A stretch of DNA of 44,710 nucleotides. It comes from a virus. The position numbers were made by a program, and so were the translations under genes. Within the stretch, counting starts at the first letter, position 1. Every line of letters begins with the position of its first letter. Location of the stretch: the IMG/VR virus record IMGVR_UViG_3300020171_000055, positions 1 to 44,710 of that record; one strand, written 5' to 3'. The notes beneath the pieces are model-generated. The model had not been told where the DNA came from, ran no database searches, and saw only the letters and a list, made by a program, of their open reading frames with translations. Shown here one piece after another: positions 1 through 44,710 of this stretch.

Positions 1-147
1 CCGATCCTGGTAAACACAAGTCTGAAGCCGTGCGCTTACCTGTCCTCTTCCTGGTTGAATGCAGTGCGCATACCCGCAGCCGCCACGGCTGTTGTACCCA
101 TTGGCATCTCACAACACAACCTTGCCTCGAAACGCATCACAGCGGAT
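1..147. repeat. Terminal redundancy, left copy
   Basis: Bases 1-147 match 44564-44710. Bases 22-147 are identical. The first 21 bases hold four differences (positions 6, 13, 14 and 21). Two are silent, and positions 13-14 change one codon (Asn here, Ala in the right copy). This is what a circular assembly, or a terminally redundant headful-packaged genome, looks like. The unit length would be 44563 bases. Confidence 0.9.
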
Positions 148-1989
148 GGACCAGAGTCAGCAGCTAACCGCAACTACCGCGATTGGACTGCATTGCGCTC
201 GGCTGATGCGGCTGGGCTACCGGCTCTCGCGGAGTTCGGCGAACATGCATTCTACGGCGCCTACAGTAGTCCGGGCAGCAACAGCGACCCCTGGCGCGAG
301 CTGTACTGGGCATCGCTGGCTGGCTTTGGAGTGGGCGCTGACTGGATCGCCTACAACAACACGCACAAGCCCTATGAGACCGTGCTCCAGCAGTGGGTGA
401 ACGACTGCATGAGCAACCCGGCTTGCGGCGCGCTGTTCATGCATGATGTGGAGGACCCCACCTTTCGCGATGCGCCGGGCACCTTCACAGGCAGCGACAT
501 CAAAGGCAACCTCGGGCGAAACCTCGCCATAGCCGCGCCTACTACCTACCCCCAAGCCTGCCGCCAGAACATGGTAACTCAGAGTGTGATTGACGTAGCT
601 GCCTGGTTGGCCTACCCAGCCACAGTGGACTACCCGCGCCCATGCGACACCAACGTGCTGCCCACGCCAAAGGCCACGATCCAGACCACACCGGTGGCGA
701 GCGCGGCTGGCGACATCAACATGCTCCAGCGCCTGGCAAACAGGCAGGCCCGCATCATCCCAGCCGGCGAGACCATGCCGGTCACGATTGACAGCGCTTG
801 GACCGCGGCGGGCAGAGTGTACGACACCACCACATTCCGGTTGATCTATCTGGACAATGGCAGCGATAACATCAGCGTGGTATGGGAGAGCGATGGCCTG
901 GGCTCCTACGGTAGCGAAGTCATCACGCGTGGCGGCACTGGATTGTGGATCGTCTATGAATGGACTGACGCCTTGTTCGCGGGCGGCGACATAGAGCTGG
1001 CCGTGAACTCATTAGATGACCCAGCCTACATCCACATGGTGAGCGTGGAGCTGGATGAAGTAAACACACCCACCCCGACCGCGACCAGCACCGTCACGCT
1101 GACGCCTACCAACACACCAACACCTACATCTACCATCACCAGGACGCCGACACCCACGCCAACCAACACATCAGTACCAGCCGAACCAACCAACACGCCG
1201 GTGCCGACACCGACTGGATCGCACACGCCCACCAACACACCAACCCCCACCGACACACCAACACCAACCAACACGCCGACGCCCACCTACACACCCACCA
1301 ACACCCCCACCTACACGCCGACGCCCACGGTTACGTTGACACCGACCAGCAGCAGTACACCTACCCGCACGAGCACCAGCACCATCACACCCACCCCGAC
1401 GCGCACGTCCACGCCCACCATCACGCCTACGGTGACCACAAACCCTACTGTGGGCGTGTTCACAAACAAGAGCTTCGAGCTGCACTCTGGCGTGCCAGAC
1501 GATGGGACCAGCGATACCTGGATTGGGTGGCTGCGAGGCGACACATCCTCGGCTGTAGTCGAAAGCTCGCGTCATGCACATACTGGCATGTACAGTATCA
1601 AGATGAGTAAGAACCCAGATTACTCGCTTGCTCATGGCGTCCTACAGTACGTCACCGTGTTGCCTGGCAGCACCTACAGGCTGTCCTTCTGGAGTCAGTC
1701 GCCTTCACCTGCGAGCAGCGGAAGCTACCAAGTTTACGACTACGGGACGCCTCGCACTATAGTGGCGCTCACTCACTTGGCCCCGAGCAGCACGGCCTGG
1801 TTCTACACCGGGGTGGACCTCACTGTACCTGCTGGCACCACCCAGGTAGCCGTCATCCTGTTCGGCTACCTGGGCAGCACTCCAAACGTCTCCGTGTACT
1901 ACGATGACGTGAGTCTGCGCTACGTGACCCAGCCCACCCGTACACCCCTGCCTGCCACCCCAGTCGCCACCCGCACACCCATCGCGTAA
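1..1989 (+). CDS. Surface lipoprotein with glycoside-hydrolase-like body, TP linker and C-terminal CBM-like domain (3' part)
   Basis: Open from base 1 in frame 1; it continues without a break the reading frame that starts at 43748 and crosses the circle junction (full protein 934 residues; 662 here). In full-length numbering, the hydrolase-like body contains A-E350-F-G-E353, a plausible catalytic glutamate segment. A low-complexity linker of Thr-Pro, Asn-Thr-Pro and Ser-Thr runs are at about residues 628-752 (bases 1066-1440). After it comes a jelly-roll-like domain starting at FTNKSFE, resembling the CBM4/9 type, then a short TP tail to the TAA stop. Such linkers are common in secreted Chloroflexota proteins. 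The TTG at 55 is not the start: the frame is open upstream and there is no ribosome site there. The function (surface glycan binding or cleavage) is inferred from architecture only. Confidence 0.72.
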
Positions 1990-2028
1990 CGAATTTCTCC
2001 GAATTTCACCCCAACATTTGGCTGCCCA

Positions 2029-2057
2029 TTGACACAAGGATCAAGCTGTGCTATGAT
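2029..2057 (+). promoter_or_regulatory. Sigma70-type early promoter
   Basis: TTGACA at 2029-2034, a 17-base spacer, and TATGAT at 2052-2057. Start of transcription would be near 2064, just ahead of the GAGGTGAG ribosome site of the HTH gene at 2075. The -35 plus the first ten spacer bases are identical to those of the minus-strand promoter at 14239-14267. Confidence 0.85.
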
Positions 2058-2074
2058 AGGGGTAGAGGTGAGGC

Positions 2075-2299
2075 ATGGCGCTATACAAAGCAGAACCCAT
2101 AGAACTGACAGTGCGACTGCGAGAGTGGGTGCAGGAGACGGGGCAATACCAGAAGGACGTTGCCAAGGACCTGGGCATCACTGTCGAGCACATGTCCAGA
2201 ATCATGAACGGGAGGCTCAATGTAACGACAGACATCATCGGGCGGTTTGCCCTCTGCTATGGATTTGCCACAGCGAGGGACGTGTTTGGAGTAGGCTAG
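2075..2299 (+). CDS. Small Cro/C1-type (XRE) HTH regulator
   Basis: 74 residues, almost entirely one helix-turn-helix domain. QYQKDVAKDLGITVEHMSRI is a typical XRE recognition segment at about residues 25-44, followed by NGRLNVTTDIIGRFALCYGF. The protein is too short for a C-terminal oligomerisation or peptidase domain, so it is more Cro-like than CI-like. It is the first gene after a consensus promoter, with ribosome site GAGGTGAG ending 1-2 bases before the ATG. Likely an autoregulator of the early operon, and a candidate to bind the paired inverted repeats at 14268-14304, although no copy of that operator is visible at its own promoter. Confidence 0.85.
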   Translation: MALYKAEPIELTVRLREWVQETGQYQKDVAKDLGITVEHMSRIMNGRLNVTTDIIGRFALCYGFATARDVFGVG

Positions 2300-2309
2300 G
2301 GAGGGGACC

Positions 2310-2528
2310 ATGCCGGAATGGGTGTCGGTGTTGTTGGTGCTGGACCCCACGTGTAGCAGCGAGCAGGGCAACAGCTTACCATCGCACATCGCAATGGAGT
2401 ACGTAGCGGCAATCCTGTACCACGATGACGAGACAGAGATCAAGCTGAGCACTGGCTACAACCTGTTCATCCGTGATGCAGCCAGTCGAGAGAAGTTCCG
2501 GGGCGTAGCGTCGGCTCATGCAGTATAG
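2310..2528 (+). CDS. Hypothetical early protein, 72 aa
   Basis: ATG follows a good ribosome site (AGGGAGGGGACC) ten bases after the HTH gene, and a GGGGGGAATAAC leader follows for the next gene, so it sits in a tight operon. I do not recognise a family. The sequence is soluble and mildly acidic, with a middle segment VAAILYHDDETEIKLSTGYN that reads like beta strands. It lies between a regulator and the ERF recombination gene, which suggests an early role but nothing more specific. Confidence 0.7.
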   Translation: MPEWVSVLLVLDPTCSSEQGNSLPSHIAMEYVAAILYHDDETEIKLSTGYNLFIRDAASREKFRGVASAHAV

Positions 2529-2539
2529 GGGGGAATAAC

Positions 2540-3325
2540 ATGGAGCAGTCAGAGAGCATTGGAGCATTGGCGAAGGCGTTGTCGCAGGCGCAGGGCGAGA
2601 TGAAGCCTGCCTTGATGAACGCGAGCAATCCGTTCTTGAAGAATAGGTACGCTGACCTGGGCTCGGTGATCGAGGCAGTGCGACCCATCCTGGCGAAGTA
2701 CAGCCTTGCTTTCACGCAGCACGCTGAGAGCACGTTGGACCGCTGGGTTTCAGTTACCACACAGATCATGCACGAGTCGGGAGAGTGGCAGCGAAGCAGT
2801 CTCGGCATGCTGCTCGTAGATGTGAAGGGCCAAAGCCCGGCGCAAGCTATGGGCAGTCAGGTTACGTACATGAAGCGGTACGGTTTGACCGGGGTGTTCG
2901 GCATCTACGCTGACGAGGACACCGACGGCAACGTCGGCACCGCACCAGAGCAGTCAGCCCGGGCGGCGGTGGAGGAGCGCAGAGCAAGGCAGGAGTCAGC
3001 GGGTAGGGCCGCCCCTATCACCTATGAGGGCCGGTCAACAGAACCGACACCGAGCGAGCAGGACTTCCAGCAGAACGTTGCCTCGGTAGAGCGCAAGCAC
3101 TGGATCGAGAACCCCACCATGCGTGCAGCCTTCTGGGCCTGGACCAAGAACCAACTCGGTCTGACCAGCGAGCAGGTGCATGAGGCACTGGGAGTGGAGC
3201 GTATCGCCAACTTGACCGGCTCGAAGTCGGAGGCGATGGACCTAATCATCCACTACCGGGACGCGCTGCTGGACGCGAAGCAGACAGCACAGGAGGCAAG
3301 TCGTGTCAACGCCAATCAATCATGA
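2540..3325 (+). CDS. ERF-family single-strand annealing protein
   Basis: 261 residues. The N-terminal two thirds match the ERF superfamily pattern: an early helix, NPFLKNRYADLGSVIEAVRPIL (about residues 29-50), a beta-rich centre with MHESGEWQRSSLGML, then QAMGSQVTYMKRYGLTGVFGIYADEDTDGN (about 101-130). ERF proteins form rings on single-stranded DNA and promote annealing during phage recombination, genome circularisation and double-strand-break repair. The C-terminal third is charged and probably mediates partner contacts. The gene overlaps the next by 23 bases. Its position ahead of the initiator and helicase genes is usual for a phage recombination/replication module. Confidence 0.88.
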   Translation: MEQSESIGALAKALSQAQGEMKPALMNASNPFLKNRYADLGSVIEAVRPILAKYSLAFTQHAESTLDRWVSVTTQIMHESGEWQRSSLGMLLVDVKGQSPAQAMGSQVTYMKRYGLTGVFGIYADEDTDGNVGTAPEQSARAAVEERRARQESAGRAAPITYEGRSTEPTPSEQDFQQNVASVERKHWIENPTMRAAFWAWTKNQLGLTSEQVHEALGVERIANLTGSKSEAMDLIIHYRDALLDAKQTAQEASRVNANQS

Positions 3326-3539
3326 CGAGAGCTCACCCTGTGATGTATGCGAGGAGGTGTGCTGGCCCAAGTGCCATGTGTACCTGGAGATCAGGCAGCC
3401 GGTGGCAGTGCAGCATGTGGACGACGACCCGGAGTGTGAGCATGGTCGGCTCGTGAGTGACGGGTGCAGCGAGTGCGACAAGTGGGCATGGGCTGACATG
3501 CAGTACGACGAGGAGCGGATTGCTAGGAGGGCACGATGA
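3303..3539 (+). CDS. Cys-rich small protein, probable zinc binder
   Basis: 78 residues from a GTG start inside the end of the ERF gene, with AGGAGG 5-6 bases upstream deciding the start. Two cysteine clusters stand out: CDVCEEVCWPKCH near residues 13-25, and ECEHGRLVSDGCSECDKW near 44-61. Paired CxxC motifs of this kind usually hold zinc. The C-terminus is basic (ERIARRAR). The stop overlaps the next ATG. No family recognised; one of several short Cys-rich proteins in this early region. Confidence 0.72.
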   Translation: MSTPINHDESSPCDVCEEVCWPKCHVYLEIRQPVAVQHVDDDPECEHGRLVSDGCSECDKWAWADMQYDEERIARRAR

Positions 3540-3745
3540 ACACTACCAGGGTAACACTCAACCGGTACGAGATCACTTGTGTCGAGCATTTCCTGGAGAA
3601 GACAGGCAACCAGGTCAGCTTCGCAGAGGCAGCAAGACGGCTGGTGCGGCTGGGCTTTTCTGACTGGGTGACGGAGGTGGGCACCAAGGCGGACCGGTAC
3701 AACCCGGAGATCATCCCGTTCGTCGATCCACCACTGGAAGAATGA
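3536..3745 (+). CDS. Hypothetical early protein, RHH-like, 69 aa
   Basis: ATG overlaps the previous TGA, with CTAGGAGGGCACG as ribosome site. The start NTTRVTLNRYEITCVEHFLEKTG followed by VSFAEAARRLVRLGFSDWV has the layout of a short strand followed by two helices seen in ribbon-helix-helix regulators, and it resembles the gene product at 3904. The RHH call is tentative. It is the last gene before a 12-bp perfect hairpin at 3819-3852. Confidence 0.6.
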   Translation: MNTTRVTLNRYEITCVEHFLEKTGNQVSFAEAARRLVRLGFSDWVTEVGTKADRYNPEIIPFVDPPLEE

Positions 3746-3818
3746 CAGTAGGCTGGCCCGCACGCGGCGACGGTGATTCCGTCCTGGCGGCGGCTCGGCT
3801 GGCTTTCCTCCTTTGCGG

Positions 3819-3852
3819 CTGGTTGGTAGGGGCGCAAGTTCCTACCAACCAG
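3819..3852 (+). terminator. 12-bp perfect hairpin, probable terminator of the first early operon
   Basis: CTGGTTGGTAGG at 3819-3830 is the exact reverse complement of 3841-3852, with a ten-base loop. No clear U tract follows, so it may terminate poorly or serve as a protein site. It lies between the first early operon (2075-3745) and a fresh consensus promoter at 3869. The stretch 3746-3818 holds no convincing gene. Confidence 0.55.
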
Positions 3853-3868
3853 TTGGAAGATTAGACAT

Positions 3869-3897
3869 TTGACAGGGGGGCATAACTGATGTACAAT
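3869..3897 (+). promoter_or_regulatory. Sigma70-type promoter of the RHH/replication operon
   Basis: TTGACA at 3869-3874, a 17-base spacer, TACAAT at 3892-3897. The predicted transcription start (about 3903-3905) coincides with the ATG at 3904, so the first mRNA is likely leaderless. Confidence 0.8.
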
Positions 3898-3903
3898 AGA
3901 CCC

Positions 3904-4074
3904 ATGATGAAGAAGATGAAAGTGTACGCACCGGACGAACTGATCGACCACGTGAAGGCGTACGCTGAAGCTGAGTACGAGGGCAACTTCAGCCAGGCAG
4001 TAAGACGCCTACTTGTTCAAGCGCTCCGCATGAACTACGGCCCTGACTTCGAAGAGCACCCAGCAGGAGAGTAG
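3904..4074 (+). CDS. Ribbon-helix-helix (CopG/Arc-like) regulator, 56 aa
   Basis: MMKKMKVYAPDELIDHVKAY gives the beta strand and first helix, and GNFSQAVRRLLVQAL the second helix of a ribbon-helix-helix DNA-binding domain (about residues 4-43). An in-frame ATG at 3889 is excluded because the -10 box (3892-3897) overlaps it; 3904 or 3907 then sits at the transcription start, suggesting leaderless translation. Proteins of this kind dimerise and bind inverted repeats, commonly repressing their own promoter. The stop is followed after one base by the initiator ATG, so regulator and initiator are co-transcribed. Confidence 0.75.
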   Translation: MMKKMKVYAPDELIDHVKAYAEAEYEGNFSQAVRRLLVQALRMNYGPDFEEHPAGE

Positions 4075-4075
4075 C

Positions 4076-4942
4076 ATGGCTGAGTTCAGGACAGTACAGA
4101 CCAGGATGTGGCGGGAGGATAAGTGGTTTCAGGACTTGCCAGTCGACGCCCGTCTGCTGTGGGTCTACCTGTTCACGAACCCGAGCGCCTCCATCTGTGG
4201 CATGTATCGCTTGCCTGTCAAGACGATTGCATTCGAGAGTGGGCTCACATGCAAGCGAGTGGAAGAACTCCTGGAACAATTCGAGCAAGCCGGCAAGATC
4301 GTCTATCAAGATTCGATCCTTTGGGTAGTCAAGATGCGTGACAACCAGCTCGGACCAAAGATCAGCGAGAACCAACAGAAGGGTATCGATAAGGATATCA
4401 GCAAGGTGCCTGCATCTGAGATCAAGAACAAGTATCTGGAGCGGTATGGATACCCTATCGATACCCTATCGATAGGTCGCGCTACGTTACGTTACGTTAC
4501 TGTTACAGATACGGTAACAGGTACGGTAACAGGTACGGTACGAGACGATACCGAAACGGATACCCTGCCGGATGCTGACGCATCCGGCAATCCTCCGGAA
4601 GATATCCTGCTTAAGAGAGGAGAAGTTAAGAGAAGAGAAGAGAAGGTAGTCGCTCCGCTCCCACCTGCTGCTCAAGTCTATCTCGATTGTGGTGGGACAT
4701 GGCCGAAGGGAAAGCTCAAGGGAGGAGAGAGTAAGAAGGACAAGGCTGTCCGTGTGATAGCAGAGAAGGTTGGTGATAACCAGCAAGCACTGAAGTTATG
4801 GGGAGAGGTAGTTGATGGATGGTGCACTCAGTGGTCGTCGGTAAGCTACGCGAGCATGTTGGAGAGGTTCGAGAAGGGGAGCGTTCCTGGTAAGAGCAGC
4901 GGGAATGGCAGACCGGCAGAGATTCCAGCGGGGGTATGGTAA
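4076..4942 (+). CDS. Phage replication initiator (lambda O/DnaD-like)
   Basis: 288 residues. Residues about 20-90 (ARLLWVYLFTNPSASICGMY, then KTIAFESGLTCKRVEELLEQFEQAGKIVY) form a winged-helix domain typical of phage replication initiators. The middle is low complexity (V-T-G-T repeats) because the gene carries tandem DNA repeats at 4451-4540. The C-terminal part, with KAVRVIAEKVGDNQQALKLWGEVV, is helical and could contact the helicase or its loader. The gene sits directly upstream of, and overlaps, the DnaB-like helicase, as O/P-type modules do. Expected role: bind the internal iterons, melt the origin and recruit the helicase. Family placement rests on domain style, not a search. Confidence 0.75.
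   Translation: MAEFRTVQTRMWREDKWFQDLPVDARLLWVYLFTNPSASICGMYRLPVKTIAFESGLTCKRVEELLEQFEQAGKIVYQDSILWVVKMRDNQLGPKISENQQKGIDKDISKVPASEIKNKYLERYGYPIDTLSIGRATLRYVTVTDTVTGTVTGTVRDDTETDTLPDADASGNPPEDILLKRGEVKRREEKVVAPLPPAAQVYLDCGGTWPKGKLKGGESKKDKAVRVIAEKVGDNQQALKLWGEVVDGWCTQWSSVSYASMLERFEKGSVPGKSSGNGRPAEIPAGVW
4451..4655. other. Candidate replication origin inside the initiator gene
   Basis: Four elements lie in sequence. An 11-base unit TACCCTATCGA is repeated in tandem at 4451-4472. GTTAC is iterated at 4486-4506. The 12-base unit ACGGTAACAGGT is repeated at 4511-4534 with a further half unit. A 10-bp perfect hairpin (TGCCGGATGC, loop TGAC) spans 4566-4589. A purine-only AG-rich strand follows at about 4610-4655. 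Iterons followed by an asymmetric purine tract inside the initiator gene is the lambda-type origin layout. The role is inference from structure. Confidence 0.6.
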
Positions 4943-6180
4943 TGGACAAGCTCTTGGATCAACGAGTCGAAGCTGAACGGGCACTGATGGGCACGGCCTT
5001 CATCGCGCAGGCCGAGACGCGTGAGACGTGCGGCTGGCTCAAGCCGGAGTCGTTCTGGGTTGAAGATGGCGCACACTTCTGGAAGCGATTCATTGCAGGA
5101 GAGAACGCCCACGATATCGCGGTAGACATGGGGCTGCTGGTTACGATAGCAGGCTGGGGCAATGACATTCCCAGTTCGATGTTCGGCAATACCTGGGCGC
5201 ACAGGGTGGCACAAGGCTCATACATGGATGAGATCGAGCGTCTGACTTTGCAAGCCGCACATGCCGCGCACAATGGCAGCTATGATGCCACCAAGGAGCT
5301 GATCGACAAGATCACTGCCTTACAGCCTCAAGCGCACAGTGGTGGGAGGAACTGGTTCGACGCAGCTTGCTCATTCACCGAGGCCATTGAGGCTGATGTG
5401 CGCTCCATTCCCACTGGTCTGCCGACTCTGGATGGAGCAACCGGAGGACTGGAGCGGCAAGCAGAGAGCGTCATTGCAGCTCGTCCCAGCCAGGGCAAGA
5501 GCACGTTGGCTTTGCAGATCGCCATACACGCAGCCAGGAACAATGCACGCGTGCTGTTCGTGTCCTTGGAGATGTCTGAAGTCAACCTGTTTGCACGAGC
5601 CGCTTGTCCGCTGGTCGATGTTACGTGGTTGGATGTGCGCAGGGGACTGGTCAAGCGGGCTGACAAGGAGCGTCTCAAGCAAGCCGCGGCCGAGATGGGC
5701 AGCGAGTTAGCGTACAACTTGTTTGTCTATGACAAGCGGGCTACGACTGAGACCGTGTGGGAACTGGCGCAGACACATCGTGCTGACCTGGTATTCGTGG
5801 ATCACTTGCGGAAGTTGGGTGACCGCTACGAACTGAACGAGGTCAAGCGCCTGGGCTGGATCACCAATCGCATGAAAGACATGGCGAAGCAGCTCAACTT
5901 GCACGTCTGCCTGTTGGTGCAGCTCAACCGAGGGGCCGATGCTGACGCCAACAGTGCGCCGGAACTGAGACACTTGCGCGACTCGGGCGAGATTGAGGAG
6001 GACGCTGACCTCGTGATGATGCTGCATGGGTTGCCGGTCGAGGATAAAGACCGTCACTTGCCTACCCGTGACACTGACCTGTGGATTCGCAAGGCCAGGG
6101 ACGGCGTGCGTGATGACAAGGTGGAGCTGCGTTACAGTTTGAGACGACAGATGTTTGCTAGCAGGAGGAACAATGACTAA
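4942..6180 (+). CDS. dnaB: DnaB-like replicative helicase
   Basis: 412 residues from the ATG that overlaps the initiator stop (TAATG); the ATG at 4936 is too close to the GCGGGGG ribosome site. An N-terminal helical domain precedes a RecA-like ATPase with Walker A RPSQGKST (Lys about 186), SLEMS, the Walker B-like segment ADLVFVDHL, and the DnaB-specific tail QLNR, LRDSGEIEEDADLVMML, RKARDG. The family forms hexameric rings that unwind DNA 5' to 3' at the fork. The N-terminal domain is divergent from host DnaB. With the initiator gene upstream it forms the core replication module; no phage polymerase or primase was seen, so host enzymes are probably used. Confidence 0.9.
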   Translation: MDKLLDQRVEAERALMGTAFIAQAETRETCGWLKPESFWVEDGAHFWKRFIAGENAHDIAVDMGLLVTIAGWGNDIPSSMFGNTWAHRVAQGSYMDEIERLTLQAAHAAHNGSYDATKELIDKITALQPQAHSGGRNWFDAACSFTEAIEADVRSIPTGLPTLDGATGGLERQAESVIAARPSQGKSTLALQIAIHAARNNARVLFVSLEMSEVNLFARAACPLVDVTWLDVRRGLVKRADKERLKQAAAEMGSELAYNLFVYDKRATTETVWELAQTHRADLVFVDHLRKLGDRYELNEVKRLGWITNRMKDMAKQLNLHVCLLVQLNRGADADANSAPELRHLRDSGEIEEDADLVMMLHGLPVEDKDRHLPTRDTDLWIRKARDGVRDDKVELRYSLRRQMFASRRNND

Positions 6181-6490
6181 CGAGGAGCGATTGCGGGCTG
6201 AGCTTGGCAGGATGCGAGAGGCGTACGGCCAGCAATACGAGCGGATACGGGAGTTGGAGCAGGGGGAGTCGATGACTGACTGGGGCAAGGTGATAGTTAC
6301 GTTGCGCGCGGAGAATGCCAGGTTGCGGGCGGCGCTGTTGATGGTCGAGCACGTCACGGTCAATCTCTACCCCACCAGTAGAAGTGCCGTGTGTCTGTGG
6401 TGTGGTCAGAGAGAGGAAGATGGGCATCGCGACGATTGCCTCAGGCAGATTGCTTTGGAGGTGGACAATGCACCCAGCGACCCAACGTGA
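6173..6490 (+). CDS. Hypothetical coiled-coil protein with C-terminal zinc motif
   Basis: 105 residues from ATG 6173, chosen for the strong AGGAGG seven bases upstream (the longer frame from 6155 lacks one). Residues 1-60 are heptad-like and charged (RLRAELGRMREAYGQQYERI; VIVTLRAENARLRAALL), predicting a coiled coil. The end has C-L-W-C, then H and C (CLWCGQREEDGHRDDC), a probable zinc knuckle. Such coiled-coil plus CxxCG-x-HxxxC proteins are common unnamed phage genes. Overlaps both neighbours. Confidence 0.7.
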   Translation: MTNEERLRAELGRMREAYGQQYERIRELEQGESMTDWGKVIVTLRAENARLRAALLMVEHVTVNLYPTSRSAVCLWCGQREEDGHRDDCLRQIALEVDNAPSDPT

Positions 6491-6797
6491 GGACGTGATC
6501 GACGACCAGTACGACGAGCTCGTCGTGGCGCACGGCTGTTGCGCCAGGCGGATGCGGTCCGAGTATGACAGGCTGGTAGAGAAGCTGCTGACTTCGCTCG
6601 CCCACCGAAACGTGCCGGCGTGTGGACTGCGCCAGTGGGAGCTTATCAATCGGAAGTTCACACACAACGAGCTCCATATGCTACGCGACGCGTTGGAGTT
6701 CCGGGACTGGATCACGGTGGGATGGACTGGGCAGAAACAACAACGGCTCTATAGGATTACGGGCCTGGGCATACAGCAACTGGAGGCGATGACGTGA
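6468..6797 (+). CDS. Hypothetical early protein, 109 aa
   Basis: ATG 6468 has TTGGAGGTGGACA directly upstream; the in-frame ATG at 6384 lies well inside the previous gene and lacks a site. The C-terminal half (FTHNELHMLRDALEFRDWITV, then QQRLYRITGLGIQQLEAM) reads like a winged-helix with a beta wing. A DNA-binding role is possible but not established. It overlaps the nuclease gene start (GTGA). Confidence 0.62.
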   Translation: MHPATQREDVIDDQYDELVVAHGCCARRMRSEYDRLVEKLLTSLAHRNVPACGLRQWELINRKFTHNELHMLRDALEFRDWITVGWTGQKQQRLYRITGLGIQQLEAMT

Positions 6798-7801
6798 ACG
6801 ACAACGAGCAGATGTTCCTCACCCTACTGAAGCCAGGTCCAGGAAAGGGGTGGTCTTCTGGAAGGGAGTATGTTCCACGCCAAACTTGCGAGACATGTGG
6901 AGTCTTGTTCTACGCGCCACCAGTATTGATGCGCAGAGGTGGCGGCCGCTTCTGCTCATACGCGTGTCGCGGAAAGGCAACGCTTGGCAAGAACAACCCT
7001 CAGTACTTGCGTTGGGATGTGGTGTGCGATAAGTGCGCGACAGTATTCGAGATGAGACCAAACATGTGGCGCAAGTTGAAGCACGTTATCTGTCCAGACT
7101 GCAAGGAGGCAGCAGCCATTGAACGTGCCAAGCCTAAGCCAGAGCGAAAGAAGAAAGAACCAAAGCCAGTAACTCCAAAACGTGAAAGAGCAAAGGCAAT
7201 TCCACGAGAGCCAAAGCCCAAGCGAGAACTCAAGCACAGACCACAGAACATCAAGCGTCCCGAGTGTTGGATCAAGCGCGACTGTGAGACGTGCGGGAAA
7301 GCGATGGAGGTTCAGACCTGTGTCGCTAATAAGGGGCAGGGCAGGTTCTGTTCGAGGAGATGCTTTGGCATGGCAAAGGCCCGCGACAATACGGAGCACC
7401 AGTACAGCAGGACTAAAGGGGGAAAGCGTGACGACCTTGATGGGTTGTATGTGCGCTCTGGCTGGGAAGCGAACTACGCGCGCTATCTCAATTGGCTGTT
7501 GTCCATTGGCGAGATCACGGCGTGGGAGTACGAGCCCGATACGTTCGAGTTTGCTGGCATCAAGAAGGGCACGCGATTCTACACGCCCGACTTCAAGATC
7601 ACGAACAACGATGGGTCAATCGAGTACCACGAGGTCAAGGGATGGATGGACCAGAAGAGCGCAACCAAGCTCAGTCGCATGGCGAAGTACTATCCAGAGA
7701 TCAAGATCATTCTGATAGACAACGACGTGTACCGTGCCATCTCACGACAGGTTCGAAAGATCATACCAAACTGGGAAACATCTGAGAAGCACGTGTGGTA
7801 A
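6794..7801 (+). CDS. Zinc-ribbon / PD-(D/E)XK nuclease (DUF1064-like), possible junction resolvase
   Basis: 335 residues. The N-terminal half has several cysteine pairs: CETC about residue 32, CSYAC about 53, CDKC about 77, CPDC about 99. After a long Lys/Pro/Glu-rich hinge come CETC and CSRRC at about 165-190. The C-terminal 120 residues form a nuclease core: RSGWEANYARYLNWL, YTPDFKI (Asp of the PD motif) and EYHEVKGWMD (ExK). This fits DUF1064-type phage nucleases, related to Holliday-junction resolvases of the PD-(D/E)XK fold. Placement after ERF and helicase supports a recombination/branch-resolution role. Substrate preference cannot be read from sequence. Confidence 0.78.
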   Translation: MNDNEQMFLTLLKPGPGKGWSSGREYVPRQTCETCGVLFYAPPVLMRRGGGRFCSYACRGKATLGKNNPQYLRWDVVCDKCATVFEMRPNMWRKLKHVICPDCKEAAAIERAKPKPERKKKEPKPVTPKRERAKAIPREPKPKRELKHRPQNIKRPECWIKRDCETCGKAMEVQTCVANKGQGRFCSRRCFGMAKARDNTEHQYSRTKGGKRDDLDGLYVRSGWEANYARYLNWLLSIGEITAWEYEPDTFEFAGIKKGTRFYTPDFKITNNDGSIEYHEVKGWMDQKSATKLSRMAKYYPEIKIILIDNDVYRAISRQVRKIIPNWETSEKHVW

Positions 7802-7816
7802 TTGGAGGGAGACGTG

Positions 7817-7975
7817 ATGAGCATAGGACTGAATCTGTTGCTTGGTGTGTGCGGAATCGTAGTCCTGCTCGTGATCGTGTTGACGTGCGTTGTGTTCTAT
7901 GTCATTGCGCTACTGATAGCGTCCGTGCGCATGTTGGTGGCGCTGCCGAAATGGGTGATGGGGAGAACATCATGA
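7817..7975 (+). CDS. Small membrane protein, 52 aa
   Basis: Found by reading the sequence; short. ATG 7817 after TTGGAGGGAGACGTG. MSIGLNLLLGVCGIVVLLVI and the following residues form one long, or two short, hydrophobic segments (about residues 6-42), then a basic tail ending KWVMGRTS. Its stop overlaps the next ATG, and the gene two downstream is a cell-wall-type hydrolase. A holin-like role is possible. Confidence 0.6.
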   Translation: MSIGLNLLLGVCGIVVLLVIVLTCVVFYVIALLIASVRMLVALPKWVMGRTS

Positions 7976-8088
7976 GCAACTGGGCAATGGCTGGCATTCT
8001 GGTTGGTGGCATCGTGTTGACCTCGGTACTGTGGGAGCTGGCGATCCAGTGGCATTATCGGTGGCGGAGAAGGCGGCGAGGACGATGA
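7972..8088 (+). CDS. Single-pass small membrane protein, 38 aa
   Basis: MSNWAMAGILVGGIVLTSVL forms one membrane helix (about residues 5-25), followed by a highly basic tail with RWRRRRRGR. The ATG overlaps the previous stop and its own stop overlaps the next ATG, so all three genes are translationally coupled. A short hydrophobic helix plus arginine-rich cytoplasmic tail next to a hydrolase suits a holin or lysis accessory protein, but no family was recognised. Confidence 0.55.
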   Translation: MSNWAMAGILVGGIVLTSVLWELAIQWHYRWRRRRRGR

Positions 8089-8876
8089 CGAAAACCTGGT
8101 TGCCTTATGTTCCGGCGCATGTACCGGTGTGGAGATGGCCAAGGAAAGGGGTCGGAGTCCCGACGCAGTACTCTGCTCCGACCTCGCAGCTTACCGCCGA
8201 CATCGACGACTACTGGTGGTATGACTGGACAGGGCAGAGCCGCAACTCCAAGCATGTACCTATGGCCTGGGGGCTGGGCAGTCTACCCGCTACGATCCCG
8301 GCAAGCAATAACGACGGGCGACCGCTGCTCGTGTTGAACGAGCCGGACGTGGTGGGGCAGGCGAACTGCTCGCCGGATCAGGCGGCTGATTTCTTCCACA
8401 TTTGGAGCCAAGTGTGGAAGGGTGAACTGTGGCCGCTAGGTACATTGGCGCACAATCTGGACTATGTGATCAGGACAATGAACTCCTATGAGTTTCGCTA
8501 TGGCTCCTGGCCGGGGACTGGCTGGGCAATCCACGCCTACAGCAACCGGGCGGTGTGGTGCCTGGACTTGTGCCAGGAGTATAAGCTGCGCATCGCAGTC
8601 GATGATGTGCGCAACTTTGCAGCGTACATGGAAGGGCGCGGACTGTTGGGTCGTGGCATCGTGATCTCGGAGTGTGGCGTGTTGAGTGCTCAGTATTGGC
8701 ATACAACCGCGGAGGTAGCGCCGGCGGTGCAGTACCTGTACCGGGAACTGAGCGCGCTGCCCTACGTAAGATCAGTGAATTGGTTCAGCAGCTATTACGC
8801 TCCGTGCAGCAGCAGCGACCTAGTACGCCTTGATGGCAGTCTGACCGAGTGTGGGCAGGAGTGGAGAAGGCGATGA
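8085..8876 (+). CDS. GH128 (Asl1-like) glycoside hydrolase, putative lysis enzyme
   Basis: 263 residues from ATG 8085, which overlaps the previous TGA. LLVLNEPDVVGQANCSPDQA (about residues 81-100) is close to the G-F-N-E-P-D signature of the Asl1-like/GH128 catalytic core, with E86 as candidate acid/base. GIVISECGVL carries E196 as candidate nucleophile. The family is a TIM-barrel cleaving beta-1,3-glucan-type polysaccharides. No signal peptide is evident, so export would need a holin or another route; flanking tiny membrane proteins fit that. It could degrade host wall or sheath glycan, or be an endolysin for an unusual envelope. Confidence 0.75.
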   Translation: MTKTWLPYVPAHVPVWRWPRKGVGVPTQYSAPTSQLTADIDDYWWYDWTGQSRNSKHVPMAWGLGSLPATIPASNNDGRPLLVLNEPDVVGQANCSPDQAADFFHIWSQVWKGELWPLGTLAHNLDYVIRTMNSYEFRYGSWPGTGWAIHAYSNRAVWCLDLCQEYKLRIAVDDVRNFAAYMEGRGLLGRGIVISECGVLSAQYWHTTAEVAPAVQYLYRELSALPYVRSVNWFSSYYAPCSSSDLVRLDGSLTECGQEWRRR

Positions 8877-8971
8877 GCGTGGGCAGCGAAGCGTTCTGGA
8901 TGGTGGCGATTCCTATGCTGATTGGCTGGCTCTTGGGTTTTGCTGCAGCATCATCGGGGAGGCGGAGATGA
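8873..8971 (+). CDS. Small membrane protein, 32 aa
   Basis: ATG overlaps the hydrolase stop, and its stop overlaps the next ATG. MSVGSEAFWMVAIPMLIGWL continues into LGFAAASSGRRR: one hydrophobic helix with a basic end, like the 38-residue protein upstream of the hydrolase. Too short for family assignment. The tight overlaps and membrane character support a real gene and perhaps a lysis function. Confidence 0.5.
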   Translation: MSVGSEAFWMVAIPMLIGWLLGFAAASSGRRR

Positions 8972-9228
8972 GTGAAAAGAAACCGAATTGTAGAACATGT
9001 GTGCATAGACTTAGTGTTCCCGGCAGCGCGCATTCACGTTGCAATGTAGGCCCAACAGCCAAAGTGGTTGGAAACCTGATGGGCGTAAAACGTGGCTGGT
9101 TCCGCTGGCCGATGGATTACGATCCTGTTTGGTTGCAGGAATGTGACAGTTGGACGGACGAGGAAAGCGATCGTAAACCTCGTGTCCAGTACGATCCATT
9201 GACAGAAATCTTCGGGATGCTGCGGTGA
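8968..9228 (+). CDS. Cys-containing hypothetical protein, 86 aa
   Basis: Start ATG 8968 (MSEKKPNCRTCVHRLSVPGS) is preceded by GGGGAGGCGG and overlaps the previous stop. CRTC near the N-terminus, a further Cys in SRCNVG, and ECDSW near residue 62 suggest a metal site. Basic-aromatic centre VKRGWFRWPMDY. A common layout for unnamed phage early proteins; function unknown. Confidence 0.65.
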   Translation: MSEKKPNCRTCVHRLSVPGSAHSRCNVGPTAKVVGNLMGVKRGWFRWPMDYDPVWLQECDSWTDEESDRKPRVQYDPLTEIFGMLR

Positions 9229-9689
9229 GTGAACACAAGTCATGCCCGGCGGAGAACGGGCACACGGACAGCGAGACGGCCTTCGGGATCTGGCTCACGA
9301 CGAGTTCGCCATCGCGCCATCATGCTACGTGTCTCTGTGGCGTGTCGGGCCCCTGGCGAAGCACGCCGCATGACGCATGGGACGCATGGGACGGCTTGCC
9401 ACGGCGGGGTGATGAGAGCGAGCACCAGCGCGCGCTGTTGAAGAAGGTAGCCTGGCTTAAGCGTGAATTCCTCAACGAACGGGAGCTGAGCAGCGCGTGC
9501 GACAAAGCGCTGAAAGATGCGCAAGAGGAGCGTGACGTCGCAGACGAGCGCACAGCGCTCTATGTCAGCGAGTGGAATCAGAAGTGCGAACAACTCCGCC
9601 GTGCTGAGCAGGCGTTGAAGAAGATCGGTCGGCAAGTCGAGCGCTACCAGGTCGAGGTTTTGGGAAAAGAGGAGGCAGACGATGACTGA
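9225..9689 (+). CDS. Lar-like zinc domain fused to a coiled coil
   Basis: 154 residues, GTG start overlapping the previous TGA. Residues 7-58 (CPAENGH, then H-H-A-T-C-L-C-G-V-S-G-P-W, then DAWDAWDGL) follow the order of Lar-type restriction-alleviation proteins: CP..., a Cys-x-Cys-G knuckle with a G-P, then an A-x-x-x-W ending. The rest (about 62-150) is a long charged coiled coil. Lar proteins relieve type I restriction in some phages; here the resemblance is at motif level only and the first CxxC is imperfect. Confidence 0.55.
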   Translation: MSEHKSCPAENGHTDSETAFGIWLTTSSPSRHHATCLCGVSGPWRSTPHDAWDAWDGLPRRGDESEHQRALLKKVAWLKREFLNERELSSACDKALKDAQEERDVADERTALYVSEWNQKCEQLRRAEQALKKIGRQVERYQVEVLGKEEADDD

Positions 9690-9897
9690 CTATGCGGAGC
9701 GTGAATTCGACAAGGATGTGCTGATGCGAGAGTTGCACGACAAGTGGAACGTGGTCGGCGACTGGCGAAGCGAGGAGAACAACACGCGTAGGCTGCGATG
9801 CGTCGCCATCATAGAGCAACTTGAGAAGGATCATGACATGACTGATATGGACGTGATCCTTGATGAGCTGGTGGCGTTTGCTGACAGGAGGGGGTAA
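9682..9897 (+). CDS. Hypothetical acidic protein, 71 aa
   Basis: ATG inside the end of the previous gene, with GAGGAGG (9669-9675) seven to eight bases upstream. Acidic and helical (KDVLMRELHDKWNVVGDW; DMTDMDVILDELVAFADRRG). No motif recognised. It lies in a string of overlapping small genes that look like fast-changing early accessory functions. Confidence 0.62.
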   Translation: MTDYAEREFDKDVLMRELHDKWNVVGDWRSEENNTRRLRCVAIIEQLEKDHDMTDMDVILDELVAFADRRG

Positions 9898-9899
9898 CA

Positions 9900-10181
9900 G
9901 TGAATGAGGATGAGTTGGTTGACTTGCTGAAGTGGCAGGACCGCGCAAGGGATGAGCCGTATGCTGGAAACAACACGCAGATCATGGTCGAGATCGTACC
10001 AGATCTTATCGCCGAGGTGCGGCGGCTGCAAAAGCGCGTCGATGAGCTATGCAAGTACAGTTGTCACGAGGAAGGATGTGAAGCAGCTTACGATCCTGAA
10101 TACTACAAGTGCAGGTGCGGATACGATGATCTTCTCGCAGACATGCTGATGGAGGAAGAGGAGCAGGAGGTGAGCGAGTGA
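9900..10181 (+). CDS. Hypothetical protein with Cys-rich centre, 93 aa
   Basis: GTG start after ACAGGAGGGGGTAACA, two bases after the previous stop. An N-terminal helical part (NEDELVDLLKWQDRAR; VPDLIAEVRRLQKRVDEL) is followed by a Cys/His cluster CKYSCHEEGC...YYKCRCGYDD at about residues 51-77, probably a zinc site, and a very acidic tail (MEEEEQEVSE). Overlaps the next gene by the GTGA pattern. Function unknown. Confidence 0.62.
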   Translation: MNEDELVDLLKWQDRARDEPYAGNNTQIMVEIVPDLIAEVRRLQKRVDELCKYSCHEEGCEAAYDPEYYKCRCGYDDLLADMLMEEEEQEVSE

Positions 10182-10537
10182 CACTGACCGAACCGGTGGT
10201 GAAGTGGGGACGCTGGCAGGCGAATGACGGGGCCGAGATGGAAAGCCGCGAGTGCCCGTACTGCACGGCGCGCATCACCTTCAACCTGGATCATGAGGTG
10301 AGTAGGAAGGTTGAGAACTATCGGCAGGCGATGGTCAGCATGATGGCCAACAGGAAGACCATCCTCTTGCGCTGCCTGCCCTACCTGAAGCATACCGACC
10401 GCTGCCAAAGCTACGGCACCCAAGGGTGCTCATGCGGGCTGACAAAGCTGATGGACGAGCTACTGGACCACTACGATTTGAGGCGCGACCTCGCGCGAAC
10501 AGGACAGCCGCTCAGTGACTGGCAAGATGGCAACTAG
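10178..10537 (+). CDS. Hypothetical zinc-motif protein, 119 aa
   Basis: GTG start overlapping the previous TGA, with GGAGGTGAGC just upstream. ECPYCTARITFNLDHEV near residue 26 begins a zinc-ribbon, and a second set (RCLPYL, DRCQSYGTQGCSCG) lies near 64-86. The C-terminus is helical and charged. It may be a nucleic-acid-binding adaptor; no family recognised. Confidence 0.62.
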   Translation: MTLTEPVVKWGRWQANDGAEMESRECPYCTARITFNLDHEVSRKVENYRQAMVSMMANRKTILLRCLPYLKHTDRCQSYGTQGCSCGLTKLMDELLDHYDLRRDLARTGQPLSDWQDGN

Positions 10538-10560
10538 GATGGGGCTAGAAGGGGGCTAGG

Positions 10561-10632
10561 ATGCACTCTAAGGCCTGTAAGGGTTCAAAGCGGACTTCGG
10601 ATAGGTGCGGACACAGAACGGGGGTGTGGTGA
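10561..10632 (+). CDS. Possible 23-aa Cys/His peptide
   Basis: ATG follows GAAGGGGGCTAGG. The peptide MHSKACKGSKRTSDRCGHRT plus three residues is basic with two Cys and two His. It fills the 107-base gap between two genes and ends two bases before the GAAAGGAT ribosome site of the next. It is too short to separate from chance. Confidence 0.25.
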   Translation: MHSKACKGSKRTSDRCGHRTGVW

Positions 10633-10644
10633 AAGGATTTGCTG

Positions 10645-10890
10645 ATGTGCGAAAGCAGAGATTGCTACGCCAGTTGCGGGGATTGTTACGACAATCGGCA
10701 GTTGGAGCAGGCACTGGAGGACGCGCAGTGCCTGTTGCGCAAGGTGCCTGACCAAGTACGGGACGCGTTCCATGCAGGTGTGAAGTGGCACATGGCGCGC
10801 ATCGGCAAGGACTCGCAGGATGAGCAGTACTGGGGCTATCACGCGGCGAATCTGTACAAAGACAAGTTCCAGGGGGTGAGTGATGGGTAG
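10645..10890 (+). CDS. Hypothetical protein with N-terminal Cys cluster, 81 aa
   Basis: ATG 10645 chosen over the TTG at 10639 because the AAAGGA site (10632-10637) is seven bases upstream of the ATG. MCESRDCYASCGDCYDNRQL holds four cysteines in 17 residues, a likely metal site. The remainder is helical (EQALEDAQCLLRKVPDQVRD; HMARIGKDSQDEQYWGYHAA). Unknown function. Confidence 0.6.
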   Translation: MCESRDCYASCGDCYDNRQLEQALEDAQCLLRKVPDQVRDAFHAGVKWHMARIGKDSQDEQYWGYHAANLYKDKFQGVSDG

Positions 10891-11356
10891 CTGGTCGCAT
10901 GAAGTGTTGGTTGAGACAGTGGATGAGTTGTTGGGTAGGTACCGGAAAGCTGGCAGCTATAGTCGGTTAGCTGCCATGCTGAACATGCCGGGCACGGAGG
11001 CCACGTTGTCGAGTGTGTTGCGCGGCGCATCGGGTCAGTGTTCCTTTGACATGGAGCAGCGCATCCGGCATGGGCTGGGCCTCGCGCCGCGCCCGCCATA
11101 TGCTGTGCCTGTAGGCGGGGAAGCAGCGGAGCCCGCCGCGCAGGTCCGAGGGCCCGCGCAGAGACGCTTCGACCCGGCTCAGCGCAAGCGCACAAAGCGC
11201 CGATCAATTCACGTGAGTGACGAGGTGTTCGAGAGTCTGAATGCAACGCGGGGCTCGCGGTCGTGGAATGAATACCTGACTTGGTTGCTGGGTGGTGATC
11301 CGGGCGAGTGGATCTCGATCACGCCACGCGTGGCGTGGAGCACAGATGCCCCTTGA
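10883..11356 (+). CDS. Putative DNA-binding protein with HTH-like N-terminus and RHH-like C-terminus
   Basis: 157 residues from ATG 10883, with AGGGGGTG seven bases upstream; overlaps the previous gene. The N-terminal 70 residues (YSRLAAMLNMPGTEATLSSV, then GQCSFDMEQRIRHGLGLAP) read like an HTH. An Ala/Pro/Arg-rich linker follows. KRRSIHVSDEVFESLNATRG, then SRSWNEYLTWLLGG looks like an Arc/MetJ-type ribbon-helix-helix at about residues 108-140. Two DNA-binding modules in one small protein would suit a transcriptional switch, but both assignments are by eye. Confidence 0.6.
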   Translation: MGSWSHEVLVETVDELLGRYRKAGSYSRLAAMLNMPGTEATLSSVLRGASGQCSFDMEQRIRHGLGLAPRPPYAVPVGGEAAEPAAQVRGPAQRRFDPAQRKRTKRRSIHVSDEVFESLNATRGSRSWNEYLTWLLGGDPGEWISITPRVAWSTDAP

Positions 11357-11573
11357 CCCGGGCGTTGCCTGGTTGTTGCGTCGCGCGCTGCTCGACCTGG
11401 ATGTGCAGCGCGCGGCGCGGCGGTCGCGCTTGTGCCGGTGTACGATCGTCGCGCTGAAGAACGGCTCGGTGCCTAGCATCACGTGTGAAGTAGACGAGGG
11501 ACTGGCGCGCTTGGTCGGCACTCCGGTAGGCTGGTGGTTGTGGATCGCGGACGCGACGAGAGCCGGGCGGTAA
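11346..11573 (+). CDS. Small HTH-like protein, 75 aa
   Basis: ATG 11346 overlaps the end of the previous gene. ALLDLDVQRAARRSRLCRCT, then IVALKNGSVPSITCEVDEGLARLVGTPVGWWL follows the XRE layout (helix, turn, recognition helix 'tI..lknG', then further helices). Last gene of the plus-strand early region; its TAA lies inside the loop of the bidirectional hairpin at 11556-11588. Confidence 0.6.
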   Translation: MPLDPGVAWLLRRALLDLDVQRAARRSRLCRCTIVALKNGSVPSITCEVDEGLARLVGTPVGWWLWIADATRAGR

Positions 11574-11588
11574 GGCTCCGGCTCTCGT
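11556..11588. terminator. Bidirectional terminator-like hairpin between convergent operons
   Basis: ACGAGAGCCGG at 11556-11566 pairs perfectly with 11578-11588 (11 bp, 11-base loop). It sits exactly between the end of the plus early operon and the end of the minus operon (stop at 11595). No U tract on either strand, but strength and position argue for terminating both. Confidence 0.65.
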
Positions 11589-11594
11589 GGTGGG

Positions 11595-11807
11595 CTAGAA
11601 GTCGCAATGCCAGCGAGTGAATATCACGGTGTGGGCAGCACGGTCAAGGTAGTCTTGGTCTGCCAGCTCGGGATAGTCGGCCCGCAGATTGCCGCCGTAC
11701 ATCTCGGCCATGTTCTCGGTGCTGAAGTACATATGCACCTCATCCTCCGAGTCGAAGCGCAGACCGAAGTCAAACCCCGTTGCTTCTGAGATATCCTGTC
11801 GTGTCAT
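11595..11807 (-). CDS. Acidic hypothetical protein, 70 aa
   Basis: ATG at 11807 (MTRQDISEATGFDFGLRFDS) overlaps the previous stop, with AGGAGTTGACCCG upstream. About 15 Asp/Glu against about five Arg gives strong negative charge, and the fold looks mixed alpha/beta with aromatic residues. Last gene of the minus operon. Unknown family; small acidic early phage proteins are sometimes DNA mimics that block host nucleases or regulators, which is only a possibility here. Confidence 0.66.
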   Translation of the reverse strand: MTRQDISEATGFDFGLRFDSEDEVHMYFSTENMAEMYGGNLRADYPELADQDYLDRAAHTVIFTRWHCDF

Positions 11808-11998
11808 CGGGTCAACTCCTCTTCCGTTGTCTCTTCCCAGTTCTTGGATCCGATAAATGCCCATATCATGTCGCCAAAGTCAGGGTCGAATACGCTGATC
11901 CAGCCCTGGTTTGCCGGGTCTTCGTGCCCGCCCGAGATCCTGACGCCATACTCTCCCCTCGTCATGACTGGTTTACCGGTGTATTTGAAAGTCCTCAC
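11804..11998 (-). CDS. Hypothetical protein, 64 aa
   Basis: GTG start at 11998 (MRTFKYTGKPVMTRGEYGVR), chosen because GAGGAGTTGACACA precedes it and the upstream gene stops at 12003; the longer open frame runs antisense to coding. SGGHEDPANQGWISVFDPDF suggests a compact beta-rich domain, and the end is acidic (EETTEEELTR). The TGA overlaps the next ATG. No family recognised. Confidence 0.64.
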   Translation of the reverse strand: MRTFKYTGKPVMTRGEYGVRISGGHEDPANQGWISVFDPDFGDMIWAFIGSKNWEETTEEELTR

Positions 11999-12002
11999 TG
12001 TG

Positions 12003-12191
12003 TCAACTCCTCTCAAACGCGGTGACATACCCGATACTTTCGAACTCGTCGCTTGGCCGCGCGTCGCGGTTAGGTTTCTCGGTGGCGCACAGCTCGCCGA
12101 CGTCGTCGATGTATAGATAGGTGTCATCAGTCGGGTCGGAAAGTTGGAGGATTTCCAGCATTTGCTCAATGGTTAGCTTGTGGTGGTTCAT
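12003..12191 (-). CDS. Acidic hypothetical protein, 62 aa
   Basis: ATG at 12191 overlaps the previous TGA (ATGA), with AAAGGAGTTGACCCG upstream, the same leader wording as its neighbours. HHKLTIEQMLEILQLSDPTD is a helix followed by a very acidic stretch (DDTYLYIDDVGE). Strong net negative charge. Unknown. Confidence 0.64.
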   Translation of the reverse strand: MNHHKLTIEQMLEILQLSDPTDDTYLYIDDVGELCATEKPNRDARPSDEFESIGYVTAFERS

Positions 12192-12541
12192 CGGGTCAAC
12201 TCCTTTACGGCGCGCGCTAGGCGCAGCTCGTTCGCGTGGACACGGCGCAAGGCCGCGTCGTTCAACCGGTCACTGTATAGCAGCACGAACTCATTGTAGT
12301 GCTCCGCTTGCCGTAGTCTGCGCTGCAGGTCGGCCAGCACAGCGGCAGGCGCTGGTCGTGTCTCGGCTTGACACGAGTACCAGTAGGACACCGCCATACC
12401 GCGCTCCGGTGCCGCCAGTAGCACGCGGTAGTGGCAAGACGCGACCACCGGCAGCGCGTCCAGCCGGATGGTCGCGCGGTAGGTAGACAGGCGCAAGTCC
12501 TGCCCATGCAGGCGGACCATGTGATATGGTCTCGGTCTCAT
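12188..12541 (-). CDS. Basic hypothetical protein, 117 aa
   Basis: ATG at 12541 overlaps the previous stop. Arg-rich with a beta-like N-terminus (MVRLHGQDLRLSTYRATIRL; VVASCHYRVLLAAPERG) and helical C-terminus (VLADLQRRLRQAEHYNEFVL). It contrasts with the acidic proteins around it and could partner with one of them or bind nucleic acid. No family recognised. Confidence 0.64.
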   Translation of the reverse strand: MRPRPYHMVRLHGQDLRLSTYRATIRLDALPVVASCHYRVLLAAPERGMAVSYWYSCQAETRPAPAAVLADLQRRLRQAEHYNEFVLLYSDRLNDAALRRVHANELRLARAVKELTR

Positions 12542-12852
12542 GACGCGTAGTGCCTGACCAGCGTGTGGTAGGTCGGGTCTACCATGGGCAAGTATACGGT
12601 GGTGATGCCCGCGATCTGGTACGCGACTCTGCGTGTGACTGCCTCTGCTACCGGGTTGCCGTCGCGGTCAAGTCGGTTGTCGTCAAGCCAGTCGGCGCGC
12701 TCCGCGCGTGATACGAACGCGTACGCGACCCATCCATAGTCGTATGTGGCGCCTACGCCATATGGCGACCACGCGGCGTAGCAGTACCGCACGTCGGGGT
12801 CAAGGTACTCAAACGGTGCTTGTCCTGTCTGCAATGCGATCTTCCGGCTCAT
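12538..12852 (-). CDS. Hypothetical protein, 104 aa
   Basis: ATG at 12852 preceded by ATAGGAGGAACATC, a strong ribosome site. Tyr/Ala-rich: VRYCYAAWSPYGVGATYDYG, then a central acidic/Arg segment and ITTVYLPMVDPTYHTL. A predicted hairpin (12871-12897) lies just upstream of the ribosome site. No family recognised. Confidence 0.66.
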   Translation of the reverse strand: MSRKIALQTGQAPFEYLDPDVRYCYAAWSPYGVGATYDYGWVAYAFVSRAERADWLDDNRLDRDGNPVAEAVTRRVAYQIAGITTVYLPMVDPTYHTLVRHYAS

Positions 12853-12870
12853 GATGTTCCTCCTATTGAA

Positions 12871-12897
12871 GGGGGGCAGGTTCTTGGTCTGCCCCCC
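12871..12897 (-). terminator. G/C hairpin upstream of an operon ribosome site
   Basis: GGGGGGCAG (12871-12879) pairs with CTGCCCCCC (12889-12897), 9 bp with a nine-base loop, between the genes at 12904-13224 and 12538-12852. No U tract. Could attenuate transcription or stabilise mRNA ends within the minus operon. Confidence 0.45.
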
Positions 12898-12903
12898 AGC
12901 TAA

Positions 12904-13224
12904 TCATTCCGCGTTGTCGTCCTCGTCCTCATTCCATTCGTGTTCGGAGTCATCCACGAGAGCGACTGCAATCTGGTACCAGTTGATGGCGCTGAGAGCC
13001 GCGTTCAGCAGGTCGGCGTATGCTCCGGTGTCAAGCGGCGCGTTCTCGTTGGCCTCACTCTTAAGAGTCTCGGCAAGATGGTAGATGCATGCATTGCGGC
13101 TGGCGTGCTGGTCGGTCGCATCCTCGACAAGCTCCTGGTAGGATGACTGCGACCCCTCGTCGTTGTCCATCCATAGCTTCCATGCCCACGTTTCGTAGTT
13201 CGCCCATCCGTTATAGGTTGCCAT
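12904..13224 (-). CDS. NYETW-motif acidic phage protein, 106 aa
   Basis: ATG at 13224 (MATYNGWANYETWAWKLWMD) after GAGAGGGGGATAAC; the upstream in-frame ATG lacks a site. The N-terminal motif NGWANYETW...LW is seen in a widespread family of small phage and plasmid proteins of unknown function. The protein is extremely acidic, with a tail DDSEHEWNEDEDDNAE. Position in an early, strongly promoted operon plus negative charge fits host-takeover or anti-defence proteins, but no direct evidence exists. Confidence 0.72.
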   Translation of the reverse strand: MATYNGWANYETWAWKLWMDNDEGSQSSYQELVEDATDQHASRNACIYHLAETLKSEANENAPLDTGAYADLLNAALSAINWYQIAVALVDDSEHEWNEDEDDNAE

Positions 13225-13233
13225 GTTATCCCC

Positions 13234-13266
13234 CTCTCCCGGCCTACTATGCGGACCGGGGCGCAT
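13234..13266. repeat. 33-base hairpin repeat, copy 1
   Basis: 28 of 33 bases match the copy at 13525-13557. The core CCGGCC...GACCGG forms a hairpin (13238-13260) just ahead of the ribosome site of the 106-residue gene on the minus strand. Confidence 0.7.
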
Positions 13267-13275
13267 GGTGGTGAA

Positions 13276-13512
13276 CTAAATCGCTCTGCACGCGTCGCAG
13301 AATGACTCCGGGGCTTTCATCGACAGACGTGCTTGTGGTAGATTTGCCGAGCTGCAAATCGTACCATGGGCATCGCATACAACGGCGTACTTGCCGTCCA
13401 CGTCAATACCTTGTTCGGTCGCGATGTAGATCACGATCTTGGTACCGGGTGCATTTTGATTCATGCGCTCGGCGACGTATCCAGCTTCCAGGTTGTGCAC
13501 CTTGCGGTTCAT
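13276..13512 (-). CDS. Small zinc-motif protein, 78 aa
   Basis: ATG at 13512 (MNRKVHNLEAGYVAERMNQN) after AAGAGGAGACGGAATCA. KIVIYIATEQGIDVDGKYAVVCDAHGTICS suggests a beta hairpin, and the cysteines CDAH, ICS and CDACRAI at the end could bind zinc. Less acidic than its neighbours. Unknown family. Confidence 0.66.
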   Translation of the reverse strand: MNRKVHNLEAGYVAERMNQNAPGTKIVIYIATEQGIDVDGKYAVVCDAHGTICSSANLPQARLSMKAPESFCDACRAI

Positions 13513-13524
13513 TGATTCCGTCTC

Positions 13525-13557
13525 CTCTTCCGGCCTACCAAGCCGACCGGGGGGCAT
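13525..13557. repeat. 33-base hairpin repeat, copy 2
   Basis: Second copy of the 13234-13266 element, again forming CCGGCC/GACCGG pairing (13530-13550) directly before a ribosome site (AGAGGAG) on the minus strand. Confidence 0.7.
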
Positions 13558-13563
13558 TAGATT

Positions 13564-14187
13564 CTACGCTGCTATCAGTTCCTGCCGCTCCTGGATGCTC
13601 TCGAGCTTTTGCTCGAGCGTCCAGTAGTCGCTTGCCTTGATCGTCCCCCAGGTTGACACAGACTCGACCGGCTGCCCGTCAAGCACCCATTGAGCAAATT
13701 CGTCGCGCCCGTTGTGCGCGCTCAGCGTCCCCGACCATGCACGGAAGAGAACCTCTTGCGCGTGACTGTCGGAATGCGCCAGTTCGATGGCGTGATAGTA
13801 GCTGCAGCCCTTGCGCACGTTGCCGTACTTTTCCCAGTCTGCCGGTGCCATGGTGTCAACATGTCGACCAAGGCGCCCGTCGTACATCGTATATACCGCC
13901 TTGCTCTTGATCAGCCGCGCCACAAGCTCGCCCGGGGTCGGATCATTCCACGTGTCGAGCCCACGCACCAGCCGCTTGTAATGCGCCATCTGGGGGAGTA
14001 CATCCCTGCCTTCGATGTGTACAGTGTACGCATACCAAGCTCGATTATCCCCCTCTCTGTTGCATTGCCAACTTAGCCGGTAGCTCTGAGCATACTCACA
14101 TACCACCTTGATCGAGAGCTTGCCGTATAGGTCGCGCCCGTCGTCGCTCCGCTCCGCCGTGAATAGTGGATACGTTTCCTCTGCCAT
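13564..14187 (-). CDS. First gene of the minus operon, hypothetical, 207 aa
   Basis: ATG at 14187 with GAGAAGGGGGAATAGGGTC upstream, about 50 bases after the perfect promoter at 14239-14267. N-terminal beta-rich part (LYGKLSIKVVCEYAQSYRLS; WYAYTVHIEGRDVL), then mixed helices, including WEKYGNVRKGCSYYHAIELA, and a C-terminal helix with TLEQKLESIQERQELIAA. No recognisable motif. Being promoter-proximal it should be the most strongly expressed protein of the operon. Confidence 0.75.
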   Translation of the reverse strand: MAEETYPLFTAERSDDGRDLYGKLSIKVVCEYAQSYRLSWQCNREGDNRAWYAYTVHIEGRDVLPQMAHYKRLVRGLDTWNDPTPGELVARLIKSKAVYTMYDGRLGRHVDTMAPADWEKYGNVRKGCSYYHAIELAHSDSHAQEVLFRAWSGTLSAHNGRDEFAQWVLDGQPVESVSTWGTIKASDYWTLEQKLESIQERQELIAA

Positions 14188-14238
14188 GACCCTATTCCCC
14201 CTTCTCTATCCCCAGTCCCATTGACCAGGATTACCTTC

Positions 14239-14267
14239 ATTATACTCTCGGTTGATCCTTGTGTCAA
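14239..14267 (-). promoter_or_regulatory. Perfect-consensus promoter of the minus operon
   Basis: On the minus strand TTGACA (14267-14262), exactly 17 bases, TATAAT (14244-14239). It matches sigma70 consensus at all twelve positions. Directly adjacent to operator IR1 at 14268. Confidence 0.92.
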
Positions 14268-14304
14268 TAAGGAAAACCTTAGACCCACCTAAGGAAAACC
14301 TTAG
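14268..14304. promoter_or_regulatory. Tandem operator-like inverted repeats between divergent promoters
   Basis: IR1 TAAGG-AAAA-CCTTA (14268-14281) and IR2 CTAAGG-AAAA-CCTTAG (14289-14304) are nearly identical palindromes whose centres are 22 bases apart, about two helical turns, so two dimers could bind one face. IR1 abuts the -35 box of the minus promoter; IR2 ends six bases before a plus-strand TTGACA at 14311. Confidence 0.75.
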
Positions 14305-14310
14305 TCCTAC

Positions 14311-14337
14311 TTGACATTCCGTGCTACAATGTATGTG
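14311..14337 (+). promoter_or_regulatory. Candidate late promoter for the packaging genes
   Basis: TTGACA at 14311-14316 is perfect, but the best -10 at workable spacing is TATGTG at 14332-14337 (15-base spacer), which is weak; TACAAT at 14325 is too close. It may need an activator, as late promoters often do. Confidence 0.4.
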
Positions 14338-14386
14338 GATAATGACTCTCCGAAAGGATTGACTCTCTATGGATAATGACTCTCCG
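14336..14386 (+). repeat. 17-base direct repeat spanning the TerS start
   Basis: TGGATAATGACTCTCCG occurs at 14336-14352 in the leader and at 14370-14386, where it encodes residues 1-6 of the TerS candidate. The copies are 34 bases apart and in different frames. Confidence 0.8.
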
Positions 14387-14953
14387 CTAGCTAATCTCCG
14401 CTCTGAAGTGCTTCCAGCTATCCGCGGCGGACTCTCACCCGCCGAGGCGCAGCAGCTGGACGCTATCCTCTGCCACCTTAACTCCCGCCAACTGGCCTAT
14501 GTCTCCACGCGCATACGATGCGCAACCAACCAGGAAGCAGCCGACCAGTTAGGTATCGCTCTCTACACTGTGAGCCGGTGGGGGGACGGGGTACGTGATG
14601 CCGTGCAGCTACTCCGCAAGGCGACTGTCGCGCAGTCACTGGCCCTGCGAAGAGAGCAACTACTCGCACTGGCCGACAAAGCGATTGAGGGGCTCGACGA
14701 TTCGCTCTCGTCCACGATCCCGTGGTTGCGTTTTCAAGCCAGTACCTCTACGCTGCAGATGCTTGGCGTCAACCAGACCCACCAGGCTGAGGGGGAGCCG
14801 GTGGCCATCACCGCGCTCGCGGCCTGGATACGAGCAGCGCGTGTGCCGGTAGCCCTTGCAATGGACGATGCGGATGAGGGGGAGCGTGGGAAAGGTAGAG
14901 TGCCGGATGTTGTTGCAGAGAACGATGCTGGAACGGTGAGCGGAGGTGGATGA
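14369..14953 (+). CDS. terS: Terminase small subunit candidate
   Basis: 194 residues; ATG preceded by CCGAAAGGATTGACTCTCT. The N-terminal half is a helix-turn-helix: LSPAEAQQLDAILCHLNSRQ, then TNQEAADQLGIALYTVSRWG is a clear recognition segment (about residues 51-70). A helical oligomerisation region follows, then an acidic C-terminal tail. Small terminases bind pac/cos sites through such a domain and deliver DNA to the large subunit. Support comes from its place as the first gene of the late plus-strand region ahead of TerL and portal, and from the palindrome and G-rich tract right after it. A transcription regulator is the alternative. Confidence 0.65.
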   Translation: MDNDSPLANLRSEVLPAIRGGLSPAEAQQLDAILCHLNSRQLAYVSTRIRCATNQEAADQLGIALYTVSRWGDGVRDAVQLLRKATVAQSLALRREQLLALADKAIEGLDDSLSSTIPWLRFQASTSTLQMLGVNQTHQAEGEPVAITALAAWIRAARVPVALAMDDADEGERGKGRVPDVVAENDAGTVSGGG

Positions 14954-15160
14954 CTGTGTGGGTACCCACAGGCGGAAGTGGGGAGGACCCTGGCATTTTG
15001 AAAAGTTATGGGTGGGGGGTGTGGGGGTATGGTGGAGTGGGAGTGCAGAGCCGTAGGGGGTGGTGGGGGGAGGTAGGTGGTGGGATACTGGTGGGACCCT
15101 ATCCCCCCCTTACCCCCCCTTCCCCGTCGGATAGGGGTGTTGGGGGGGTGTTAGAAGTCC
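14954..15160. other. G/C-tract and palindrome region after TerS, candidate packaging site; no convincing gene
   Basis: A 14-bp perfect palindrome TGTGGGTACCCACA (14957-14970) follows the TerS stop. G runs of 3-7 then dominate the plus strand (15009-15095), followed by C runs (15102-15124) inside a stem of CCCTATCC (15097-15104) and GGATAGGG (15129-15136), then another G run. The G runs could form quadruplexes. A 112-codon frame crosses this region (14950-15288) but its Gly/Pro/Arg composition looks accidental. A pac site near terS is usual. Confidence 0.45.
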
Positions 15161-15300
15161 GCTGTCTCACGACATGGGACTATGGGCTGCAAGCTGGTCG
15201 TTGGTTAGCAACCGGCAGCCCGGGTGAAGGTCGAGGCTTTCGGCAAAGCCGGCAGGTAAAGCCTTTCCCTGCTACCAAGCTCCGGTAAGGAGCTACTGAC
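15161..15300 (+). ncRNA. Possible structured RNA between TerS and the zinc-ribbon cluster
   Basis: Successive plus-strand hairpins are visible: GGGCTGC pairing with GCAGCCC around an inner arm; GGCTTT-CGGC-AAAGCC; GCAGG...CCTGC; and AGCTCC-GGTAA-GGAGCT. Several helices packed in 140 bases without a credible ORF suggest a folded RNA. It matches no class I know (group I intron, common riboswitches and ribozymes considered). Confidence 0.35.
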
Positions 15301-15311
15301 TTAAATAGGAA

Positions 15312-15333
15312 AGCCCAGCTCGGGTTAGGGGCT
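15312..15333 (-). terminator. Terminator-like hairpin ending the antisense zinc-ribbon cluster
   Basis: Read on the minus strand, AGCCC...GGGCT overlaps the stop of the 64-residue gene and is followed by TTCCTATTT, a modest U-rich tail. Confidence 0.45.
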
Positions 15334-15526
15334 AGGCTTGGTACTCTGATTGGGACGTGTGCTCCAGGTTCATGCGTTGCACGGCGGGATCATGCAGGCA
15401 GGATGGGCAATAGCAGCCCCAGCCGAACGGGCCTTCGACAGGTAATAGTTGGGCCTTGCAGCGATGGCAGAAGGCCTTTGGATAGATAACGATTGGTTCG
15501 TACTCGTTCATACTTGTTCTAACCAT
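15332..15526 (-). CDS. Zinc-ribbon protein 3 of the antisense cluster, 64 aa
   Basis: Start at ATG 15526 overlaps the previous stop (MVRTSMNEYEP...); ATG 15511 is an equal alternative and no strong ribosome site decides. FCHRCKAQL and CYCPSCL give a CxxC-x(~16)-CxxC zinc ribbon over about residues 19-43, followed by a short tail. Third of three consecutive genes with this organisation. Confidence 0.66.
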   Translation of the reverse strand: MVRTSMNEYEPIVIYPKAFCHRCKAQLLPVEGPFGWGCYCPSCLHDPAVQRMNLEHTSQSEYQA

Positions 15527-15743
15527 CGCAGTATCGGTGGATTCCCCACATGTCGCAACTGGGATTTGGGCAGTAAGAGGACCCCCAGTTCGGAAAGTCA
15601 AGAGCCTTCTGGAGCGTTTCTTCGCAGCTTTTGCACACGGCTCCGTCTGCCATCATAGCCTTTGGCAGCACCGCTGGTGGGATTGGTTCGACGTTGGATT
15701 CCCACTTGTGTGGTCGGCCCATGTAGTGCATGTCGTAGCCCAT
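15519..15743 (-). CDS. Zinc-ribbon protein 2 of the antisense cluster, 74 aa
   Basis: ATG at 15743 directly follows the TAG of the upstream gene, with CAAGGGGGGAACTG as ribosome site. VCKSCEETL, then YCPNPSCDMWG form a CxxC...CxxxxC zinc ribbon (about residues 36-65). The N-terminus is Met/Tyr/Pro-rich. Similar in order and spacing to its two neighbours, suggesting duplication and divergence. Confidence 0.68.
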   Translation of the reverse strand: MGYDMHYMGRPHKWESNVEPIPPAVLPKAMMADGAVCKSCEETLQKALDFPNWGSSYCPNPSCDMWGIHRYCDG

Positions 15744-15905
15744 CTACAGTTCCCCCCCTTGAGAGTAGTGGCGCGGCTGATAGATGCACATCCCATACTC
15801 CTGGCAGTCTCTTGTCATGCACATCCAGGCCTCGAAGGTGAGATCACCCCTCACGAGGCTCTCTTGCCTGGGTTTGCCGCAACAGATGCATAGTGGTGTT
15901 GGCAC
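15744..15905 (-). CDS. Zinc-ribbon protein 1 of the antisense cluster, 53 aa
   Basis: GTG at 15905 (MPTPLCICCGKPRQESLVRG) with AAGGAGGG six bases upstream; the longer frame to 16052 would run through the structured leader and promoter, so it is rejected. CICCGK and MCMTRDCQEYGMCIY supply the metal ligands. Promoter-proximal gene of the cluster. Confidence 0.68.
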   Translation of the reverse strand: MPTPLCICCGKPRQESLVRGDLTFEAWMCMTRDCQEYGMCIYQPRHYSQGGEL

Positions 15906-15969
15906 CAGTTCCCTCCTTGAGAGTAGCGCTAGCGCAAGGGGCCCTTCGGGCTCGGGCCTTCGGCTCTGG

Positions 15970-16022
15970 GCGGTCGGGGATTGAATTTTCTCAGACCCAA
16001 CAGTAAGGATTTCCCCGACCGC
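15970..16022 (-). promoter_or_regulatory. Structured 5' leader of the zinc-ribbon cluster
   Basis: GCGGTCGGGGA (15970-15980) and TCCCCGACCGC (16012-16022) are perfect 11-bp inverted repeats around a 31-base loop. The stem begins a few bases after the predicted transcription start (about 16026). Further CCGAAGG-type mini-hairpins and an AGCGCTAGCGCT palindrome lie between it and the ribosome site near 15915. An RNA-level control element (riboswitch-like or protein-bound) is possible. Confidence 0.5.
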
Positions 16023-16032
16023 GCCATAACTC

Positions 16033-16042
16033 ATTATACCAC
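16033..16042 (-). promoter_or_regulatory. Extended -10 promoter of the zinc-ribbon cluster
   Basis: On the minus strand TGGTATAAT: a perfect TATAAT with the TGn extension. The -35 region is poor, which the extension can replace. The stretch 16043-16192 on the plus side holds no clear gene and only weak promoter-like AT patches ahead of TerL. Confidence 0.6.
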
Positions 16043-16192
16043 GACCTGGCAAGGGAAAACATGAGTATTTGATGAGAGAGTATGAGAACGGTATTAACTA
16101 GCATTTATGCGGGCATATAGGAATTCCACACAAGAGTAGGGTATAGACAACGGGTGGGTTCCGTGGTAGGATGGGGTGCTTGAAAGGCTGGT

Positions 16193-18751
16193 GTGATGGC
16201 AAAACGAGGGGCGTGGCGCAAGCGGGCTGAATCGGGTGAACGAACGCCTTCACCGATGGACAACCTGCCCAAGCCGCAGCGCTGGCCTTCCTTCGCCGAG
16301 AAGATCGGTATGTGGGAGTCGATCAATGTCTCCCTCTTTCCCAGCCAGCTCTCGGCCTCTACCCAGATCACTGGCGACCGCGGTACAGCTCGTGTTGTGC
16401 TCACGATGGGCGGCGAGCGAGCCGGTAAGTCCCAGTGGACCGCCTATGAAGTGTTCGCCCTCGCCCCCTGGTGTGACCTCATCTACATTACCGGCGCTCA
16501 GTTCGAGAATACCGAGCCGGAGTTCAAGTACCTCGAAGCACTCTTCCGCACGGCTGGCTTACTGTCTTCCGTTAATAAACCTCTCACCGGCGCTTGGAAC
16601 ATGACGACCATGTGGGGCTGCGAGATTCGCACGCTGTCCTACGTAAGGGCGGGCTCCGACGCGCTGGTCACGACGGGCCGGGCTCCTGACGTGGTGGTCA
16701 TGTGCGAAGCCGGTATGCTCTCTGATGACGTGTTCCTCACAGCCCTGACCCGCGTTGGTGAGCGGCGCGGAGCCGTCATCATGTCCGGTACGCTCAAGCG
16801 GTCGCGGCCTTGGTACGTCGGCCTGTATGACCAGATGAAGGGCACCAACATCTTTAATGGAACGAGCTGGTCCTTCCCGAGCTGGGAGAACCTGACTGTT
16901 TACCCCGGCGGCAGGAACGACCCACAGATTCTACAACTGGAGGCGGCGCTTGGAGATATTCGATTTCGAGAGCGAATTGCTGGCGAGCCTGTGCCCAGCC
17001 CACTGCTTGTCTTTGGACGCGAGTTCGACTATAAGCTGCATGTTGCGGAGGTCGGGTTCGATCCGCTTCTGCCCATCCTGCTGGCCAGCGATCCAGGTTA
17101 TGCTGGAGCCTACAGCCTACTTGTCGTGCAGGCTGCCTCTGACCAAGATGTACGCGTCATCGACGAGTTCTACCGCCAGTACAGCACCTGGGACGAGGCG
17201 GTAACGTGGCTACGCGAGCGACCTTACATAAAGGTTGACAGTCATGGTAAGATTATGAATGTGATCTACGGTAACGCGGTCATGGACGTGGCTGGCTATC
17301 AGCACCATGCCGAGAAGTCGCAAATTGACCAGTGGATGACGCATACTGGTGTTCATTTCCTTGGCCGGCGCGTGTCGATTCTTGATGGCATCACCAGGAT
17401 GCGGGACTTCCTGCGCAGTCCGTTTGGCTGGGAGAAGACCCGCATCAGGATCAACCCGAAGTGCGAAGGGCTGCTATGGGAGTTGGCCCAGGGTGAGCAG
17501 TACCCGAAAGACCAGGAAGGCAACCCCATCAAGGAGAATCCGAAGGACGAAAATAACCACTGCGTGATAGGTAGGACGATGATCGACCTACCAGGTGGAC
17601 GCAGGCGCATCGATGAACTTGTGGGCCAAGAGCCCCATGTCTATTGCTGTATCGATGGCAAGGTGGCAGTCCGCAAAGCGCATCACATTCATCGCACGCG
17701 CAAGAATGCTGAGATCGTCTGCATTCGCATGGACAAAGGAGAACTACACCTAACAGCCGATCACTTGGTCATGCTGGCCAATGGCACGTATCAAGAAGCT
17801 GGCAAACTCAGACCAGGACAGTCTCTGATGGCGATGAACCGATACGGTGCTACTGCGAGTGGCTATACCAATGTCTGCATGACAGGCGATACTCGTAACA
17901 GCGTTGTGGAGCATCGCCTAGTCTACGAGCAGGTACACGGTCCTATCCCGGAGGATTGGCACATAGACCACATTGATGGCAATGCTTGGAATCATCACCC
18001 TGACAACCTGCAAGCATTGAGTATCGAGGACCATGCTGCCAAGCATCACTCTGGCAAGATCATCAGTTTCAAGCACAGAGAGGTAATTCGCGAAGCAAGT
18101 AAACAGCGTTGGCGCGAGAACTATGAGCAGCTCAAAGAGATGTCTCAGGAGAACGTCAAGCATGCTCATCAGGCGAATGTCGGCAGACCAGTAACCGCGG
18201 AAACACGGGCCAAGTTAAGTGCGACAAGCACGGGGCGCAAGTACCCCAATCGCAAAAAGAAACCTCCAGCGACAGATGCAATGCGGGAGAAGTGCAGGCA
18301 GGCCAAGTTTAAGTACTGGGAGGATCACCCAGAGGAACGAGCGCGACGGTCGCAACAGCGCAAGGACTATCTTGCCGAACATCCAATGACTGAAGAGACT
18401 CGCCGGAAGATCGGTGAAGGGCAAGCAAGTTACCAGGAAAAGAAGCGAGCTGCGAATCATCGAGTGATCGTGGTACTTCCTGCGGGTAGGGCCGACGTGT
18501 ATGACATGGAAGTCGAGGAAGCACACAATTTCGTGGCCGAAGGAGTGGTCATCCACAATTCGCGCAAGGCTCTAAGCTACCTGCTCGTGCAGAAGTTCGG
18601 TAGGTCAGATGGCGAGCGCTTCCTGCCGCCCGAACACGGTCATGACCCATTTGCGGGTAAGGTGGTTGGTGATGTTACAATAGTGAAGACTGCGACTGGC
18701 GTGAGGATCAAGCGGGTGCGCACGACGGTTGATTCCATGACCTTCCGTTAA
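16193..18751 (+). CDS. terL: Large terminase with an in-frame HNH intein
   Basis: 852 residues as encoded: exteins 1-456 and 790-852 (519 after splicing). ATPase part: Walker A GGERAGKS near residues 72-79 and Walker B-like DVVVMCEAG near 167-174. Nuclease part: LLASDPG with D300 and NAVMDVAG with D365. The intein splits the third nuclease motif: DENNH then, after splicing, S-R-K-A-L-S-Y. In most large terminases that motif reads H-x-x-D-A-L-R-Y with a metal-binding Asp; Lys stands there in this protein. TerL pumps DNA into the prohead and cuts concatemers. Start ATG after GAAAGGCTGGTGTG. Confidence 0.88.
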   Translation: MMAKRGAWRKRAESGERTPSPMDNLPKPQRWPSFAEKIGMWESINVSLFPSQLSASTQITGDRGTARVVLTMGGERAGKSQWTAYEVFALAPWCDLIYITGAQFENTEPEFKYLEALFRTAGLLSSVNKPLTGAWNMTTMWGCEIRTLSYVRAGSDALVTTGRAPDVVVMCEAGMLSDDVFLTALTRVGERRGAVIMSGTLKRSRPWYVGLYDQMKGTNIFNGTSWSFPSWENLTVYPGGRNDPQILQLEAALGDIRFRERIAGEPVPSPLLVFGREFDYKLHVAEVGFDPLLPILLASDPGYAGAYSLLVVQAASDQDVRVIDEFYRQYSTWDEAVTWLRERPYIKVDSHGKIMNVIYGNAVMDVAGYQHHAEKSQIDQWMTHTGVHFLGRRVSILDGITRMRDFLRSPFGWEKTRIRINPKCEGLLWELAQGEQYPKDQEGNPIKENPKDENNHCVIGRTMIDLPGGRRRIDELVGQEPHVYCCIDGKVAVRKAHHIHRTRKNAEIVCIRMDKGELHLTADHLVMLANGTYQEAGKLRPGQSLMAMNRYGATASGYTNVCMTGDTRNSVVEHRLVYEQVHGPIPEDWHIDHIDGNAWNHHPDNLQALSIEDHAAKHHSGKIISFKHREVIREASKQRWRENYEQLKEMSQENVKHAHQANVGRPVTAETRAKLSATSTGRKYPNRKKKPPATDAMREKCRQAKFKYWEDHPEERARRSQQRKDYLAEHPMTEETRRKIGEGQASYQEKKRAANHRVIVVLPAGRADVYDMEVEEAHNFVAEGVVIHNSRKALSYLLVQKFGRSDGERFLPPEHGHDPFAGKVVGDVTIVKTATGVRIKRVRTTVDSMTFR
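17561..18559 (+). mobile_element. Intein with HNH homing endonuclease in TerL
   Basis: 333 residues (457-789). It starts with Cys457 (CVIGRTMID). It has the block-B TxxH in ELHLTADHLVML, and ends with VYDMEVEEAHNFVAEGVVIH-N789; the next residue is Ser790. Cys1, TxxH, penultimate His, terminal Asn and +1 Ser are all the splicing residues required. An HNH domain lies in the middle (VHGPIPEDWHIDHIDGNAWN, HPDNLQAL), followed by NUMOD3-like repeats (GRPVTAETRAKLS; HPMTEETRRKIGEG) that bind DNA in homing enzymes. The insertion sits in a conserved active-site motif, as inteins usually do. Confidence 0.9.
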
Positions 18752-18765
18752 AGAGGGGGGAACAC

Positions 18766-18921
18766 ATGAGCATTGGCGACAAGGATGACACGCCAACGTG
18801 TCCACGGTGCAACGAACCCATGATCAAGTGCTACATCGAATATCACGACAGTTCTGGTTGGATGCGTGTCTTTTCCTGTCGCTGCTACGACAACGATCCA
18901 GTCCCTGTTGAAGAGGAGTGA
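18766..18921 (+). CDS. Small zinc-binding protein, 51 aa
   Basis: Short gene between TerL and portal. ATG 18766 after AAAGAGGGGGGAACAC. CPRCNEPMIKC and FSCRCYDNDP give four to five cysteines in a zinc-ribbon arrangement (about residues 12-40), with an acidic tail PVPVEEE. Its stop lies three bases before the portal start. It resembles the antisense zinc-ribbon proteins in size and layout. Role unknown. Confidence 0.68.
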   Translation: MSIGDKDDTPTCPRCNEPMIKCYIEYHDSSGWMRVFSCRCYDNDPVPVEEE

Positions 18922-18924
18922 GTA

Positions 18925-20706
18925 GTGGCTAAGCGCAAATCCGCACCAAACTTCGAGGACGTGTTGGATATCGCGCACGGCCTGGTTGACGATAACAAGA
19001 AGCGCGATACGCTCTACGATGCGATGGACGCGCTCTACGATCAGGCCAAGGCCAAGGAGCAGACCGATGAGGGCGTCAAGCACATGACGATGCCCTACGC
19101 CACTAATGCCATCGACCTGGTGGCTGACCTGGCCTCCCAAGCCAAGATGTCCCTCACTGTCCCCGCCGCTAAGGAAACCGTTGAAGCCAAGAAAGAAGCC
19201 GATCAGCAGGAGGAGTGGCTACTCGCCTGCCGCAAGGGCAACGAGAAGCGCGGTGATGAGACTCTCAACGCTGACTTGGCCTGGCTTACCGCCCAACGGG
19301 GTCTCAACTGCATCCGCACCATCTTCACTGACTCACTCTTAGAGAAGGGCAGCAATGGCTACGACGTAGTGGGCGTGCCCGTGCTGATGCAGGTGCGCGA
19401 CCCCCGCATCGTCTACCCCCAGTGGAACGCCACCGGCATCGAGTGTGTGGTCGAAGCCAGTCGGCGGCGCGTGTCTGACATTCGCCGCTTTCACCCGAAC
19501 GCCCTGGAAGACAAAGAGAAGTACCGCCCCGAAATGGAGGTGGAGTGGATTGAATACTGGGATGAGAAGTACCGCATGTACCTCGCCGACGGTGAACCCG
19601 TCAGTGTGCGAGGCAAGTCAGCCGTTCCACATGGCTATGGCGTGGTGCCCTACGCTTTCGGACGTGCTCGTGGTACACCACGACAAGCACCAGAGTTTCG
19701 CTATCGGCCCCTCCTGCGTGGCGTGGAAAACACCATCAATAACCTGGACACGTGGTTCTCAGTCCTGACCACGGCTGGCTGGTCCGCAGTGACCAACGCC
19801 TGGGCGCTCTACTCTGAGGAAAAGAAGGCGCTCGACCTGACATCGGGGGCCAAGAACTACCTGGCTCCTGGAGACAGGATCGAGACCTTGCAACGCGCCA
19901 CTCTGCCCGAAGACTTCTTCCAGCTCGGTGCCATGCTCATGCAGGCTCTCCAGCAAGGCACGTTCCCCTTCGCCCTGTTCGGAGACAGCCCTGGTGATTT
20001 GGCTGGCTACGCTATCAACCTGCTTTCTCAGGCTGGTCGTCGTCCGCTTGCACCCATTTGGGCCGCTATCCAGTCTTGCTACGAACGAGCGTTCTACAAC
20101 GTTGTGCAGATTGCCAAGAACAAGGTGGCCCCGCTGACTGGTGACAAGGTGCCATTGGTCGTGGTCATGGCATCGGAGAAGGCTGAACTGAGCCAGAAGA
20201 TGGTGCGTCGTAACTTGGAGCTGAACACAGCCAAGATCGACAAGGGCTTTGAAGTAACCGTGCTGTTATCCGATCCCATGCCCGCTGACAAGGCTGGCAA
20301 CCTGCGCATGGCCATTGAAGCCTACACTGCCAAGATACTCAGTCTGGAGACTTCCTTGCAGGAGTTTGGCATCGTGACCAATCCGATGGCCGAGATGGAT
20401 CGCATGACGGCTGAGGACATCTACCGTCGTCTGGCTCCCTACACTGGCCTCAAGTTGGCTATCAATCGCGGCTACATACCTGACAAGTTCGTGCTGCCGG
20501 AAGGTTGGATACTAGACAGCGACGGTCAGCTCATGCCGGAAGCTCTCGTGCCACAACCCAGCCCAGCCGCTATGCAGGGGCTGGACGGTCAGCCACAGAT
20601 GGAAGCGCTGAACGCCCTGGCGGGTGGCATGCCGGTGCAAGAGCAACCACAGCCCATGCCCACTGAACTACCGCCCGTTATGGGTGGGGGAGTGACGCCG
20701 ATATGA
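18925..20706 (+). CDS. Portal protein
   Basis: 593 residues, GTG start after GAAGAGGAGTGAGTA. Position right after TerL, length and content fit a portal: VLTTAGWSAVTNAWALYSEE, then LAPGDRIETLQR, LGAMLMQALQQGTFPFALFG, GYAINLLSQAGRRPLAPIWA (crown/stem helices about residues 350-380), and a helical C-terminal region with a Pro/Gln-rich end. Portals form the dodecameric channel at one capsid vertex, docking TerL during packaging and the adaptor afterwards. The last residues overlap the next ATG. Confidence 0.8.
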   Translation: MAKRKSAPNFEDVLDIAHGLVDDNKKRDTLYDAMDALYDQAKAKEQTDEGVKHMTMPYATNAIDLVADLASQAKMSLTVPAAKETVEAKKEADQQEEWLLACRKGNEKRGDETLNADLAWLTAQRGLNCIRTIFTDSLLEKGSNGYDVVGVPVLMQVRDPRIVYPQWNATGIECVVEASRRRVSDIRRFHPNALEDKEKYRPEMEVEWIEYWDEKYRMYLADGEPVSVRGKSAVPHGYGVVPYAFGRARGTPRQAPEFRYRPLLRGVENTINNLDTWFSVLTTAGWSAVTNAWALYSEEKKALDLTSGAKNYLAPGDRIETLQRATLPEDFFQLGAMLMQALQQGTFPFALFGDSPGDLAGYAINLLSQAGRRPLAPIWAAIQSCYERAFYNVVQIAKNKVAPLTGDKVPLVVVMASEKAELSQKMVRRNLELNTAKIDKGFEVTVLLSDPMPADKAGNLRMAIEAYTAKILSLETSLQEFGIVTNPMAEMDRMTAEDIYRRLAPYTGLKLAINRGYIPDKFVLPEGWILDSDGQLMPEALVPQPSPAAMQGLDGQPQMEALNALAGGMPVQEQPQPMPTELPPVMGGGVTPI

Positions 20707-20945
20707 GCAAGGAAACTGTCCTGAGCGAACGGTTGGCAAGAGCCAGTCAGATGGCTGACCACCGGCTCGACCGCATGGAGAATATCGTCACGTCCAAAGG
20801 GGATGACGTGCCCATGCACCAGTACCTACCGGCAGCCATTGCCAGAGCCAAGGTGGACCCGGAGTTCGCGGTTCAGTTGAAGGACTCGCTGGACCGCTAC
20901 GCAGCGCTGCACCGCGCTGTGTGGGGAGGCAAACATGCCCCGTAA
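20703..20945 (+). CDS. Small virion-region protein, 80 aa
   Basis: ATG overlaps the portal stop. Helical N-terminus (ETVLSERLARASQMADHRLD), then the C-terminal motif ARAKVDPEFAVQLKDSLDRYAAL, which reappears in modified form at the end of the next protein (RAQQDPQFANQLRNVLLNY). Both may bind the same partner, perhaps the portal or scaffold. No family recognised. Confidence 0.65.
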   Translation: MSKETVLSERLARASQMADHRLDRMENIVTSKGDDVPMHQYLPAAIARAKVDPEFAVQLKDSLDRYAALHRAVWGGKHAP

Positions 20946-21435
20946 CGCAGATCGTATCGGCCCAAACGCGCCACCGCAAGGAAATATGCCCCGGATCAGG
21001 CGACCCGACGAGAATCCAGTTGGCATTACCTATTACCCGGGGAGAACGCCAATGCATCGGGGGCCGTCATCGGAAGGGAATGGTCTGCCACCCATTCCTG
21101 GTTCGCGCTTCCCAAATCCGATGCCATCGCTGCCACCACCTATTCCACTATCGGAAGCGCGGCCCATGCCATCATCGGAAGGCAGTGGCCTGCCGCCCAT
21201 TCCTGGCCAACGATTCCCCAGCCCAGGCATTGGGCTACCGTTCCCACCACCAATTCCATGGAGGACGCCATCGCCAATGCAACGGTATCCGTTACCACAT
21301 GAGCCTGCGCCACCGCCACCCAACTGGAATCTGCCTTGGCCGATGTTGTATCAACGTGCGCAGCAGGACCCGCAGTTTGCCAACCAGTTGAGGAACGTGC
21401 TACTCAACTACATGAGGATGTTCTACCCCGGGTAG
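20935..21435 (+). CDS. Proline-rich protein with tandem motif, 166 aa
   Basis: ATG overlaps the end of the previous gene. About a quarter proline. Two copies of the motif SSEGxGLPPIPGxRFPxP occur at about residues 42-61 and 80-98. The final 27 residues (LYQRAQQDPQFANQLRNVLL) match the C-terminal motif of the preceding protein. Probably an extended linker carrying a C-terminal docking helix; a virion or assembly role is inferred from its place between portal and capsid genes. Confidence 0.65.
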   Translation: MPRNADRIGPNAPPQGNMPRIRRPDENPVGITYYPGRTPMHRGPSSEGNGLPPIPGSRFPNPMPSLPPPIPLSEARPMPSSEGSGLPPIPGQRFPSPGIGLPFPPPIPWRTPSPMQRYPLPHEPAPPPPNWNLPWPMLYQRAQQDPQFANQLRNVLLNYMRMFYPG

Positions 21436-21445
21436 GGAGGTCGAG

Positions 21446-23533
21446 ATGATAATCAAAGATGGTGGGAACAGAACACCAGTGGTGGGGCCGCCGCCGCTGC
21501 CCAAAGTGCCAGAACCAGCAACATCATCTTTCCGAGGCTTTCGCAACCTCATGTCTGGACCTGCGACTACGCGACCCGACCCCAACGCCCAGGCCGCGCT
21601 GGTTGCTGCCCAGAATCTGGTAACCCAGTCGCGCCCTTCGACCAACGGCGGTGGTGGTGCAGCCGCTGCCAACGCCCAGTTTCTGATGGGATTACCCATA
21701 CCTGCCCCTCGACAACTACCGGCCAATGCTCTCGAAGCACAGATGGCTGCGGCGCAGAGCCGCGTCAGTAACGACTTCGCTAACCAGCTTCAGGGCATGG
21801 GCAGTAACATGAACAGTCCATCGGCTGCGATCGAAGCTGCACGCTGGCAACAGATGATGCCTGCTCCTGCGCAGTACCTGCCGACGGTAACACAACCTGG
21901 TCCTGTAGCGGCAACACCAGCCCCAGCCGCTCCATCGTGGGGCCTGCCGCAGGCGACGCCAGCCATCATACCACCTCTCTCGACCACAGCGCGTGGCCTG
22001 TGGGACGTGATCCAGAAGGTGGCAGCCGCCTATCCCTATGCAGTTGCCAATAACGGGCAGGGTTTGGAGCAAGTGCCTCTACCAGCCGTGATGGGTGGTG
22101 GCATTCCAGTGCCAGCCCCTGCACCTTTCATTTCAAGACCATCTACGTCGGCGTGGGACAACCAGCCTGCTCCTGGAGTGGTTGCACCAACCATACCTGC
22201 CGTGCCGCCGAATGTAGCTGCTTGGCTACAGAACGCGTTTAGCAACGCGAGTCAGATGATCGACTCTTACAGTCAACCTGCTTCTCCTATCTCCATGCAG
22301 ATGGGTCAGCAGCTAGGACAGATGATCCAGAGACCCATGACATCTAGTTGGGACAACCAGCCAGTGCCTGTCCCCGCGCCGTTTGGCTTCCAGGGTGTAG
22401 GTGGTGGTCCCAATATTGATCCCACTACTGTACCAGCCGCGTCGGTCGTACCGCAGCAATCTATACAACGGCCGATGACAAGTGCTTGGGACAACCAGCC
22501 AGCCCCTGCGGCGACCACGCCATATCTGCCGATGATTACGCAACCGGGGCTGGTGCCTGCCCCGGCACCAGCGGCTCCTGGTCTAGCAGGTATACTCGGC
22601 GCTTTGGGTAGCATTCCGCCAGGAATAGCCGCTCAGTTGCCGGCCATGTATCGTCAGATCATCGGCGGGGCCACCACCGCCGCGCCAGCCGCGACAGCCG
22701 CGCAATCCGCCGTAGCACCATTCATCGGGCCGCAGCGCACCGACAACTACGGAGTGCCTACCCCTGCCCAGCAAGCTAACTGGCCGGTCGGAGTCGACCC
22801 GCAGACAGGGGTCGTAGACGATTGGCGACAACCAGCCGGCCCGCCAGCAGATGCAGCTACTGGACCAACCAGACAGCAACTTCGTCCGCAGGATGACATA
22901 GAGACAGATAGCGCCTACTTGACACGTATTCTCAGTGCCTTGAGTGGTGAATTCATTGACCTGAAGACTGTCAACCTGGATGATCTGATGGCTGCATTCA
23001 ATGCGGAATCAGGCATGCCGTCCTCGTTCACGAACTGGATGCAGAAGAATGCAGCCAAACTGCCAGGGTTGCTCGGTGCGGCTGAAGATGAGCCACTACC
23101 AGCTCCTGCCGCTGGCGCGCCCCAAGGTCCTCCGCCCCAAGGTCCTCCGCCCCCGAGTGGCGGTGGCGGTGGTGGTGGGGGCGGTAGTGCTGCACCCGCT
23201 GTTGCAGCGACTGACTTCGACCTGATTCCTGAGTATTACCGGCTCGGCTTTGCGGCTGCGTTCGGGGACCTGGCCAACTACTACACCGAGGCACTGGGTG
23301 GGTCGAAGCAGGCTGAGTCTGACTACCAAAGCTTCATCGTGCTCTTCTCGCAACTGACGGGTCGCTACCCACAGCCAGACGAGGTTGGCAGGCACTGGGC
23401 AGAATTCAAGCTGTACGCTGCCAGGACTGGTAAGCCGGTCAAGTTCTCTGACTTCCTGAACTGGCTGCGACGCCGCTTGAGCAAGGCGGCACCTGCACCT
23501 GACGTGAGTTACCTGAATCTGACTGAGGTGTAG
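21446..23533 (+). CDS. Pro/Ala-rich virion-associated protein with WDNQP repeats, 695 aa
   Basis: ATG after GGGAGGTCGAG. Residues 1-580 are Pro/Ala/Gln-rich and probably disordered. R-P-x-T-S-x-W-D-N-Q-P-x-P occurs three times (about residues 231, 296, 342), spaced along the chain like short binding motifs. A Pro/Gly run precedes an ordered C-terminal domain (FDLIPEYYRLGFAAAFGDLA; SFIVLFSQLTGRYPQPDEVG; FSDFLNWLRRRLSKA). Between portal and the giant protein, it may be an internal scaffold or ejection-related protein. No family recognised. Confidence 0.65.
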   Translation: MIIKDGGNRTPVVGPPPLPKVPEPATSSFRGFRNLMSGPATTRPDPNAQAALVAAQNLVTQSRPSTNGGGGAAAANAQFLMGLPIPAPRQLPANALEAQMAAAQSRVSNDFANQLQGMGSNMNSPSAAIEAARWQQMMPAPAQYLPTVTQPGPVAATPAPAAPSWGLPQATPAIIPPLSTTARGLWDVIQKVAAAYPYAVANNGQGLEQVPLPAVMGGGIPVPAPAPFISRPSTSAWDNQPAPGVVAPTIPAVPPNVAAWLQNAFSNASQMIDSYSQPASPISMQMGQQLGQMIQRPMTSSWDNQPVPVPAPFGFQGVGGGPNIDPTTVPAASVVPQQSIQRPMTSAWDNQPAPAATTPYLPMITQPGLVPAPAPAAPGLAGILGALGSIPPGIAAQLPAMYRQIIGGATTAAPAATAAQSAVAPFIGPQRTDNYGVPTPAQQANWPVGVDPQTGVVDDWRQPAGPPADAATGPTRQQLRPQDDIETDSAYLTRILSALSGEFIDLKTVNLDDLMAAFNAESGMPSSFTNWMQKNAAKLPGLLGAAEDEPLPAPAAGAPQGPPPQGPPPPSGGGGGGGGGSAAPAVAATDFDLIPEYYRLGFAAAFGDLANYYTEALGGSKQAESDYQSFIVLFSQLTGRYPQPDEVGRHWAEFKLYAARTGKPVKFSDFLNWLRRRLSKAAPAPDVSYLNLTEV

Positions 23534-23537
23534 TTTC

Positions 23538-26500
23538 GTGCTTGACATCGGTGGCGTGGGTTTTCCAGATCCTGACGAAAAGAAGAAGAACGCTATGCTG
23601 GATGCGAAGGTATTCACAGGACCGCCCACGCCACCAGCACCCATGCAACAACCTCGCCCGCCTGGCGCTATGCTGGATGCCTCATCCTTCACGAGCCAGT
23701 CACCCTACATCGTGCCACCCAGACCAGGAATGCTCTGGCAGAACAACCAGTTTGGCTACGGCGGGCAGTGGCAAGCGCAACAGCCGGGACAGCCCAATTT
23801 CAATGTGGCTGACGTGCCAGCCAACGTGCCTCTGCTCCAGCAGAACGCACCGGCTGGCTACCTGCCCATGCAGACCAGAAGCGATATCCCGCCCGACAGC
23901 AATGTGCTGCGCGCGGCTGATCGGGTAATAACGAAGGCGGGGGACCTGTGGGATAGGTTCAGGAAGGCAGATGTAAGCACATCACTGACCAACCTCTCCT
24001 ATCCTCCCAAGCCAATACCATCTATGAATCTGGGTGAATACTGGGATGCCCAGCTTCAGGAGTTGAACCGGCCTTACGAGGAAGCAGTCGAACCCATTGT
24101 TGCCAAGCCGTACAACTGGTTCTTCCCGATGGATGCGACGCGCAAGGCGAACCTCGAACGCCAGGCAGAAATCAAGCGTAGATTGCAGCAGAGTAGCGTA
24201 GAGCAATTGACGCAAGTAAATCCTGCCACAGCCTATCGAGAACCCAGTATTGCTGGCGAACCGTCTGCCCTGTATCCAGAGACAACAGGTATGCTACCGA
24301 GCATGCCACTCCAACCCAAGATGCCCGTCGAAAATGTGTTTCGTGACAACATGCAAGCCGAACTCAGCAAACTCCAGGTCGAAGATGCGCGTATAACTGC
24401 GCTGAACTTCCTCCAAGGACTGGGCACATACGGACGTGTGGCGACAGCACCTCCGATTGCGCAGAGTTTCTCTGATGTGATACGGCAGTTCAGGGCCGCA
24501 GACACCAGCGCAAGCCGAAAAGCAGCCTATGAACAGCAGAATGCTAACCTCATAGCTGCCACGGAAATGGGTGGCAGCGCGCTGGATATCGTCAAGGGTC
24601 TAGTTGCCGATGACAGTCTAAAGCTGCGTGCCACACCCGCGGGTGTCGAGACGTATCGGGCTAACGCGCCAGCCTGGGTCCAGCTATTCGCCAACATAGC
24701 CCTCGATCCGCTCAACATCGTTGACTTCGGCTTGGACATCATCTCGAAAGAGAAGGCCGTTGCCAGAGCGTGGCGCAAGTACGCGGTAGTAGAAGACACT
24801 GCCCAAGACGCGGTTGAAGTGCTGACTGCTATGGGAGACAAGAATCGCAAGTGGTGGGCATGGCTTAATCCCAGGCGGCAATTACCTGAGTCGCAGGCCA
24901 CGGCCACGATCAAGAATGCCATCGACGTGTTCAGTGGTATGGAGCGTGACATGGGTGAGTCCTTTACCGCCCTGCTGCCTGCGCTGATTCGCAATCCAGA
25001 CGATCCCTACATACTGGCACGCACATCCAACTACAGCGGTTCCAGACCGGTCAAAGAAGCTGTTGGCATGCTGACACGCGTGATCGGCAGCAACGATGTG
25101 GCGGACGTTGCCAAGTATCTGAACAGGCACATGACGGCCGCACAGGGCAACTTCGATGAGGTGCTCGTGCGCATGCTGGGCGATATCGAGAAGGAAGCCT
25201 ACAAGATTCACCAGGCACCAGTGCGACCAACCAAGAGCATGAGTGTGCAGGACATCCTAGATGCTGGTCTCGTGCCTGACACCAGTCTCTACGGCAAAGC
25301 CAAACACATCCGTGACAGCATCAACCATCGCTTATCGCTCATGTACATGGGCTGGACAGTCCCCTTCCCCATTCGTAATGTGGCAAGCAATACCAGTCAG
25401 ATGATAACTGACTTCGTGTTGCCATCGCTCACGACCAGTGGAACGAGTGACTTTATCAAGGGATGGGGTCGCAAAACTGTTGGAGCAGGTCAGGGCATGG
25501 GCTTTGCTTCACAGGTGACAGGGAAAAGCACTCAGGCCATCAGGGAAACGGTCGAGAACCTAGGCAAAGCTACCACGGGCAAGGACGTTATTAGCCAGGC
25601 CAAGCGGTGGAAAGAAGGACCGGGACTGCTTACGTCCGCCACACTAGAACAAATAGGCGGCGAACGCATCTACACCGAGACAGTGCGGCGCACGTTCCCG
25701 CAGATTTGGAAGCCGGTCGTCAAGGACTTGTCTGGTACGCTACGCAAGGCAGGCTTTCCCGAGGAAACAGTAGTCTACCTGAACAGCCGGCTGCGCAGCG
25801 CGGTGTCCCAGCAAGAGATCGACGAGATCATCGAGTTCGCCATCGACCCACACGGTCTGGGACCAGCAGGGACAGCAGCAGGAACGCTACCTACTACCCC
25901 ACCTGCTGGACCAGGCTCAGTGGGTGGCCCACAAACCACAGGACCAGTCACGGGTAGCCGGCAGACACAGTTGCCAGGTATGCCGCCTGCGGCTTTTGCA
26001 GGCGGCAACGTCGCGACGCCACCAAGCAGTCCGTGGCCAAGACAAGCAGCGCCGACAACGCCACTGGAACCACTTATTGGGCCACCCGCGCCACCTATCT
26101 TCACGCCTCCTGGCTGGGGACTGCCCACAGTTCAACCACCCACAGCAACTGTGTCCAGGCCACGCCGGCAGATCGCGGTAATCAAGCCAGAACTGATGAG
26201 CGCCCTGGAAGGCGAATCGCCGGAGATGGCCGAGTTGTTGCGGAAGGTGACCAAGGACGTTAGCAATCAGGCGCAACTGGATCAGGCGGTAGCTGACTTC
26301 ACAGCCTTCGTTGAGACGCATAAAGGGTTGCACGAGATGCGTCTGGCGGCTCAGGCACTGGGCACTAGAGCCACGACAGAGAACTTTGGTGATCTGCTCA
26401 CAGGGGTAATGGGCAAGTATAATGAGCACTGGGCTGCACACCGGATTGTCAGAGAACAGACATTTGCCAGGTCACTGGCAATCTCCGACAAACCAGCGAA

Positions 26501-29500
26501 ACGGGTGTTGTGGAAGAACCACTGGGACTTTGTTCATGCATCGCAAAGTCAAATTTACAAAGAGATTGACGACATCGTCACGGAAGCTGGACGCAACATC
26601 GGCATTCTACACGATGACCTGATGCAGTTCAGCAACCATCTCAAGGAAGACATTGCCGGCAAGTTGACCTATATCGATGACCATGATCGGGTGATGGTAA
26701 AGCTGGACAGCATACCAGATGGTGCCACGCATGATCGCGTATTTCGTGAGCAGATGAAGCCACTGGAGCAGAAGGAAGCCGAGCGCGCTATATTTGCACA
26801 AGCACAGTTCACTGATGACATCAAGAATCTAACAAGCAAGATTCCACCTCGTGGTGGCGCCGGTGGTGGTGCAGCCGCAATTGCAGCCCAACCTAGTCCC
26901 GCTTCCGCCGTTGCCGGCCCTCCTCCTCCGGCAACGGCTCCCTCTCTCATCCAGCCTGTGGGACCCGCCCTCCCGCAGGCTGTGGTGGGAACCCAGGTGG
27001 CGTCTGGTTTCGACAAGGTATCACAGTTCATGCCTCGCTTGGAAGAGAAGGCTAAGAACGCCATCAACGCACGCAAGTCACCTGAAGCATTTGTTGGCAC
27101 ACTGAACAAGGGTGAGTTTGCTGGCTACCGCACTGCCGCCAAGAGTGTAGGTGTGTCGGTGGACCCAGTGGAGTACTACAAGCACCTCCAGACCAAGGTG
27201 GTCGAGGCCTTACCGCCTGCCTCTGCCGTCTCCACTGGCACAGGTTTCTTTGACGACCTAACCTTCGACAAGAAGCCGCCGACTGGCAAGGACACGCTGT
27301 TCTTTGCACAGGGCGTCCAAGGTCCTCACAACCCCATCAGTGTTGCCAAAGACGCGATGGACAGTATCCTGGAAAGGATTCGCCAGGTACCTCCACGACT
27401 GGCTGAACTGGATAGTCTGACTCCTATCCAGGCTGCAGAACTGCGTCGACTGCGCGAGGAGAAGCTGCTACCTGAACTGCTCAAGCGTAAGGCTGTGGCT
27501 GACAACGTGGGTGTGCAGATGCGCAACTTCACGCTACTCGATTACTCCGATCGCCGCATGTTCAACGAGGCGTTGCAATGGGTCTTTCCATATAACAAGT
27601 GGTTCGTTGGCACCTACACTAACTGGCTGAAACGCATGGCCCAGAAGCCGGCCTTTCTCAAGCACTATCTGGAGACCCGATCAGTCATCACTGAGGCCAA
27701 CCGTAAGTGGTACAGGGAATTGATGAACGATCCCGAGGCCGAGATGCCAGAATGGTACGAAGGTCAACTGCGGGTGCCATTCTTCGGTATGCTGGATATC
27801 GAGAAGACCATCAATCCAATGTATAACTTGCTCACCACCTTCAATCCCAAGGAGCGTAGCGAGGCTCCAGGTGGTAAGCTATTAGAAGCTATCTCAGGTT
27901 GGGGGCCGTCAGTCTGGACGCCATTCGTCGCTGGACTGTCGGGCTATTGGGCTTCCATCGGTGAGAAGGATGCCGCAGCCCAAGCCTTTGGTTACGTAAC
28001 TCCGCTTTCCAAGCCGTTGAAGTACGCCACGGCCATGTGGAAAGAGTTGAATCTACCGGGTTCTGGCCTCATCCCACCTGGTGGCTTCACCTTCGAGGGT
28101 CTGTTCGGTGTACCACACACCATCGTTGGTGGTGATATCTGGGAGCGCAAACAGCAAGGTTACTTCTTGGCGCGGCAGTGGTTGGATGGCGAGATCACAG
28201 CTGAGAAGATGGAGGAAGTAGGCAACAGCAAGACTGGCCCTGAGTGGGACAAGGCAGTGCAGATGCAGGCTGTCTACAAGGCTACGCCTGGGCTGCTCAA
28301 CTTCCTACTCGCGATGTCTTTCAAGCCCACTACTGATCTGGATGTGCTGATCGACAAGATGTGGAATGACTGGGGCAACTTGCTGGACCAGAAGGACACC
28401 ATGACTCCAGAAGCCTGGCAGCAGGCCCTTATCGACTTCGACGATCAGTACGTGTGGGCCAGGGCCGTGCGCATGTCACGCGAGCTGGACCCCAAGGAGC
28501 GACTGAAGGACTACGGCTATCTCGTGCTGCAACGCCTGCCACCCGGCGAAGAACGTAGTGACTTCCTGAAATCACTGGGCGTCTCCGAGTTGGTTGACCG
28601 CTTCTATGCAAATAAAGGCGACGTAACGGACTGGTCTGAGCAAGACGTGAAAGCGATCTCGCTCGCGTTCGACAAGATCGGGGGGCGCTATAATATCCCC
28701 ACGCCACTAGAACGCAAGGAGTTCAACAAGGCCAAGGAGAACCACGCTCGCATCAAGGACGAGGCGGTCGATCAACTACTGAATATGGGCTACGACCAAG
28801 CCCCCTGGATCGAGACCATTCAGGAAAACTACTACGCAGAAGGTGTGGACAAGCCCGCCTACCTGGAACAGTGGCCCATTCTGCCCATGTACTGGGACCT
28901 GCAACGTGGTGTGACCGACGACAACGTGGACCTGAAGGCTACCGAGGAAGAGTTCTACACCTCAGAGAACGAGCGGCTGAATACTGAGTTCTGGGAGGAA
29001 CAACTTCCCCCTGGTAGCAACTGGCGCAAGGGACTGGACCTGCCGCCCTTCGTGCAGGCTATGCTAGATGAAGACAGCCGACCGTTGCTGGACGAGAAGG
29101 AAAAGCAGGTGGCGGTGGACTGGCTCAAGGCGAATGTGCCGTCGGCTTTCAAGGACCTGGACGAGTGGCCGATGGCGAAGAGGCTGAACGACCAGTTCCG
29201 CGAGCAGGTCACGGCTGCCCTGGGCGAGAACGTCTTCGAGCTGTCAGCCCTCTACGGCGAGATGAAGCCCAACGAGAAGGCTGGCTGGAAGAAGGATTAC
29301 CCCAACCAGTACGCCGAGTTGGAACTGTACTGGGACGCCAAGACTGCCTACGGTCAGAAGTACCCGTTGTGGCGCAAGTACTACGGCTTTGCCGATGAGA
29401 TACCCAAGTCCTCACCAGCATCGACTAGCGCGAGTGCGGGCAGAGGGAGAGGTGGCGGCGGCGGCAGGGGCATCTCTCAATCCGTTGCGGCTGCTCTACC

Positions 29501-29849
29501 TGGAACGCCAACTCCGCTAGCCCAGCAGAGTCAAGTGCAACCTGGAACCGACTACGACGCGCTGGCCGCGCAGGTAAGCACGATCATGGACGATCCGGGT
29601 TTCATCTCCCTGGTCACAAAGCTGTTCAAGACGTCGTTCATGCTGTTGCTGCGCCGCTGGCTCAAGATGACGCCGGCTGAACGAGCAGCCTGGGCGCTCA
29701 AGAACCGGGCTGACTGGCACCGAATCCAAGCGTTCCTGACCTGGTTCATGAAGCAGGCCCAGACAGGTTCGCCGGCTGCTGATGCAGGCCGCATTGTCCA
29801 GAGTGTGCCGCGCAATGCACCCGTAGCACCACCACTTGCGGCACCATGA
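23538..29849 (+). CDS. Giant 2103-aa virion/ejection protein candidate
   Basis: GTG start four bases after the previous stop; GAGGTG just upstream serves as ribosome site. The N-terminus has AMLDAxxFT twice (about residues 14-55). Long helical blocks are separated by Pro/Ala-rich linkers (about 770-880 and 1100-1150). A conserved-looking segment is DRRMFNEALQWVFPYNKWFV, then GTYTNWLKRMAQKPAFLKHY (about 1337-1376), and a Gly/Arg/Pro stretch near 1961-1995 leads to a C-terminal helical module. Genes this long next to portal in short-tailed phages often encode internal virion or ejection proteins. There is no tape-measure-type hydrophobic coiled coil. Function is inferred from size and context. 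Confidence 0.7.
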   Translation: MLDIGGVGFPDPDEKKKNAMLDAKVFTGPPTPPAPMQQPRPPGAMLDASSFTSQSPYIVPPRPGMLWQNNQFGYGGQWQAQQPGQPNFNVADVPANVPLLQQNAPAGYLPMQTRSDIPPDSNVLRAADRVITKAGDLWDRFRKADVSTSLTNLSYPPKPIPSMNLGEYWDAQLQELNRPYEEAVEPIVAKPYNWFFPMDATRKANLERQAEIKRRLQQSSVEQLTQVNPATAYREPSIAGEPSALYPETTGMLPSMPLQPKMPVENVFRDNMQAELSKLQVEDARITALNFLQGLGTYGRVATAPPIAQSFSDVIRQFRAADTSASRKAAYEQQNANLIAATEMGGSALDIVKGLVADDSLKLRATPAGVETYRANAPAWVQLFANIALDPLNIVDFGLDIISKEKAVARAWRKYAVVEDTAQDAVEVLTAMGDKNRKWWAWLNPRRQLPESQATATIKNAIDVFSGMERDMGESFTALLPALIRNPDDPYILARTSNYSGSRPVKEAVGMLTRVIGSNDVADVAKYLNRHMTAAQGNFDEVLVRMLGDIEKEAYKIHQAPVRPTKSMSVQDILDAGLVPDTSLYGKAKHIRDSINHRLSLMYMGWTVPFPIRNVASNTSQMITDFVLPSLTTSGTSDFIKGWGRKTVGAGQGMGFASQVTGKSTQAIRETVENLGKATTGKDVISQAKRWKEGPGLLTSATLEQIGGERIYTETVRRTFPQIWKPVVKDLSGTLRKAGFPEETVVYLNSRLRSAVSQQEIDEIIEFAIDPHGLGPAGTAAGTLPTTPPAGPGSVGGPQTTGPVTGSRQTQLPGMPPAAFAGGNVATPPSSPWPRQAAPTTPLEPLIGPPAPPIFTPPGWGLPTVQPPTATVSRPRRQIAVIKPELMSALEGESPEMAELLRKVTKDVSNQAQLDQAVADFTAFVETHKGLHEMRLAAQALGTRATTENFGDLLTGVMGKYNEHWAAHRIVREQTFARSLAISDKPAKRVLWKNHWDFVHASQSQIYKEIDDIVTEAGRNIGILHDDLMQFSNHLKEDIAGKLTYIDDHDRVMVKLDSIPDGATHDRVFREQMKPLEQKEAERAIFAQAQFTDDIKNLTSKIPPRGGAGGGAAAIAAQPSPASAVAGPPPPATAPSLIQPVGPALPQAVVGTQVASGFDKVSQFMPRLEEKAKNAINARKSPEAFVGTLNKGEFAGYRTAAKSVGVSVDPVEYYKHLQTKVVEALPPASAVSTGTGFFDDLTFDKKPPTGKDTLFFAQGVQGPHNPISVAKDAMDSILERIRQVPPRLAELDSLTPIQAAELRRLREEKLLPELLKRKAVADNVGVQMRNFTLLDYSDRRMFNEALQWVFPYNKWFVGTYTNWLKRMAQKPAFLKHYLETRSVITEANRKWYRELMNDPEAEMPEWYEGQLRVPFFGMLDIEKTINPMYNLLTTFNPKERSEAPGGKLLEAISGWGPSVWTPFVAGLSGYWASIGEKDAAAQAFGYVTPLSKPLKYATAMWKELNLPGSGLIPPGGFTFEGLFGVPHTIVGGDIWERKQQGYFLARQWLDGEITAEKMEEVGNSKTGPEWDKAVQMQAVYKATPGLLNFLLAMSFKPTTDLDVLIDKMWNDWGNLLDQKDTMTPEAWQQALIDFDDQYVWARAVRMSRELDPKERLKDYGYLVLQRLPPGEERSDFLKSLGVSELVDRFYANKGDVTDWSEQDVKAISLAFDKIGGRYNIPTPLERKEFNKAKENHARIKDEAVDQLLNMGYDQAPWIETIQENYYAEGVDKPAYLEQWPILPMYWDLQRGVTDDNVDLKATEEEFYTSENERLNTEFWEEQLPPGSNWRKGLDLPPFVQAMLDEDSRPLLDEKEKQVAVDWLKANVPSAFKDLDEWPMAKRLNDQFREQVTAALGENVFELSALYGEMKPNEKAGWKKDYPNQYAELELYWDAKTAYGQKYPLWRKYYGFADEIPKSSPASTSASAGRGRGGGGGRGISQSVAAALPGTPTPLAQQSQVQPGTDYDALAAQVSTIMDDPGFISLVTKLFKTSFMLLLRRWLKMTPAERAAWALKNRADWHRIQAFLTWFMKQAQTGSPAADAGRIVQSVPRNAPVAPPLAAP

Positions 29850-29855
29850 TATAAT
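29847..29855 (+). promoter_or_regulatory. Extended -10 promoter before scaffold and capsid genes
   Basis: TGATATAAT: perfect TATAAT (29850-29855) with a TG one base upstream. No good -35. Transcription would start near 29862, giving a 14-base leader to the scaffold GTG. Confidence 0.5.
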
Positions 29856-29875
29856 GAAATGGAAGGTAAAGTACC

Positions 29876-30676
29876 GTGGCGAAGAAAGATGAGCCAGAGG
29901 ACGAGTTTGTCGAGATCATAGACCAAGGTCTCACGCAGACAGCGCCCCCATCGTCAGTTCTGACCCCAGAGGAACCGATCAGGCGGATCGAACCACCCGC
30001 ACCCAGGGAGCCTGAGGAGAAAGTTGTACCCGCTGAGTCTAAGCCGACCAGCAAGGCAAGCGCCAAGGTCAATCTCGACGACTTCGAGGAGTTCCGCACT
30101 GTCAAGAGCGGCTACGACAAGAAGTTGGCAGAGGCAGCCAAACATACCGCAGCTTTGCAGGCCCAGCTCGCCGCTCAACAAGCGACACAGTACGCGGCTT
30201 ACGAACAGCAGTTGCAACAGCAGATGCAGTCCTACAATCCCGATCAGCAGGTTGAAGCTGCCAAGCAGATCGGCCAGATCGAAGCAATGCGCTACGCCCA
30301 GTCAATCAAAGCCTGGGATGCCCACATGCGCAACCGCATCCTTGAAGAAGGACTCGATCCCGTCGACGAGCGTTTCGTCAAGCAGTACACGCCTGGTGAA
30401 GTAGGGGGCTGGGAGTTCGAGGCTGACCTACGGGCCGCTAAAGTCGAACGCCTTCAGGGAGAAAACAAGACGTTGAAAACACAGGTAGAAGGCATCGGAC
30501 CGACGATAGAGAAGCTACTCGCAGAGAAACTACGCGCCCTGGGCTTTGATGCAACGGATACTGGCGAAGGTACCATGCCATCCGACGCAGAAGGGTCCTT
30601 CGAACGCGATACCAGAGCTTTCCAGAATGGTCAGATGTCTCCTGCTGAATACCGCAAGCGCCATGGAGGGCGCTAG
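29876..30676 (+). CDS. Capsid scaffold protein
   Basis: 266 residues, GTG after TGGAAGGTAAAGTACC. Acidic/Pro-rich N-terminus, a Gln/Ala-rich coiled coil at about residues 75-130 (AAKHTAALQAQLAAQQATQY; QQLQQQMQSYNPDQQ), a second helix with KVERLQGENKTLKTQVEGIG, and a basic C-terminus (SPAEYRKRHGGR) suited to contact the capsid interior. Composition, coiled coils and position immediately before the capsid gene are those of a phage scaffold, which guides prohead assembly and is then removed. Confidence 0.75.
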   Translation: MAKKDEPEDEFVEIIDQGLTQTAPPSSVLTPEEPIRRIEPPAPREPEEKVVPAESKPTSKASAKVNLDDFEEFRTVKSGYDKKLAEAAKHTAALQAQLAAQQATQYAAYEQQLQQQMQSYNPDQQVEAAKQIGQIEAMRYAQSIKAWDAHMRNRILEEGLDPVDERFVKQYTPGEVGGWEFEADLRAAKVERLQGENKTLKTQVEGIGPTIEKLLAEKLRALGFDATDTGEGTMPSDAEGSFERDTRAFQNGQMSPAEYRKRHGGR

Positions 30677-30687
30677 GAGAACATCTC

Positions 30688-31944
30688 ATGGCAATGACTA
30701 AGACCACGGATATCACCAATAGCATTCACGCTCGCTACGAGAAGCAGTACATGCTCGAAGCAGCCAAACGCCCTGGCCTGTGGGCGCAGTTCATCGACTG
30801 GCAGGACCCGATTCCTGAAACTGCCGGCAACGGATCGTCCTTCAACTACACCTTCTACGGTGAGAGCGACTTCACCGACACGGCGCTGACTGAAGACGCC
30901 GATGTGACACCCAACGCCATCTCCGATGGCACGATGGCCCTGACTCCTGCCGAGTATGGCTACTCATGGGCGCGCAGCAAGCTGGCTAACTACCAGTCCA
31001 TGCAACCCATCGAAAAGGTCATGGCCGACATCGCCACCCGGCACCGCGTCGGCAGCATCGACCGCATTCTGCGCAAGGGGGCCTGCGGGTTTGGCGCAAC
31101 CAAGCCCACCATGACCTACCTCAAGTACAACGCGGCAACGATGGCGACTCTCGACCCTGACTCTGCGAACTACCTCGTGGACTATGCCTACCTGACCGAC
31201 CTGGCCACTGCCGCGGCCGCCAGTGGCATCGAGGCGTTCGAGGACGTGGGTTTCGTGTCGCTGATCCATCCCATTCTGGCGAATGAGATCAAGGGTCTCA
31301 CCGAATGGAAGTCGATGGGTTACTACCAGGACAAGGGGATGCTGTTCTCTGGTCCTCAGAAGCCCTTCACCCTGGCTGGCATCACCTTCATCCCGACCCC
31401 AGAAGCTCGTCTCCACCTCGGCGCTGGCGCTGCGGCTACGATCTTCAGCAAAAGCACCAACATGACGGCTGACACTCTACAATCTGCGCTTGCCAAGAAG
31501 GCCACCCAGATCGTGCTCGCAAATGCCACCAACTGTGCCGTGGGTCAGTACCTCACCATTGGCACTAAGGAGACGGAATCCGTGTCGCCTGGCGCTAACC
31601 TGGAGCAGGTACGTGTAACTGGCATCGCCTCCACGCCCACCATCGACATCATGGCGATGGGAGTGGGGCAAGACTTCGGTCTGCGCTTCGACCATGCAAG
31701 TGGAGAAGCCGTATCCTGTACCGGTAACGTGGCTTCCATCCCGATCCTGGGCAAGGATAGCATCCTCGGCATCCACGGCGCCGATACTGGTCGCTACGGC
31801 AAGCCCATCGTGAAGGAAGGTCTCGACTTGCTGAATCGCTTCAAGTATTTCGGGTGGTACTGGTACGGTGGCGTCGCTACTGTCCAGAAGCGTGTCATCC
31901 TGGGGCGTGTGGGTGTGACCGGTGGCCTGATGGGCTACAACTAA
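30688..31944 (+). CDS. Major capsid protein, N4gp56-like
   Basis: 418 residues; ATG after CTAGGAGAACATCTC. MTKTTDITNSIHARYEKQYM starts the N-terminal arm. GSSFNYTFYGESDFTD, then MALTPAEYGYSWARSKLANY, VGFVSLIHPILANEIKGLTE, and the end YFGWYWYGGVATVQKRVILG match the N4gp56-type branch of HK97-fold capsid proteins. Residues about 268-348 (KKATQIVLANATNCAVGQYL onward, to GNVASIPILG) look like an inserted beta domain, probably displayed outside. Hundreds of copies would form the shell. The gene follows the scaffold gene as expected. Confidence 0.82.
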   Translation: MAMTKTTDITNSIHARYEKQYMLEAAKRPGLWAQFIDWQDPIPETAGNGSSFNYTFYGESDFTDTALTEDADVTPNAISDGTMALTPAEYGYSWARSKLANYQSMQPIEKVMADIATRHRVGSIDRILRKGACGFGATKPTMTYLKYNAATMATLDPDSANYLVDYAYLTDLATAAAASGIEAFEDVGFVSLIHPILANEIKGLTEWKSMGYYQDKGMLFSGPQKPFTLAGITFIPTPEARLHLGAGAAATIFSKSTNMTADTLQSALAKKATQIVLANATNCAVGQYLTIGTKETESVSPGANLEQVRVTGIASTPTIDIMAMGVGQDFGLRFDHASGEAVSCTGNVASIPILGKDSILGIHGADTGRYGKPIVKEGLDLLNRFKYFGWYWYGGVATVQKRVILGRVGVTGGLMGYN

Positions 31945-31955
31945 GGAGATGTGAC

Positions 31956-32324
31956 ATGCCAACTCCCCGAGTAGGATGGGTTCCTGTTCAACTCGACTGC
32001 GACCTGGCTACTGACAGTCTCGTCTACGGTTGCCCTGGTGTTGCTGGTACAGTAGTCCAGGTCACCGTGGGCGTGCCTGTCGTGGCTACGACCTATACTG
32101 GCTTCAATGTCTACAAGAACGCTGTGACACTCATAGCCCAACAGCTTCTCACTACGGCTGGTGGCTATGTCGGTGGCACGGCGAAGAACGTGACGTTGGT
32201 CACTACGCCCACATCACTGCGCGTGGCGGCTACTGACATCCTGTCTGCCAACTGGAATGTGAATAGTGCCGGCAGCTACGTCGGTGGTGGCTGCACGGTG
32301 TGGATCGAACCAGACGTCTGGTAA
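31956..32324 (+). CDS. Capsid decoration-like protein A, 122 aa
   Basis: ATG 31956 after AAGGAGATGTGAC. Beta-rich, ending GGGCTVWIEPDVW. It is a clear paralogue of the next protein: shared pattern R-x-x-x-x-P-x-x-L at the start, Y-x-C-P-G-V, V-x-V-G-V-P-V, Y-(K/R)-N-A, and the same C-terminal G-G-x-C-T-x-W-I-E-P. A pair of small beta proteins right after the capsid gene suits capsid decoration or head-fibre bases. Inference from context. Confidence 0.68.
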   Translation: MPTPRVGWVPVQLDCDLATDSLVYGCPGVAGTVVQVTVGVPVVATTYTGFNVYKNAVTLIAQQLLTTAGGYVGGTAKNVTLVTTPTSLRVAATDILSANWNVNSAGSYVGGGCTVWIEPDVW

Positions 32325-32334
32325 GGAGGGCAAC

Positions 32335-32697
32335 ATGGTAAGTCCACGAGCCGCTCTGATTCCGATTCACCTGAATCACGAGCTGGCAACAACGACTACC
32401 TGCTATGCCTGTCCGGGCGTAGTGGGTAAGATCAAGTCAATCACGGTCGGCGTACCTGTGCTGCCTACGACAGTGACACTGGCCATCTATCGCAACGCCA
32501 TCGCGCTGGCTGCTACCATCGCCGTCGAGACCGCTCTGGTAGCTGGGGTGGCTGAGGAAGTAACGATCACCGCCACTGACGTGAACCTGAATACCGCCGT
32601 GGCTGACATCTTCAAAGCAGTCTGGACTGTCACTGATGCTGGTGGCGTCTACGTCGGTGGCGCTTGCACCATCTGGATTGAACCGAGTACCTGGTAA
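32335..32697 (+). CDS. Capsid decoration-like protein B, 120 aa
   Basis: ATG 32335 after TAAGGAGGGCAAC. Tandem paralogue of the preceding gene (CYACPGVVGKIKSITVGVPV; GGVYVGGACTIWIEPSTW). Divergence between the copies is large, so the duplication is old or maintained for two distinct sites. A G/C hairpin follows before the next gene. Confidence 0.68.
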   Translation: MVSPRAALIPIHLNHELATTTTCYACPGVVGKIKSITVGVPVLPTTVTLAIYRNAIALAATIAVETALVAGVAEEVTITATDVNLNTAVADIFKAVWTVTDAGGVYVGGACTIWIEPSTW

Positions 32698-32701
32698 CAC
32701 T

Positions 32702-32721
32702 GGGGGGGGCTACGGCCCCCC
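32702..32721 (+). terminator. G/C hairpin after the paralogue pair
   Basis: A run of eight G, CTACGG loop, six C; at least six G-C pairs right before the CTGGAGGT ribosome site of the next gene. No U tract, so partial termination or mRNA stabilisation is more likely than full stop. Confidence 0.45.
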
Positions 32722-32733
32722 TCTGGAGGTCCC

Positions 32734-34251
32734 ATGAGAATACGCAACGACTTCTTGCCCAGCGGCCAACCGGCCTACGATCTCGACCCGACTGGGGCCT
32801 CCGCTCCATTCATGTGGTATGGCGGTAAAACGCTGGACGGCACGATCTCCCCTTGGAAAGACATGCCTGTCGGTAGTATCTACATCTACCAGTACCCAGG
32901 CATTGGTTCTGTTTGGTACATGCGCCAGGCGGTCGCTGATGCAACAGCCTCCTGGGGCATCGTACTGCACACCAACATCGGTCTGTCACAGTACGGCACC
33001 CAAGTAGGTGCGCAGTCCCAAGCGCAAGACTTCGGCGCGACCTACGGCATCAAGACCAATCTCATTGCTGAGTCTGGCGCAGGCGCAGGCGTCACTGCTG
33101 ATGGGGTCAAAATGAAGGACGGTGGTATCGTTGGCGCTGATGGTGCAGTCCTCGAAATGGACACCATCAATGAAGCTACCACCGATGCTGGTGTCACTGT
33201 CGAGGGCGTCAAGATGGAAGATGGTGGTGTCATCCTGGCGGACGCGGCTGTCCTGGAAGCAGACACCATCAATGAGGCTACCGCGGATGCAGGGGTCACC
33301 ATCGAACTGGTAGCCATTGAGAATGGCAGTATCATCACGCCCGATGGCGCATCTATCGAAGTTGATACCATCAACGAAGCCACCGCTGCCCACGGGGTGA
33401 TAGTCGAAGGCGTGACTCTGAAAGACGGCGCAGCTACCACAGCCGCATCACTAGCCCTGGTGGCTGGTGCTGCCGAGGGCAACGTGGCGCTCATCAAGGA
33501 GACCCCCACCTACGTTGGCGATGGCATCGTTGCGACGATCTCGCTGGCTGTTGGTGGAACTGGGTACGCTACTGCGGATACCCTAGCCATTGTGCAGGCA
33601 GGTGGGGCTGGCGCTACAGCAACGATTGATACCGTCGATGCAGAAGTAACCGGTGTCATCACTGGTATCACACTAGGTGTTGGTGGCACGGGTTACGCAG
33701 TCGAAGCTGCTCTGGCAACCACTGTCGTATTGGCTGCCACCGGCAAGGTCACAACGATCTCCATAGGTAATGGTGGTACGGGATACTCGGTAAATGACGT
33801 ACTGACGGTTGTACAGGCTGGTGGTAGTACCTGTACAGTCACCGTGTCATCTGTGGCAGCGGGCGTTGTTGATGGAATCACTCTTACTACTAGAGGTAGC
33901 GGCTATGGGGTCGAGAACAACCTGGCAACCACGGTAGCTCCTGATAATGGCACTGGTTGTCTCATCGACATCGACAGCATTGACGCCTCGGGTGCGACCA
34001 TCGACATCGACACACTGACTGCCCGTACCATTGCTATCCACAACTACATTGCCGCCAACAACCCAACCGTTAGCAATGGAGCTGCCGTCACTGCTGCTGC
34101 ACTGGTAGACTATGACGCGGCTATTGGTACACACCCTGGCTTGCAGACTGGCTCAACCAAGACAACGCCCACTGGCGTTGACGCCTGGATTCCGATCAAT
34201 GCCAACGGCACTCTCGTCTATATACCGTGCTACTCGTCCAAGACGGCATAA
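32734..34251 (+). CDS. Repeat-rich structural (fibre-like) protein, 505 aa
   Basis: ATG after CTGGAGGTCCC. Residues 1-100 may form an attachment domain (PFMWYGGKTLDGTISPWKDM; YIYQYPGIGSVWYMRQAVAD). Residues about 118-235 hold 34-residue repeats of the form AGVTxEGVKMxDGGxxxADxAxLExDTINEAT. Residues about 268-420 hold two longer repeats: GGTGYxxxDxLxxVQAGG, then GITL and GxGYxVExxLATTV. The C-terminal 70 residues look globular. Both repeat types are common in phage fibres and head-surface proteins and should fold as beta prisms. The second type also occurs in the 1082-residue tail protein. Confidence 0.7.
   Translation: MRIRNDFLPSGQPAYDLDPTGASAPFMWYGGKTLDGTISPWKDMPVGSIYIYQYPGIGSVWYMRQAVADATASWGIVLHTNIGLSQYGTQVGAQSQAQDFGATYGIKTNLIAESGAGAGVTADGVKMKDGGIVGADGAVLEMDTINEATTDAGVTVEGVKMEDGGVILADAAVLEADTINEATADAGVTIELVAIENGSIITPDGASIEVDTINEATAAHGVIVEGVTLKDGAATTAASLALVAGAAEGNVALIKETPTYVGDGIVATISLAVGGTGYATADTLAIVQAGGAGATATIDTVDAEVTGVITGITLGVGGTGYAVEAALATTVVLAATGKVTTISIGNGGTGYSVNDVLTVVQAGGSTCTVTVSSVAAGVVDGITLTTRGSGYGVENNLATTVAPDNGTGCLIDIDSIDASGATIDIDTLTARTIAIHNYIAANNPTVSNGAAVTAAALVDYDAAIGTHPGLQTGSTKTTPTGVDAWIPINANGTLVYIPCYSSKTA
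33085..33438 (+). repeat. 102-base tandem repeat, three full units and a partial
   Basis: Units start at 33085, 33187, 33289 and 33391, each 102 bases (34 codons). The protein motif is conserved better than the DNA, so selection rather than recent expansion keeps it. Confidence 0.75.
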
Positions 34252-34260
34252 GGAGACAAC

Positions 34261-34707
34261 ATGCCAACACTCACAACTCAACCTGTAGAGATCATGGCCG
34301 GCTCGGCGGCTATGGGAACTGTCGTTCTGGCTGCGGGTACGGCACTTGCCGGCAAGATGGGCATCGACCAGACGACTCCGGGCACGACGAATCGTGTTGA
34401 TGTTGGCACGGTGGGCGCGCTGGAAGCTGCCACTGTAACGGAATACAACGTTACTCTGACTGCTGGAGATACGGAATACTCGCAGGCGCTTCCGGCCAAT
34501 ACGCGGCGCTTGTGCTTCCGTTGTCGGACCGACGTGGCTTGTCGCTATGCTTGGGTTACCGGCAAGGTGGCAACTCCTGTCGCGCCATATCAGACGCTGA
34601 AGGCGGGTGCTGAGTATGCCATTGACGGCGTGAAGTTGGCTAGTTCCACACTCTATGTAGCAAGTACGACCGCAGGCAGCATCATCGAACTCGAATGCTG
34701 GGTCTAG
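34261..34707 (+). CDS. Small structural protein, 148 aa
   Basis: ATG after AAGGAGACAAC. Ala/Thr/Val-rich beta-type sequence without low-complexity repeats (EIMAGSAAMGTVVLAAGTAL; EYNVTLTAGDTEYSQALPAN), ending SIIELECWV. It lies between two fibre-like genes in one operon. Probably a virion surface or fibre-associated protein; no family recognised. Confidence 0.65.
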   Translation: MPTLTTQPVEIMAGSAAMGTVVLAAGTALAGKMGIDQTTPGTTNRVDVGTVGALEAATVTEYNVTLTAGDTEYSQALPANTRRLCFRCRTDVACRYAWVTGKVATPVAPYQTLKAGAEYAIDGVKLASSTLYVASTTAGSIIELECWV

Positions 34708-34717
34708 GAGGCGTATC

Positions 34718-35722
34718 ATGATTGGACAGAAACCTATCTCTGGTATGTTGCTGGCATCCGGTGCGCGGGTCGGCGCAGTCAGTCAAGCGCAGGCGTTTAC
34801 CAATGGTATCATCGCGCCTACCGTCCTGGGCGGCACCGGCACGACGCAGACGCTCACCTACCAGACCACGAGCGGCATTGGCGAGACCGGCGCAAGGCAC
34901 ATCTTCCTGGTCGGCAATAACGGCGCGACCGAGGCGATGACGATCCTCAACAATAGCAACGTCGGCATCGGCACTACACCGAGTTATAAACTTGACATAG
35001 TAGGAAGTATTGCAGGGAGTACTGGTGTTATTTCTGGGATTCAGAATACAAATGCGACTGGAATTTCTGCTTTAAGAATCTTTAACAATAGCAACAACTA
35101 TATTGCCTTATCAGCCCTTGGTACAAGTTACGCGGTTACGCCAGGACAAACAAGCATAGCTTCATCAGTTAGTCTTATCTTTTTGGCGAATGGTAGTGTA
35201 TCGAGTGGCGGCACAGAAAAGATAAGTTTTACCACTGGTGGATATAACAATAATCCGACAATGATAATGTCAGCAGGAAATCCAGGCAACGTCGGCATCG
35301 GGACTACCGCCCCTTTAAGAATACTTGGAATTGGTGGTTTAGTAGCAAGAAACATAGGAATGGAACGTGGGACAGTTGCGGATACGGCTGGATTTGCTCT
35401 CACGATAAATGCAGGTGGAGCCACCGCCGCGGCCACTGACAAAGCGGGCGGAATCCTGGACCTGACACCAGGCATTTCAACTGGCAACGCCGAAAGCGGC
35501 GTGCGGCTTTACGGCAACACGCCCGGCGGCAGCGGTACGAGCGACAGCGCCTTGCTGCTGATGATTCAGGCGCTGGCGAACAAGCTCGGCTTCTTTACGG
35601 CAACGCCGGTCGTCAAGCAGACCGGCTACGCAGTTCCAACCGACCTCGACACTTGCATTGCGGCTGTTACGGCACTGCGCACGGCGCTGAACAATTACGG
35701 ACTCACGACAGTCGTGACATAG
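34718..35722 (+). CDS. Tail/head fibre-like protein with NVGIGTT motifs, 334 aa
   Basis: ATG after TAGGAGGCGTATC. NNSNVGIGTTPSYKLDIVGS and NPGNVGIGTTAPLRILGIGG are the repeat style of phage fibre shafts and their chaperone-type ends. The C-terminal 45 residues (VVKQTGYAVPTDLDTCIAAV, then TALRTALNNYGL) resemble short C-terminal helices of trimeric fibres. Residues about 88-235 are encoded by strikingly AT-rich DNA, while both ends match genome composition. Likely the receptor-contacting fibre; family call is by motif. Confidence 0.68.
   Translation: MIGQKPISGMLLASGARVGAVSQAQAFTNGIIAPTVLGGTGTTQTLTYQTTSGIGETGARHIFLVGNNGATEAMTILNNSNVGIGTTPSYKLDIVGSIAGSTGVISGIQNTNATGISALRIFNNSNNYIALSALGTSYAVTPGQTSIASSVSLIFLANGSVSSGGTEKISFTTGGYNNNPTMIMSAGNPGNVGIGTTAPLRILGIGGLVARNIGMERGTVADTAGFALTINAGGATAAATDKAGGILDLTPGISTGNAESGVRLYGNTPGGSGTSDSALLLMIQALANKLGFFTATPVVKQTGYAVPTDLDTCIAAVTALRTALNNYGLTTVVT
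34981..35417 (+). other. AT-rich inserted segment within the fibre gene
   Basis: Between GC-rich flanks, codons switch to A/T-ending forms (many AAT, ATA, TTA, AGA). The near-identical sequence GCAACGTCGGCATCGG occurs at 34956-34971 just before the segment and again at 35286-35301 inside it, each encoding NVGIG. This marks likely recombination points for exchanging fibre tips. Confidence 0.75.
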
Positions 35723-35733
35723 GAAGGTGAAAC

Positions 35734-35979
35734 ATGATCGACATACAGGCGTTCAAGGACAAGCAGGCATCCGGCACTGCTAGCATTGTTAGGTTGCAAG
35801 CCAGTTTCCCCGAAGCGGCGGCCTATGCCATCTACACCCAGAATTGGGACAGCAACGGCCAACCAGTGCCAGACGAGGTGACGGCAATCCGCTTGCTGGA
35901 CGTTGACGAGTTTCGCTCGAAGCTCGCGTTGGAGGCTACCTTTTTGGCTGAACTCGATGCGATGGTGGTGCAAAAATGA
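35734..35979 (+). CDS. Hypothetical protein, 81 aa
   Basis: ATG after TAGGAAGGTGAAAC. Helical N-terminus (IDIQAFKDKQASGTASIVRL), then YAIYTQNWDSNGQPVPDEVT and a C-terminal helix (RSKLALEATFLAELDAMVV). The W-(D/N)-x(3)-G-x-P-(V/I) pattern recurs in the next protein (SKWNPDTGEPITPELTAVDE). Small fibre-associated or chaperone-like role possible; unknown. Confidence 0.64.
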   Translation: MIDIQAFKDKQASGTASIVRLQASFPEAAAYAIYTQNWDSNGQPVPDEVTAIRLLDVDEFRSKLALEATFLAELDAMVVQK

Positions 35980-36230
35980 AAGATTATAAGGATCTTAAAG
36001 CCAAGGGTCTTGTTGCCCTGGTTGTCACCGATTCAGGCGTGATCGTTCAACGCAGCAAATGGAATCCAGATACTGGCGAACCAATCACGCCAGAATTGAC
36101 AGCGGTGGATGAGAAAGTATTAGCTGCTGAGAAAGTTACGCTCCAGACGGATGTGACTGCACAGGTGGCCGACATCGACGCGTTGCTGGCTGATGCGGAC
36201 AAGGCCAAGAAAGCTAAAAAAGCTAAATGA
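35976..36230 (+). CDS. Hypothetical protein with Lys/Ala tail, 84 aa
   Basis: ATG overlaps the previous stop; no strong ribosome site, so translational coupling is likely. YKDLKAKGLVALVVTDSGVI, WNPDTGEPITPELTAVDEKV, a C-terminal helix with DIDALLADADKAKKAKKAK. It shares a middle motif with the previous protein, suggesting relatedness. Unknown function. Confidence 0.62.
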   Translation: MKDYKDLKAKGLVALVVTDSGVIVQRSKWNPDTGEPITPELTAVDEKVLAAEKVTLQTDVTAQVADIDALLADADKAKKAKKAK

Positions 36231-36412
36231 GTGAGATAACTGCTGCTGAGGCGCAAAAGGTGTTAGTTGCCGAACGCGAGCAACGGATCGCGGATTGCGC
36301 GGCAGCAATCCAGAAGACGCTGGAGCAGTATCACTGTCGGCTAGAGGCTAGCATTACGCTGCGAGCCGGATCGGTAACGCCACAGATTGCGATTGTAGCT
36401 AACGAGGTGTAG
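36227..36412 (+). CDS. Hypothetical protein, 61 aa
   Basis: ATG overlaps the previous stop. Helical N-terminal part (ITAAEAQKVLVAEREQRIAD; CAAAIQKTLEQYHCRLEASI), then a short strand (TPQIAIVANEV). Short phage proteins of this form are frequent near adaptor or fibre genes and have no assigned function. Confidence 0.6.
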   Translation: MSEITAAEAQKVLVAEREQRIADCAAAIQKTLEQYHCRLEASITLRAGSVTPQIAIVANEV

Positions 36413-36418
36413 ATATTG

Positions 36419-37273
36419 ATGCTGACACGCAAGGACTTGCGCGAGGAGATCGCCAAGGTCTTCCAGTGGCGCGAGGGTACGGCTACCGGGGGCTCGTCCA
36501 CCACCGTGGTGGATACGTCCCTGCTACTGTTTGCCAACGACTACTGGAACGGCTCCCACGTGCTGGTCCTCAGTGCCGATGGCGCTGCGCCAGACGGTGA
36601 GTCGCGCATGGTTACGGACTACGTGGCCTCAACCTACACGCTGAACGTGTTGCCCAGCTTCTCCTCGAACGTGGAGGCAGGCGACACCTACCAGCTCTAC
36701 CAGAACGTGACGCCTGATGAGATCAACCTGGCTATCGCCCGCTCCTGTCGGGGCATGGAAGTAGCCACCTCGCTCACGCCATCGACCACCCAGCTTGACT
36801 ACCAACTCACCAGCGCCTACGGTCTCCAGCGCAAGCAGCAGATGACGGGTGTGTTCGTGCGAGCGCAGAACAACCTGAAGACCATGCCGACGCGCGTGTT
36901 CTACTGGGACCTGGAAGACGCCGAGGGCCTGCTGACCCTGCGGATGCCGACCCTGCTTACCGCATCAGACAGTTTCTGGATCACCTACACGCTTGACGAG
37001 AACAGCATTCTCAGCGACACTGCGGAAGTGAACCTGCCGGCCTCGCTCATTCGGGCACGGGTAATGGTCTACTGCCTGGAGATGGTGATGGCAAGGCAGG
37101 GTGGGCCTGGACTGGAGCGCTGGGGGCAGATCACCAGCTACTGGCGGGACAAGCTCAAGAGCGAGACCAGCATGTTTCAGCCCAGTGCCGACAAAGTCGT
37201 GAACTACGACTGGACAGGACGTCCTCGCCGTACAGCAGAAGATGCACTGAACATCAGGTCCATCTACGGATAG
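36419..37273 (+). CDS. Head-tail adaptor / tail tubular protein A candidate
   Basis: 284 residues from ATG 36419, preferred over the TTG directly before it. MLTRKDLREEIAKVFQWREG starts with a helix. Next comes a beta-rich part (LFANDYWNGSHVLVLSADGA; TYTLNVLPSFSSNVEAGDTY), then VTPDEINLAIARSCRGMEVA and helices around RARVMVYCLEMVMARQGGPG. Gene order (fibres, this, then a very large tail protein) and content suit an adaptor that seals the portal and carries the tail nozzle. Assigned from context and fold style. Confidence 0.6.
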   Translation: MLTRKDLREEIAKVFQWREGTATGGSSTTVVDTSLLLFANDYWNGSHVLVLSADGAAPDGESRMVTDYVASTYTLNVLPSFSSNVEAGDTYQLYQNVTPDEINLAIARSCRGMEVATSLTPSTTQLDYQLTSAYGLQRKQQMTGVFVRAQNNLKTMPTRVFYWDLEDAEGLLTLRMPTLLTASDSFWITYTLDENSILSDTAEVNLPASLIRARVMVYCLEMVMARQGGPGLERWGQITSYWRDKLKSETSMFQPSADKVVNYDWTGRPRRTAEDALNIRSIYG

Positions 37274-37281
37274 GAGAGAAC

Positions 37282-37509
37282 ATGAAGCAGATTCCGGGTG
37301 TGGCATGGGTAGCGCTCATCACGGCTATCATCGGCTGGCTGCAAGGCGACTGGTTCGCCGGTCAAGTATGGGTTCCCATCGCGGTCATCGCGCTGTCGGC
37401 TGTGGCACAGCTCGTCAGCATCTTCGTTGTGGATCGAGGCAGTGATCGGGCCCTGCGTGCTATCAATGGTGAGCCTAGCGATCTCTCCCGCTTCTTCTGG
37501 GGTGGGTAG
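37282..37509 (+). CDS. Two-TM holin-like membrane protein, 75 aa
   Basis: ATG after ATAGGAGAGAAC. Two hydrophobic segments (VAWVALITAIIGWLQ; VWVPIAVIALSAVAQLVSIF) with a short turn (GDWFAGQ), then a charged tail (VDRGSDRALRAINGE). Size and topology are holin-like, but the gene lies between adaptor and tail-protein genes and overlaps the next GTG. A role in tail-membrane contact is the alternative. Confidence 0.6.
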   Translation: MKQIPGVAWVALITAIIGWLQGDWFAGQVWVPIAVIALSAVAQLVSIFVVDRGSDRALRAINGEPSDLSRFFWGG

Positions 37510-40500
37510 TGCCTGCAATCGAGCGCTCAGACGAGCGCTACGTTCTCATCACCGACGCCGTAGGCGGCAGCACCACCTACGAGTTCATGCTGGCTCCCCA
37601 GAACCAGGGCATCAACAGCACCAGTCCGTTCGGCCAGAAGACGGTCACTGGGGAGCGTTCACTCTCGGACTATGACACCGAGAGCATCATCGCGTTCGGA
37701 GACCTGAGCGGTGGCATCGGGCAGGAGCGGCTGGTCGATCCAGCCATGTACCAGTCCGGCAGCAACATCGACACGCGTGGCGGCAAGACCCAGCTCGGCC
37801 CCCTGATCCACACGTCCAATACCAATGTTCTCAACAGCACGTTCCGCAGCATCTTGAGCGGCGCGACTAACTTTGACGCGGCCTGGTTCTCCGTTGACAG
37901 TGACGTGCAGCTTCTGGCTGTACCCATCAGCCCGGGTGGGGAAGGCGTAGTCGGTGGCTACATTGACCGTGTCTGGTTGCCCCTGGCTATCAGTGGTGAA
38001 GCTGAGGAAGTGGTCATCACCATCCGCAAGACTGCCTTGAACGGCACCATCCACGGCATCTGCACCTATGACCGCCGCGACGCTCGCCCCTCCGGTAGTT
38101 GGCTGGAGTGCAAGGCTGGCGTTGCTATGGTTCTTGACCCTCTCTACCTAGTCGTACAGCATCGTGGTCCGGCTGATGCAGTGCGCTGGTTCGGCGGCAA
38201 CGTAGTGGGCGCTGCTACCAACGGCATCCGCTCGCGCTCGACTTGGATGGGACAAGGCACAACAGCCTTCAGCAACGCGCCGCCCATCTCGTCTCTCCGC
38301 TACCACTTGTTACTGACCAAACTGGCTACGCAGTATGTGGAGGTCGAAGCTAACCTGGATCGCATCCAAGGCGAGATAGGCGTAGCGGCCTGCTTTGACC
38401 GATCCCTGACGCCCCGGGACGGCTTAATTGCCTGCCACACTGGTACCCACGTCCGCCTCTACAAGTGGCTGGCAGGTGTGCGCACCACGCTTATTAATGT
38501 GGCGACTGCCTACGTAGCCCATGCGCCCATGAAACTGATGACCTACCCCGATGACGAGACAGTTGGCACCGGCTGTACAGTCAACATCAACGCGGTAGAC
38601 CCTGTGACGGGTGCTGTGACTGGCATCACTCTGGTGGATGGTGGCACAGACTACACCCAAAACGATGAAATGGAAGTCATCGGCGGCGCGAATCCTGGCT
38701 ACAACTGTACCATCACGGCAAGCACTGTAGTGGCTGGCATAGTAACCGCCATCACCCTAGTAGCTGGTGGTGTAGACTACACGACAACCGTGGGCGCTAG
38801 TGACCCAACCTACATCAGCCCGGATACGGTCATGTGGGCCAAGGTCTACTACAACGGCGCGCAGATCAGCACTGCACGCCACATCACCGATGCGTCCATC
38901 TACAGCGAAACGCTGCATGGTCTCTACAGCACGTCGATCAACTACATGGAAGACGTGGCTATTGGTACCTGGGTCTCGCCTAGTATCTTCACAGGTATCA
39001 GTGTCGAAGATGCGGTATGGCAGCACAACACCTACGAGGAGATGGACGCAGAGGAAATACTGGTCTTTGCAGCCACTACGGTCAGCGAGAACACCACAGC
39101 CGCTGGTCCTGACGGCCCGCTCACACTCGTCCCTGGCACTGGCAGCGATGGCATCCCGCGCATCTGGGGCTTCGCAGGACGTTACCTTTACTACTTGGAC
39201 GCAGATAGTGTCCCTGTTGTGGTGGAGGATGGCTTAGGGGACGCGCTACGGGCCTCTGCTGACATTCTGGACGCTGCCTGGTTCCGGCCAGACGGTGCAA
39301 CCTATGCTGAACTGTACCTGGCTCTGGGCGATGACTCACCCATCCTATCCTTCAACGGCAACATCGGGGCTGAAGTGTGGGAGAGTCACGCTGGTCTCAC
39401 GACAGACAATCCACCTGAAGAGTATGATTTGGTGGCCTCGCGACTGGCGGTACATGACCAGTTCCTATGGATCATCAACTCGCGCAACCAGGTCAGCGGC
39501 TCGATTGACGGCGTGTCCTTCGGGGATGAGATCGGTGTGGGGGATCGTGTCTTCGAGGTGAGCAAGCTGGTGTCCTGGAACAGTGCGCTGTACGCGGGCA
39601 AAGAAGACGGCATCTACAAGATCAGTTATGCCGAGGGTGCGAACTCTGTGGTGCGGGCCGTGGACTTATCATCTCTAACCCACCCCAATAACTGTGCCAT
39701 GATGACAGTACATCAGGGGGACCTCTACTTCTCGCTCATCACTGGCATGGCGAAGTGGACGGCGAGTGGAGTGCTGGTGCCAGTGGCTCCTGAGATCACA
39801 CTGGACGCACAGCTTTCCAGCCGGGGCAGGTACGAAGCAGGCGCAACCTCCATGACCGCGCTGTGGGCTGGTAACAGTGGCGACCTGGAGAAACCGTCCG
39901 TACTGCTGGCCTACGTGGATGGGGCTTGGACCTCGCTGGCTACCATGACACAACTTGGCGACCGCATCACCTCGATGCTGGTAGACCCAGGCTGGTATGG
40001 TGACACCTCGCGCGTCTACTGGAGCACTCCCTTCGGCGTCCACTGGGTGAACATGCCACTGAATACCGTGCGGCGCTGGCTGGGCGAGGACATGGACTAC
40101 CCTGAGAGCGGCTCGTTCACAACCTCCTGGATGGATGGCAACCTGTCCACCGTGCAGAAGCACTGGTCGAGGCTGGAGACGGTTACTGAGGGCTATGACG
40201 CTGATGCTTTCTATCCTGGCGAGATCAGCTTCGAGTACCGTACTGACCCTGACAATGACTGGACCGCGATGGGTAGTGTATCAGGCAACGGCTTCGTGAC
40301 ACTCGACATGCCAAAGATAGCGGGTGGCATTCACAGCGAGCGCCTGCAACTGCGCGTCACGATCACTCGCAACAGCAACCTCGCCGCCATCGTGACCAGC
40401 AGTCCCCGCCTACTAACCCTGCTGGTGCGCTACGTGGAGCGGCCCGATGACGCAGCCGGCTTCAGTACCAGCTACTCGTTGTCTGCCAATGAAGCGTGGC

Positions 40501-40757
40501 GCACTGGCGCGCCCACGGGTAAGAGCCTCGCCCAGTGGTTTGCTGACCTACGCATCCTGCGGCAGGCCCGCATACCGCTACGCTACTACCCAGCCTGGGA
40601 CCCAAGCAACTACTACGAGGTCCACATGGTGAGTTATGATGGTTCCATTACCGTGATTGATGACACGGCGCAGACCGATCGGTTCAAGGCTATCGTCAAC
40701 GTAAGGTTGCAGTTGGTAGGCCAGCCTAGCACTGGTCAGATATTCCCGTTGATCTGA
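37509..40757 (+). CDS. Large tail (nozzle / tubular protein B-like) protein, 1082 aa
   Basis: GTG overlapping the previous TAG (TAGTG). Beta-rich throughout. Residues about 352-432 carry the repeat TGCTVNINAVDPVTGAVTGI, then GGTDYTQNDEMEV shared with the 505-residue protein. Middle segments such as GIPRIWGFAGRYLYYLDADS, HDQFLWIINSRNQVSGSIDG and GNSGDLEKPSVLLAYVDGAW read as beta-propeller blades. The C-terminal part looks like beta-sandwich. Length, propeller-like blades and place after the adaptor suit the nozzle of a short-tailed phage or a tip protein. No catalytic motif seen. Confidence 0.65.
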   Translation: MPAIERSDERYVLITDAVGGSTTYEFMLAPQNQGINSTSPFGQKTVTGERSLSDYDTESIIAFGDLSGGIGQERLVDPAMYQSGSNIDTRGGKTQLGPLIHTSNTNVLNSTFRSILSGATNFDAAWFSVDSDVQLLAVPISPGGEGVVGGYIDRVWLPLAISGEAEEVVITIRKTALNGTIHGICTYDRRDARPSGSWLECKAGVAMVLDPLYLVVQHRGPADAVRWFGGNVVGAATNGIRSRSTWMGQGTTAFSNAPPISSLRYHLLLTKLATQYVEVEANLDRIQGEIGVAACFDRSLTPRDGLIACHTGTHVRLYKWLAGVRTTLINVATAYVAHAPMKLMTYPDDETVGTGCTVNINAVDPVTGAVTGITLVDGGTDYTQNDEMEVIGGANPGYNCTITASTVVAGIVTAITLVAGGVDYTTTVGASDPTYISPDTVMWAKVYYNGAQISTARHITDASIYSETLHGLYSTSINYMEDVAIGTWVSPSIFTGISVEDAVWQHNTYEEMDAEEILVFAATTVSENTTAAGPDGPLTLVPGTGSDGIPRIWGFAGRYLYYLDADSVPVVVEDGLGDALRASADILDAAWFRPDGATYAELYLALGDDSPILSFNGNIGAEVWESHAGLTTDNPPEEYDLVASRLAVHDQFLWIINSRNQVSGSIDGVSFGDEIGVGDRVFEVSKLVSWNSALYAGKEDGIYKISYAEGANSVVRAVDLSSLTHPNNCAMMTVHQGDLYFSLITGMAKWTASGVLVPVAPEITLDAQLSSRGRYEAGATSMTALWAGNSGDLEKPSVLLAYVDGAWTSLATMTQLGDRITSMLVDPGWYGDTSRVYWSTPFGVHWVNMPLNTVRRWLGEDMDYPESGSFTTSWMDGNLSTVQKHWSRLETVTEGYDADAFYPGEISFEYRTDPDNDWTAMGSVSGNGFVTLDMPKIAGGIHSERLQLRVTITRNSNLAAIVTSSPRLLTLLVRYVERPDDAAGFSTSYSLSANEAWRTGAPTGKSLAQWFADLRILRQARIPLRYYPAWDPSNYYEVHMVSYDGSITVIDDTAQTDRFKAIVNVRLQLVGQPSTGQIFPLI

Positions 40758-41266
40758 TGTCACTGCCTAACTGGGAGCGGCCAATTGGCAAGAAGCTCAA
40801 GAAGCTCAAGCCGCCCAAGCCGGTCCCGAAGCAGCGAGCGCCTGCCAAGCGCCCCAACTACAAGCGTATCCTGGAGCAGTTCACGGCAGCTCTGGCGAAT
40901 CTCAAAGCCGCTGATCGGCGGCAGATACCCGAAGGCACGCTTCCGGAGATGATGGTAGCCTGGGCGCTGGTCAAGAACAAGCTGCAGTTTCAGTCGCAGC
41001 AGCGTGAAGGAGGTGGACAGCTACGCCTCGGTGGCGGAGTGGTTGACTTCCTGGTACAGATGGGCAGCAGTGTTGTAGTGGTACGCGTAAATGGTGATTA
41101 TTGGCATAGCCTGCCAGAACGCAAGCGCAAGGACGAGCTGCAAGCGCAACTGCTGAGGCTGCGCAAGTACCGGTTGGTCGACCTCTGGGAGCATGACATC
41201 TATGTCACTTGGACAGAAGGTCGCCTGATCCAATGGGTTGCAGATGAGATAAGGAGCGCACAGTGA
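40757..41266 (+). CDS. Vsr/DUF559-like (PD-(D/E)XK fold) protein, 169 aa
   Basis: ATG overlaps the tail-protein stop. A basic N-terminus (KKLKKLKPPKPVPKQRAPAK) precedes a domain with EGTLPEMMVAWALV, then GGGVVDFLVQMGSSVVVVRV, NGDYWHSLPERKRKDE, and LRKYRLVDLWEHDIY. This is the order of Vsr/DUF559-type nucleases: an Asp after a strand, the strand ending V-x-G-x-Y-W-H, a helix, then L-W-E-x-D-I. The usual E-V-D-G is R-V-N-G here, so catalysis is uncertain. It might act in packaging or DNA repair, or be structural. Confidence 0.6.
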   Translation: MSLPNWERPIGKKLKKLKPPKPVPKQRAPAKRPNYKRILEQFTAALANLKAADRRQIPEGTLPEMMVAWALVKNKLQFQSQQREGGGQLRLGGGVVDFLVQMGSSVVVVRVNGDYWHSLPERKRKDELQAQLLRLRKYRLVDLWEHDIYVTWTEGRLIQWVADEIRSAQ

Positions 41267-42402
41267 GCACCCGCAAGTCAATGCACTGGATACCCATCCA
41301 CACCGACGGGTACGACAAGGAAGTCATCAAGGTCTGGAAGCCGCCCGTCATCAAGATCATCGACCCGAGCTGGCAGCACATTGTCGACGCCAGGGCAGCA
41401 TCGCCCAACAGTTGGTTCGTGCTACGTGACCACCCACTGTCCGAGCAGCACGAGGATATGTTCCTAGACCCAGTGGGCACGGGCAAGCGGCACGCTGAAC
41501 GTTGGGATCAGAGGCTCTGGGAGCTGAACGCCGATCCTGAGCGCACCTGGATCAGCGGCATCAACGAGCCCCACGTCTGGGAGAAGGACGGTATCCCCAA
41601 GACAGTAGACTACACAGTGTCGCTCATGGAAGAGGCGGACCGACGGGGGTTACAGGTCTCGGCCCTGGAGATTGGGCACGGCTGGCCGGCAAACCTGGGC
41701 GAGGACCTGCCGGTCAACTGGGAACCCTATGATGCCATCCGCGAAGTGATGATGCGCACCAGGCGACACGTCCTGGAGATTCACAGCTACTGGGACACGC
41801 GTGGCCCACTGTTCAACTGGAAGTGGTGGGCAGGCAGGTTCACCCAGTGTCCGTGGCAGGTGCCCATCTTCATCGGTGAGTGCGGAATTGACCAGTTCGT
41901 CAATGGTCCGGGCAATTCTGAAAGTCGCGGCTGGGCTGCGCACATGGACAGCAACGCCTACATGGACCAGTGGCATCACCTCGAGTTAGAGGTGAGCAAG
42001 GACCTACGCGTGTGGGCCTGGATGATCTTCTCCTATGACGGTGCCAAACCCTGGGGCACCCTTGACATCAGGCAGTGTAGGGATAAGGTGCTCCAGTACG
42101 TGGAGCGGGCCGGCGGCACTCAGATAGTTCACCCGTGGGCCTTTCTCACCACACAGCTCACCTTTGGCCAGGCGCTGAAGGCAGCGGCTGAGGCACATGA
42201 CGTGATCTCGGTCAACCCTGATGCTGCGCTGATGAAGGAGGGTAGACGCAAGAACTTGCTGTACACGAGCAACGAGTTTCCATTCTCGTTCAACGGCATC
42301 AACTACGTGTGCCAGCGATTCATGGAGCCTTTCAGCAACGTAGTGACGATTCTGTTTTGTATCACCGGCCAGTGGGAGAAAGTCATGAGCCATTCATACT
42401 GA
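41263..42402 (+). CDS. Glycoside-hydrolase-like TIM-barrel protein, 379 aa
   Basis: GTG start supported by TAAGGAG seven bases upstream; overlaps the previous TGA. RTWISGINEPHVW holds candidate acid/base E102, and QVPIFIGECGIDQF candidate nucleophile E206, the N-E-P plus later E arrangement of clan A hydrolases. HVLEIHSYWDTRGPLFNWKW and VWAWMIFSYDGAKPWG add barrel-like strands. It resembles in plan the GH128-like protein at 8085 and the lipoprotein body, so this phage encodes three such enzymes. The place after the tail genes suggests a virion-associated or lysis depolymerase. Confidence 0.68.
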   Translation: MSTRKSMHWIPIHTDGYDKEVIKVWKPPVIKIIDPSWQHIVDARAASPNSWFVLRDHPLSEQHEDMFLDPVGTGKRHAERWDQRLWELNADPERTWISGINEPHVWEKDGIPKTVDYTVSLMEEADRRGLQVSALEIGHGWPANLGEDLPVNWEPYDAIREVMMRTRRHVLEIHSYWDTRGPLFNWKWWAGRFTQCPWQVPIFIGECGIDQFVNGPGNSESRGWAAHMDSNAYMDQWHHLELEVSKDLRVWAWMIFSYDGAKPWGTLDIRQCRDKVLQYVERAGGTQIVHPWAFLTTQLTFGQALKAAAEAHDVISVNPDAALMKEGRRKNLLYTSNEFPFSFNGINYVCQRFMEPFSNVVTILFCITGQWEKVMSHSY

Positions 42403-42403
42403 G

Positions 42404-42907
42404 CTAGGTGACATGCTTCCATGTCTTGCGAGTACATATCGTCCATACGGTGCATCTATCTATTCCGTAGATGCGAGCGAGGTCAACGGGTCTTGCTCCT
42501 GCTGCGCGGCTGATTCGGATCTGTCGCACATCGATGTCGGTCAACTTGCTGAGGCCATTCTGTTCCCCCGCTGAAATATGGGGAAAGGAAGAATTGAATA
42601 GTCCTCTACTTTTGACAAACGCGTCACGCATGTTGTCGGCATGGGTGCCAAGAAAGAGATGGTCGGGACGAACACAGGGTGGATTATCGCAATGGTGGCA
42701 GACACAGAGCCCATCTGGGATAGGACCATATGCTATCTCCCAGGAGACACGATGTGTGTACGGATAGCTGCGCGTTATTCCGCAATAGATTTGCCCATAA
42801 CCCCCGCTGACACATCCTGCCGTCCATAACCAGCAGTCGTCGGACTTGTCAACGTGAGACCAGAATCGTTGAAGGAACTTGGGATCGGTGGTATACTGGG
42901 GGAGCAT
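42404..42907 (-). CDS. Free-standing HNH homing endonuclease
   Basis: 167 residues, ATG at 42907 after AGAAAGGACGTTCCG. N-terminal DDCWLWTAGCVSGGYGQIYC, then the HNH core HRVSWEIAYGPIPDGLCVCH, HCDNPPCVRPDHLFLGTHADNM (Cys pairs bind zinc), and a C-terminal HTH (KLTDIDVRQIRISRAAGARP; DLARIYGIDRCTVWTICTRK) that reads DNA. Genes like this move between phages. It is the only minus-strand gene in the 16.2-44.7 kb region, and its 3' end lies two bases from the hydrolase stop, which suggests insertion. Confidence 0.86.
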   Translation of the reverse strand: MLPQYTTDPKFLQRFWSHVDKSDDCWLWTAGCVSGGYGQIYCGITRSYPYTHRVSWEIAYGPIPDGLCVCHHCDNPPCVRPDHLFLGTHADNMRDAFVKSRGLFNSSFPHISAGEQNGLSKLTDIDVRQIRISRAAGARPVDLARIYGIDRCTVWTICTRKTWKHVT

Positions 42908-42931
42908 CGGAACGTCCTTTCTGATGTCATG

Positions 42932-42959
42932 CCCCCGGCTGTTTGCAGCAGTGCGGGGG
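42932..42959. terminator. GC hairpin between the HNH and caspase-like genes
   Basis: CCCCCG (42932-42937) pairs with CGGGGG (42954-42959); an inner GCTG-TTTG-CAGC stem closes the loop, with a four-base bulge. It lies in the HNH leader and upstream of the caspase-like gene. Confidence 0.45.
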
Positions 42960-42973
42960 TTACTTGCAGACCT

Positions 42974-43002
42974 AGTGTATCATAAGAAGAGACAATTGTC
43001 TA
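42974..43002 (-). promoter_or_regulatory. Candidate promoter for the HNH gene
   Basis: On the minus strand TAGACA (43002-42997), 17 bases, TACACT (42979-42974): nine of twelve consensus positions. A GACAATTGTC palindrome (42991-43000) overlaps the -35, a possible operator. Confidence 0.45.
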
Positions 43003-43020
43003 CTACCGAAAGGACACATC

Positions 43021-43734
43021 ATGGCTAACAGAGCCATCAGCAAGACTACAGTACTTTGGATTTGTCCAACACCGCCTGACTTGCCGCCGCTGCAGTGGGC
43101 GGCGGAACTGGGTGGCATAGAACAATTGCCGGGTGTCGAGATGCACAGCCTGGTTGGCCCGGCTGCTAACACCATGGCAATTGGGACAGCGCTGGCGCTG
43201 GGCGCTGAGGATGTAGTCATCTGGTCCGGGCATGGTCGTGAGAACGGTCTGATGACAACCGAGGGAGTGATCCTGTCAGGGCAGTGGATCGCCATGCAGA
43301 TCAAGGCCGGCGCGCCGAGGATATTCCTGGTCGGCGCTTGTTTCTCTGGCAGCGTTGACGAGTTTCTCCAATCGATCACCGAGCAAGTATCTGAGGCTGG
43401 CGTCAACGCCATCGGCTTCCAAGCCGCCGCGAACGATCGCGCTGCCGCAGTGTATGCCATCGAGTTCGTGCGTGCGTTGACAGCCGATGCTGCCCCCAAT
43501 GCCGCTCATAGACTGGCTCGCCAAGAATGTTCCAAGATCAACAAGGCAACGGCGGCGAGCGTCATTTTCCAAGCTGGTATTGTGAATGGGTTAAGCACGG
43601 TGCTGCAAGCTATCAAGACTCTGGGGATCGAGGTACATCGCAACGGGGATCGCATTGTGGCCTTGGAAGAGCAGCAAGCAGAGATACTTCTTCAGATACG
43701 CAACCTGCCCATGGCGATGCGGGGGATGCGATAG
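43021..43734 (+). CDS. Caspase-like (clan CD) protease-fold protein
   Basis: 237 residues; ATG after CCGAAAGGACACATC. AEDVVIWSGHGRENG supplies the catalytic-type His71 in the S-G-H-G motif, and RIFLVGACFSGSVDEFLQSI the Cys107 in the strand-then-G-A-C-F-S-G motif; the 36-residue spacing suits caspase/CHAT folds. The N-terminus (TVLWICPTPPDLPPLQWAAE) is the first strand and helix, and the C-terminus ends with a short coiled coil (RIVALEEQQAEILLQIRNLP). No signal peptide or death-fold adaptor. Bacterial caspase-like proteases act in immune suicide pathways and in signalling; a phage copy could trigger, divert or block such a pathway. Function is inferred; the fold call is fairly secure. Confidence 0.75.
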   Translation: MANRAISKTTVLWICPTPPDLPPLQWAAELGGIEQLPGVEMHSLVGPAANTMAIGTALALGAEDVVIWSGHGRENGLMTTEGVILSGQWIAMQIKAGAPRIFLVGACFSGSVDEFLQSITEQVSEAGVNAIGFQAAANDRAAAVYAIEFVRALTADAAPNAAHRLARQECSKINKATAASVIFQAGIVNGLSTVLQAIKTLGIEVHRNGDRIVALEEQQAEILLQIRNLPMAMRGMR

Positions 43735-43747
43735 AAGCGGAGATACC

Positions 43748-44710
43748 ATGAGACGACGAATCGCGCTAGCCCTGCTGGTGTTCGGCCTGCTGCTCGTAGT
43801 GATCGCTGGCTGCACGAAGCGGGCCCTACCCGAGCCACCGCCCATGCCTGCGGGACTGTCGCGCTACGTCTACTCTGCCCCGGCAGAGACCCCGTTCCCA
43901 GATATGTTCTACTACAACTACAGCACAGGAGCACAGGCCGAACCTGACCAGCGGCGCAGCTACGACGTCCTGTATCCGGGCAACTATCCGATGGGCCAGA
44001 TCTGTATGACAGGCAACCTCGATGACGTGTGGCCCATTGCAGGTACAGGCGCTTTTGTCTGGGCATCCTATGATGACTGTTTCTCGGACACTACTGGCTA
44101 CACGCTGACACTGGGCACTGGTCAGGAAGTCGGGCAACCAATCATCCTGGACATCCCACCCGACTTTCTTGTGCCAGGTGGAACTGGTGACCCAGGCAAT
44201 CCGTATAACACGATCGAGTTCCCTGTTTGGATGAGCAACACCACCTACGTTGAGAAGTTCGTGGCTCCCGGCTCAGGCAAGACCTACTGGGGTATCAAAT
44301 ACGGTGCCATGACACCGCTGATGGCGACCTTCATCGAGGCGGTCGGTCGTCATTTCACAGACCAGTCACGCATCGCAGCCGTGCGTATCAGGACGGGTTA
44401 CGGCGGTGAGTCAGCGCCAGTTCAACCTATACATGCTCTCGACATTAATGCTTACGAGAATGCTTTCTTCACGTATTATCAAGACAACGTCTCAAGCTGT
44501 AACAACTACCTGAACTTCATCGACACGATGGCGAATACAGCCGCTGTTTGGTTCCCAGACAAACCGATTCTGGTAGCCACAAGCCTGAAGCCGTGCGCTT
44601 ACCTGTCCTCTTCCTGGTTGAATGCAGTGCGCATACCCGCAGCCGCCACGGCTGTTGTACCCATTGGCATCTCACAACACAACCTTGCCTCGAAACGCAT
44701 CACAGCGGAT
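43748..44710 (+). CDS. Surface lipoprotein with glycoside-hydrolase-like body (5' part; continues at base 1)
   Basis: ATG follows a purine-rich AGCGGAGATACC leader, 13 bases after the caspase-like gene. Residues 1-22 form a classic lipoprotein signal: MRRR, a hydrophobic core, then V-I-A-G-C22, so Cys22 should be lipidated after signal peptidase II cleavage. The following region contains R-T-G-Y-G-G-E221-S, the type of loop that carries the acid/base glutamate in TIM-barrel glycoside hydrolases; E350 in the other half is a candidate nucleophile. Frame arithmetic (816 bases from 43748 to 44563, then base 1) gives a seamless 934-residue protein. A lipoprotein made from a phage genome should sit on the host cell surface rather than in the virion. 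It could alter receptors or surface glycans, but that is inference. Confidence 0.72.
   Translation, partial: MRRRIALALLVFGLLLVVIAGCTKRALPEPPPMPAGLSRYVYSAPAETPFPDMFYYNYSTGAQAEPDQRRSYDVLYPGNYPMGQICMTGNLDDVWPIAGTGAFVWASYDDCFSDTTGYTLTLGTGQEVGQPIILDIPPDFLVPGGTGDPGNPYNTIEFPVWMSNTTYVEKFVAPGSGKTYWGIKYGAMTPLMATFIEAVGRHFTDQSRIAAVRIRTGYGGESAPVQPIHALDINAYENAFFTYYQDNVSSCNNYLNFIDTMANTAAVWFPDKPILVATSLKPCAYLSSSWLNAVRIPAAATAVVPIGISQHNLASKRITAD
44564..44710. repeat. Terminal redundancy, right copy
   Basis: Right copy of the 147-base redundancy with 1-147. It lies inside the lipoprotein gene and is in the same frame as the left copy, so joining the ends restores one uninterrupted gene. The clustered differences near the contig start suggest a population variant or an assembly-edge effect. 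Confidence 0.9.

Follow-up and report, generated by a model that had tools for sequence, protein, structure and literature searches.

Prokaryotic proteases of the caspase fold are known as effectors of host immunity and cell death, and the locus described here raises the question of what a phage does with a gene that appears to encode one. The gene lies in a 44,710-nucleotide stretch of viral DNA (IMG/VR record IMGVR_UViG_3300020171_000055), to which we refer as the window. An earlier note had read its product as a caspase/CHAT-type protease of clan CD, and we asked what the gene, its relatives and its neighbourhood say about fold, activity and role.

The open reading frame at 43021-43734 begins with ATG downstream of a Shine-Dalgarno-like GAAAGGA and encodes a 237-residue protein, P0001, with the motifs SGH71G and GAC107FSG in that order and His71 and Cys107 36 residues apart, exactly as the earlier note had described. 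A loosened form of this motif pair appeared in 7 of 200,000 shuffles of P0001. Among about a thousand frames of at least 60 codons in the window and five related loci, it was found only in this reading frame and two orthologues; the window contains the corresponding DNA pattern a single time, and 100 shuffles never produced it. Searching IMG/VR with a DNA pattern that fixes both motifs and the distance between them, we matched a single contig, whose orthologue is 47% identical to the window protein, and a profile of these two sequences recovered a third family member (39% identity). Both orthologues sit in uncultured phage contigs (L001/L002 and L003).

Sequence conservation in this small family centers on the putative active site. 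The SGH71G motif, the GAC triplet and the serine at position 109 are invariant in all three proteins, as part of the more extended patterns IWSGHG.E.GL and GAC.S, and a block following the cysteine, A.GF..AA.D.AA..Y..E.VRAL, is likewise retained in all three. Within the protease domain, NG86 estimates of dN between orthologue pairs are about 0.34-0.56 and synonymous sites are at or near saturation (dS about 2.3-2.6 for two of the pairs; for the third it could not be computed). The protease domain is thus under purifying selection, and we therefore regard reading frame 43021-43734 as a real gene. The C-terminal tail is far more diverged among the orthologues than the protease domain. Its long helix carries hydrophobic residues at 82% of the a/d positions in the best heptad register as opposed to 30% elsewhere, and in the model described below the tail likely forms a coiled coil. 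Because P0001 has no signal peptide and no membrane helix was found by hydropathy, the protease is presumably cytoplasmic. The features of the locus are collected in the table.

Table. Features of the protease gene and its neighbourhood in the window
Feature	Position	Strand	Evidence or remark
Glycosidase-like protein, neighbour common to all six records	41263..42402	+	profile search
HNH endonuclease with HTH, between the glycosidase-like and protease genes	42404..42907	-	
CHAT/caspase-fold cysteine protease (P0001), 237 aa	43021..43734	+	ORF, motifs, orthologues, predicted fold
SGH71G motif, putative catalytic His right after strand 3	43225..43236	+	motif, model
GAC107FSG motif, putative catalytic Cys ending strand 4	43333..43350	+	motif, model
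Conserved segment AIGF..AA.D.AA..YA.EFVRAL, strand 5 and next helix	43408..43479	+	alignment
C-terminal long helix, residues 190-227, heptad-like, fast-diverging	43588..43701	+	model, heptad count, divergence
Large lipoprotein-like gene, 5' part, with lipobox-like VIAGC	43748..44710	+	continues at 1-1989
Same lipoprotein-like gene, 3' part, with Thr/Pro-rich linkers and carbohydrate-binding domain (CBM_4_9)	1..1989	+	

Database searches placed P0001 in no established family. Taken alone, it had no match in Pfam, PHROGs or PADLOC and only insignificant matches in NCBIfam and among PDB sequences, and tblastn found it in none of 50,697 phage records. Neither the protease gene nor the neighbouring glycosidase-like gene had a relative in two scans of genomes from bacteria and archaea. 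The earlier note had proposed a comparison with the Peptidase_C14 and CHAT profiles, and P0001 rose above neither Pfam cut-off: neither it nor its orthologues matched Pfam CHAT (PF12770), and the curated cut-off of Peptidase_C14 (caspases and metacaspases, PF00656) was not reached. To Peptidase_C25 (gingipains, PF01364) P0001 had no match, and the two orthologues scored 17.9 and 14.6 bits (E=0.002 and 0.02) over the catalytic stretch, below the cut-off of 23 bits. Since it fails these cut-offs, we file the window protein under none of the three families. An hhalign comparison of the three orthologues with a CHAT protein encoded by a related phage (L010, described below) gave E=0.0027 for one comparison over 137 columns at an hhalign probability of only about 10%. 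This result is suggestive at most: no frame outside the family, of 167 tried, scored better, and in this alignment His falls on His and Cys on Cys.

A single-sequence AlphaFold2 model of P0001 was poor (pLDDT 50), and in a search of the PDB it matched periplasmic-binding folds best, with no caspase among the best 50. We considered this model too poor and its fold search misleading, and set it aside for one built on an alignment of five sequences, the three orthologues together with the L010 protein and its counterpart from a further phage, L008; the order of structural elements is similar in the two models. Given the presence of the L010 and L008 proteins in the alignment, CHAT sequence information entered the second model. 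It reached pLDDT 78 and pTM 0.72 and shows a caspase-type alpha/beta sheet with strands at residues 9-15, 39-45, 65-70, 101-107, 129-135 and 182-187 and helices between them. The earlier note had regarded a fold lacking this sheet as fatal to its reading; in the model the sheet is present, His71 directly follows strand 3 and Cys107 ends strand 4.

Foldseek comparison of the alignment-based model with the PDB returned SAVED-CHAT (8tl0) as the best match (E=3e-7, probability 1.00, TM 0.52-0.57 by query). Five SAVED-CHAT filament chains head the list, caspase-4, caspase-11, caspase-7 and CED-3 follow, and MALT1 and gingipain R are found lower down. All 13 PDB matches at E<=0.001 are CHAT proteins or caspases, as obtained with a model whose alignment included two CHAT-like proteins. 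In the viral library BFVD a Pithovirus protein named caspase is the third match, behind two that are unnamed or uncharacterised and superpose with poor rmsd. Taken together, the motifs, the orthologues, the CHAT protein that L010 encodes at this locus, the predicted fold and its PDB matches lead us to assign the CHAT/caspase fold of clan CD, as the earlier note had proposed, and we hold the clan CD protease fold to be nearly certain. By predicted fold the window protein appears closest to CHAT.

The position of the gene bears on its role. Window positions 44564-44710 repeat positions 1-147 with four mismatches, all within the first 21 bases, and no exact end repeat occurs at the very tips; the 147 bp overlap of the ends indicates that the record circularises at about 44,563 bp (~44.56 kb). 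What the earlier note took for a surface lipoprotein beside the protease gene is a single long lipoprotein-like gene that extends across the contig ends. The note's further statement that the protease is remote from virion genes holds only in part: the protease gene directly follows a tail-like/glycosidase-like block, with only the opposite-strand HNH endonuclease gene intervening. The protease gene stands between tail/envelope-glycan genes and early genes. NEPH and GECG motifs alone suggest that the glycosidase-like protein belongs to clan GH-A; it has no significant Pfam match. No relatives emerged when the proteins encoded nearby and the major head protein were used as single queries. A second glycosidase-type gene (Glyco_hydro_cc, E=9.2e-13) lies at 8031-8873, in the first third of the window, and the 852-residue product of a terminase-region gene at 16193-18748 contains an intein (Intein_splicing, E=8e-14) and an HNH endonuclease.

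In the orthologue contigs the gene order is lipoprotein-like, glycosidase-like, M23 peptidase, caspase-like, metallophosphoesterase-like and then early genes. The M23 gene is absent from the window, unlike these contigs, and a homologue of the window's HNH endonuclease sits elsewhere in L003/L005. The metallophosphoesterase-like label is a reading of motifs in a protein with no Pfam match. This gene (L003 7420-8283, L002 8751-9611) begins at the protease stop codon or no more than 4 bases from it, which suggests coupled translation; its near-fusion to the protease gene in L002/L003 fits roles other than the one preferred below as well.

A profile of the glycosidase-like protein uncovered three more phages, L008, L009 and L010. 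At the same place L010 encodes a CHAT protein above the Pfam cut-off (E=6.4e-11) that also matches PDB 8tl0 by sequence (E=3e-4). The conserved segment of strand 5 and its following helix in P0001 aligns with the same segment of this protein, which carries a C-terminal membrane helix. Between this CHAT gene and the glycosidase-like gene lie two tiny ORFs and then a gene for a stand-alone response-regulator receiver domain (11669-12037, E=2.8e-10), which comes immediately before the CHAT gene and at its end overlaps the CHAT frame. L008 carries, two genes downstream of its glycosidase-like gene, a gene (3057-3857) whose product appears CHAT-like by alignment and has no significant Pfam match; FLNAC is kept, the HG motif is lost, the C-terminus has membrane helices, and small membrane-protein ORFs flank the gene. 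The L009 contig ends before the place of the protease gene. A CHAT/caspase-type gene is therefore found downstream of the glycosidase-like gene in each of the five records complete there, in versions that appear soluble, membrane-anchored or inactivated. Short Lactococcus plasmid proteins annotated as hypothetical (L012 2723-3298) also resemble the L010 CHAT protein (E=1e-6), a likeness that gave no clue to function.

As a whole, these observations are best explained if the window protein is a stand-alone clan CD CHAT/caspase-fold protease with a late, host-directed role, a reading to which we assign a probability of roughly 0.45. P0001 is predicted with good confidence to be catalytically competent. 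His71 would activate Cys107, which would cleave the peptide bond, and the C-terminal coiled coil would bring protease subunits together; we propose such assembly by analogy with SAVED-CHAT and other known CHAT effectors, which function in the assembled state. The protease would be made late, together with the exit/envelope genes, and would cut one or a few host proteins, finishing off or dismantling the host cell around lysis, much as the late caspase of the ascovirus SfAV-1a does. It is from gene position alone, with no promoter evidence found, that we infer both late expression and host-directed action, and we put forward a late, host-directed intracellular protease as the most likely role, if tentatively. 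With their membrane helices, the L008 and L010 proteins would exert this kind of activity at the inner membrane face. That a tailed-phage group with a CHAT/caspase gene fixed in its exit/envelope block runs an ascovirus-like programme resembling host cell death, with the receiver-domain gene directly ahead of one CHAT version hinting at a regulated protease switch, is a broader and improbable proposal.

Several other explanations were weighed against this one. A chance resemblance, in which an unrelated Rossmann-like protein acquired SGHG and ACFSG by accident, would account for the failure of P0001 alone to match any family and for the affinity of its single-sequence model to periplasmic-binding folds; it is largely refuted by the alignment-based model and Foldseek, whose top matches are CHAT proteins and caspases, and with exactly these motifs conserved in the orthologues and a CHAT protein at the same locus we judge it extremely improbable. 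The protein could instead counter host defence by cutting an immune protein (a sensor, a cyclase, a gasdermin or a CHAT partner), thereby stopping abortive infection. Bacterial immune systems employ CHAT/caspase proteases, and a phage enzyme with this fold could have host substrates in common with them; the genes around the protease also vary between relatives. The protease gene, however, lies outside any early or anti-defence island, keeps one fixed place next to the glycosidase-like gene instead of being gained and lost, and its product has no PADLOC match, and we consider this role rather unlikely.

Another candidate function is processing of the phage's own proteins, in that the protease might mature a late protein (the Thr/Pro-rich lipoprotein, a lysin or a tail protein) or might be the capsid protease. 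It adjoins such late genes, and the scanned head genes included no other recognisable maturation protease. Known capsid proteases, however, differ in fold and are encoded within the head module, whereas the major head and scaffold-like genes here are about 11 kb from the protease gene, a position that led us to downgrade the capsid-protease role; a protease confined to the cytoplasm would have access to the lipoprotein only until its export, and the relatives with membrane helices are ill-suited to capsid maturation. We consider processing of phage proteins just as unlikely as counter-defence, both being close rivals of the host-directed role. The earlier note had also raised a decoy, that is, a dominant-negative CHAT/caspase homologue that binds the partners of host caspases without cutting. 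The loss of the His motif in the L008 counterpart and the caspase of the ascovirus HvAV-3e, which lacks catalytic residues (PMC12655742), are in line with such a role, but a decoy by lost catalysis is disfavoured for the window protein, since neither catalytic motif has been lost in any of the three orthologues and the surrounding residues are under purifying selection, and we think it very unlikely.

A late, host-directed protease would have a precedent among other viruses. The SfAV-1a caspase is expressed late and both drives and is needed for the break-up of the host cell (PMC12655742). The CHAT/caspase proteases known from bacterial immunity include SAVED-CHAT (PMC11229360) and Craspase (PMC9729208); systems of the caspase type occur chiefly in multicellular bacteria (PMC8195603). 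Enzymes of this cell-death type are not something for which bacterial viruses are known, and in the open-access literature searched, we found no report of a phage caspase, a phage CHAT protein or a syntenic phage family of them. A conserved single-domain phage version would show that bacterial viruses wield a caspase-type enzyme, as insect and giant viruses do. The protease is compact, identifying its substrate could point to a pathway of host death or defence, and what the phage cuts late in infection becomes testable.

Compared with SAVED-CHAT of type III CRISPR/CBASS (PDB 8tl0), P0001 has the same order of His and Cys but lacks the SAVED sensor, consisting in its 237 residues of one protease domain and a helical tail, and unlike SAVED-CHAT it is phage-borne and encoded outside a CRISPR/CBASS locus. 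Metazoan caspases (caspase-4, -11, -7 and CED-3) and MALT1 share its modelled fold and dyad order and have no sequence match to it; of the traits of metazoan caspases, neither Asp specificity nor p20/p10 processing is indicated for P0001. Gingipain R of Peptidase_C25 is likewise a clan CD enzyme and is among the structural matches, but gingipains are secreted whereas P0001 has no signal peptide. Virus-encoded proteins with a caspase fold or caspase annotation are known from the ascovirus SfAV-1a, Pithovirus LCPAC304 and Yasminevirus. These are viruses of eukaryotes with no sequence similarity shown to the window protein, whereas here the gene belongs to a bacteriophage and has its own conserved gene neighbourhood. 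Even the apparent loss of His in the L008 version has its parallel, resembling the catalytically dead caspases of other ascoviruses (PMC12655742).
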